Virus record (IMG/VR): IMGVR_UViG_3300021197_001690
Coordinates: 1-38,084 of that record
Length of the DNA: 38,084 bases
Direction: 5' to 3' (one strand)
Origin: a virus
Below the pieces are notes generated by a model that did not search any database, was not told where the DNA came from, and saw only the letters and a program-made list of their open reading frames with translations. Shown here piece after piece: positions 1 to 38,084 of the stretch. The first letter of the stretch is position 1. Every line of letters begins with the position of its first letter. The position numbers were made by a program, and so were the translations under genes.

Positions 1-1
1 T

Positions 2-58
2 CCTGGATCCCTCTCAGAAGCTCTAGAAAAGGAATTTGGGTTCAAGAATGTTGAGTAG
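2..58 (+). CDS. C-terminal end of an upstream gene (partial)
   Basis: Reading from base 2, an open frame runs to a TAG at 56-58 and encodes 18 residues ending in KEFGFKNVE. The acidic, helical-looking composition and an 11-base overlap with the next ATG (48) match the overlapping style of this cluster. Another frame stops at 24-26, so the assignment is tentative. No function can be read from so short a tail. Confidence 0.4.
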   Translation, partial: PGSLSEALEKEFGFKNVE

Positions 59-512
59 AGTCTTAGTATTAGTAGTAATTTTTAGTTTATTTCCAGCACC
101 TTTGTTCGCACAAGAGACAGAAGAAGAGCCGCAGTTCACTCAACTAGAAGAAGGCGAGTCAGCACCATTTGCTGGCACCCTATTTAACCCAACTGCAACT
201 GCTCAGCTTATCGCAGATCGCGAGTTTCGGCTCACCGACTGTGACTTGCGTGTAAACTATGAGATTAATCTCTTAACGGCACGCCGTGATTTGGAGTATA
301 ATCTCCTACAAGTGCGCTATGATTCGCTTGAAGAGCGCAGCACCGCGCTATCTAATCTGAGGGACCAAGAAATTGCCGACCTTCAGGAGATGGTTCGCAA
401 GCATCCAAATCGCAACAGCCATTGGTTTTTTGCGGGAGGCTTTATAGCTGGCGCTGTTACTTCAATCGCAATCTTTTTTGCAGCTAGAGAGATAGCACAG
501 GGGTCACAGTGA
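48..512 (+). CDS. Secreted/membrane protein with spanin-like topology
   Basis: This 154-residue protein has an N-terminal signal peptide (residues 1-21, hydrophobic core, likely cleavage after LFA), a probable periplasmic part with a charged helical stretch (about residues 60-120), and one C-terminal membrane segment (about 125-147). An exported body anchored at its C-terminus resembles phage unimolecular spanins that disrupt the outer membrane at lysis, but there is no lipobox cysteine, so this is inference from topology. I chose ATG 48; a TTG at 36 would place charged residues before the signal and sits too close to the AAAGGAA. The stop overlaps the next start as GTGA (509-512), suggesting translational coupling. 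It could also be an unrelated envelope protein. Confidence 0.75.
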   Translation: MLSRVLVLVVIFSLFPAPLFAQETEEEPQFTQLEEGESAPFAGTLFNPTATAQLIADREFRLTDCDLRVNYEINLLTARRDLEYNLLQVRYDSLEERSTALSNLRDQEIADLQEMVRKHPNRNSHWFFAGGFIAGAVTSIAIFFAAREIAQGSQ

Positions 513-901
513 GTAAGAAAAATTGGGACAAGTTGGCAACTTTCGAAAGAGCCATAAGTAAGAAATACGGCAAAGAGGCAGTTCAAAACCCAAAGGGAAA
601 TTGGGATGATGATAAAGAGCAAGAATACCTTGAGCAAATTAAACGATTAACCGAAAAGGAAACCGAACTGCAGCACAAGGATGAGAAAGTAGAAGTTAAT
701 GGCATTTTAGTGGCTAGGAAACTACTTAATAAGGAGTCTAATCGAACTTGTCCGGTGTGTGATACGTATTCTTTTAGTGTCAAAGACGACGTTTATATGA
801 GTAAATACGATTGCTGCTGGAAATGCTACATACAATGGGTAGAGGACCGAGAAGAAAGATGGCTATCTGGATGGAGACCAAATAATGGCAACGACACTTG
901 A
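509..901 (+). CDS. Small zinc-ribbon protein, function unknown
   Basis: The 130-residue product begins at a GTG that overlaps the previous stop. The N-terminal two thirds are charged and helical (Lys/Glu-rich, about residues 30-60). The C-terminal part has a CPVC pair (Cys81, Cys84) followed by Cys102, Cys103 and Cys106 in a CCWKC cluster, the spacing expected for a four-cysteine zinc ribbon. It ends 17 bases inside the next gene. Zinc binding is inferred from the cysteine pattern; no enzyme motif is visible. Its position just before the terminase suggests a packaging or late-expression accessory role, but nothing shows this directly. Confidence 0.7.
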   Translation: MSKKNWDKLATFERAISKKYGKEAVQNPKGNWDDDKEQEYLEQIKRLTEKETELQHKDEKVEVNGILVARKLLNKESNRTCPVCDTYSFSVKDDVYMSKYDCCWKCYIQWVEDREERWLSGWRPNNGNDT

Positions 902-1394
902 AATTATCCAAGGAATTTCACAAGCAGCTGCAAACGCTTATGACGGAGCACATGACGAAAATATGTCCGCTGATGGAGAGGCGCGCAAAGTGGGGCTAAA
1001 GAGGGAAGAAGGGCACTTGATTAACGATAGTCGTGTTATCGACGGATTCGGTGTCAGGTTCGCGGGAAACTCTTTAATACTTTCATACCAGGGCGAGGTC
1101 CAATTGAAGGAAGTATATGACAATGGATTTGAGGACGAGATCGAGCAAAGAATGGCAGACATTGCAAGCTTCTTAAAAAAAGAATATAAAGCCATTACTG
1201 GCAATGCTTTATCTTTAACAAAACAGGGCGAGTCTGATATCCTTGTACAGAACAGGTCGCGAGTTTGGACCTGGGTCCAAGCCCAGTGTATGTTTAAGAT
1301 TGGTGGTCTCAACGAAGTCGTAGCGATGGAGGACGAAGAAGATGGTCTCAGGGACCGATTCAAGGAGTTCCTTAGCCTGGGAAGCAACGACTAA
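885..1394 (+). CDS. Conserved phage protein preceding the large terminase
   Basis: This is a 169-residue soluble protein with no signal peptide or membrane segment. The N-terminus is helical and acidic, the middle (about residues 48-75) alternates hydrophobic residues as in beta strands, and the C-terminus is strongly acidic. Its size and place directly before the large terminase match where T4-like phages carry the small terminase gp16 (about 164 residues), but I see no helix-turn-helix or coiled-coil oligomerisation signature. A small terminase role is therefore only a positional guess. The ATG at 885 lies inside the upstream gene, consistent with coupled translation. Confidence 0.7.
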   Translation: MATTLEIIQGISQAAANAYDGAHDENMSADGEARKVGLKREEGHLINDSRVIDGFGVRFAGNSLILSYQGEVQLKEVYDNGFEDEIEQRMADIASFLKKEYKAITGNALSLTKQGESDILVQNRSRVWTWVQAQCMFKIGGLNEVVAMEDEEDGLRDRFKEFLSLGSND

Positions 1395-1403
1395 AAATGA
1401 CGA

Positions 1404-3002
1404 ATGGGTTACCAACTTACCAAGAAAGAAATTTATAAAGAAGTTATAAAGTGCGGTAAGGACCCAGTTTACTTCGTAAACAATTACGCTCGCATCTCCC
1501 ACCCCCAGCGTGGACTGATCCCCTTCAAGACATACGATTTTCAAGCAGAACTCTTAAACGACTTCAACAATTATCGCTTCAATATCATTCTAAAAGCCAG
1601 GCAGCTAGGTATCTCCACCATTTCAGCGGGATACATTGTCTGGCTTATGCTTTTTCATCGCGACAAGAACGTGCTTGTCATCGCCACTAAGTTCGGCACC
1701 GCATCCAATCTCGTTAAAAAAGTAAAGCATATCCTTAAGAACGTCCCCGACTTCTTACAGATTACAGACATCACTATTGACAACCGCTCGTCGTTTGAAT
1801 TGTCCAATGGATCTCAAATTAAAGCCTCTTCAACTTCCGGTGATGCTGGTCGTTCAGAGGCTTTGTCACTTCTGGTAATCGATGAGGCTGCTCACGTTGA
1901 GGGTCTTGGCGAACTGTGGACAGGTCTATACCCTACCCTATCAACTGGTGGTCGCTGTATCGCCCTGTCCACCCCCAACGGTGTTGGTAATTGGTTCCAC
2001 AAAACCTACACAGAGTCCGAGCAGGGTGTTAACGACTTCAACCCCACTCAGCTAATGTGGGATGTTCACCCTGATCGTGATCGTGAATGGTTTGAGAAAG
2101 AGACAAGAAACATGTCTCGTCGCCAGATTGCACAGGAATTAGAATGCAATTTTAACACATCTGGTGAAACTGTAATACATCCGGACGATATAAAGAGAAT
2201 TTTTCAAAATGTTAGAGAACCGAGACACCGCGCCGGTTTCGATAGAAACTATTGGATTTGGGAAGAGTATAATTCCGACTACACTTATATGCTCGTGGCA
2301 GACGTCGCCCGAGGCGATGGAAAAGATTTCTCTGTATTCCATATTATCAAATTAGAGACTATGGAGGTAATAGCAGAATATCAAGGCAAGCCAGCCCCAG
2401 ACGTATATGGGAACATGTTGTTTTCAGCAGGAAAAGAATATGGCAACTGTCTACTGGTGGTAGAAAACAACTCAGTAGGGTTTGCAGTTCTAGATAAACT
2501 GAAAGACCTGGAATATCCAAATTTATATTATTCTATAAAGTCTACTCACGAATATGTAAATCAATTAGAGGCAGAAGTTATGACAAATTCTGTGGCGGGT
2601 TTCACCACCTCTCAAAAGACCCGACCACTAATCGTAGCAAAATTAGAAGAATTCATTAGAAATAAACTAATTACCATATATTCTTCACGGACATCTAATG
2701 AGTTTAAGACATTTGTTTGGAATAATGGACGTCCACAAGCTATGAGGAGTTACAACGACGATTTGACGATGGCTTTGGCGATTGGATGTTGGGTCCGCGA
2801 TACAGCGCTAGAGACTAACCAAAGAGACATAGAGTATCAAAAGGCATTTCTGGATTCAATGATAGTATCAAATACAAAGATGAGTACAGCCATCCCAGGG
2901 ATGCAGGGTTACAGTAAAAGATTTGATGTTGAGTCAGATTTTAAAAATAAAGATAACGTACAACAAATAACTGACGAGCTTGTCTGGTTATTTAAAGGAT
3001 AG
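1404..3002 (+). CDS. Large terminase subunit, T4 gp17-like
   Basis: The packaging motor ATPase and nuclease pumps DNA through the portal and cuts the concatemer at headful. In this 532-residue protein the ATPase domain shows a Walker A variant KARQLGIST (residues 64-72), a Walker B LLVIDEA (156-162) with the catalytic glutamate, and a coupling motif ALSTPNG (187-193). The C-terminal RNase H-like nuclease shows the expected acidic residues: Asp300 in VADVARG, Glu354 in VVEN and Asp452/453 in NDDLTMA. Length and motif order fit the T4 gp17 family (about 610 residues in T4, slightly longer). It lies six bases before the portal, its docking partner. Confidence 0.97.
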   Translation: MGYQLTKKEIYKEVIKCGKDPVYFVNNYARISHPQRGLIPFKTYDFQAELLNDFNNYRFNIILKARQLGISTISAGYIVWLMLFHRDKNVLVIATKFGTASNLVKKVKHILKNVPDFLQITDITIDNRSSFELSNGSQIKASSTSGDAGRSEALSLLVIDEAAHVEGLGELWTGLYPTLSTGGRCIALSTPNGVGNWFHKTYTESEQGVNDFNPTQLMWDVHPDRDREWFEKETRNMSRRQIAQELECNFNTSGETVIHPDDIKRIFQNVREPRHRAGFDRNYWIWEEYNSDYTYMLVADVARGDGKDFSVFHIIKLETMEVIAEYQGKPAPDVYGNMLFSAGKEYGNCLLVVENNSVGFAVLDKLKDLEYPNLYYSIKSTHEYVNQLEAEVMTNSVAGFTTSQKTRPLIVAKLEEFIRNKLITIYSSRTSNEFKTFVWNNGRPQAMRSYNDDLTMALAIGCWVRDTALETNQRDIEYQKAFLDSMIVSNTKMSTAIPGMQGYSKRFDVESDFKNKDNVQQITDELVWLFKG

Positions 3003-3008
3003 GTAAGA

Positions 3009-5006
3009 ATGGCAGATCGAAAAAACAATCCCCGTAATCAACAGAATCGATTATTTAAACAGTTAACTAAGATTTTTTCTGGACCAATTGTTAGGTATAG
3101 ATCACAAACGGGTCGCCGCATACGTCGTCGTGATATGGACAAGTATTCCACGAGGTTTCAATCGGCTAGTGGTCAGCAGTTTAAAAGATCTGACTACCAT
3201 GCATACGATAAAATGCAATCTAATGCTTTTGTCAACCAGAACCGTAGTGAAAGATACACCGATTTTGATCAAATGGAATACATGCCAGAGATAGCATCAG
3301 CTTTGGACATTTATGCAGATGAGATGACTACCTCCTCTGACCTCACCCCCCTATTGACGATTAAATGCCATAATGACGAGATTAAGGCTGTATTAGAGAC
3401 ATTATATCATAATGTCCTAAACGTTCAGTTTAATCTGTTTGGGTGGTGTCGCTCAATGTGCAAATTTGGTGACTATTTCCTCTACTTAGACATTGATGAG
3501 GACCAAGGTATTCGCTCGGCTATCGGGCTCCCTGCTGAGGAGGTAGAGAGGCTTGAGGGCGAAGACAAGACAAACCCTAATTATATCCAATATCAGTGGA
3601 ACTCAGCTGGGATGACATTTGAAAATTGGCAGGTCGGTCACTTTAGAATATTGGGGAATGATAAATACGCCCCATATGGTACATCTGTCTTAGAGCCCGC
3701 ACGCCGTATTTGGCGCCAGCTAACACTCCTAGAAGATGCCATGATGGCTTATAGAATTGTTCGGTCACCGGAGCGTCGTGTTTTTTACATTGATGTCGGA
3801 AATATTAATGCCACTGACGTTGAACAATATATGCAAAAGGTTATGACCCAAATGAAGCGCAATCAGTTGGTTGATCCTGATAGTGGGCGTGTAGACTTGC
3901 GTTATAACCCAATGTCAGTTGAGGAGGATTATTTTATTCCTGTTCGCGGCGGAACCTCATCGCGAATTGAGAACCTCCCAGGCGGAACGTTTACCGGGGA
4001 TATAGACGATGTTAAGTATCTCCGCGATAAGCTATTCTCAGCTTTGAAGATTCCACAATCCTATCTCACCCAAGGCGATGCCGGGACCGAAGACAAAACA
4101 ACACTCGCGCAAAAGGACATACGTTTTGCGAGAACGGTGCAGAGGCTGCAACGCTCAGTGGTTTCAGAATTAGAAAAAATTGGTATTATCCACCTTTATA
4201 CGCTTGGGTTCCGCGGGGACGATATTATATCTTTTGATCTTTCTCTTAATAACCCCTCGAAGATCGCCGAGCTGCAGGAGCTAGAACATTGGAAGACAAA
4301 ATTTGATGTCGCTGGCTCTGCCACTGAAGGCTACTTCAGTCGTCGTTGGATCGCCGAACACTTATTCCACCTTTCCGAGGATGAATTCCTCAGAAATAGC
4401 AGGGAGTTAATTTATGATAAAAAATATGACGCAGTTCTTCAGGCGCAATTTGAGGCTGCCACTAGTAATGCTCTTGGCGGTGGTGGTGATCTTGGCGGGG
4501 GTCTTGGTGGTGATCTGGGCGATGACCTTGGGGGAGACCTTGGCGCTGAACCGCTTGGAGCAGAAGCTGAAGCAGAACCGGCAGCTGATGCGGCAGCCGA
4601 CGCGGCTGCAGGAGCAGATGATTCAGTCTTACTCTCAACCCCTGATACTCCCCCCGGAAAGCGAGACTCCGGAGCTAAACCACAGGTATACACCAGTGCC
4701 GATGGGAAGACCACTACAAGGCGATCCCATGGGTGGTACGAACCTAAAAAAGTAGACCGTAGAGATGCTGGCGCTCGTAAGCGCTCTTATCTGTCACAAG
4801 CCACGCCCGAGATGTTTAGGAACACCGACAGGACCCGCGTCGGGGGCAAACAAGACTTGGATAGGCTGGCAAATGGTATTTATGAGAATGTAGAATCTAC
4901 TTATGATATGGAAGAGAGAAAACTTATTGAATCTCACATTGAAATAAGAAGATTGGTAGAAAACTTGGAGCGAAATGAAGATGCTAACAAAGACAAGACA
5001 CAATAA
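3009..5006 (+). CDS. Portal protein, T4 gp20-like
   Basis: This protein should form the ring at the unique capsid vertex through which DNA passes and on which prohead and neck assemble. The 665-residue product contains hallmarks of the T4 portal family: the MPEIASALDIYADE region near residue 95, the EEDYFIPVRGG...LPGG stretch around 305-330, and a FSALKIPQSYL segment near 340-352. It is longer than T4 gp20 (524 residues) because of a low-complexity insert (about residues 484-545) made of Gly/Asp/Leu repeats followed by Ala/Glu/Asp repeats, then a basic stretch and a helical tail. The insert is probably disordered. The last 32 bases overlap the next gene. Confidence 0.96.
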   Translation: MADRKNNPRNQQNRLFKQLTKIFSGPIVRYRSQTGRRIRRRDMDKYSTRFQSASGQQFKRSDYHAYDKMQSNAFVNQNRSERYTDFDQMEYMPEIASALDIYADEMTTSSDLTPLLTIKCHNDEIKAVLETLYHNVLNVQFNLFGWCRSMCKFGDYFLYLDIDEDQGIRSAIGLPAEEVERLEGEDKTNPNYIQYQWNSAGMTFENWQVGHFRILGNDKYAPYGTSVLEPARRIWRQLTLLEDAMMAYRIVRSPERRVFYIDVGNINATDVEQYMQKVMTQMKRNQLVDPDSGRVDLRYNPMSVEEDYFIPVRGGTSSRIENLPGGTFTGDIDDVKYLRDKLFSALKIPQSYLTQGDAGTEDKTTLAQKDIRFARTVQRLQRSVVSELEKIGIIHLYTLGFRGDDIISFDLSLNNPSKIAELQELEHWKTKFDVAGSATEGYFSRRWIAEHLFHLSEDEFLRNSRELIYDKKYDAVLQAQFEAATSNALGGGGDLGGGLGGDLGDDLGGDLGAEPLGAEAEAEPAADAAADAAAGADDSVLLSTPDTPPGKRDSGAKPQVYTSADGKTTTRRSHGWYEPKKVDRRDAGARKRSYLSQATPEMFRNTDRTRVGGKQDLDRLANGIYENVESTYDMEERKLIESHIEIRRLVENLERNEDANKDKTQ

Positions 5007-5808
5007 GAAGCGTAACACTGCTTTCCTATACGAAGCTCTCATTAGAGAGCTGACAAAATGTGTAGTTGCTAAAGACAAGCAGCGCAAGGGAATAATTATT
5101 TCTTTGGTTAAGGAACATTTTGCTTTGGGCACGACACTGCGTAAAGAACTTGATTTATATAAAGCACTCTACGAAACAGAAAGTCTTGACAGACAGACTG
5201 GAGAAAAACTAATTTATGAAGTAAAGCGCTCCCATGACTTTTTAAATAAAGAAGATATCTTCAATGAGCAGACTGCTTTGATTAATAAAATTAACAAGAT
5301 GCTTTCAAAAAATGTTTTTGCTAACTTTGTTCCAAACTATAAGGATCTTGCTACAATTTCACAAATTCTTAATCCCGATGTCTCAGTGAAGCATCGGGTT
5401 TTGCTTGAGAGCACTCTAGCAGAGGCACTTTGTGGCTCAACTGTTGCCACCGGCGCAGAGATGGCGCCTATCGATAATCTTGTTTATAAAACTTTTGTTA
5501 AAAAATTCAATGACCAATATAACGGAAAACTACTTGAAGCACAAGAACGCCTATTGAGCAAGTATATCGCTTCTTTTCACGATGATGGGATTGAGTTAAA
5601 AATATACCTGAATGAAGAGCTACATCGCTTGCGGTCCATATTGGACTCCTCTCTACAGGAAGGGGTTATTAACAAGAACCAAATTCTGCGAGAAAACGCA
5701 ACCAGAGTGATCGGTGTCATTGACGGATATCGCAAGGTTGAAATTGATGACAAGATGATCCAGCAAATATTAAAGATTCAAGGTCTTGTAGAAGAATTGG
5801 CTGACTAA
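4975..5808 (+). CDS. Conserved prohead-region protein, function unknown
   Basis: This 277-residue, mostly helical, highly charged protein starts with a basic segment (KTRHNKKRNTAFLYEAL). There are no membrane segments and no catalytic motif I recognise. It occupies the place between portal and protease where T4 has its prohead core proteins gp67 and gp68, but it is much larger than these and no homology is claimed. I believe similar proteins follow the portal in marine T4-like phages, from memory. Two start codons, 4975 and 4981, are both compatible with GGAG at 4967-4970. The end overlaps the next gene as TAATG. Confidence 0.85.
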   Translation: MKMLTKTRHNKKRNTAFLYEALIRELTKCVVAKDKQRKGIIISLVKEHFALGTTLRKELDLYKALYETESLDRQTGEKLIYEVKRSHDFLNKEDIFNEQTALINKINKMLSKNVFANFVPNYKDLATISQILNPDVSVKHRVLLESTLAEALCGSTVATGAEMAPIDNLVYKTFVKKFNDQYNGKLLEAQERLLSKYIASFHDDGIELKIYLNEELHRLRSILDSSLQEGVINKNQILRENATRVIGVIDGYRKVEIDDKMIQQILKIQGLVEELAD

Positions 5809-6377
5809 TGACAATCAACGTAAAAATTGGAGCAGCCTCAGACGATGGTATCACGGATGCGCAACTCGCATCAAAACCGGGAATCAAAGTTCGCTTGGAT
5901 GTGCGCAAAACCTTAGATGGCAACATAATAATTTCTGACCATCCAGATATAGACATTATAGTCATGCCAAAGAGCAGTAAAGTGATGGTAATACCAAAAA
6001 AGCTAAATAGTGGCGTAGTTTATGGCGCTCAGGATCGTTTATTTAATTATCTTAAAGATAGGGGCGTAATAGATCCATCCTCAATCCAGGGGGGAAACGT
6101 ATACGCTTCTCTGGAGGGCGAAATACCGTCCGCTCCGGAGCTGCCAACAATTAAGATTACAGTTTTAAATGTTGCCAAGTGGCTTGATTCGGAAAAGCCA
6201 TCGATTGACTTTGTCGATGATTATGAGGATGAGGTGACGGCAGATTATACCGATCCTGATAGGGAACACTCTACTGAGCTGGGCGAAGTCCCCCAAGCAG
6301 CCGAGAAGGGGTCCATTCGCCCCGCTCTTGTTCGCGGACCTTATGGGCTTTCTCTATACAATTCCTACGGCTACTAG
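5808..6377 (+). CDS. Hypothetical protein in the prohead gene run
   Basis: This 189-residue protein starts in a TAATG overlap with the preceding gene. The first half is beta-rich with alternating hydrophobics (about residues 25-70); the second half is acidic and ends in an aromatic, glycine-containing tail (RGPYGLSLYNSYGY). It has no signal peptide, membrane segment or known motif. Its first seven residues, MTINVKI, are identical to those of the S21-like protein at 7790. The setting suggests a head-assembly role, not proven. Confidence 0.8.
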   Translation: MTINVKIGAASDDGITDAQLASKPGIKVRLDVRKTLDGNIIISDHPDIDIIVMPKSSKVMVIPKKLNSGVVYGAQDRLFNYLKDRGVIDPSSIQGGNVYASLEGEIPSAPELPTIKITVLNVAKWLDSEKPSIDFVDDYEDEVTADYTDPDREHSTELGEVPQAAEKGSIRPALVRGPYGLSLYNSYGY

Positions 6378-6385
6378 GGGTTAGT

Positions 6386-6676
6386 GTGGAGCTTCTATAT
6401 TTTATTTTATGTTCTTTTGGGTTGACTAATATTTTAGTTTATGGATCGGTCTTCAACAAGATTAGACCCAAACATCACTTCTTCCACTGCCCTATGTGTG
6501 TGGGCTTTTGGGTTGGTGTCTTTTTGTTGGTGACTAACCATTTCACAGAACTATTTACATTCGAGCAAAGTTTATACAATGCTGTTGCCTTGGGCTGTCT
6601 TAGTTCAGGCACATCTTATATTTTAGCCATGTTATTTGGCGATAAAGGAGTTAGATATGAGATTCACGGATCGTAA
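6386..6676 (+). CDS. Small membrane protein with CPMCVGFW motif
   Basis: This 96-residue protein starts at GTG 6386, with AGGGG upstream. Three hydrophobic segments (about residues 2-21, 37-52 and 66-84) suggest an integral membrane protein. A CPMC pair (Cys35, Cys38) followed by VGFWVG lies at the mouth of the second segment. CxxCxGxW motifs at a membrane boundary occur in DUF1360-like small membrane proteins, and the resemblance here is to that pattern only. A membrane protein between portal and protease is unusual. Its 3' end is overlapped by the small ORF at 6657. Confidence 0.75.
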   Translation: MELLYFILCSFGLTNILVYGSVFNKIRPKHHFFHCPMCVGFWVGVFLLVTNHFTELFTFEQSLYNAVALGCLSSGTSYILAMLFGDKGVRYEIHGS

Positions 6677-6749
6677 GTGGGGACTGCAACCAGTTCGTCG
6701 CTGTTGTAAGGGATCCAGGCTCATGCGGGTGGCGCCCGCATCTAGGTAA
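6657..6749 (+). CDS. Possible 30-residue basic peptide
   Basis: An ATG at 6657 follows AAAGGAG (6644-6650) at an ideal 6-base distance and opens a 30-codon frame to TAA at 6747-6749, just before the protease start. The peptide is rich in Arg/Lys and has a Cys-Cys pair (VRRCCKGSR). The strong ribosome site, with no other start near it, is the main evidence; the protease start lies about 100 bases further on. It may be a genuine micro-protein or a leader that couples translation into the protease gene. Confidence 0.45.
   Translation: MRFTDRKWGLQPVRRCCKGSRLMRVAPASR
6723..6741 (+). other. Perfect 7-bp GC-rich hairpin before the protease gene
   Basis: ATGCGGG (6723-6729) and CCCGCAT (6735-6741) pair perfectly around a five-base loop. 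No T-run follows, so it is not a classical terminator. It ends 13 bases before the protease ATG, lies within the small ORF at 6657-6749, and could act as an RNA processing or translational control element. Confidence 0.55.
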
Positions 6750-6754
6750 ATATT

Positions 6755-7351
6755 ATGGCTAAGAAACTACTAAGAGAATTTTTCGCATTATGCGAAGGCG
6801 GCATCTGCCAAGACCTTCTAACCGAAGCTGAGAAGAGGTTCGTGGCAGAAGGCGGTATGATCTTGTCTGGCATATGCCAACGTGCCGAAAAGCTGAACCA
6901 TAATGGTAGACGATACAGCAAACAAATTTTAGAACGGGAAGTAAGAAACTATCAGAGTCTTATTGATGAAAACCGTGCCACAGGGGAATTAGATCATCCT
7001 GACAGTTCTGTAGTGTCTCTTGAGAAAGTCTCTCATATAGTCACTGCTCTCTGGATGGACGGCGATGATGTCTACGGAAAGATAAAGGTTCTGAGCACTC
7101 CTGCTGGTCTAACCTTGAGAGCGCTAATAGACGGAGGTGTGCAAGTCGGCATATCTTCTCGTGGGCTTGGGTCAGTTCATCAACGAAATGGTGAAACAAT
7201 TGTGGATGATGACTTTCAACTAATCTGTTTCGACATGGTATCCGAACCATCCACTCCAGGTGCGTTTATGATGCGAGAGCATAACGAAAATGTATTTGAA
7301 AACAAAGATAATAAGATTGACCGCCTACTTGGCGAAATTTTAGGTGATTAA
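6755..7351 (+). CDS. Prohead maturation protease, T4 gp21-like
   Basis: This serine protease should degrade the scaffold and trim the capsid protein inside the prohead. The 198-residue protein carries the family signatures: a GRRYSKQIL segment (51-59), the catalytic His81 in ELDHPDSS, and the serine motif GISSRGLGS (132-140; nucleophile Ser134 or Ser135). T4 gp21 is 212 residues with its catalytic His and Ser at nearly the same positions. The N-terminal segment before residue 30 may be a self-cleaved propeptide. The product ends in a TAATG overlap with the next gene. Confidence 0.93.
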   Translation: MAKKLLREFFALCEGGICQDLLTEAEKRFVAEGGMILSGICQRAEKLNHNGRRYSKQILEREVRNYQSLIDENRATGELDHPDSSVVSLEKVSHIVTALWMDGDDVYGKIKVLSTPAGLTLRALIDGGVQVGISSRGLGSVHQRNGETIVDDDFQLICFDMVSEPSTPGAFMMREHNENVFENKDNKIDRLLGEILGD

Positions 7352-7779
7352 TGAAAAAAACAGAATTAAAAAAGTTGCTAAAGCCAATGATTAAGGAATG
7401 TATCAAGGAGGTCATCTTCGAAGAGGGCATTCTTTCTGGTATTGTATCCGAAGTCGCGCAAGGCTTGGGGCGCCCAACATTAGTTGAATCCTCAGTGGCA
7501 AGCAAGCCTTCTTTTGAAGATAATATTGACAGAGAAGCTATCGCAGAAGATAGAAAAAAAGCAGTGCAACAGCGAAGAGAGAAGCTTCTGTCGGCAATCA
7601 ATTCCGACGCTTATGGCGGTGTTGACTTGTTTGAGGGCACAGAGCCATTATCTTCAGCTGGGCAAGCCTCTGGTCAAACACAAGGACCTTTATCCAACAT
7701 TGACCCCAGTGACCCCGGAGTAGATATCTCTGGAATCTTGGGAATCGCAGGCGGCAAATGGGCTGCACACATGAAATAA
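7351..7779 (+). CDS. Prohead-region protein downstream of protease
   Basis: This 142-residue protein is coupled by TAATG to the protease. The N-terminal 30 residues form a Lys/Glu-rich amphipathic helix (KKTELKKLLKPMIKECIKEV), the centre is charged and helical, and the last 50 residues are Gly/Ser/Pro-rich. Its size and place suggest an internal prohead core or capsid-associated protein, but no specific homologue is recognised. It has no membrane segment or cysteine motif. Confidence 0.82.
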   Translation: MKKTELKKLLKPMIKECIKEVIFEEGILSGIVSEVAQGLGRPTLVESSVASKPSFEDNIDREAIAEDRKKAVQQRREKLLSAINSDAYGGVDLFEGTEPLSSAGQASGQTQGPLSNIDPSDPGVDISGILGIAGGKWAAHMK

Positions 7780-7789
7780 TGGAAGAATA

Positions 7790-8047
7790 ATGACAATTAA
7801 CGTAAAGATTACACCAAAAAACAAGCATGAAAGTTCAGATCGAATGATCCGAAGGTTCATCAAGAGGACAAAAAAAATTAAGTTAATGGATGAACTTCGT
7901 GACAGGCGCTATTTTGTAAAGCCCTCGGAGATCAAGAGAAACATTAAGAGAAGACAAATCGCAGAAAATAAGAAACGAGTTCGTCAAGAAAAGGCTATTT
8001 TGCTTGAAGAACCTAATTATAGTAGAAAAAAGAAAACCAGGAGATAA
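7790..8047 (+). CDS. rpsU: Ribosomal protein S21-like (bS21)
   Basis: bS21 sits on the 30S subunit near the 3' end of 16S rRNA and aids initiation. The 85-residue protein is very basic and matches the bS21 pattern: ESSDRMIRRFIKR (14-26), a short acidic helix LMDELRDRRYFVKP (32-45) and a long basic helix (46-69). The RRF...ELR.RR.F.KP arrangement parallels E. coli bS21 (RRF...EVRRREFYEKP). An extra basic C-terminal tail makes it longer than the usual ~70 residues. Phage-encoded bS21 is known in some marine phages. It lies between head genes, with ATG at 7790 after GGAAGAATA. An alternative is a basic head protein with chance similarity. Confidence 0.8.
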   Translation: MTINVKITPKNKHESSDRMIRRFIKRTKKIKLMDELRDRRYFVKPSEIKRNIKRRQIAENKKRVRQEKAILLEEPNYSRKKKTRR

Positions 8048-8050
8048 AAA

Positions 8051-8569
8051 ATGGCAACCCGAAATATTATCCAAGTACCCAATTCAAGTTCCCCGGCTTC
8101 AGAGAGCATGCAAGTGTTTCAATACTCATCTGGTGGGAGAACCAGGGGTGTTGTTAATATTGCCAACCCCGGCACCACCGGAACTAAGGCATACACTGTT
8201 GCCGGCAATGTCTCAGCGCCTACAGCCGCCACTGATGGTTTCGCAAATTTTCGCCAACAAAAGAACCTTCACTGGACCATTGACACTGGCGGTACCAACG
8301 ACAACGGCAGCGATGCTGCAAAACTTAAGTTGTGGGTATACAATTCTTTCTCTGGCGTCTGGAGCAAACTTCAGACAGTCACCAATACAGACGCTGATAC
8401 TGTTACCTTTAGTGAATATGAGGTAGTCATCGGCAATGGAACAGTCAATTCGCAGACAATCATTGTTCCAATCGAGGGGGCTGAGAGGATTGCTGTTGAA
8501 GTAACAAACTACGCCACCGGCGGCACCGCCCTTTCAATTGACATATACCTTGGTGTCAACACCTTTTAA
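8051..8569 (+). CDS. Putative virion structural (decoration-like) protein
   Basis: This 172-residue protein is rich in Thr/Ser/Gly/Asn/Val with alternating hydrophobics, as in all-beta virion surface proteins. The region LKLWVYNSFSGVWSKLQ (about residues 91-108) and the C-terminal AERIAVEVTNYATGG stretch suggest a beta sandwich. It has no cysteines, signal or membrane segment. It opens a run of surface and fibre-like genes between the prohead genes and the scaffold, so a capsid decoration or fibre-base role is plausible. The function is not recognised. Confidence 0.7.
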   Translation: MATRNIIQVPNSSSPASESMQVFQYSSGGRTRGVVNIANPGTTGTKAYTVAGNVSAPTAATDGFANFRQQKNLHWTIDTGGTNDNGSDAAKLKLWVYNSFSGVWSKLQTVTNTDADTVTFSEYEVVIGNGTVNSQTIIVPIEGAERIAVEVTNYATGGTALSIDIYLGVNTF

Positions 8570-8584
8570 TTTTAGGAGTATCTA

Positions 8585-10579
8585 ATGCCAGATTACGGAT
8601 GGGCATATATAAATCTGGATGTGCTCAAGGACATTCATGGACCAACTGGCTCCATATTAATGAAGTCCAGCAGTACAGAGTTATCTGGCTCTAAATTTTT
8701 AGCATATGCCACTGCGTCAAATAAGGTAGGCATTGGTCTAAATTTCCCGACAGTTCTGCCTTCCTATCAGCTAGACGTATCCGCTAGCTCTGGGCAGCTA
8801 ATTGCCGCACGATATACTGGCGATGTGGTAATATCAGGCTCTGCGCTCATAACCGGTAGCCTAACAGTTGCTACCCTGCATGCAGATACAGTCATATCCT
8901 CTAGTAACTTAATCGTGAGAGATGAGGTTATTGGCTTAGGTTTTGGTAGCGGCAGTGGTCAAACAGGCTCTGTTGGCGACCGTGGCTTTGTCTTTGGTCT
9001 TGATGGTGACCTAAACCAAGCATTTCTTTGGGACCAGACATCAGGCAGCTTTATCTTGGGCAAGATTGGTGCAGCCGGTCCAGAAGGCACGACATTCGAT
9101 ATTCCAGAAGCAAACCTAAGCAAGTTAAAGGTTGGCGAAGTAACAGGGTCTAAGGGTAGATTTGATTTTACAAACGGCAATGTTGTAATTACTGGATCTT
9201 ATTATGGCGATGGTTCAAATCTGCAAAACCTGCCAGCACCCACATCCCTTTCTGGCACCACCGCTCAGTTAACAACAGGCGTTGAAACGTCTGGGTATCT
9301 TAGAGTTAGTGGTTCTTCAACGCTAAACGCCGTAACTGCAACTACAATTTCCGGCTCTAGCACACTGCAGGCGGTTGGACCAACAATACTTGGAAACAAC
9401 CTGTCAGTATCAGGCTCCAGTACACTAAAGGAATTATTTAGCACTGAAATTTCTGCCTCCGGTGGGATGCAGATTGTGAATGAAACAATTCTAGGTGGCA
9501 ACTTAACCGTGAGCGGCACCGTATCTGTTGATAATAACATATCTGGCTCGGGTACCTTCCAAGCGGTTGGGTCAACAATCCTGGGTAATTCCCTAACAGT
9601 TTCCGGTTCATCAGTCTTCGACGGCACTATTAAAGCAAACAACCTAGGTGCCGATACAGACAACACTGTTGTTATTGTCAATAGTTCAGGACTTCTTAAG
9701 ACCGACGAGGTTGATAGTCGAATATTCGGCTCAACCCTAGTGGACGGAAGCGGCGCGTCCGGACAAATAACACTCTGGAATGATACCGACACCGTTCAAG
9801 GCTCTTCAGCGTTGACATATAATGGTAGTGCGCTTCTGATCGACGACGCTATTTCTGGATCCGGCACACTTCAAGCTGTAGGAGATACAGTCCTCGGCGG
9901 AAAACTAAATGTTTCAAGCTCTGCTGAGTTCGCAAATACTGTCTCAGGCTCCAGCACATTACAGATGGTGGGTGATTCGGTCTTCGGCGGCAAACTAAAT
10001 GTCTCCAGTTCTGCAACATTTGGCAGCTCTATTTCTGGTTCTAGCACGCTCCAAGCAGTCGGTGATTCTGTCCTTGGCGGAAAACTAAACGTGTCTAGTT
10101 CCGCAACATTCGGAAGCTCCATTTCAGGTTCTAGCACGCTTCAAGCAGTGGGCAACACGGTTATCGGTGGCAACCTTTCAGTGTCTGGGACAATCAACTT
10201 TAGTGGCGGTACTATTGACAACACCACAATTGGTTCAAATACTCCTGCCCCCGTAAATCAAACAGCCGGTAGTGTTAAGTACCGTTCAAAGGATAACGGT
10301 GACAGCCCCTATACTATTGTTACAAGCGACTACATCATCGGAGTTGATACCAGCGGCGGCGCCGTTCAGATTAACCTACAGGCTGCATCAGCTGCCGGAA
10401 CCGGCAGGATGTTAGTAATTAAGGACATCAAGGGGACCGCCGGCACTAACAACATCACAATAGAGCCAAACGGTTCGGAACTAATTGATAGGCAGGCAAA
10501 CATGATTATTGCTGCCAATTCGGGCTCTGTTATATTATTTTGTGATGGAACTGAGTATTTTATTGCAGGAACAAGATAA
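8585..10579 (+). CDS. Repeat-containing fibre-like structural protein
   Basis: This 664-residue protein starts after TTAGGAG. The N-terminal part (about 1-180) includes VSGSALITGSLTVATLHADT and INGL-type beta repeats typical of fibre shafts. Residues about 240-535 hold degenerate 25-30 residue repeats of the form SGSSTLQAVGxTVLGGxLxVSSS. The C-terminal ~95 residues (DYIIGVDTSGGAVQ...MLVIKD...) form a beta domain shared with three other proteins in this window. The design (N-terminal attachment, repetitive shaft, C-terminal tip) is that of phage fibres. Whether it decorates capsid or tail is not shown; its position before the scaffold favours neither. It ends in a TAATG overlap with the next gene. 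Confidence 0.82.
   Translation: MPDYGWAYINLDVLKDIHGPTGSILMKSSSTELSGSKFLAYATASNKVGIGLNFPTVLPSYQLDVSASSGQLIAARYTGDVVISGSALITGSLTVATLHADTVISSSNLIVRDEVIGLGFGSGSGQTGSVGDRGFVFGLDGDLNQAFLWDQTSGSFILGKIGAAGPEGTTFDIPEANLSKLKVGEVTGSKGRFDFTNGNVVITGSYYGDGSNLQNLPAPTSLSGTTAQLTTGVETSGYLRVSGSSTLNAVTATTISGSSTLQAVGPTILGNNLSVSGSSTLKELFSTEISASGGMQIVNETILGGNLTVSGTVSVDNNISGSGTFQAVGSTILGNSLTVSGSSVFDGTIKANNLGADTDNTVVIVNSSGLLKTDEVDSRIFGSTLVDGSGASGQITLWNDTDTVQGSSALTYNGSALLIDDAISGSGTLQAVGDTVLGGKLNVSSSAEFANTVSGSSTLQMVGDSVFGGKLNVSSSATFGSSISGSSTLQAVGDSVLGGKLNVSSSATFGSSISGSSTLQAVGNTVIGGNLSVSGTINFSGGTIDNTTIGSNTPAPVNQTAGSVKYRSKDNGDSPYTIVTSDYIIGVDTSGGAVQINLQAASAAGTGRMLVIKDIKGTAGTNNITIEPNGSELIDRQANMIIAANSGSVILFCDGTEYFIAGTR
9350..10165 (+). 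repeat. Tandem coding repeats in fibre shaft
   Basis: Units of about 84-110 bases encode SGSSTLQAVG (D/N)(S/T)VLGGKLNVSSSATFGSSI variants. The last units (about 9940-10165) are the most alike, while earlier ones are degenerate. The pattern indicates growth by unequal recombination within the gene. It is protein-coding repetition, not a CRISPR array. Confidence 0.8.
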
Positions 10580-11409
10580 TGGCTATCCTGACTGGCTCCC
10601 TGACTACAACGTCATTCAGCGGAAGCTCTGTTCTTCAGAGAAAAGATACAGGCGCCGAAGTTCTTCTAGACATGGACTTTACACAGCTGGCAAATCAAGA
10701 CCTCACCAGCGGACAGTTTAACAGTATCGGCGGAATTAGCGTTGACGTCCTGACAAATGGAAGTCCATTTTTTAAAGTGGTGAACGGCGAGGGCATTTCT
10801 TACAGTGATGATGGCACTGGGTATGCATACCTTTACTACAATTATTATACAACCTTTACTGGCTCAACTGTAGATATAACAGATAGAATTAGAGTGGTAG
10901 CGGAGTTTAGTGGAACAAGATGTGACGCAGCAACTAGCACTAACCCGGATTATTTTGCACTTGGCGCCAATGCAGTAACTAACACATGTGTCCTTACTTG
11001 CGCTGGACCCAACAGTAGTTATGCTAATAAATTTATTCACTACAACCAATTTACTATGGATGGTTATGCTTCAAACACCACTGCGATCACACAGGCTGGC
11101 TCCACAACCTCTGTAACGGGAGCAATACGTTTGGAGCTAGATGGGCAGCAGGGTAACTTTTACACTGCTGCTGATCGTACATCTAGTCCAGGCGGCTTAA
11201 CTCACTTTCCCGCCCCTGGCGACATAACCCCTCAAGGTCGTATACGAATGGTTACGAATACAGGACAGCCAAGATTAATAAATGATTATGTGGCTCCCTT
11301 CACTTCAAGCACTGCGACATCAATCTTCGTGGGCTTTGATGCAAATCAAGCTGGAATATTCTCAGGCTCTTTACAGAGGTTAACTATATTTAGGTATGGG
11401 GCAGACTAA
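10579..11409 (+). CDS. Structural protein, first copy of duplicated pair
   Basis: This 276-residue beta-rich protein starts with a Ser/Thr/Gly segment (LTGSLTTTSFSGSSVLQRKD). It is paralogous to the protein at 11590: shared landmarks are GSSV near the start, LDMDFTQLANQDL versus FDLNFRDMANQDL, FFKVVNGEG versus FHKVVNGEG, and a C-terminal SLQRLTIFRYG versus SLQRLILLRYG. A fibre, tip or receptor-binding virion role is inferred from composition and neighbours. Both copies have a 59-60 residue gene coupled downstream. Confidence 0.75.
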   Translation: MAILTGSLTTTSFSGSSVLQRKDTGAEVLLDMDFTQLANQDLTSGQFNSIGGISVDVLTNGSPFFKVVNGEGISYSDDGTGYAYLYYNYYTTFTGSTVDITDRIRVVAEFSGTRCDAATSTNPDYFALGANAVTNTCVLTCAGPNSSYANKFIHYNQFTMDGYASNTTAITQAGSTTSVTGAIRLELDGQQGNFYTAADRTSSPGGLTHFPAPGDITPQGRIRMVTNTGQPRLINDYVAPFTSSTATSIFVGFDANQAGIFSGSLQRLTIFRYGAD

Positions 11410-11588
11410 TGCAGGTTCATGAGGTAAGGATACAACATGTCGGAACTGGAACATCTAGTTCAACAGTAGTCACCGCGCTATTTCAGATTCTAATTTCATT
11501 ACAAGACTTTGATAATATTAATACTGATAGCGCACGTATAACTTTGATCGATCAAATCATTGCCGCTGTAAACGAGGCGGAGGAATAA
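11409..11588 (+). CDS. Small protein coupled to first paralogue
   Basis: A 59-codon frame starts in a TAATG overlap with the preceding gene and ends one base before the next ATG, so it fills the gap exactly. The C-terminal half (ISLQDFDNINTDSARITLIDQIIAAVNEA) resembles that of the protein at 12462 (ISLEELGNITTDEQKLVIWQQISDAI). It is probably helical with a conserved (N)I.TD core. It may be a small chaperone or partner for the adjacent structural protein; this is inferred from the conserved pairing only. Confidence 0.72.
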   Translation: MQVHEVRIQHVGTGTSSSTVVTALFQILISLQDFDNINTDSARITLIDQIIAAVNEAEE

Positions 11589-11589
11589 T

Positions 11590-12462
11590 ATGAGTATATC
11601 AATTTCAGGTAGTAGTGTTATTCTTGGTGAGGACAGCGGTGCTTCTGAGATAGTTTTTGATTTAAACTTTAGAGATATGGCGAATCAAGATCTTTCCGCC
11701 GGGGTCAATGAACTCAGCGACGGAACAAACTTGTGGGTAACTTTGGTTGATAGTCCACCATTTCATAAAGTTGTTAACGGGGAGGGCTTGTCCGCGAGAT
11801 GCGTAACCGATGACCAAGTTATAGTAAGCATCGACTTAACCGGAGCAATAAATGCTGGCAAGCCCGCCTCTTCCCCTGGTCTCTATAATCCTCGCGATAG
11901 ATTGAGATTAATCGCTGAGGTAAGCGGGACAACAATATCCGGCGCCGGCGTAAACGGTGATGGGTTTTATTTGACAATTGGGAATGGCTTGACGGTAGAA
12001 ACCGGCACAGGCGTGTTCGGGGGAACCCCGATATCTTCCGAGGGTGCCTTCACGGCACTCCACATTGACTCTAACAATGGTAACAAGCTTACGCCAAGAA
12101 CTTGGGCGAGAGTAGAGGGAACATATTCAGAGAAAGATTATACTGGTCAATCAGAGAGAGCAGTAACCGCCGAGCATACCTTCTTTATAGCTGAGGTTGA
12201 TGTCAGGCAGGGTTCTTGCTGGACTAGGTACAGTAGTGGCAGTAGTCCCATGGCTGCCTATAGTAATGGAATCCCAACACCCGGCGACTTGACAACTTAT
12301 GGTAGAGTGCGCTTGGATGCTGCTGGGGCATTGGCGATAGGGTCTGATAATAGCCCGTTCACCGGATCAGTTATAGGGAACATTACCTTCTGGGCTCCAG
12401 TAACTGAGGTATCAGCTTCATTGCAGAGGCTAATTCTCTTGCGATACGGAGATATAAAATAG
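11590..12462 (+). CDS. Structural protein, second copy of duplicated pair
   Basis: This 290-residue protein is paralogous to the one at 10579. Conserved blocks are near residues 15-40 (GASEIVFDLNFRDMANQDL), 58-68 (FHKVVNGEGLS), a RDRLRLIAEVSGT segment near 103-116 and the C-terminal LQRLILLRYG. The middle is diverged, as expected of variable exposed loops. It starts two bases after the preceding small gene and ends in TAGTG overlap with the next. A virion surface or fibre-tip role is inferred. Confidence 0.75.
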   Translation: MSISISGSSVILGEDSGASEIVFDLNFRDMANQDLSAGVNELSDGTNLWVTLVDSPPFHKVVNGEGLSARCVTDDQVIVSIDLTGAINAGKPASSPGLYNPRDRLRLIAEVSGTTISGAGVNGDGFYLTIGNGLTVETGTGVFGGTPISSEGAFTALHIDSNNGNKLTPRTWARVEGTYSEKDYTGQSERAVTAEHTFFIAEVDVRQGSCWTRYSSGSSPMAAYSNGIPTPGDLTTYGRVRLDAAGALAIGSDNSPFTGSVIGNITFWAPVTEVSASLQRLILLRYGDIK

Positions 12463-12644
12463 TGGACATTAAAACTACAGATATAATAAATTTACGTGAA
12501 AGTATGAGCGCTACGCCCATTGAGACCGCCCAACAAGAGATTCAAATTTCTCTTGAAGAGTTGGGCAATATTACTACTGATGAACAGAAGCTTGTCATTT
12601 GGCAGCAAATTTCTGATGCAATTACTGCTGCACGCAATAGTTAA
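12462..12644 (+). CDS. Small protein coupled to second paralogue
   Basis: This 60-residue protein starts at a GTG in a TAGTG overlap. It is helical and acidic with no cysteines. It resembles the small protein at 11409 in size, context and the I.ISL....NITTD......QI..A pattern. The pairing with a downstream position relative to each structural paralogue suggests a partner role (assembly or stabilisation), unproven. Confidence 0.72.
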   Translation: MDIKTTDIINLRESMSATPIETAQQEIQISLEELGNITTDEQKLVIWQQISDAITAARNS

Positions 12645-12648
12645 TTAT

Positions 12649-13092
12649 ATGAGCAGAAGATATGCAGCGTTTAGACCGCCCAATCCACCGCCCGAATATA
12701 TTGATCCGGCAAATGATCAAATGTTTGATTTTGTTGAATTTGATAAATTATATTTAGCGCCCCCTACTGCTGCAGGGGATATTGCGGTGGACAAGGCTTC
12801 GAAGCAGATTACATACTCGACTGATATCCTTTTGACGCCAGAGGATCACTTTGTAGGAGTTGATACCAGCGCTGAGTCTATAACAATTACTCTCCCTTTG
12901 TCGACCGCTGTTGATAGTGGTAAACAATTGGTTATAAAAGACGAAGGCAACAACGCATCAGTTTATCCTATAATAATAACAACAGCCGCCGCAGACGCCG
13001 CTACAATTGATGGGCATACAACAGTTCAGATAATGTCAAACTGCGGCGCACTAAGTTTATATTTTAATGGTTCTGGCTGGCATATCTATTAA
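12649..13092 (+). CDS. Short structural protein with shared beta domain
   Basis: I place the start at ATG 12649, five bases after the previous stop, giving 147 residues; an upstream in-frame ATG at 12520 would read through the preceding gene. The first 30 residues are Pro-rich (FRPPNPPPEYIDP), as in linkers or capsid-binding tails. Residues about 65-147 hold the beta domain shared with three other proteins here (FVGVDTSAESITITLPL...LVIKDEG...IDGHTTVQIM). It could be a minimal adaptor or decoration version of that domain. Confidence 0.75.
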   Translation: MSRRYAAFRPPNPPPEYIDPANDQMFDFVEFDKLYLAPPTAAGDIAVDKASKQITYSTDILLTPEDHFVGVDTSAESITITLPLSTAVDSGKQLVIKDEGNNASVYPIIITTAAADAATIDGHTTVQIMSNCGALSLYFNGSGWHIY

Positions 13093-13153
13093 CACAAATT
13101 TAACAGAGCAAATCTCTTCTTTTTAATCGCCCGCCTTCTATATAGGAGTGCCA

Positions 13154-13174
13154 GGTCCGGGTTCTGCTCGGACC
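13154..13174 (+). other. 6-bp hairpin upstream of 706-residue protein gene
   Basis: GGTCCG (13154-13159) pairs with CGGACC (13169-13174) around a nine-base loop. It is followed a few bases on by a second, stronger hairpin (13181-13206). Together they make a structured RNA segment between the two genes. Confidence 0.5.
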
Positions 13175-13180
13175 ATCTAT

Positions 13181-13212
13181 AAGTCCGGAACATTTATTCC
13201 GGGCTTTTACCT
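13181..13212 (+). terminator. Hairpin terminator or structured leader
   Basis: AAGTCCGGAA (13181-13190) pairs with TTCCGGGCTT (13197-13206) with one G-T wobble and a six-base loop, followed by TTTACCTTT. It fits an intrinsic terminator for the fibre run, and its 3' end is only a few bases before the TAGGAGGG ribosome site of the next gene, so it might instead shape that leader. Confidence 0.6.
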
Positions 13213-13230
13213 TTAGGAGGGTTTACACAA

Positions 13231-15351
13231 ATGGCTTATAAAACAATTATCGGTACGATGAAGACTGCCGGTACACTTGATATCTCCTCTGGTGATATTG
13301 ATCTAGCCGCTGGTTCTGTTGATAACGCAGACCTCGCAGGCTCTATTGCTAACTCTAAGTTGGCAAACGACTCCGTTACGGTTAGCGCTGGTAACGGTCT
13401 TTCAGGTGGTGGCGAGGTTGACCTCGGTGCCTCTGTCGCTCTCGCCCTAGATCTTAACGAGCTAACCGCCGTTCAGATCGCTTCCGGCGACTTTCTCCCC
13501 TTGGTTGACGCTTCCGACAACAGCACCAAGAAGGAAAGCATTGATGACATTGCTACCCTTTTTGCTGGTGACGGACTAGCCGCTTCCAGTGCGGTTCTCG
13601 CTGTTCAAGTTTCTGGTGCTGTGCAGGTTGCTTCCGACAAGGTCGGTATCGCTGCCGCCTTCGCTGGTAACGGTCTCGCTGCCTCTGGTAGTTCCACTCA
13701 CATCGCTGCTTTGTCACTAGATCTTAACGAACTAAGTGCCGCCGCAGTCGACGTGGCTAACGATAGTTTCGCTATGCTTGATGCCACCGACAACAGTTCC
13801 AAGAAGGAAAGCATCGCTGACCTCATGACTGCCGTTGCTGGTAACGGACTTAAGGCTGCTTCTGGTGTTCTCGCCATGGACCTTAACGAACTAACCGAGG
13901 CTACGATCGATCGTGCAAACGACTACGTCATCTTCATCGATGCTGACGATAGCAACTCCACCAAGAAGGAGAGTTTCGCTGACCTAGCCGCCAAACTCGC
14001 TGATGGTGACGGTATTGAGGCTTCCTCTGGTAAACTCAGTGTCAAGGTTGACGACAGCACAGTAGAGATTGACACTGATACAGTTCGCGTCAAGGCTGCT
14101 GGTGTTAACGTGTCTCACCTCAACTCCGCAGTTGCCGGTAACGGTCTACAAGGTGGTGCGGGCTCTGCCCTCGCTCTTGACCTTAACGAACTAACTGCAG
14201 TTCAAATCGCCTCTGGCGACTTCCTCCCCTTGGTGGATGCTTCTGATAACAGCACCAAGAAGGAAAGCATTGACGATATCGCCACTCTCTTCGCTGGTGA
14301 TGGACTTGGCGCTTCTAGCGCTGTCCTCAGCGTTCAAGTAAGTGGTGCAATGAGCGTCAGCAGCGACAAGGTCGGTCTAAAAGCCTCTATCGCTGGTGCC
14401 GGTCTTGCTGCTTCTGGTAGCTCCAACCACATGGAAGTTCTTTCACTAGATCTTTCTGAGTATAGCCGCGTCGACATCGCCGCCGGCGACCACTTCCTCG
14501 TTCTTGATTCTGACGGTGCTACCGAGCAACTTGAGCGTGTTGACAAGTTCTCCGACTTCCTCGCTGGTGATGGTCTAGAGGCTTCCTCTGGCGTCATGGC
14601 TGTCAAGGTTGACGATAGTTCTATCGAGATCAACTCTGATACCGTCCGCGTTAAGGCTTCTGGTGTCACCAACGCAATGCTTGCGAACAGCGCTATCAGC
14701 GTTGCTGGTCAAAGCATCTCACTTGGTGGTTCTGCCACTGCTCTAACCGGTCTAACCGACCTTGACGTTGGTTCTGCTGGTAACTTCACATTCTTCGACA
14801 CCGTTGGCGCCAACACGCTAACCCTCGGTGCCGCCACGTCAACCGTTAAGGTTGCTGGTGACCTCGAAGTCGGTGGTACTCTAAACACTGTTAGCACCAC
14901 TGAACTACTCGTCGAAGACAAGACCATTCAAGTTGCGAGAGGCGCTGCCGATTCTTCTGCCGCCGATGGTGCCGGTCTAAAGATCGACGGTTCTGACAAG
15001 TCAATTACTTGGAGCCACTCCGATCAAGCGTTCAAGGTTGATGCTGATCTCTATGCGGCTGCCGGTCTCTCCGGACGTCTACACGCTATCACCGCTGATA
15101 CTACCCTATCCCAAGGACACTTCTTGGTCAAGGTCTCCACCTCTGGTGGTGCCGTCACCGTGACCCTACCCAGCAGCATGCCTACTGGTAAGGTCTTCGT
15201 GATCAAGGACGCTGGCGCTGCTAGCAGCAACGCCATCACGATTGCTACCGCTGGTTCAGAGACCATCGATGGTGCCGCGAGCATCCAGATCATCTCTAAC
15301 TACGGTGCTGCGAACCTTATGTTCGATGGCAGCAACTACCTAGTCTGGTAA
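13231..15351 (+). CDS. Large repetitive virion structural protein
   Basis: This 706-residue protein has a strong TAGGAGGG site 10 bases upstream. It consists of repeats with the landmarks LDLNELTAVQIASGDFLPLV, DASDNSTKKESIDDIA and FAGDGLxASSAVL. Two segments, near residues 71-125 and 313-367, are nearly identical in protein sequence. The last ~75 residues (FLVKVSTSGGAVTVTLP...VFVIKDAG...IDGAASIQII) are the shared beta domain. Codon use is strongly biased (GGT, GCT, AAC, GAC, TTC, CTA), like the major capsid and sheath genes, which points to an abundant virion protein, perhaps a capsid fibre or decoration. An intrinsic terminator follows directly. Confidence 0.83.
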   Translation: MAYKTIIGTMKTAGTLDISSGDIDLAAGSVDNADLAGSIANSKLANDSVTVSAGNGLSGGGEVDLGASVALALDLNELTAVQIASGDFLPLVDASDNSTKKESIDDIATLFAGDGLAASSAVLAVQVSGAVQVASDKVGIAAAFAGNGLAASGSSTHIAALSLDLNELSAAAVDVANDSFAMLDATDNSSKKESIADLMTAVAGNGLKAASGVLAMDLNELTEATIDRANDYVIFIDADDSNSTKKESFADLAAKLADGDGIEASSGKLSVKVDDSTVEIDTDTVRVKAAGVNVSHLNSAVAGNGLQGGAGSALALDLNELTAVQIASGDFLPLVDASDNSTKKESIDDIATLFAGDGLGASSAVLSVQVSGAMSVSSDKVGLKASIAGAGLAASGSSNHMEVLSLDLSEYSRVDIAAGDHFLVLDSDGATEQLERVDKFSDFLAGDGLEASSGVMAVKVDDSSIEINSDTVRVKASGVTNAMLANSAISVAGQSISLGGSATALTGLTDLDVGSAGNFTFFDTVGANTLTLGAATSTVKVAGDLEVGGTLNTVSTTELLVEDKTIQVARGAADSSAADGAGLKIDGSDKSITWSHSDQAFKVDADLYAAAGLSGRLHAITADTTLSQGHFLVKVSTSGGAVTVTLPSSMPTGKVFVIKDAGAASSNAITIATAGSETIDGAASIQIISNYGAANLMFDGSNYLVW

Positions 15352-15374
15352 TTAAAGCTATCACTTAGCTTGGA

Positions 15375-15405
15375 GGGGCGTCCATTTGGGCGCCCTTCTT
15401 TTTTT
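15375..15405 (+). terminator. Intrinsic terminator
   Basis: GGGCGTCC (15376-15383) pairs with GGGCGCCC (15388-15395) across an ATTT loop, followed by TTCTTTTTTT. It is a strong Rho-independent terminator 20 bases after the 706-residue protein gene. Confidence 0.9.
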
Positions 15406-15425
15406 GGATGTTTGTCAACTAGAAT

Positions 15426-15434
15426 ACTATTTAT
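15426..15434 (+). promoter_or_regulatory. Candidate late promoter element ACTATTTAT
   Basis: The element lies between the terminator and the scaffold ATG (46 bases downstream). The same or a near-identical 9-mer lies upstream of the decoration, Lys-rich and sheath genes. It is read here as a possible late promoter -10 type element. Its reverse complement contains ATAAATA, the core of the T4 late promoter. Confidence 0.45.
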
Positions 15435-15480
15435 CTTTGACGTAAAAAGTCTTTTGTCGATATTATTAGGAGAATTGTAA

Positions 15481-16605
15481 ATGTCATCTATGCTAGAGCA
15501 GGCAATTGTGGATGCGGCTAAATTAAGGGAGGCTGCCCTTAAGAATGCTGAGGCGTCTATCATTGAAAAATACGCACCAGAAATCAAGTCGGCAGTGGAA
15601 AGCCTACTAGAACAGGAAGTAGGTGACGAAATGATGCCTCCTGCGCCAGAGGAGGACATTGATGTCCCACCTGCGTATGTTGAGGATGAGCAGGCATGTC
15701 CCTGTCCCGAGGACGGTGAGAAGGTAGAAGTTCAACTTTCTTTTAGTCTTGAAGACTTGGAAGATATGGCAAGAGGTCTTGCTCCAGCCGGTGAGCCCGA
15801 AGACCATATGGATGTTGCCGACGAGGTCGTCCCCGATGAACTTGAAATTCCCGAGGACATGCTCGAAGAGGCTCATTGTGGTCAACGCGACGACGACGCC
15901 TTAGAAGAGGACGTTCCAGAATACGATGAGAGGGAGCACGGAGAAATTGAAGTAAAGGACGGACCCGGACCCTTCAGTATAACAAAGGACGGCGAAATGG
16001 TACAAACTGAATCTAACGACGACATTGTTCTTGATGAAGATATCTTGACAGCACTTGCTGAAGAACTAAACGTCGACATTGTTCCAGAGATGAGCGGCTG
16101 GGCAGGACGCCCCCAACGCGAAATGGAACACATGGCTGAATTAGAATTAGCCCGCCTCGCTGGCACCGAAGCCAGAGAGAAGCAAGAAGCACTCGAAAAG
16201 GCAGTAAAGAGCCTTGAAGAGTCTAACACGAATCTTAAGAAGTCTAATAAGACTCTAAAAGAAACTGTTTTGAAGATGAAGAGCGCATTTGACGATATGA
16301 GCACTTCAAACGCAAAACTATTATATACGAATCGTATTTTGAGTAGCCCCTCCTTGAATGAGCGACAAAAAGAAAATATTGTTGAAGCTATTTCTAAAGC
16401 CGGTTCGGTTGATGAAGCGAAGGTTATCTATGATACACTTCAGAGCACTGGGGGCGCGTCTTCCAAGAAGGCAGTGCCGCAATCCCTAAGCGAAGCAATC
16501 AAGAGATCTTCAACTACAGTTCTGCCCAGACGTCAGTCTGTGCGAACAACCGATACTGCTATTGACAGACTGCAAATTCTTGCAGGTATTAAACATAACA
16601 AATAA
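15481..16605 (+). CDS. Prohead scaffolding protein, T4 gp22-like
   Basis: The internal scaffold directs shell assembly and is later degraded by the gp21 protease. This 374-residue protein is very acidic in its first half, including a Pro/Asp/Glu-rich stretch (about residues 50-160). It opens with a helix (MLEQAIVDAAKLREAALKNA) and has a long coiled coil (about 215-275) with Lys/Glu heptads (EKAVKSLEESNTNLKKSNK). The C-terminal ~60 residues are basic. It directly precedes the major capsid protein as in T4 (gp22, 269 residues). An unusual ACPCPED segment lies near residue 73. Confidence 0.88.
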   Translation: MSSMLEQAIVDAAKLREAALKNAEASIIEKYAPEIKSAVESLLEQEVGDEMMPPAPEEDIDVPPAYVEDEQACPCPEDGEKVEVQLSFSLEDLEDMARGLAPAGEPEDHMDVADEVVPDELEIPEDMLEEAHCGQRDDDALEEDVPEYDEREHGEIEVKDGPGPFSITKDGEMVQTESNDDIVLDEDILTALAEELNVDIVPEMSGWAGRPQREMEHMAELELARLAGTEAREKQEALEKAVKSLEESNTNLKKSNKTLKETVLKMKSAFDDMSTSNAKLLYTNRILSSPSLNERQKENIVEAISKAGSVDEAKVIYDTLQSTGGASSKKAVPQSLSEAIKRSSTTVLPRRQSVRTTDTAIDRLQILAGIKHNK

Positions 16606-16608
16606 TTT

Positions 16609-16620
16609 AAAGGAGGTGAT
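16609..16620 (+). promoter_or_regulatory. Extended Shine-Dalgarno site of the capsid gene
   Basis: AAAGGAGGTGAT ends six bases before ATG 16627 and matches the 16S anti-Shine-Dalgarno tail over 11 consecutive bases. This exceptional complementarity fits the need for very high capsid protein synthesis and confirms the start. Confidence 0.85.
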
Positions 16621-16626
16621 ACTTTT

Positions 16627-18405
16627 ATGTCTGTATTAAGTAAATTAACTGAAGGTATCGTTAACCGTGACATGAAAAAGGAAGGACAGGCTCTTCTCGC
16701 TAAGTGGGAAAAGACTGGTCTTCTCGAAGGTCTAGATAACGAAACAAAAAAGAATGGTATGGCTCGTCTATTAGAGAACCAAGCCAAAGAACTACTCCGT
16801 GAAGCCAGCTCGATGGCTGGTGGTGACGTCGAGGGCTTCTCAGCCGTCGCGTTCCCCATCGTCCGTCGTGTATTCGGTGGACTCATTGCTAACGACCTCG
16901 TGTCTGTTCAGCCTATGAGCCTACCCTCTGGTCTAATCTTCTTCATGGATTTCACCTATGGATCCGGCGACAAGCTAGATAATATAAATGGAACTTCCCT
17001 ATATGGTGGTGGAGTCGTGGGCAGTGAGATCACTGGTGGTGTGAACCTTTCAAGTGGTTCTGCTACTACCATGAACGCCAATGGCGAGCGTGGTCCCTAT
17101 GGTCTCAACAACGGCTTTTCACTACCGACTGGAAGTTCAGCCGCGACAATGTTGGCTGACTCCGAGATGCTTGGTACTGGTTCCAAGCCTGGTGGCACCG
17201 TCATCGGTGGCACACAGGACCAGCTCGATCGTCTTCTACGTTACGATCCTGATCTTTCAGGGTCTATCGTGGCTGCTGCCTCAATCGTTGGTAACACAAC
17301 GGGCGACTTCGACCAGCTTGATGTTGCTAACTTGGTATCCATTGCAACCACCGCTTCTTTGTCACACGGTCGACTCGTTCGTCGTTTGACTCAGTTCGAT
17401 TCTGGTTCGCTGCAAAACACCGACCCGAGCAAGGTGAGCTTCAAGCTACGCCTAGTCTTCGAGTCACTGAGCAAGACCTCAGAAGGTGTCGCGGCATTCG
17501 CTGCCGAGGTCGTGAACCTACAGTCTGACTGTGGTCTCGCTCTGCCCCTCGCTGATAATTTCAACGCTGCCGATGCTACTGGCGGAGTCGTTGGTGCTGC
17601 CAAGTGGGCACTAGAAAACGTTACCGCTATCCCCGAGATTGATATCAAGGTGGACAGCGTTGCCGTTACTGCGCAAACCAGAAAGCTCAAGGCTAAGTGG
17701 ACACCGGAGTTGGGTCAAGACCTTAACGCCTACCACAACCTTGATGCCGAGGTTGAGCTTACCAGCATCCTCTCTGAGCAAATTGCTCTAGAGATCGATC
17801 GCGAGATCCTTGGTGACCTCGTGAACCTATCGACCGCTGGCACGCTTTACTGGTCCCGCTCACCGGGTCTATTTGTCAACCGTGAGACTGGTGCTGAGAT
17901 CGGTGCTGCTTCTGCTGCTCCCGACTTCACCGGCACTGTCTCCGAGTGGTATGAGACCCTCATCGAGACCATTAACGACGTTTCTGCTCGTATCCACCGC
18001 AAGACTCTACGTGGTGGCGCTAACTTCGTGGTTTGTAGCCCCGAGGTCGCCAACATTCTTGAGTTCACCGCTGGCTTCCGTGGCAATGTCACAGTTGATG
18101 GTGATCGTGGTGAGATCGGCGCAGTCCGCGTTGGTCAACTTTCTAAGAAGATGGACGTCTACGTTGACCCCTACTTCCCCCGTTCAGTGATCCTCGTCGG
18201 TCGCCGTGGTGGAAGCTTCCTAGAGAGCGGCTACGTGTATGCTCCTTATGTCCCGCTCCAAGTCACTCCCACCATCTTCGGTGTCGAGGACTTCGTGCCG
18301 CGTAAGGGTGTCATGACCCGCTACGCCAAGAAGATGGTCCGTCCTGATATGTACGGTCTCGTCATCTGTCGTGGACTCATCGGTGAGGCTGGCAAGACTG
18401 CCTAA
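16627..18405 (+). CDS. Major capsid protein, T4 gp23-like
   Basis: This is the shell-forming HK97-fold protein. The 592-residue product has family segments LLENQAKELLREAS (48-61), VAFPIVRRVFGGLIANDLVSVQPM (about 75-98) and the SGLIFFMDFTYGSG region (about 102-115), with further matches towards the C-terminus (FGVEDFVPRKGVMTRYAKKMVRPD). A basic N-terminal propeptide precedes LLE and LRE sites (cleavage likely after Glu50 or Glu59), matching the L-x-E specificity of gp21. Length is close to T4 gp23 (521 residues) with modest insertions. Codon bias and the 11-base Shine-Dalgarno match indicate very high expression. A terminator follows. Confidence 0.97.
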   Translation: MSVLSKLTEGIVNRDMKKEGQALLAKWEKTGLLEGLDNETKKNGMARLLENQAKELLREASSMAGGDVEGFSAVAFPIVRRVFGGLIANDLVSVQPMSLPSGLIFFMDFTYGSGDKLDNINGTSLYGGGVVGSEITGGVNLSSGSATTMNANGERGPYGLNNGFSLPTGSSAATMLADSEMLGTGSKPGGTVIGGTQDQLDRLLRYDPDLSGSIVAAASIVGNTTGDFDQLDVANLVSIATTASLSHGRLVRRLTQFDSGSLQNTDPSKVSFKLRLVFESLSKTSEGVAAFAAEVVNLQSDCGLALPLADNFNAADATGGVVGAAKWALENVTAIPEIDIKVDSVAVTAQTRKLKAKWTPELGQDLNAYHNLDAEVELTSILSEQIALEIDREILGDLVNLSTAGTLYWSRSPGLFVNRETGAEIGAASAAPDFTGTVSEWYETLIETINDVSARIHRKTLRGGANFVVCSPEVANILEFTAGFRGNVTVDGDRGEIGAVRVGQLSKKMDVYVDPYFPRSVILVGRRGGSFLESGYVYAPYVPLQVTPTIFGVEDFVPRKGVMTRYAKKMVRPDMYGLVICRGLIGEAGKTA

Positions 18406-18429
18406 TCACTGATTAGTTAAAAAATAGTC

Positions 18430-18470
18430 AAACCCTCGGTTCTTTTCGGAGAGCCGAGGGTTTTGTCTTT
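18430..18470 (+). terminator. Strong intrinsic terminator after capsid gene
   Basis: AACCCTCGGTTCT (18431-18443) pairs with AGAGCCGAGGGTT (18450-18462) around a short loop, with one T-G wobble, and a TTTTGTCTTT tract follows. The stem of about 13 base pairs makes this one of the strongest terminators in the window. Confidence 0.92.
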
Positions 18471-18476
18471 CTGAGG

Positions 18477-18485
18477 TCTATTTAT
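18477..18485 (+). promoter_or_regulatory. Candidate late promoter element (TCTATTTAT)
   Basis: This 9-mer differs from ACTATTTAT at the first base and lies just downstream of the capsid terminator, about 90 bases before the next gene. The placement repeats what is seen at 15426 and 19138. Confidence 0.42.
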
Positions 18486-18500
18486 GAATACCTAGTTATT

Positions 18501-18539
18501 GGGTGGGCTCTGACCCGCCCCCGCCTCACAAAAGTGGGG
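18501..18539 (+). other. Two-hairpin structured leader
   Basis: GGGTGGG (18501-18507) pairs with CCCGCCC (18514-18520), one G-T wobble, six-base loop. CCTCAC (18524-18529) pairs with GTGGGG (18534-18539) around an AAAA loop. The pair sits between the promoter-like element and the ribosome site of the next gene and would form a compact 5' leader, possibly stabilising the mRNA. Confidence 0.6.
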
Positions 18540-18573
18540 TGTGGACATGATTACAAAAGGAGGGTTTTTAACT

Positions 18574-19077
18574 ATGGGAAGCAAAAGAGTAGGCTTGGCA
18601 AGGACCCAAGCATTATTAGAGAATTTGAAGAGAGAGTTGTCATTGAACAACTCCACACTTAAGGGCATTCAGCGAGGACTTGCGAATAGTGCAACCGCCA
18701 TCACCGCTGACACTGATCTGTCACAGACTGATACGGGGAACTTGGTTCTAATCGACGCCTCCGCCTCGGGAAACTTTACAATTACACTTCCAGGCGCCGT
18801 GGCTGGAATGACGTTTGAGTTTGTTACCATTAACGATCACCATGCCGCTGCTGAGGTCTTGGTTGACTCCGGGTCAGGCGTTAAGATTCAGGGAATGACC
18901 ATGAAGGTCGCAACTGATATGGAAGATGGTGCGATTGCTCACCACGATAACCAAAAGCTTGGTTTCGGTGACGCCACCAAGAGAGGAGGAAGATTTAAGA
19001 TTACCTGTTACTCCTCCACTCGCTGGATCATCCAACAGGCAGAGTCCACCACAACTTGGATCACTGCTTTTAGCTAG
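18574..19077 (+). CDS. Candidate capsid decoration protein
   Basis: I choose ATG 18574 because AAAGGAGGG (18556-18563) lies 10 bases upstream; an in-frame GTG at 18541 precedes that site. The product is 167 residues. Residues 1-40 form an amphipathic helix (RTQALLENLKRELSLNNS), and residues about 45-160 a beta domain related to the one shared by the upstream fibre-like proteins (NLVLIDASASGNFTITLPG). Its own terminator, position after the capsid gene and likely high expression suggest a head decoration or vertex protein; no named family is recognised. Confidence 0.78.
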   Translation: MGSKRVGLARTQALLENLKRELSLNNSTLKGIQRGLANSATAITADTDLSQTDTGNLVLIDASASGNFTITLPGAVAGMTFEFVTINDHHAAAEVLVDSGSGVKIQGMTMKVATDMEDGAIAHHDNQKLGFGDATKRGGRFKITCYSSTRWIIQQAESTTTWITAFS

Positions 19078-19096
19078 GATTAGTTTCTTTGGCTTT

Positions 19097-19130
19097 AAAA
19101 ACCCCCTCCATAGAGGGGGTTTTTTCTTTT
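19097..19130 (+). terminator. Intrinsic terminator
   Basis: AAAAACCCCCTC (19097-19108) pairs with GAGGGGGTTTTT around a CATA loop, followed by a T-rich tail to 19130. It is a strong Rho-independent terminator 20 bases after the decoration gene. Confidence 0.93.
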
Positions 19131-19137
19131 GTAAACA

Positions 19138-19146
19138 ACTATTTAT
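19138..19146 (+). promoter_or_regulatory. Candidate late promoter element ACTATTTAT
   Basis: An exact copy of the 9-mer at 15426, seven bases after the terminator tail and 19 bases before the ATG at 19165. Such a short leader fits transcription starting a few bases downstream. Confidence 0.45.
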
Positions 19147-19164
19147 TATATTACGGAGGACCCT

Positions 19165-19500
19165 ATGGGCAAAAAAAGAAGATATAGAAAGTTTCCACAG
19201 AAATTTGGCAGAAAGTACGCCCTAAAGTATGGCATAACAATCAATGCACCAGAGAATGAGGAAATCAAGATTGTAGAAGCAGTGACTCCCTCAACACTTG
19301 TCGTTGCTACTACACCAACGCCTGAGAAATCTGCCACACCCACAGTTCAAGAAGTAAAGCTAGAGTCTGTCGAAACGCCAGTCGAAGTAGTGAAGCCGAA
19401 AGTTTCTGCCAAAAAGAAGCCAACAGCTGAGAAAAAGACCCCCACAACTACTCGTAAGACAACGAGAAAAAGAACCACCAAGGCAAAAACAACAACCTAG
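19165..19500 (+). CDS. Basic Lys/Thr/Pro-rich protein
   Basis: This 111-residue protein opens with a strongly basic motif (GKKRRYRKFPQKFGRKYALK), continues with a Thr/Pro/Val spacer (about 35-80) and ends in a Lys/Thr/Arg-rich tail (KKTPTTTRKTTRKRTTKAKTTT region). It has no folded-domain signature and no cysteine. The basic, disordered composition resembles histone H1-like or DNA-associated tails, and it could bind packaged DNA, RNA or a capsid surface. It is preceded by GGAGG at 19155-19159. Confidence 0.75.
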   Translation: MGKKRRYRKFPQKFGRKYALKYGITINAPENEEIKIVEAVTPSTLVVATTPTPEKSATPTVQEVKLESVETPVEVVKPKVSAKKKPTAEKKTPTTTRKTTRKRTTKAKTTT

Positions 19501-19521
19501 TCGTGCTTTCCAATTCTCTTA

Positions 19522-19530
19522 ACTAATTAT
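19522..19530 (+). promoter_or_regulatory. Variant late element (ACTAATTAT)
   Basis: ACTAATTAT differs from the ACTATTTAT element at one base and lies 19 bases before the ATG at 19550, between the Lys-rich gene and the neck gene. Confidence 0.35.
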
Positions 19531-19549
19531 CTAGAGGAGAAAACTAAGT

Positions 19550-20824
19550 ATGGCTGTACCCACTTTGTCACCCGTAAGTCAGACCAGCGCAATCAGGTTG
19601 CCAGCTACAGGCTCCGCCGCTGACGTTGCTGCTGTCTTGCCTTTTGGAATGTATACGGGATCTGTTGACTTCCTGTCCGGAGCTGCATCACAAGTTGCAT
19701 ATACATATAAAAAGCTAGGTGGAGATATCTTAGATATTGAGCTAAGCTCCTCAAATGTGTATGCAAATTATGAAGAGGCAGTATTAGAATATTCTTATAT
19801 TGTTAACACTCACCAAGCAAAGAACATCCTTTCTAGTATTCTAGGCAACACAACTGGGACCTTCAACCATATGGGTGAACTCAAGCCCGGGGATCTTTCC
19901 TCCAGTTTAGGGGGCAAGGGTGTTGAGCTTAAGTATCCTGAAATGCGTTTCGACTATGCAAGGCGTTTTGGGAATGCCATGTCCTTGGACGCCGGGATGG
20001 GAGGAACCGTTCCAGAATATTCAGCGTCCTTTGATATTGTGCAACAACAGCAAGACTATGATCTTCAAGCAGTTGTATCATCTTCGCTAGCCTCTAGTTC
20101 CAGTTACTACGCAGGACTTGTTGGTAAAGAGACCAGCAGAATAATTGTAAACCGAGTATTCTACAAGACGCCCCGTTCCATGTGGAGGTTCTATGGTTAT
20201 TACGGGGGACTTAATGTGGTTGGCAATCTAGCAACATATGGTCAATACGCCGATGATTCTACGTTCGAGGTTATTCCAGTATGGCAGAACAAGCTCCAAG
20301 CAATGAACTTTGAAGATATGCTATACACAAGAACATCTCACTTCTCATATGAGCTGCGAGACAACAAGTTACGTATATTCCCTTCGCCGGTCACACACGA
20401 GATAACAAAAATGTGGTTTACATTTCAAGTTTTGGGTGATGCATGGGATGTCGACGAGACCAAGAAGGATGGTATTGATGGTATTAACAACCTAAACACC
20501 ATACCTTTTTCAAATATTTCATATAAGAATATTAACTCTGTGGGCAAGCAGTGGATACGCCGTTTTGCACTAGCTCTGTCGAAGGAGACGTTAGGTCAAG
20601 TACGAGGAAAGTTCGGAACAATCCCAATTCCTGGTAACGATCTAACATTAAACGCTTCAGACCTGCTGTCTCAAGCGAAGGATGAACAAAACGCTCTTAG
20701 AGACGAACTTAAAAAACTCTTTGATGAGATGGCTTACTCTGCCTTGGCTGAAAAAGACGCCAGTATTGCCGGTAGTATTACTACGCTTAAGCAGGGCGCA
20801 CCGTTGGCTATTTTCCAGGGATAG
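19550..20824 (+). CDS. Neck / head completion protein, gp13-like (putative)
   Basis: This 424-residue soluble protein begins with a Ser/Thr/Ala segment and a YANYEEAVLEYSYIVNTHQAKN helix (about residues 74-95). The middle includes RIIVNRVFYKTPRSMWRFYGYY (about 202-223), and the C-terminus ends in helices (DELKKLFDEMAYSAL). In T4-like phages the neck genes 13, 14 and 15 come together; here the following two genes resemble gp14 and gp15 and lead straight into sheath and tube. Assignment as the connector-binding neck protein rests on order and remembered resemblance. T4 gp13 is shorter (309 residues). Confidence 0.65.
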   Translation: MAVPTLSPVSQTSAIRLPATGSAADVAAVLPFGMYTGSVDFLSGAASQVAYTYKKLGGDILDIELSSSNVYANYEEAVLEYSYIVNTHQAKNILSSILGNTTGTFNHMGELKPGDLSSSLGGKGVELKYPEMRFDYARRFGNAMSLDAGMGGTVPEYSASFDIVQQQQDYDLQAVVSSSLASSSSYYAGLVGKETSRIIVNRVFYKTPRSMWRFYGYYGGLNVVGNLATYGQYADDSTFEVIPVWQNKLQAMNFEDMLYTRTSHFSYELRDNKLRIFPSPVTHEITKMWFTFQVLGDAWDVDETKKDGIDGINNLNTIPFSNISYKNINSVGKQWIRRFALALSKETLGQVRGKFGTIPIPGNDLTLNASDLLSQAKDEQNALRDELKKLFDEMAYSALAEKDASIAGSITTLKQGAPLAIFQG

Positions 20825-20834
20825 GGGGTAAGAG

Positions 20835-21326
20835 ATGGGTGATAATCGCTGGAAGCAACCTGACCAACCGCCACCGCCGTTATTTATCGGCGAAAAGGAG
20901 CGTGACCTCATTAAGCAGGTCAACGATGAGTTAATTGAAAGGGTTGTTGGTCAACAAATCGGCTATTACGCAATCGATGAGAAGACAACCGACTTTCACC
21001 CACTTTACGGCGAGGCGATAGAAAAGACATTTCTTCCTCCAATACGAGTTTATGCTTTGGTTGAATGGAATGAATATTCAACAGATTTCTTGCCCAATGC
21101 GGCGGTAGACCAAAAATATGCAATCACGGTTCACTTTCATCATCGTCGTCTAACGGAAGATCAAGACATCTATGTTCGTGTTGGTGACTTTGTGCTTTAC
21201 GGTGGAATTTATTATGAAATAGTAAATTGGGAAGAACCACGAAAGATATTTGGTCAAGTCGACCATAGTATAGAGATTTCAGCAAAATGCGTAAGAGCGC
21301 GCCCGGGAGTATTCGATGGCAGATAG
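20835..21326 (+). CDS. Head-tail joining (neck) protein, gp14-like (putative)
   Basis: This 163-residue protein contains KERDLIKQVNDELIERVVGQQIGYYAID near the N-terminus (about 21-48) and a beta-rich C-terminal half (YAITVHFHHRRLTEDQDIYVRVGDFVLYGG), ending in a basic CVRARPG tail. The layout, and a position between a gp13-like and a gp15-like gene, fit a neck protein. T4 gp14 is longer (256 residues), so this may be a reduced form. It ends 11 bases inside the next gene. Confidence 0.65.
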   Translation: MGDNRWKQPDQPPPPLFIGEKERDLIKQVNDELIERVVGQQIGYYAIDEKTTDFHPLYGEAIEKTFLPPIRVYALVEWNEYSTDFLPNAAVDQKYAITVHFHHRRLTEDQDIYVRVGDFVLYGGIYYEIVNWEEPRKIFGQVDHSIEISAKCVRARPGVFDGR

Positions 21327-22170
21327 AGAATATGAGATCATGCCCTCAACTTTGGAAACAATCGACCAAGCATTTTACCAATGGCTGGACGAAACATTGG
21401 ATGTGTTTGCAACCTCTAATACAGGTTGGAAGAAAGTCCCATTAATCTGGATCTCGGCAGAAAGATCTTTTCAGGTTAAACACGATCAAGATCTAAGAGA
21501 CTCTTATGGAGTTCTTAAGCTTCCCATTATAAGCGTGGAACGGACCGAGATAGTGAAGGACCCCACACGCAAGGGCATCTATCAGGCACACATACCACCT
21601 CAGAAAGATGCTAAAGGTGGTGCTATTGTAGTGTCTAGAAGAATTAATCAAAGCAAGACAGGCGATTTTGCTAATGCTGATGCTTATAAAACAAGTCCCA
21701 GCTTTGGAGGGCAAGGACCCTTGGCAGGACAGATCAACTTTCCTTACAAAAATAAGAAAGTGGTCTATGAGACGCTAACCATGCCAGTGCCAACTTACGT
21801 CAACATTACATACTCTGTAACTCTAAAGGGAGAATACTTTCAACAAATAAACGAAATGTTAACTCCGTTTATCACAAAGACAGGGCAAATAAGTAACTTC
21901 TTTATAAATGCTGACGGACACAAGTTTGAGGGTTTCCTACCACAGAATTTTGCACAGAACAATAATGTTGCTAATCTGGGAGAAGACGAGCGCCTTTTCG
22001 AAACTAAGGTTGACGTTAGGGTGTTGGGTTATCTAATTGGTGGTGCTAAGAATGAGGACCGTCCTAAGATGACTGTGAGAGAGAATTTTGTAGATGTAAA
22101 GATACCAAGAGAGCGTGTAATATTCGGAGATATTCCAACAACAATATCAGGCGCCTTTTATCGCGAGTAA
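21316..22170 (+). CDS. Tail sheath completion protein, gp15-like
   Basis: This protein should cap the finished tail and bind the neck. The 284-residue product shows gp15-like features: KVPLIWISAERSFQVKHD (about 39-57), LPIISVERTEI (near 69-79) and a conserved YETLTMPVPTYVNITYSVTLKGEYFQQINEML core (about 150-181), comparable to the YELSIFTRYEDDMFQIVEQIL segment of T4 gp15 (272 residues). Context immediately upstream of sheath and tube supports it. The start at 21316 overlaps the previous gene. Confidence 0.75.
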   Translation: MADREYEIMPSTLETIDQAFYQWLDETLDVFATSNTGWKKVPLIWISAERSFQVKHDQDLRDSYGVLKLPIISVERTEIVKDPTRKGIYQAHIPPQKDAKGGAIVVSRRINQSKTGDFANADAYKTSPSFGGQGPLAGQINFPYKNKKVVYETLTMPVPTYVNITYSVTLKGEYFQQINEMLTPFITKTGQISNFFINADGHKFEGFLPQNFAQNNNVANLGEDERLFETKVDVRVLGYLIGGAKNEDRPKMTVRENFVDVKIPRERVIFGDIPTTISGAFYRE

Positions 22171-22194
22171 ATTTGGACTTTGCGACGTCGAGTT

Positions 22195-22203
22195 ACTATT
22201 TAC
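22195..22203 (+). promoter_or_regulatory. Candidate late promoter element (ACTATTTAC)
   Basis: ACTATTTAC differs from the repeated element only at the last base and lies in the 95-base gap before the sheath gene, 62 bases from its ATG. The rest of the gap holds an AAGGAG ribosome site and no further gene. Confidence 0.42.
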
Positions 22204-22265
22204 TACGAGAAGTCCCAAGTAATAATTACTGTGGTAAGAAAAAAAGAGCAAGGAGAAGTTAAATA

Positions 22266-25199
22266 ATGGCAAGCGGAGCGAACAAGTTCAAATTCATTTC
22301 CCCTGGCGTATTCGTTAACGAAATCGATCGGTCACAAATCCCAGTCCAACCCGAGGCAATCGGTCCAGTCATCGTTGGTCGTATGGCACAGGGTCCTGGT
22401 CTACGTCCAGTTAAGGTATCCTCTTTCGAGGAGTTCGTGAGAGTCTTCGGTCGTCCCGACCCAGGCGCTGGCGGTGGCGATAACTGGCGCACAGGGCGCT
22501 TTGATGGACCTACCTATGGTGCATATGCTGCCCAAGCATGGTTAGCCTCTGCTCAGGCTCCTGCGACGGTGGTTCGCCTTGTAGGCGCACAGCACAGAGA
22601 CAAAGAGTCTGGTGGCGATGCCGGCTGGACTTCTTTTGGAAATCCTGCAGTAACCAATGATCCGGCAACTAACGGTAGTGCATACGGTCTATTCTTGATT
22701 AACTCATCCAGCACAAACCAGACTGGCACTGGCTCTCTAGCCGCTGTGTGGTATCTATCAACTGGTGCCTCTATCACAATTAGTGGAACAGTTGCTACAA
22801 CTGTTGGCTCCACGGTCGATGGCGGTGTTCACGGCTCGTTGACTGCGCAGTCAGTAACGGGCTCAACCGCAGCATTGATTCAGAACCGAGGCGGAAGCAA
22901 GGAATTCATCGCTGAAATTTTCCAAAATGAGACCTCATATGAGAGAGTTTGCTTCAACTTTGATCCAGATAGTGAGAAGTACATCAGAAAGGTGTTCAAC
23001 ACGAACCCCTCACAAACTAACACAAACTTGGTCGAAAGCACATCAAAAGCTTACTATCCGTATTGGCTTGGAGAAACATACGACCAGTTCTTGACTACTC
23101 AGGTAACAAATAACGATGCCGGTACAGTCCGAGGTATAATCTTCGGTCTCGCCAGCGCCAGCGTTGGAGAGTTCGACGATCAAAGAAGAAGCTACCAGAA
23201 CGCTGAAACTCCCTTCTTCCGTTCACAAGACTTGGGTGAGAGTGGTAGCTTCTATCTAGATGACAAGCAAAAGCTGTTCAAGATGGTTGCTTTGGACCAA
23301 GGCGAGTGGGCAAATAGGAACATCAAGGTTTCTATTGAAAGCATTCGTGCAGCCGACTATCCCACAATTGATCCATATGGAACATTCTCGGTTACACTCC
23401 GCCATGTAAGAGACCTGGACAACCGTCCAGAGTTTTTAGAACGATTTGATAATCTAAATCTTAACCCCAACTCTGAGAATTATATCGCTCGCCGCATCGG
23501 CAATACGTTTACGCAGTGGTCTGACAGCGAAAGAAGACTGCGCCACTACGGCGACTATGCAAACCAGTCTGCTTACGTTCGTGTCGAAATGGATACAGAC
23601 GTTGCCAATGGCGCCGTCGACTCAGCGGCACTTCCATTCGGATACTTTGGTCCTGAAAGATTTAGGGGCTTCTCCTTCGGCTCTGCGTCGAATGTTCCAC
23701 ACCCAATCGGGACACAGACTACTACCGGCAGTACCCTCGTAGCGGGTGCCTCCAACATAGCATTTAATGCCAACATAAGAAGTTCCGTCGCCGGACTCTT
23801 TGCCTACACCACATCCGAAGAGAGTACAAACGCAGAATTCTCAGGTAGTTTCTTGTTCCCAGCGATCAGAACACGCCTCAGCGCTAGTGAGGGCAACCTA
23901 ACAGACCCCACTGACGCATACTTCGGCATTCAGACAACAAAGACTCGCGACAGCCTAGTATACGATGCGAGTTATGCTGATCTTACGAGACCCTTGAGTG
24001 TTGATTTCAGCACCTTCGCTAGCAACACCCAGACGGAACCCTCCTTTGACTTCTCGATGGACAACGTTGTTTCAGGTTCTTCGGGATACTTCTACCGCTC
24101 TGGCTCTAGAGCTGACGGAACTTCCTACACTGCAACCGGAACTAACACTTATAGAGATCTACTAAGTGCTGGATTCGACCGCTTCACAGCGCCTATGCAC
24201 GGTGGCTTCGATGGTCTAAACATCACCGAGAAAGAGCCGTTCAGAAACACCCTTCTAAGTGACAAGACCGAGCTTAACAACTACGCCTTTAACACTGTTA
24301 AGAGAGCAGTTGATTCAGTCAAGGACCCCGAGGTTGTTGAGGCTAACTTGATGACTATCCCCGGTATCACAAACACTGTTTTGACTGAGCACCTCATCAC
24401 AGCATGCGAAGAGCGCGGTGATGCCCTAGCAGTTATTGACATTCCCAATTCTTATACACCAAGAGAAGAGGGAACATCATATCTTACCGAGACATCACGC
24501 GCCCCGAACATCACAACTGCCATTAGTGGGCTAAGGACGAGAAGCATCAACTCCAGTTATGGCTGTTGCTTCTTCCCCTTCGTCCAGATTAGAGACACAG
24601 GCACGGGTCGCTTGATTGATGCCCCGCCCTCTATCGCTGCTTTGGGAACATTTGGTACCTCACAAGCAAGAACCGAGCTTTGGTTTGCCCCTGCCGGCTT
24701 CGTCCGTGGTGGACTCTCCAACGGCGCAGCTGGAATTCCGGTAACGGGAGTTAAGATGAGACTCACCTCGAAGAATCGAGATGATCTCTACGCTGCGAAC
24801 ATTAACCCGATTGCTACCTTCCCCAACGAAGGAATTGTAATCTTCGGTCAAAAGACACTACAAGTTACACCATCTGCGTTGGACAGAATTAATGTTCGTC
24901 GCTTGATGATCTTTGTTAAGAAAGAGATTTCAAGAATTGCAAATAGCGTCCTGTTTGATCCCAATGTTCAAACAACTTGGGACCGCTTTACTGCAGCAGC
25001 GAACCCATTCTTGGCAGACGTGAAGGCACGCTTTGGTTTGACGGACTTCAGAGTTATCTTGGATAACACCACGACAACAGACGATCTAATTGATAGGAAT
25101 ATCCTATACGCCAAGATCTTCTTGAAGCCCGCTCGCGCCATTGAGTTTATCGCACTAGACTTCATTATCACAAGAACTGGCGCCTCGTTTGACGACTAG
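22266..25199 (+). CDS. Tail sheath protein, T4 gp18-like
   Basis: The contractile sheath subunit surrounds the tube. The 977-residue protein begins with the sheath family signature SPGVFVNEIDRSQIPVQPEAIGPVIVGRMAQGPG (about 12-45) and ends with the conserved C-terminal sheath domain (INVRRLMIFVKKEISRIANSVLFDPN, then IEFIALDFIITRTGASF). The core matches T4 gp18 (659 residues), and about 300 extra residues with Ser/Thr/Gly-rich beta composition lie between the terminal domains, probably a large surface insertion. Expression is likely high, judging from the C-ending codon bias. The AAGGAG site and the tube gene downstream support it. Confidence 0.95.
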   Translation: MASGANKFKFISPGVFVNEIDRSQIPVQPEAIGPVIVGRMAQGPGLRPVKVSSFEEFVRVFGRPDPGAGGGDNWRTGRFDGPTYGAYAAQAWLASAQAPATVVRLVGAQHRDKESGGDAGWTSFGNPAVTNDPATNGSAYGLFLINSSSTNQTGTGSLAAVWYLSTGASITISGTVATTVGSTVDGGVHGSLTAQSVTGSTAALIQNRGGSKEFIAEIFQNETSYERVCFNFDPDSEKYIRKVFNTNPSQTNTNLVESTSKAYYPYWLGETYDQFLTTQVTNNDAGTVRGIIFGLASASVGEFDDQRRSYQNAETPFFRSQDLGESGSFYLDDKQKLFKMVALDQGEWANRNIKVSIESIRAADYPTIDPYGTFSVTLRHVRDLDNRPEFLERFDNLNLNPNSENYIARRIGNTFTQWSDSERRLRHYGDYANQSAYVRVEMDTDVANGAVDSAALPFGYFGPERFRGFSFGSASNVPHPIGTQTTTGSTLVAGASNIAFNANIRSSVAGLFAYTTSEESTNAEFSGSFLFPAIRTRLSASEGNLTDPTDAYFGIQTTKTRDSLVYDASYADLTRPLSVDFSTFASNTQTEPSFDFSMDNVVSGSSGYFYRSGSRADGTSYTATGTNTYRDLLSAGFDRFTAPMHGGFDGLNITEKEPFRNTLLSDKTELNNYAFNTVKRAVDSVKDPEVVEANLMTIPGITNTVLTEHLITACEERGDALAVIDIPNSYTPREEGTSYLTETSRAPNITTAISGLRTRSINSSYGCCFFPFVQIRDTGTGRLIDAPPSIAALGTFGTSQARTELWFAPAGFVRGGLSNGAAGIPVTGVKMRLTSKNRDDLYAANINPIATFPNEGIVIFGQKTLQVTPSALDRINVRRLMIFVKKEISRIANSVLFDPNVQTTWDRFTAAANPFLADVKARFGLTDFRVILDNTTTTDDLIDRNILYAKIFLKPARAIEFIALDFIITRTGASFDD

Positions 25200-25217
25200 G
25201 GAAAAAAGATAGTAAAG

Positions 25218-25226
25218 ACTAATTAA
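25218..25226 (+). promoter_or_regulatory. Variant late element (ACTAATTAA)
   Basis: ACTAATTAA lies 21 bases before the tube ATG (25248), in the 48-base gap after the sheath. It is the weakest match of the series. Confidence 0.3.
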
Positions 25227-25247
25227 ATATGAGGAGAATATAGTAAG

Positions 25248-25817
25248 ATGCCATTCTGGAGTTCCGGACAAGTTGAGCCTAAAAGACAATTTAGGTTCCT
25301 AGTAACAATCTCGGGTATGGAGCAGGGAGCCACCTGGTATGCGCGCAGCGTAACCAAGCCTGGTTTCACTGTAACCCAATCACCGCACAAGTTCTTGAAT
25401 CACACCTTTTACTACCCAGGAAAGGTTGAGTGGGACGAGGTAACCGTATCCATGGTTGACCCGGTCAACCCCGATGCAACCGGAGCTTTGCTTTCGATTC
25501 TTCGCAGAAGTGGCTATAGCGTGCCTGCTAATCTAAATGATGTAGACGCCACAACCACGATTGGCAAGGGAAACGCCACCGCTGAGTTAGGTAACGTGAT
25601 CATTCGCGCTATTGACGAGGACGGCGACATTCTTGAGCAATGGACACTAAATAACCCCTTCATCACCAACGTATCTTTCAACGAGTATAGCTACGATGGT
25701 GAAGACTTGGCAACAGTTGACCTAAGACTTCGCTACGACTGGGCTTCTTATGAGATTCCCGCCACCGCAGGTCGCGACCCCGGTGAATTAGTTGAGCGTC
25801 GTCTCTTTACCTCTTAA
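25248..25817 (+). CDS. Tail tube protein, T4 gp19-like
   Basis: The 189-residue protein forms the inner tail tube. It has the tube family pattern: a beta-barrel core with QFRFLVTISGM (about 14-24), YARSVTKPGFTVTQSPHKFLNHTFYYPGKVEWDEVTVSMVDP (about 31-72) and a second half with WTLNNPFITNVSFNEYSYDGEDLATVDLRLRYDWA. The length is close to T4 gp19 (163 residues). It follows the sheath, as in T4. Confidence 0.95.
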   Translation: MPFWSSGQVEPKRQFRFLVTISGMEQGATWYARSVTKPGFTVTQSPHKFLNHTFYYPGKVEWDEVTVSMVDPVNPDATGALLSILRRSGYSVPANLNDVDATTTIGKGNATAELGNVIIRAIDEDGDILEQWTLNNPFITNVSFNEYSYDGEDLATVDLRLRYDWASYEIPATAGRDPGELVERRLFTS

Positions 25818-25818
25818 G

Positions 25819-25851
25819 TTTAAGAAGACATTATAGTATAATATTCTTAAA
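25819..25851 (+). other. Inverted repeat with promoter-like loop
   Basis: TTTAAGAA (25819-25826) and TTCTTAAA (25844-25851) form a perfect 8-bp inverted repeat. The 17-base loop contains TATAAT (25837-25842), but no convincing -35 box lies 17 bases upstream. It may be a weak terminator, operator or promoter in front of the gp26-like gene. Confidence 0.4.
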
Positions 25852-25865
25852 TCAAGAGGTGTAAA

Positions 25866-26717
25866 TTGGCAAGAAATAATCAAAAGCGCGTAAAGAAAGC
25901 GCCGGCGCAAGAAGAGCAGCAGGAAACAGTCACTCCTGCTGTGTCTCCCCTATCATTCGTGACCCCAACTGAATTTGTCGATCTTCCTAGTCAGGGTCGC
26001 CTCTATGGACCCTCTCATCCTTTGCATGGCAAGGATACCCTTGAGATTAGGTTTATGACAGCTCGCGATGAGGACATCCTAACATCTCAGACACTCTTGA
26101 AGAAGGGTGTTGCTATTGAGAAGTTTCTGAGCAACATCATTGTTGACAAGACCGTCCAGCCGAACCGACTATTGGTTGGCGACAGGAATGCTATTCTTGT
26201 TGCTGCCCGTATCACTGGGTATGGTGAGACATATGAGACAAACATTACTTGTCCCGCTTGCAACACTAAGGCTACCTTTCCCTTCAACCTCAAGGCTACC
26301 AAGATGTATCATGGGGATGATCATGAGGATTATGATATTACAGATATGGACGACGGCACCTTCTTGGTTGACCTTCCCCTAACTAAGGTCCAGGCACAAG
26401 TTAGAGTTCTTAACGGTGCCGATGAGGCAGAGATCACTCAAATTGTTGATCGCAACCGAAGAAAGACCTCAATTGAAGGCAACCTGACAGCCCAATTTAG
26501 TAAGTCTATTATCTCCCTTAATGGAGACACAGATAAGAACACCATCCAACAATTCATTGAGATGATGCCAGCATATGATTCTAGATACCTACGTGGCGCC
26601 TATCGCTGCATTACTCCGAACATTGATCTAACTCAAGACTTCAATTGTTCAAACTGCGGTCACCAGCAGGAAATGGGGGTGCCGTTTACGGCTGACTTTT
26701 TTTGGCCTAACCGATGA
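25866..26717 (+). CDS. Baseplate hub protein, T4 gp26-like (frame 0 product)
   Basis: The 283-residue product starts at TTG 25866 with AAGAGGTG a few bases upstream; no ATG fits. A disordered basic/Gln-rich leader is followed by the T4 baseplate domain: LPSQGRLYGPSHPL (about 40-53), IRFMTARDEDIL (61-72), a zinc-like pair CPAC (129-132) and a second pair CSNC (261-264) near the C-terminus, which ends FFWPNR. The two CxxC pairs could bind one metal. The stop falls just after a seven-T run, beyond which a second frame continues with gp51-like coding. Both stand in the usual gp26-gp51 order. Confidence 0.87.
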   Translation: MARNNQKRVKKAPAQEEQQETVTPAVSPLSFVTPTEFVDLPSQGRLYGPSHPLHGKDTLEIRFMTARDEDILTSQTLLKKGVAIEKFLSNIIVDKTVQPNRLLVGDRNAILVAARITGYGETYETNITCPACNTKATFPFNLKATKMYHGDDHEDYDITDMDDGTFLVDLPLTKVQAQVRVLNGADEAEITQIVDRNRRKTSIEGNLTAQFSKSIISLNGDTDKNTIQQFIEMMPAYDSRYLRGAYRCITPNIDLTQDFNCSNCGHQQEMGVPFTADFFWPNR

Positions 26718-26928
26718 GTACATTGAGGCAATTTACGAACAATTCTTTGCCTTAATGTATTACGGACACTGGGATTTTCAACAGGCATATAGTCTCCCAG
26801 TTGGTCTCCGAACTTGGTTTGTGAAAAGGCTCGTCAAAGAAAAGGAAGCCGAGCGAGAGGCAACTGAAAATGCCTCTTCAAGGGGCGGAAGAACACACCA
26901 CTCAATACCATCAAATTTGCCTAACTAG
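26698..26928 (+). CDS. gp51-like region in a second frame, no clear start
   Basis: A second frame (codons at 26698, 26701, 26704 and on to TAG 26926-26928) overlaps the end of the gp26-like gene and encodes FFGLTDEYIEAIYEQFFALM, then YYGHWDFQQAYSLPVGLRTWFVKRLVKEKEA and a Ser/Arg/His-rich tail. This resembles the gp51 baseplate hub assembly protein. The frame has no ATG before 26755, and only CTG (26692) or ATT (26722) could start it. The run T7 at 26697-26703 would allow a +1 (or -2) shift from the gp26 frame, fusing the two. A homopolymer sequencing error is the main alternative. Confidence 0.7.
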   Translation, partial: FFGLTDEYIEAIYEQFFALMYYGHWDFQQAYSLPVGLRTWFVKRLVKEKEAEREATENASSRGGRTHHSIPSNLPN

Positions 26929-26929
26929 T

Positions 26930-26960
26930 AAAGCCGGAAGTGTTTCCGGCTTTATTTGTA
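26930..26960 (+). terminator. Intrinsic terminator
   Basis: AAAGCCGGAA (26930-26939) pairs with TTCCGGCTTT (26944-26953) around a GTGT loop, followed by ATTTGTA. The 10-bp perfect stem directly follows the gp51-like stop. Confidence 0.85.
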
Positions 26961-26966
26961 TTTAAA

Positions 26967-26975
26967 ACTAATTAT
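26967..26975 (+). promoter_or_regulatory. Variant late element (ACTAATTAT)
   Basis: ACTAATTAT recurs here, between the terminator and ATG 27006, 30 bases upstream of the gene. It is identical to the copy at 19522. Confidence 0.38.
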
Positions 26976-27005
26976 TATGACTTATTATATCCGGGGAGGT
27001 TCACC

Positions 27006-27347
27006 ATGTCTGAAGAGTTAAGAGAAGATAAATTAACTGAAATTGTTATCGATTTCAATGAGATCCGCGGACAAGAGATTAACGAGAGTTGGCTTCACAT
27101 GTTTGGGTCTTGGACCAAGAGCATCCTTAAGTCAATGTTCGGTGACCTTTCGCTCCCCGTTAGAGTTGTCGGCAACAGATCTGAAGTTGAATCATTCGCC
27201 CGCGCACTCGGAAGAGAAAAGAATTATATCACAGCTCTCTCTCAGCATGGCTTGAACGATCGCCGCACATATCAGAGCAAGGCGAAGCTTGACTCCGCTA
27301 TCAAGGGTTTCGAAGGCACAACTGGCATTAAATGGCCATTTAAGTAG
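27006..27347 (+). CDS. Small tail-region protein before tape measure
   Basis: I choose ATG 27006 (113 residues) because GGGGAGG (26994-27000) lies just upstream; a longer in-frame GTG at 26940 falls in the terminator. The protein has DFNEIRGQEINESWLHMFGSW (about 16-36) and a basic C-terminus (TTGIKWPFK). No motif is recognised; I recall similar small proteins preceding tape measure genes in marine T4-like phages. It could be a tail assembly factor. It is separated from the tape measure gene by 9 bases. Confidence 0.75.
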   Translation: MSEELREDKLTEIVIDFNEIRGQEINESWLHMFGSWTKSILKSMFGDLSLPVRVVGNRSEVESFARALGREKNYITALSQHGLNDRRTYQSKAKLDSAIKGFEGTTGIKWPFK

Positions 27348-27356
27348 GATTTATAA

Positions 27357-29153
27357 ATGGCTGAAAATGATAATTTAACACCGGAGCAGCTGACCAGGCT
27401 CGAACGAAAATTAGAGTTAACTCGCGATTCGGTCAGATTAAATAAAGAAAATCTTGATACTCTCTCGGAGGGGCTTGAGAAAGAGCAACTAAAATTAGAA
27501 ATTGCCCGTGAGAGCCTCAAGGTCGAGGAGATAAAAAACGACCTAGGGGTAAACAATCTTGAGAATATCAAGAAAGCCACGACCGCTCTTAGGGAACAAG
27601 AAGAAGCAATTAAAAAAACCGCTGCTGCCTCCGAGCAGGCTCGTGGGTTCATTATTGATATCGGCAACAAACTTGGTATTGCCACAAAAGAGGGCAGTGG
27701 TCTTCTTGGTTCCCTTCTTAAAATACGTCGTGAAGGCGGTAATGTCGGCACCGTCTTTCAAGAGATGGGTAAACAGTTAAAGGTAACTTTCGGGTTCGCA
27801 AATATTCTTCGCGCATCGATGGCAAAGGTCGCCGAGTCGACAATAGCATTTGCAGGAGCGATCGACCAATCTCGCGCATCATTTACAGCCCAAACTGGTA
27901 TTGTCGGACAACTAAGAACACAATACGTTGGGTTAACACAAGATAATCTAGCACTAGGCTTTACACTAGAGAGAGCCTCCGATGCTCAAATGGCTTTGAC
28001 CGAGGGCTTTGCAGGCTTTATAACTCTCGGACCTGATGCGCAGAACGCACTAACCTCACAGTCTGTGCTTATGGGACGCTTAGGTGTCGACGCCGCTACG
28101 ACCGCTGAGACGATAAATCAACTAACAATGTCCTTTGGCATGAGCACGCAAGAAGCAATGACAACGCAGCGAGAGATTGTTGGTCTCGGTACGGCATTGG
28201 GAATGTCTGCACAGACAATCAGTAGAGAGTTCACAGCCGCGTTGCCAAGACTTGCCCTATACGGAGACAGGGCAACAGAGGTCTTTGAGGGTATGGTCAT
28301 AGCAGCCAGAGAGACTGGTGTTAGTGTAGGGGAACTTAATCAAATCTTTGGCTCTGCGATGGACACATTCGAGGGCACTTCAAGAATTGCCGGTAGATTA
28401 AATCAGGTCTTGGGAACAGATCTTGTTAGTGGGACAGAATTACTAATGGCTTCTGAAGAGGAGCGCGTTAACATTCTTCGTGAGCGACTACAATTATCAG
28501 GTATGGACTTCGACAACATGGGCAGGTTCCAGCGCATCGCCGTAGCCAACGCCGCTGGCATAACAGATATGACTGTGGCTGCCCGCCTCTTTGGTTCAGC
28601 ACAGAACGATATTGCAATGCAGCTGGGCGACGTTGGTCTAACGTCAACAGAGCTAGAAGAGCGCGTTGGTAAGGCAATGGGTGTTGCGGAGAAGTTTCAA
28701 CAAATAATCGTCTCTATTGCAATCGCTGCTGAGCCACTTGCTGACCTACTGGCTAGAATTGTTGACTCAGTTTTGGATATGACTCAGACATTCCCCGGCG
28801 GCGGCGCTGGAATGCTTGCACTCGCGACCGCTGTTGGCGGTATAGGCGTTGCCGGATTGACCGCATTGGCTGCCCCATTGTTGGCAGCCGCAATTCCTGC
28901 CGCAGCTGCTGCCGGCGCTGCGGGGCTTACTGCTGCCGGTGGTGCTGCAGCCGGCGGATTGAGTGGCGGCGCCGCCCTGGCTCTTGGCGCTGGCGCCCTC
29001 GGTGCGGGCGCCCTGGGAGCCTCCGCGATGGGCGGAGGTGGGGGCACAAGACAGCCTATAATTGTAAAGGTTATGTTGAATGAGCGTGAAATGGGCGAGG
29101 CTGTAGCGGAAATCGTCGACGGCAGAGTGCTTGATAGCTCACCGCGCTCGTAA
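27357..29153 (+). CDS. Tail tape measure protein (gp29-like)
   Basis: The 598-residue protein starts with a long Lys/Glu helix (about 10-100, LERKLELTRDSVRLNKENL). The middle is helical and Ala/Gly/Thr-rich (about 150-465), and a hydrophobic, Ala/Gly-rich stretch (about 475-565) precedes a basic C-terminus. Such helical proteins with a hydrophobic tract set tail length and pass through the membrane at ejection. The length matches T4 gp29 (590 residues). It stands between the gp26/51 genes and the tube-cap gene, as expected. Confidence 0.85.
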   Translation: MAENDNLTPEQLTRLERKLELTRDSVRLNKENLDTLSEGLEKEQLKLEIARESLKVEEIKNDLGVNNLENIKKATTALREQEEAIKKTAAASEQARGFIIDIGNKLGIATKEGSGLLGSLLKIRREGGNVGTVFQEMGKQLKVTFGFANILRASMAKVAESTIAFAGAIDQSRASFTAQTGIVGQLRTQYVGLTQDNLALGFTLERASDAQMALTEGFAGFITLGPDAQNALTSQSVLMGRLGVDAATTAETINQLTMSFGMSTQEAMTTQREIVGLGTALGMSAQTISREFTAALPRLALYGDRATEVFEGMVIAARETGVSVGELNQIFGSAMDTFEGTSRIAGRLNQVLGTDLVSGTELLMASEEERVNILRERLQLSGMDFDNMGRFQRIAVANAAGITDMTVAARLFGSAQNDIAMQLGDVGLTSTELEERVGKAMGVAEKFQQIIVSIAIAAEPLADLLARIVDSVLDMTQTFPGGGAGMLALATAVGGIGVAGLTALAAPLLAAAIPAAAAAGAAGLTAAGGAAAGGLSGGAALALGAGALGAGALGASAMGGGGGTRQPIIVKVMLNEREMGEAVAEIVDGRVLDSSPRS

Positions 29154-29180
29154 AACTTTAAGTTAGGGATAGTTATAGTC

Positions 29181-30032
29181 ATGACCACAACACCACTTTT
29201 AGTAACAAATCCTGTATTTCAATCAACAGAACTCCGAGCTGGAGGTCCTTCCGGCGACGGCTCTGATAATTATGCTAATAAGAAGAAGCTATTCTTAAGC
29301 TTCTATCACCTTGCTAGCGACAAAGAGGTAAAATTCAAAGCATTTATCGATAGCTACAATGAGAGCTTCTCTACCGCTTGGAACTATGAGGAGGTCTTCG
29401 GACGCCCTGACCCCATAGCAACGTTTAAACAGACGACAAGAAATATTAGTGTGTCTTGGTCCATACCAGCATCCACCATGGAAGAGGCTCGCGCAAATTT
29501 GCAAAGGTGTAACCTATTGGCACAGTTTATGTATCCAGGGTATAGCAGCGCCACAAGCGCGAACACTTTGTCAAAGCCGCCACTAATGAAGGTGAGGTTC
29601 GCAAATCTAATCAGAAATACCGCTGGTGGCGATACATCTGATGCAAAGCTTGGCGGTCTTCTTGCTGCAGTTAACAGTTTGAATATCTCTCCGGTCTTTG
29701 ATGATAGTTCTGGATTCTTTGACCCTGGTACAGCTACGCTCTATCCAAAAACAATAACTGTTAGCTGTGATTTTGTAGCCCTTCACCAGCATGAGCTGGG
29801 CTGGTCACCCGAAGGTCGCTTTAACAGCGATGAATTGTCAGACTTCCCATATGGCAGGACTGAAGCTCCTGCCCCCAGCCAATCTCCCGAATCAAGAGCA
29901 AACCAGGGAGACATAGATATCAATGATCTCCCAGAGGATGCGGACGGTGCTGAGGTCGAAGCTGAAGTTGACGCTGCAGTGCAAGAAAATCAATTGGGGG
30001 GCTTTAGTTTGCCAGGTCAAACTTTTGCATAG
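29181..30032 (+). CDS. Baseplate tube-initiator-like protein (gp48/gp54-like)
   Basis: This 283-residue protein has a tube-like beta fold suggested by FKAFIDSYNESFSTAWNYEEVFGRPDP (about 52-79) and by TRNISVSWSIPASTMEEARANLQRCN (about 86-111). The run YPGYSSATSANTLSKPPLMKVRF suggests a binding face, and an acidic Asp/Glu/Ala-rich C-terminus (about 225-275) follows. T4 gp48 and gp54 cap the baseplate and start the tube; the position after the tape measure fits. The assignment is positional plus style, not a clear homology. Confidence 0.65.
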   Translation: MTTTPLLVTNPVFQSTELRAGGPSGDGSDNYANKKKLFLSFYHLASDKEVKFKAFIDSYNESFSTAWNYEEVFGRPDPIATFKQTTRNISVSWSIPASTMEEARANLQRCNLLAQFMYPGYSSATSANTLSKPPLMKVRFANLIRNTAGGDTSDAKLGGLLAAVNSLNISPVFDDSSGFFDPGTATLYPKTITVSCDFVALHQHELGWSPEGRFNSDELSDFPYGRTEAPAPSQSPESRANQGDIDINDLPEDADGAEVEAEVDAAVQENQLGGFSLPGQTFA

Positions 30033-30047
30033 GATAGGTAATATATA

Positions 30048-30386
30048 ATGTCTAGATATAGCGATAGAAAACCTTTTGTCAATAATGATGAATTTTATGA
30101 TGAGTTCTTTCAGGAGCGCGATGTAAACTTCATAAGACAGTTTAGAACAGGCAGGCTCTCACATCCCACAGTTGCGCAGCGAGCAACCCTAGAGAGAGTT
30201 CGCCACATCTGGAAAGTGGGCGACAGACTATACAAGCTTGCCAACAAGCACTATGGCAGTCCAAAATATTGGTGGGTCATCGCCTGGTATAACCTTAAGC
30301 CCACGGAGGCTCACTTTAAACAGGGGGACGTTATTCGCATCCCGCTACCGCTTGATCGCGTGATAGCGATGCTGAGGGTGAGATAA
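30048..30386 (+). CDS. Baseplate wedge protein with LysM-like domain, gp53-like
   Basis: This 112-residue protein has a LysM-like region (about 52-103): HIWKVGDRLYKLANKHYGSPKYWWVIAWYNL then GDVIRIPLP. LysM folds are common in small baseplate proteins, including the gp53 type in T4-like phages, where they may act as a docking module. It lies between the tube-cap-like and hub-like genes. Confidence 0.78.
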   Translation: MSRYSDRKPFVNNDEFYDEFFQERDVNFIRQFRTGRLSHPTVAQRATLERVRHIWKVGDRLYKLANKHYGSPKYWWVIAWYNLKPTEAHFKQGDVIRIPLPLDRVIAMLRVR

Positions 30387-30387
30387 G

Positions 30388-33300
30388 ATGAGTGATGATG
30401 ACGGCGGAGCGGACGTATACTACAGATATGCCAGTGAATTATTTGAAGACAGAATAGCCAGAGAGTATGGAGAGCAGTATACACAGGTAAAAATAGATGA
30501 AGATATAGAGACTCTAGAGGCTCGACTAGCCAATGATCGTGTAGCAAGTTTTGACCAAGCTGCGAGCACTTTGGGGTCGGGTCGCTATGTATCTTTTAAT
30601 GCAGCAGATCCCGAGAGAAATCGTTACCCCTCGATTATAGTAGGCGGGAATACTACTCTTGGGAGGGGAGAATTTTATCGTTCACTCAATCAAAGCAAGG
30701 CGGATGCGTTTAGAAACGCCGCGATCAGTGCTACCGTATTTTTTAATCTGAATAGCGAAACCCAACTTCAAGTGCTCAGTAGCCGTCTTGCTCCGCCGTC
30801 CGCTCGCCCACCATTACCACCGCAGAGTCAAGGTTTTTTCCAACCACTGTATCAATCCGCCACCGCGCAGGTGCCCAGAATAGGGGCAGTGAGAAGCGAA
30901 GTGGAAAGAAAGCTAACGCCTTTATTGGCTAGTTTGGGCGCTACTGCGGAAACTGATATTGAGCGACCTGGAAACATAACAATAAATCTTTCCGGACTGA
31001 TTAGTAGTGATACCACCTTTCAGACTGCGGATCAAGAGGAATTAAGAATACTAAGCTTAGCTAACACGAATTTCGTGTGGTATACTTATCTCTGGTATAC
31101 ACAGCAGCTGCGCCCCGAGAGTGAGCAGATACCATATGATGAGATAGCAACTAGGTGCTCTTTGCAGGCGATCGCCGAGCTTTTTGTTCGGGTAAGAGTT
31201 CGCAAATATATACTTGAAGCCATGAAGTCCGTGGCTCTAGAGCAAGGTATAGACGAAAATAGGTTAGAAGGTATCGATGTGCCATACCTTGATACACTTC
31301 GGGGAAATGAAGCTCAAAGAATTCACGACGCCCTGGAAGCAACTAGGGCACAACGTGAGTCTGAGCTTAGAGGGGCAATCAGAAATCAGCCTGGTTCAGA
31401 CCCTGAGCCTGACCAGCCGGAACAAGCTCGCTTGAGAAGGTTTGCAGAGCAGTGCTTCTTGCTGGATTATTTGAGAGATTATGCGCTCATCAATCAGGCG
31501 AGAAATCCAACGTATGTGCATGAGCAGACAGGCGATCCGGATTTTCACATGCTACACGGTAGAACTGAGACTATCATCAATAAATTGGTCTATAACGCCC
31601 AGCTTGAGGCTTTTAATCAAATAAGACCCTCAGAGTTTTCCGGTCTAGTGCCGCAGATTAGACTATACAAAGTGTTTAGCGAGGTCAACGCCGATGGCTC
31701 TCGCGGAACCACCTACGAACAAGAGATTCCGTTTAGCGGGGCGATATCCCCTGGTGAAGTTGCCTCAATGATCAATTCTAATTTTGATCGTGGTCAGGGT
31801 GTGGGTTTGAAGAGTTTCGATTGGCGCCTTGAAGGCACAAACCCGTTCACAGCAAGAAGAGATATCTATGGAGAACTTAAGATATTCTTTCAAAGCCTTG
31901 ACGAATTGGTGAAAGAACGAAGGGCTCCAGCCGTATTCGCCGAGGGGTCAGACACAAGAAGCAAACCATTCCGTTATATTGATTTGGTAAATATTGGGTT
32001 AACTCCACAGGCTAGCGATTCTCAGTTGGGATTTGTTTGGAACCCAGATTACTATCAGATAAAGGTCGATGTCGGCTGGGCGTCCCCTGACGATGCCGCA
32101 AACGTTTTCCAAACACCACAAATGGCTCAAGCGATTGAGCAGTCTAGGATGACGCTATTCTTAAGCGCTGTTGATCACGAGATAGATATCAATGATCAAG
32201 GAAATGTAAGCTTGTCAATTGATTATATTGCATACCAAGAAGCTTCATACCAAGATTCGGAATCTGATATATTATCTGATCGCACAACAAGAGAGCGAAG
32301 GCTGCGTAACCTAAAGACAATTCAAGAGGCTCGTGCCTCTGGTTGTAGCGCTGATCAACTAGCAACCCTGAGACAAGAATACACTGAAGACGTGAGGACT
32401 GAGAATTATAGAAATTATAATAGAATTATCAAATCTCTTTTTGACAAGGAGCGAATATTTTATACTAATGTTCGAACCGATATTTTGGATAACTACATCA
32501 ATGACGGTCGAACTCAATTCTCCCAACCTCTAATAGATACAATTTTTGGTTCCGGAGATGAAGATTTTGCTGTGCGTGCTAATACATCTGTGGACGAGCC
32601 TGTGGGCTCAGACCGCGCCCCGGACACGATAGGCGGCAATGAGGCGCCTGAGAATGAAGATCAACTAAAGGCACGCTTACAAAATTTGACCTATGATGTG
32701 AATTCGGATATCCATGCTTTACAGTTTTTCTATTTTGGCGACTTGCTCCAGATAGTTTTGGAAGAGATAAATAATAGTACCTCTGCTACCGAGGATCAGT
32801 TATCATCTGAATCCAAGGTGCAAAAAGATTTGCAAATATTACTAGGACCGATAAACTACTTGGAGACTGTTGGCAGGGGCGACAACGCACGAAGTATTTT
32901 ATTATATGATATTAACCTTGCTGACATTCCAATTTCTGTTAACTACTACATTGACTGGTTCCTCGGAGCGGTAATCGCGCAAGAACGGACAATTTACCCT
33001 CTTCTTAATTTTATCCGTGACATCGCGAATAACCTCCTCAGCAATATGATGAGAACACAATGCCACGGACTAAACAATGTAGAACGGGAAAACTTACAAT
33101 TAAGAACAAACTTCTTTAATGCCGCAGGTAACGACCCCCTTGGTCAAGCAAAGAATGCATTTCCAGAGGGCGACCCCTATAATCTGGTCAACGTTACCGT
33201 TAATGGGATGACAACTGATGCTTTGATACAAGCCCCCTTGGATGGATCGGAAACACGAATAGACGTTGACGAGTTGTTTGGAGACCCGAATAGTCCACTT

Positions 33301-33885
33301 CCTCTTGCACCGTCAGCCCCAGGACGCCGAGCCACTAAATATATGTTGCTATATGCCATGGCACCAGGCACAACTGAGAATTTAACTGGTGATCCAGAAA
33401 ACGACAGGTTGCGTGGGATTTATCATCTTGGCATCGGTAAGGACCGTGGTATTCTTAATAGCATAAAATTTAATAAAACAGATATCGGCGGATTGCGAGA
33501 GGCACGTTTTGAAAATAGCTTTATCAACCAGCTAACAGGTTTGGCTATATTGTCTAATGTGTATGATGTAGAGATCAAGTGTGCAGGCAATACAATGTTC
33601 TATCCTGGGATGAAGATATATGTTGATCCACGAGGGTTATCTCCCGAAATGGGCAATCCAGCCAGAGATGGTAGTATATCCAACATCTTAGGTATTGGCG
33701 GCTATCACACTATACACAAAGTTCGCTCCTATGTTGAGTCAGGAAAGTTTGAAACAACTGTTAACGCGGTGTTTGAATCGGCTGCTCGAAGTCTCTTCCC
33801 CGGAGTGCCCGCCACTTCAAGGGATGAGGAAGAGGCGCAATCTGCTTGTGACGAATCAATCGGCGAATCAGTCAGAGAGGGGTAG
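30388..33885 (+). CDS. Large baseplate hub-like protein
   Basis: This 1165-residue protein is soluble. It has a helical N-terminal half with Arg/Glu-rich stretches, and a C-terminal region (about 980-1145) with FNKTDIGGLREARF, LSNVYDVEIKCAGNTMFYPGMKIYVDP and YHTIHKVRSYVESGKFETTVNAVFES, which resembles the terminal hub domain found in gp27-type baseplate hubs. It is far larger than T4 gp27 (391 residues), so extra domains fill the N-terminal 900 residues. Mosaic or fused hub function is inferred. No lysozyme motif is seen. Confidence 0.6.
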   Translation: MSDDDGGADVYYRYASELFEDRIAREYGEQYTQVKIDEDIETLEARLANDRVASFDQAASTLGSGRYVSFNAADPERNRYPSIIVGGNTTLGRGEFYRSLNQSKADAFRNAAISATVFFNLNSETQLQVLSSRLAPPSARPPLPPQSQGFFQPLYQSATAQVPRIGAVRSEVERKLTPLLASLGATAETDIERPGNITINLSGLISSDTTFQTADQEELRILSLANTNFVWYTYLWYTQQLRPESEQIPYDEIATRCSLQAIAELFVRVRVRKYILEAMKSVALEQGIDENRLEGIDVPYLDTLRGNEAQRIHDALEATRAQRESELRGAIRNQPGSDPEPDQPEQARLRRFAEQCFLLDYLRDYALINQARNPTYVHEQTGDPDFHMLHGRTETIINKLVYNAQLEAFNQIRPSEFSGLVPQIRLYKVFSEVNADGSRGTTYEQEIPFSGAISPGEVASMINSNFDRGQGVGLKSFDWRLEGTNPFTARRDIYGELKIFFQSLDELVKERRAPAVFAEGSDTRSKPFRYIDLVNIGLTPQASDSQLGFVWNPDYYQIKVDVGWASPDDAANVFQTPQMAQAIEQSRMTLFLSAVDHEIDINDQGNVSLSIDYIAYQEASYQDSESDILSDRTTRERRLRNLKTIQEARASGCSADQLATLRQEYTEDVRTENYRNYNRIIKSLFDKERIFYTNVRTDILDNYINDGRTQFSQPLIDTIFGSGDEDFAVRANTSVDEPVGSDRAPDTIGGNEAPENEDQLKARLQNLTYDVNSDIHALQFFYFGDLLQIVLEEINNSTSATEDQLSSESKVQKDLQILLGPINYLETVGRGDNARSILLYDINLADIPISVNYYIDWFLGAVIAQERTIYPLLNFIRDIANNLLSNMMRTQCHGLNNVERENLQLRTNFFNAAGNDPLGQAKNAFPEGDPYNLVNVTVNGMTTDALIQAPLDGSETRIDVDELFGDPNSPLPLAPSAPGRRATKYMLLYAMAPGTTENLTGDPENDRLRGIYHLGIGKDRGILNSIKFNKTDIGGLREARFENSFINQLTGLAILSNVYDVEIKCAGNTMFYPGMKIYVDPRGLSPEMGNPARDGSISNILGIGGYHTIHKVRSYVESGKFETTVNAVFESAARSLFPGVPATSRDEEEAQSACDESIGESVREG

Positions 33886-33890
33886 AGTAA

Positions 33891-35108
33891 ATGAGTAGTT
33901 TTAAGGGTAAAAACAGCCAAGGCACGAAAGAGTTATTCTATAATCGACTAAGTTATTCCGTAGATGCCTTTCCACCACAAGCGGAGCCGCAACCGACAAA
34001 GGATTTCCACTTTTCAGAAAAGATGATGTATGGTAGAATAGACAAGAGACATCAGCCGATAATTCTAAACAACTTTTTCCTAAAGCCTGTGAAGTCTCAA
34101 AGCGGCAACACCTCTGGTCCTCTTCGTGCTGTAAACTTTGTGGTTGACGCTTTTGAGGCATTTGTGTTAGAATTTAAGAAAGCCGCCTTTGCTGGCAAAC
34201 TTGACGACGAGGATGCTAATCTATATAATATCACTGCCAAGAGGGCTTTCCTAGACCCCAATACAAGATATAAACAATACACAGAAAGTTTACGTGATAT
34301 CTTTCTGAACAAATTTTTGAATCAACATAGGAAATTGCAGATAAACAGCTTTAATGCCTTTATGCCCCTGTTCCTTGAGTTTATAAATACGATGTCCGAG
34401 GTTGATTGTGTTACAAAATCCGCTTTTATACCCAGTAGCTATTGCAACCCATTGGTATCGGGGCTAACAATTTATATAGCCAACTTAGATGCGTCTGATG
34501 ATTCTGCAAAGGGCGCTTTTATAGGCAGTAGAAATTTTGAGTTTTATAAAATAGCTGCAGCAAAGCACGGCTTTTCAATTGATACAAATGCTCCTTGGAA
34601 ATTAATAGCAGATATTGCCGGCGAGGGCATGTTGACGTATGCTAGGAGATATGGACTCAATAATGAGAACGACATATTAAGTAATTATTATCAGCGTGCA
34701 TACAATAGGGACATAGAGGACATTCAGTTAATGGCTTTAAACTTTTATAACGCATTTGTTGCCAGAAACCCTCGTACTAGGTCCGTAAACTCTTCTGGTG
34801 ACGTGGCGGTTACTTGCCGAGTGTCAATTACACCGGAAGAGGTGAGTAATCAATATGATAACCAATATTGGCTTGACAAATATATAGACATCAAGTATAA
34901 TGAACTTAGAACGCCCGGAAGCGAAGGAAAATTGGTCAATCTTAAAAAAGATGCTAATGCATTGTTGCGCATCGGAGGTATTGGTGATTCCTTGAATGTA
35001 GTCAACAATACCCTAAGAGGGCTCGACAACTACAATGGGTCCTTCGCTAAACAGAAGGCAAGAGTAACATATAGAGACACTGGTGTCCTCACAAAACCGA
35101 CATATTAA
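33891..35108 (+). CDS. Putative virion (baseplate/tail) protein, conserved
   Basis: This 405-residue protein has no membrane segment, signal or known motif. The N-terminus is basic with FNRLSYSVDAFPP-like turns, and a FNAFMPLFLEFINTM segment (near 154-168) and NFEFYKIAAAKHGFSIDTNAPWKLIADIAGEGML (about 213-246) stand out. Length and place after the hub-like gene suggest a structural or assembly protein of the late operon. It ends in TAATG overlap with the polymerase-like gene, so the two are probably coupled. Confidence 0.7.
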   Translation: MSSFKGKNSQGTKELFYNRLSYSVDAFPPQAEPQPTKDFHFSEKMMYGRIDKRHQPIILNNFFLKPVKSQSGNTSGPLRAVNFVVDAFEAFVLEFKKAAFAGKLDDEDANLYNITAKRAFLDPNTRYKQYTESLRDIFLNKFLNQHRKLQINSFNAFMPLFLEFINTMSEVDCVTKSAFIPSSYCNPLVSGLTIYIANLDASDDSAKGAFIGSRNFEFYKIAAAKHGFSIDTNAPWKLIADIAGEGMLTYARRYGLNNENDILSNYYQRAYNRDIEDIQLMALNFYNAFVARNPRTRSVNSSGDVAVTCRVSITPEEVSNQYDNQYWLDKYIDIKYNELRTPGSEGKLVNLKKDANALLRIGGIGDSLNVVNNTLRGLDNYNGSFAKQKARVTYRDTGVLTKPTY

Positions 35109-36298
35109 TGCTATTTCAAACACTTGACGACAAACAAGAATGCGTCGGTGTCTATTGCAACAATGAGTTGCATTTTGACGTTATACCCGATGACCTAACT
35201 CGCACTTGGAACTACTCTTCGTTTCTCCAAGACAAGGAGAATGTGGAGTATGCATTTCTATATGCCCAGAAGGCTCTAGGAGACGCCTGTCCGGTCCACC
35301 TCTCCGAAGAGTGGGAAACTACCAATGAAAGATTGAAGGCGTTCCTACGTGCCTTTACGACGGCTAAAATAGATCTTACTGAAAACTGCTTTTTTGACCT
35401 TGTAAACGAGCGTTTCTTGCGAGAATATTGCGAGATGAGAAACAAAATTACAGAGCACGTCTTGAAAACCCACGAGAAGCCCGAAAATTATGACTTTTTG
35501 GTGGATTTGACGAAAGTTTTGCACGATATAAGGCACCGTAAGGTTCAGATTGACCCTTGGGCACTCCGAGATGTTATGCACGAGAAGCGAGCACGTAACT
35601 TTACACAAAAACTAAGCCAGATTTCACTTTCGTGTGATTATAACATCTTTGGCACCAAGACCGGACGCCTGACAACCAAGAAAAACAGTTTTCCAATTCT
35701 TACGATGGACAAGAAGTTCCGAAAAGTGGTCACATCGACCAACGATTGGCTCGTATCGCTTGATTTTAACGGTGCTGAGCTGCGCACCTTTTTGGCTTTG
35801 TCCGACATGGAGCAGCCGGAACATGACGTCCACGAGTGGAACCTCCAAAACGTTTATCGTGGTATCGGCACCAGAGAAGAGGTTAAGGAAAGATTCTTTG
35901 CTTGGCTTTACAACCCTAAATCACAAGATCGTTTGCCAGAGGGCATCTATGATAAAGATGCCGTAATGGAGAAATATTGGTATGATGGTGCCGTCAGTAA
36001 CCCATTTGACAGAACTATCCCGGCAGACGAACATCATGCCATGAGTTACTTGATTCAGAGCACCTGTTCAGACGTAGTGCTGCGCCAAATGATCAAGCTT
36101 GACAAATATCTTCGAGATAAAGAGTCGTTTGTTGCATTCTGCGTGCATGACGAGGTTGTATTAGACGTAACAAACGTTGAAATGCCATCCATGATCAATT
36201 CTCTAATTGAACATTTCTCAAATACTGCTTTAGGAAAGTTCGGAGTTAATGTAAAATATGGCAAGAACTACGGGGATATGAGATCATGGAAACAATAA
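35108..36298 (+). CDS. Short family A DNA polymerase (exonuclease-less)
   Basis: DNA polymerase I-type polymerase domain. The 396-residue protein has the family A signatures: TGRLTT (185-190); motif A SLDFNGAELR with Asp219 and Glu224; a motif B RxxxKxxxFxxxY set at Arg256, Lys260, Phe264, Tyr268 (REEVKERFFAWLYNP); QSTCSDVV (317-324); and motif C HDE (347-349). The catalytic acids are present, so activity is plausible. E. coli Pol I is 928 residues and its exonuclease-containing Klenow fragment about 605; here the first 170 residues lack exonuclease motifs and must stand in for the thumb. T4 itself uses a family B polymerase, so a family A gene inside the late operon is unusual. It overlaps the next gene by 13 bases. 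Confidence 0.88.
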   Translation: MLFQTLDDKQECVGVYCNNELHFDVIPDDLTRTWNYSSFLQDKENVEYAFLYAQKALGDACPVHLSEEWETTNERLKAFLRAFTTAKIDLTENCFFDLVNERFLREYCEMRNKITEHVLKTHEKPENYDFLVDLTKVLHDIRHRKVQIDPWALRDVMHEKRARNFTQKLSQISLSCDYNIFGTKTGRLTTKKNSFPILTMDKKFRKVVTSTNDWLVSLDFNGAELRTFLALSDMEQPEHDVHEWNLQNVYRGIGTREEVKERFFAWLYNPKSQDRLPEGIYDKDAVMEKYWYDGAVSNPFDRTIPADEHHAMSYLIQSTCSDVVLRQMIKLDKYLRDKESFVAFCVHDEVVLDVTNVEMPSMINSLIEHFSNTALGKFGVNVKYGKNYGDMRSWKQ

Positions 36299-37116
36299 TT
36301 GGACTTGGGCAGGCAGGCTGCGCCATCGCCGATCGGTTCGCCCAATATCCTCAATATGAGGTTTACAAGATGGATGTGGGACTCAAGAGGACCCCACGAA
36401 CTTATGGGCTGAAGCGCACCACAACTCCCGAAGAGCAAGAAGAATCCTTGGGCAATTTAAAGCGATTTTTTAAAGGCGTTGAGGGTGACGTTCTCTTTAT
36501 TGTAGCGGGATCTGGAATGGTCTCCGGAGCTTCTTTAAAGATCTTGGAACAAATCAAGAAATGCAAACTGCACATACTTTACATTTATGCTGACCCTGAG
36601 CTGCTCGGCGAAACGGCTCAAATGCAACAGCGCGTAACGTTTAATGTTTTTCAAGAATACTCACGTTCCGGACTTTTTGAAAATATTATTTTGATAGACA
36701 ATAGCAGACTAGAGGAGATGCTGGGGGACGTTCCAATTATTGGCTTTTATGACAAGCTGAATGAATTAATGGTTCCTACTATGCATATGGTCAATGTATT
36801 GCGCCACAGCGATAGCATTATGGATAATATTTCCCCCTCTCATAGTATTAGTCGGATCGTTTCTTACGGTCTGGTAAATTTTGACACCGGTGAAGAAAAT
36901 TTATTTTTTAATCTTGACAATGTGCGAGAAAAGGTGTATTATTATGCTATCAATGAAGAAAAGCTAAGAGAGCAAGGGGATCTCCATAAGAGGGTCATAG
37001 CACAAATTAAACAAAACGCCGAAAATACAAAAACTACGTATGGGATATATCCCACTCAGTATGATCAAGATTATGTTTATTGTGTAGCCTACAGCTCAAT
37101 CATTCAAGAAAAATAG
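36286..37116 (+). CDS. Tubulin/FtsZ-like GTPase-fold protein
   Basis: The 276-residue protein carries FtsZ/tubulin landmarks in order. A glycine-rich loop IIGLGQAGCAIADRF (4-18) parallels the FtsZ GVGGAGG loop. VAGSGMVSGAS (73-83) occupies the place of the GGGTGTG tubulin signature but is degenerate. ENIILIDNSRLEEML (132-146) matches the FtsZ IPNDRLLE strand and helix, and PIIGFYDKLNELM (150-162) the start of H7. The T7 segment (about 184-193, PSHSISRIVS) lacks the catalytic Asp of FtsZ, so GTP hydrolysis or polymerisation may be altered. It lacks FtsZ's C-terminal tail. An alternative is a Rossmann nucleotide-binding protein, but the order of motifs favours tubulin. Confidence 0.75.
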   Translation: METIIGLGQAGCAIADRFAQYPQYEVYKMDVGLKRTPRTYGLKRTTTPEEQEESLGNLKRFFKGVEGDVLFIVAGSGMVSGASLKILEQIKKCKLHILYIYADPELLGETAQMQQRVTFNVFQEYSRSGLFENIILIDNSRLEEMLGDVPIIGFYDKLNELMVPTMHMVNVLRHSDSIMDNISPSHSISRIVSYGLVNFDTGEENLFFNLDNVREKVYYYAINEEKLREQGDLHKRVIAQIKQNAENTKTTYGIYPTQYDQDYVYCVAYSSIIQEK

Positions 37117-37119
37117 TTC

Positions 37120-37148
37120 TTGACATTTTCCTCTCAATTTGATATAAT
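37120..37148 (+). promoter_or_regulatory. Perfect sigma70-type promoter for gp32
   Basis: TTGACA (37120-37125) and TATAAT (37143-37148) match the consensus at all 12 positions with a 17-base spacer. Transcription would start near 37155, about 55 bases before the gp32 ATG. In a late operon this gives gp32 independent, host-polymerase-driven expression. Confidence 0.93.
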
Positions 37149-37158
37149 CAATGGCAGA

Positions 37159-37180
37159 AGTCGGGAAGATTTGCCCGATT
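37159..37180 (+). promoter_or_regulatory. Hairpin in the gp32 leader
   Basis: AGTCGGG (37159-37165) pairs with CCCGATT (37174-37180), one G-T wobble, loop of 8 bases. It sits in the 5' leader just after the predicted transcription start. T4 gp32 is known to repress its own mRNA through leader structure, so this is a candidate operator for autoregulation, or a stabilising structure. Confidence 0.6.
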
Positions 37181-37209
37181 TACTATAACCAATAAAGGAA
37201 AAAAATAAT

Positions 37210-37965
37210 ATGGGAATCAATCTAGACAAGATGCGAGCAAAGCTCGCCGCAGTGCAGAACAATGGAGATACCTCTAGGAGTGCTTTTTGGCGTCCAAACG
37301 ACGGCAACCAAACTATTCGTGTGGTGCCTACCGCAGACGGCGACCCCTTCAAGGAGGTCTATTTTCACTACAATGTAAGTAAGGGTGGCATTCTGTGCCC
37401 CAAGCGTAACTTTGGTGACGCTTGCCCCATCTGTGACTTCGCTTCCAATCTATGGCGCGAAGGAGCAGACAAGAATGATGAGTCCTCCAAGAAGATGGCA
37501 AAGAGCCTCTTCGTGCGACAGCGTTTCTTCAGCCCGGTCCTTGTCCGTGGCGAGGAGACTGACGGTGTTCGCTGGTGGGGCTATGGTAAGACTGCTTACG
37601 AGAGTCTGCTGAATCTAGTGCTAAACCCAGATTACGGTGATATCACCGATACTGATGAGGGAACTGATCTCGTGCTAAACTACGGGAAGCCGCCAGGCGC
37701 TCAGTTCCCACAGACGAAGCTCCAGCCGCGTCGTCGCCCGTCTCCCCTCTCTGAGGATGCGGATACGACCACGATGTATCTGAATTCTATTCAAGACATC
37801 ATGGAGCTTTTTGAGCGTAAGACCCCTGATGAGGTCGAGAAGCTTCTAGAGGAATTCATTTCTGGTGGTGTCGATGCTGAGGGCAACTCTACGGAGACCG
37901 TACAGTATTCGAAGACCAACACAGACTCGGTGGACAGTGCGTTCAACGAGCTAATGAATGCCTAA
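37210..37965 (+). CDS. Single-stranded DNA-binding protein, T4 gp32-like
   Basis: gp32 coats single-stranded DNA during replication, recombination and repair. The 251-residue protein has a zinc site of the gp32 type: His53, Cys63, Cys72 and Cys75 (YFHYNVSKGGILCPKRNF then CPICDF); T4 uses His64, Cys77, Cys87 and Cys90. The N-terminus (MGINLDKMRAKLA) and an RVVP strand near 37-40 fit, and the C-terminus is acidic, as needed for partner binding, though shorter than in T4 (301 residues). It follows its own promoter and precedes a terminator. AAGGAA upstream is a fair ribosome site. Confidence 0.92.
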   Translation: MGINLDKMRAKLAAVQNNGDTSRSAFWRPNDGNQTIRVVPTADGDPFKEVYFHYNVSKGGILCPKRNFGDACPICDFASNLWREGADKNDESSKKMAKSLFVRQRFFSPVLVRGEETDGVRWWGYGKTAYESLLNLVLNPDYGDITDTDEGTDLVLNYGKPPGAQFPQTKLQPRRRPSPLSEDADTTTMYLNSIQDIMELFERKTPDEVEKLLEEFISGGVDAEGNSTETVQYSKTNTDSVDSAFNELMNA

Positions 37966-37982
37966 CTAGTAAAAGCCGCAGG

Positions 37983-38014
37983 GGGGCACGGGCTACAGGT
38001 GTCCCATTTCTTTT
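37983..38014 (+). terminator. Probable intrinsic terminator after gp32
   Basis: GGGGCAC (37983-37989) pairs with GTGTCCC (37999-38005), with one G-T wobble, and ATTTCTTTT follows. The tail is less T-rich than in the other terminators. Confidence 0.6.
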
Positions 38015-38023
38015 GGAGGTAGA

Positions 38024-38084
38024 ATGAACACAGTAGATTTTGAGGCGCTGCAGGCGCAAGAAGACAAAGTGGTGCAAGAGATTT
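38024..38084 (+). CDS. N-terminal part of a downstream gene (partial)
   Basis: ATG 38024 follows GGAGGT (38015-38020) at an ideal distance and stays open to the end of the window. The 20 visible residues (MNTVDFEALQ and on) are helical and acidic. T4-like phages often have replication or recombination genes near gp32, but nothing here identifies the product. Confidence 0.75.
   Translation, partial: MNTVDFEALQAQEDKVVQEI

Follow-up and report, generated by a model that had tools for sequence, protein, structure and literature searches.

The phage tubulins described so far stem mainly from nucleus-forming jumbo phages, in which they form dynamic spindles that are dispensable for some phages. 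The PhuZ protein of phage phiKZ has been crystallised with bound GDP, and the subunits of phiKZ TubZ, tubulin and FtsZ contact each other through the T7 loop, the base of helix H8 and strand S9 (PMC3678025). The family described here also has the tubulin fold but is separate from these; it occurs in T4-like marine phages of ordinary size, is encoded by a core gene of the replication operon, and its catalytic and filament-contact elements appear to be eroded. The analysed stretch of DNA, a 38-kb fragment of an uncultured virus, is referred to as the window.

The terminase and the gp23 major capsid protein of the window are both T4-type, with best matches in Flavobacterium phage immuto and Microcystis phage Mel-JY01 and, in the case of gp23, also in Rhodothermus phage RM378. 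The original prediction, made from the sequence of the window, had placed the gene in a T4-like phage, and these matches agree, immuto being the nearest. The nearest matches of terminase and gp23 suggest that the virus of the window belongs to the Far-T4 group, whose T4-type capsid and terminase genes fall outside the near- and cyano-T4 groups; Far-T4 has been described as an uncultured clade neighbouring the T4 phages (PMC4360716). Far-T4-like phages are reported to turn over rapidly in seawater, and their predicted main hosts are Flavobacteriales (PMC13037479). The tubulin-fold gene is a core gene of this marine, apparently Far-T4-like lineage and is present as a single copy in each of 10 large related records (62–186 kb), while immuto, Mel-JY01 and phiKZ, in which it was also sought, contain no copy. 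A second, paralogous tubulin, as in an alpha/beta-like pair, was found neither in the ten large records nor in nearby open reading frames (ORFs). Elsewhere in the window, positions 8585–10579 and 13231–15351 likely encode fibre or other structural proteins and contain internal repeats (SGSSTLQAVG-like units; duplicated blocks near LDLNELTAVQIASGDFLPLVDASDNSTKKES).

The ORF singled out by the original prediction is a real gene and lies at the coordinates given there (Table 1). Its Ka/Ks of 0.03–0.06 against close homologues, with Ks nearly saturated, implies strong purifying selection, and at least 580 IMG/VR stretches encode relatives of the protein. A search of 50,697 phage records returned no relative, and no cellular source was found among 84,980 GTDB genomes. 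FtsZ matches in cultured phage records were discarded, as they resemble host FtsZ in mis-assigned records. Pfam, PHROGs and NCBIfam gave no above-threshold match to the protein: the Pfam Tubulin model PF00091 reaches 17.4 bits, below its cut-off of 33, and there is no match to phrog_4733 or PF22334. TIGR00065 matches only three of 57 family members (best E 0.068), and a search of PDB sequences found FtsZ at E 0.7 only with the single protein and nothing with the family profile. The family is distinct from FtsZ, CetZ, TubZ and PhuZ; we set it apart from FtsZ and PhuZ because existing family models fail to recognise it and the T7 acids are absent, although fold and pocket are retained (see below). 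The family appears to be undescribed: the Far-T4 literature, of which our coverage is limited, yielded no mention of tubulin or FtsZ, and priority is uncertain.

Table 1. Coordinates of the tubulin-fold gene, its conserved elements and its neighbours in the window.
Feature	Position	Strand	Basis
Conserved gene, 405 aa, without Pfam or PHROG match	33891..35108	+	At -2 in 73/100 loci, at -3 in 23/86
PolA-type DNA polymerase, 396 aa	35108..36298	+	DNA_pol_A, E 4.5e-15
Tubulin/FtsZ-fold gene, 276 aa, ATG start	36286..37116	+	ORF; at least 580 IMG/VR relatives; AF2; VIA-align
T1 loop GLGQAGC (family GLGxAGC), residues 6-12	36301..36321	+	hhalign onto FtsZ GVGGGGG
T2-loop Asp30	36373..36375	+	D in 76/85; within FtsZ NTD stretch (hhalign)
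T4 phosphate loop GSGMVSGAS, residues 75-83 (AGSGMVSGAS, 74-83)	36508..36534	+	Conservation; PhuZ likeness
Family motif Q-E-Y-[AS]-R-S, residues 123-128, end of H4-equivalent helix	36652..36669	+	Conservation; putative contact site
Asn139, guanine-binding Asn of tubulin DN / FtsZ PND motif	36700..36702	+	80/85; aligned to FtsZ N165
Central helix H7, residues 154-173, with aromatic 155 and Asn159	36745..36804	+	DSSP of model
T7/H8-equivalent segment, residues 174-190, no H8, no conserved catalytic acids	36805..36855	+	Loop in both AF2 models
C-terminal domain, residues 191-276, short hairpin in place of FtsZ H9	36856..37113	+	DSSP
gp32-type SSB	37210..37965	+	gp32, E 4e-17; phrog_1192, E 1.3e-26

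As far as computation permits, the tubulin fold of the protein is established. AlphaFold2 (AF2) modelling with 57 relatives gave a pLDDT of 94.7 and a pTM of 0.92, the five models (93.8–94.7) being in agreement, and modelling with 18 relatives a pLDDT of 87.7. The two-domain tubulin fold, with the central helix H7 joining the domains, is present in the models and in the VIA-align comparisons. Among the VIA-align matches listed, CetZ is the best (Z 24.5, rmsd 2.9, 254 of 276 residues), with TubZ at Z 23.2 over 270 residues and FtsZ at Z 21.8; Foldseek matches FtsZ at E 2.5e-13, with an identity of 10–15%. The best 50 VIA-align matches and the best 50 Foldseek matches in the PDB are all tubulin-superfamily entries; PhuZ is not among the VIA-align matches listed, an absence from which we draw nothing. 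A Rossmann/NAD-binding fold, to which the GxGxxG loop and weak Pfam matches (TrkA_N, ApbA) might have pointed and which the original prediction had named, as a Rossmann dehydrogenase, as the outcome that would speak against it, was ruled out because all listed fold matches belong to the tubulin superfamily.

Profile comparison, which does not depend on a predicted structure, gave the same answer. With hhalign, the family profile aligned to a profile of eight FtsZ sequences with a score of 44.0 (P = 2.4e-5), whereas 59 column-shuffled FtsZ profiles reached 21.5 at most and the reversed profile 15.6; the shared register comprises T1, the T2 Asp, the Asn of “PND/IDN” and the H7 Asn. Against single sequences of PhuZ or tubulin, hhalign produced no meaningful alignment. 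The three landmarks of the original prediction (a glycine-rich loop, AGSGMVSGAS and DNSRLEEM, the last a strand/helix at residues 138–145) are real and stand in tubulin order, in a register scoring above the shuffled controls, and the tubulin/FtsZ fold proposed from them is the one on which AF2, VIA-align and Foldseek all agree. We are thus highly confident that the 276-residue protein, as modelled, has a complete tubulin/FtsZ fold.

Conservation of the nucleotide pocket was counted over 85 distinct family members. In the T1 loop, G8 is present in every member, G6 in 84, G11 in 83 and C12 in 82; in the T4 loop, the counts are 71 for G75, 73 each for G77 and S80, and 60 for G81. The family T4 loop is GSGxISGAS-like, and none of the 85 members has the tubulin signature in its strict form, [SAG]GGTG[SA]G, so that AGSGMVSGAS, once called tubulin-signature-like, is a T4-like loop but not the signature itself. 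The T4 loop of phiKZ PhuZ, GGASGS, is also off the strict signature. Helix H7 carries Tyr or Phe at position 155 in 69 members and the guanine-binding N159, aligned to FtsZ N186, in 80. All six pocket residues tested are retained in 75/85 members. Together, T1, the T2 Asp, the T4 loop, the Asn of the DN motif and the aromatic residue and Asn of H7 are conserved residues from which we infer a guanine-nucleotide pocket, and GTP binding by the protein is likely on this residue pattern. Five members (L016, L018, L083, L091 and L095) have lost N139 and/or N159, and in the same subclade (L016:4992-5825, L018:5001-5834, L083:10001-10837, L091 and L095) the GSG of the T4 loop is replaced, for example by DGSE or DGAE. 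Normal guanine binding is probably absent from this subclade, and its loss of N139/N159 (5/85 members) implies that GTP binding may be dispensable in some lineages.

The T7 positions were assigned by a gapless count in which N159 corresponds to FtsZ N186, and registers of up to ±2 were also checked. Residues 182 and 185 take the places of FtsZ D209 and D212 and are acidic in 0/85 members, and register shifts of ±1 or ±2 restored no conserved acid pair across these 85 members. The spacing from N159 to S7 is fixed at 32 residues in 85/85. The degenerate T7 region proposed for the window protein is therefore found family-wide and not in this protein alone, while its location has to be moved from residues 184–193 to about 176–187. 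Because T7, the loop inserted by a neighbouring subunit, has no conserved acid and H8 and H9 are absent from the model, canonical hydrolysis is improbable, and canonical GTP catalysis has probably been lost.

A displaced catalytic acid is nevertheless possible, because residue 176, one of the closest acids, is Asp or Glu in 60/85 members (71%); the other, D/E187, is acidic in 52/85, and at least one acid lies within residues 174–190 in 84/85. The protein might accordingly be an ordinary cytomotive tubulin that does hydrolyse GTP, with its catalytic acid at a new position such as D/E176 or D/E187. Yet neither of these acids is invariant, residues 184 and 187 are both acidic in only 23/85 members, and pocket residues conserved in 76–85 of 85 members reveal strong constraint in the very same family, which makes such a protein very improbable in our judgement. 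In the window protein itself, Asp occupies positions 176 and 180, outside the catalytic positions.

Helix H8 is missing from both AF2 models. The S7–S8 linker measures 14–15 residues in 85/85 members, about half the FtsZ length, which implies that H9 is absent as well. In the models, the lower face of the usual protofilament is thus devoid of H8 and H9, and since the contacts known from phiKZ TubZ, tubulin and FtsZ involve H8 (at its base) together with T7 and S9, formation of a canonical protofilament is doubtful. Such a protofilament is presupposed by the non-dynamic filaments of the original prediction. In this reading, the protein would assemble with GTP, without hydrolysing it, into static cables for the positioning of phage DNA or capsids. 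The tubulin fold and the conserved pocket are compatible with it, and catalytically dead PhuZ D190A does polymerise with GTP into stable filaments (PMC4244570); however, the predicted lower face has neither H8 and H9 nor the T7 acids, T7 and the H8 base belong to the known contact region (PMC3678025), and the guanine-binding residues have been lost in a subclade. Moreover, neither chimallin (phrog_4795) nor PhuZ (phrog_4733 / PF22334) was detected in the ten records of 62–186 kb, which may be incomplete, although both were detected in the phiKZ positive control. Static filaments hence stay on the list as one, unlikely, explanation, and for a PhuZ-like positioning of capsids, also put forward earlier, we obtained no support.

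Across 126 distinct loci, the gene order is baseplate, the 405-aa gene, PolA polymerase, tubulin fold, gp32, UvsX/RecA, 5'-exonuclease and DnaB-type helicase, with ribonucleotide reductase and dCMP deaminase further downstream; the last few genes occur in subsets of loci only. The PolA-type polymerase lies immediately upstream of the tubulin-fold gene in 87/120 loci and two genes upstream in 26/100, and gp32 lies immediately downstream in 94/123 and at +2 in 25/111. The polymerase stop codon lies beyond the start of the tubulin-fold gene, the two genes sharing 13 bases, and –13 is the commonest spacing among loci, which implies translational coupling. When loci were selected by gp32 alone and had at least 1 kb of upstream sequence, the tubulin-fold gene was present within 3 kb in 65 of 66, the single exception having merely 1.4 kb of upstream sequence.

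Several further observations concern the genes around the operon. The PolA-type polymerase of the window appears compact or strongly diverged; its best Pfam DNA_pol_A stretch covers residues 307–389, and relatives encode a separate 5'-exonuclease downstream. Between polymerase and tubulin-fold gene, L061:9687-9998 and about 16 further loci contain a 103-aa ORF with the motif KLVRDKIPEII...EEaxEF...EELADvxEV, which by eye resembles MazG-type nucleotide pyrophosphohydrolases and has no Pfam match. Apparent second copies of the tubulin-fold family upstream (cluster-0 ORFs) turned out to be this MazG-like ORF, joined to the family by clustering. The replication operon of some relatives includes an FKBP-type prolyl isomerase gene (L112:7795-8310), and a ribonucleotide reductase gene with an intein containing a LAGLIDADG domain is found at L037:13709-16759.

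With ribonucleotide reductase and dCMP deaminase as neighbours, and the small MazG-like ORF directly upstream in some genomes, the fold might have acquired a new use, in which it binds GTP or dGTP and controls the synthesis of DNA or of nucleotides, the protein then being a nucleotide sensor or enzyme and neither polymer nor scaffold. Against this, no catalytic motif was recognised, the lack of above-threshold matches extends to all three profile collections, and we know of no precedent for a tubulin fold in such a role; we consider it quite improbable.

The operon position also bears on an action against host FtsZ, a role that the original prediction had offered too, in which the protein would be a decoy that caps FtsZ protofilaments via its intact nucleotide face, so that division is blocked while growth of the infected cell goes on. 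FtsZ inhibitors of phage origin are known, T7 Gp0.4 being an example, and a conserved upper, nucleotide-binding face combined with an altered lower face is the shape expected of a cap. However, the low identity to FtsZ makes mixed contacts doubtful, and a core replication-operon gene that is kept in 65/66 loci is unlike typical host-takeover inhibitors, which are usually small, early and variable. An FtsZ decoy is therefore improbable, if a little less so than a nucleotide sensor. Gp0.4 is named among phage proteins that form a complex with FtsZ (PMC13423816).

In the reading that we prefer, and to which as a combined statement we assign an even chance, the tubulin-fold protein binds GTP without hydrolysing it and serves the phage replication machinery as a scaffold or adaptor, and is no spindle of the PhuZ kind. 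Its part in replication is one that we infer from the operon, whose gene order suggests a shared function but does not prove it. According to this proposal, a compact, divergent tubulin/FtsZ-fold protein would form a core part of the replication/recombination operon, its conserved pocket would hold GTP while hydrolysis by the usual mechanism is absent, and the GTP-liganded protein would be a monomer or a non-canonical oligomer. It would dock the translationally coupled PolA-type polymerase, gp32 or UvsX, or anchor the replication centre, via family-specific invariant surfaces such as QEYARS, in which Q123, Y125, R127 and S128 are found in 85/85 members; H167 and Y259 are invariant as well. We prefer a scaffold over a PhuZ spindle because chimallin is absent from the ten large records and the lower interface appears to be gone, and over an FtsZ decoy because of the 10–15% identity and the core position in the replication operon; that one subclade has lost its guanine-binding residues is easier to reconcile with a structural role than with a filament driven by GTP. 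The original interpretation is thereby supported in part, and the operon context, the lineage-wide conservation and the subclade that has lost its guanine-binding residues are additions to it.

A wider claim, namely that the phage replisome or replication centre has taken up a non-hydrolysing tubulin-fold protein as a constitutive part in practically all members of an abundant marine lineage, is advanced tentatively, at slightly less than an even chance. If true, a cytoskeletal protein would have been converted to a replication factor. The family offers a natural test of what a tubulin fold is capable of when GTP is not hydrolysed. It suggests that T4-like replication involves spatial organisation or a structural cofactor, and would give a function-bearing name to a family left unannotated in current databases.

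Comparison with known systems places the protein within the tubulin superfamily but apart from each of its described branches. CetZ (PDB 3zid, 4b45, 4b46) is the closest fold among the VIA-align matches listed and has a similar layout of the guanine pocket; it is, however, archaeal and cellular, has 330–342 residues in these entries and shares 12–16% identity with the 276-residue phage protein, which has no canonical T7, H8 or H9. FtsZ shares the fold and the positions of T1, T2, the DN Asn and the H7 Asn, whereas its GGGTGTG T4 loop, its NxDFxD T7 loop (0/85), H8/H9 and the division operon are all missing from the phage protein or its surroundings. TubZ of plasmid and phage partition systems (PDB 2xka, 4ei7) is alike in fold but has 15% identity and, in these entries, chains about 110–140 residues longer; a recognisable tubR was not noted next to the phage gene, and one would not expect a lytic T4-like phage to have a protein with a partition role. 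The best viral structural match, the FtsZ-like A0A6J5RW92 of an uncultured Caudovirales phage (Foldseek E 1.0e-11, TMq 0.79), has 452 residues and 14% identity to the 276-aa protein. PhuZ/phiKZ TubZ is likewise a phage-encoded tubulin fold, and the G-x-[AV]-S-G of the family T4 loop resembles phiKZ GGASGS, but the new family has no phrog_4733/PF22334 match, no chimallin and no catalytic T7 acid and, unlike PhuZ, its gene resides in the replication operon of T4-like records of 147–186 kb.
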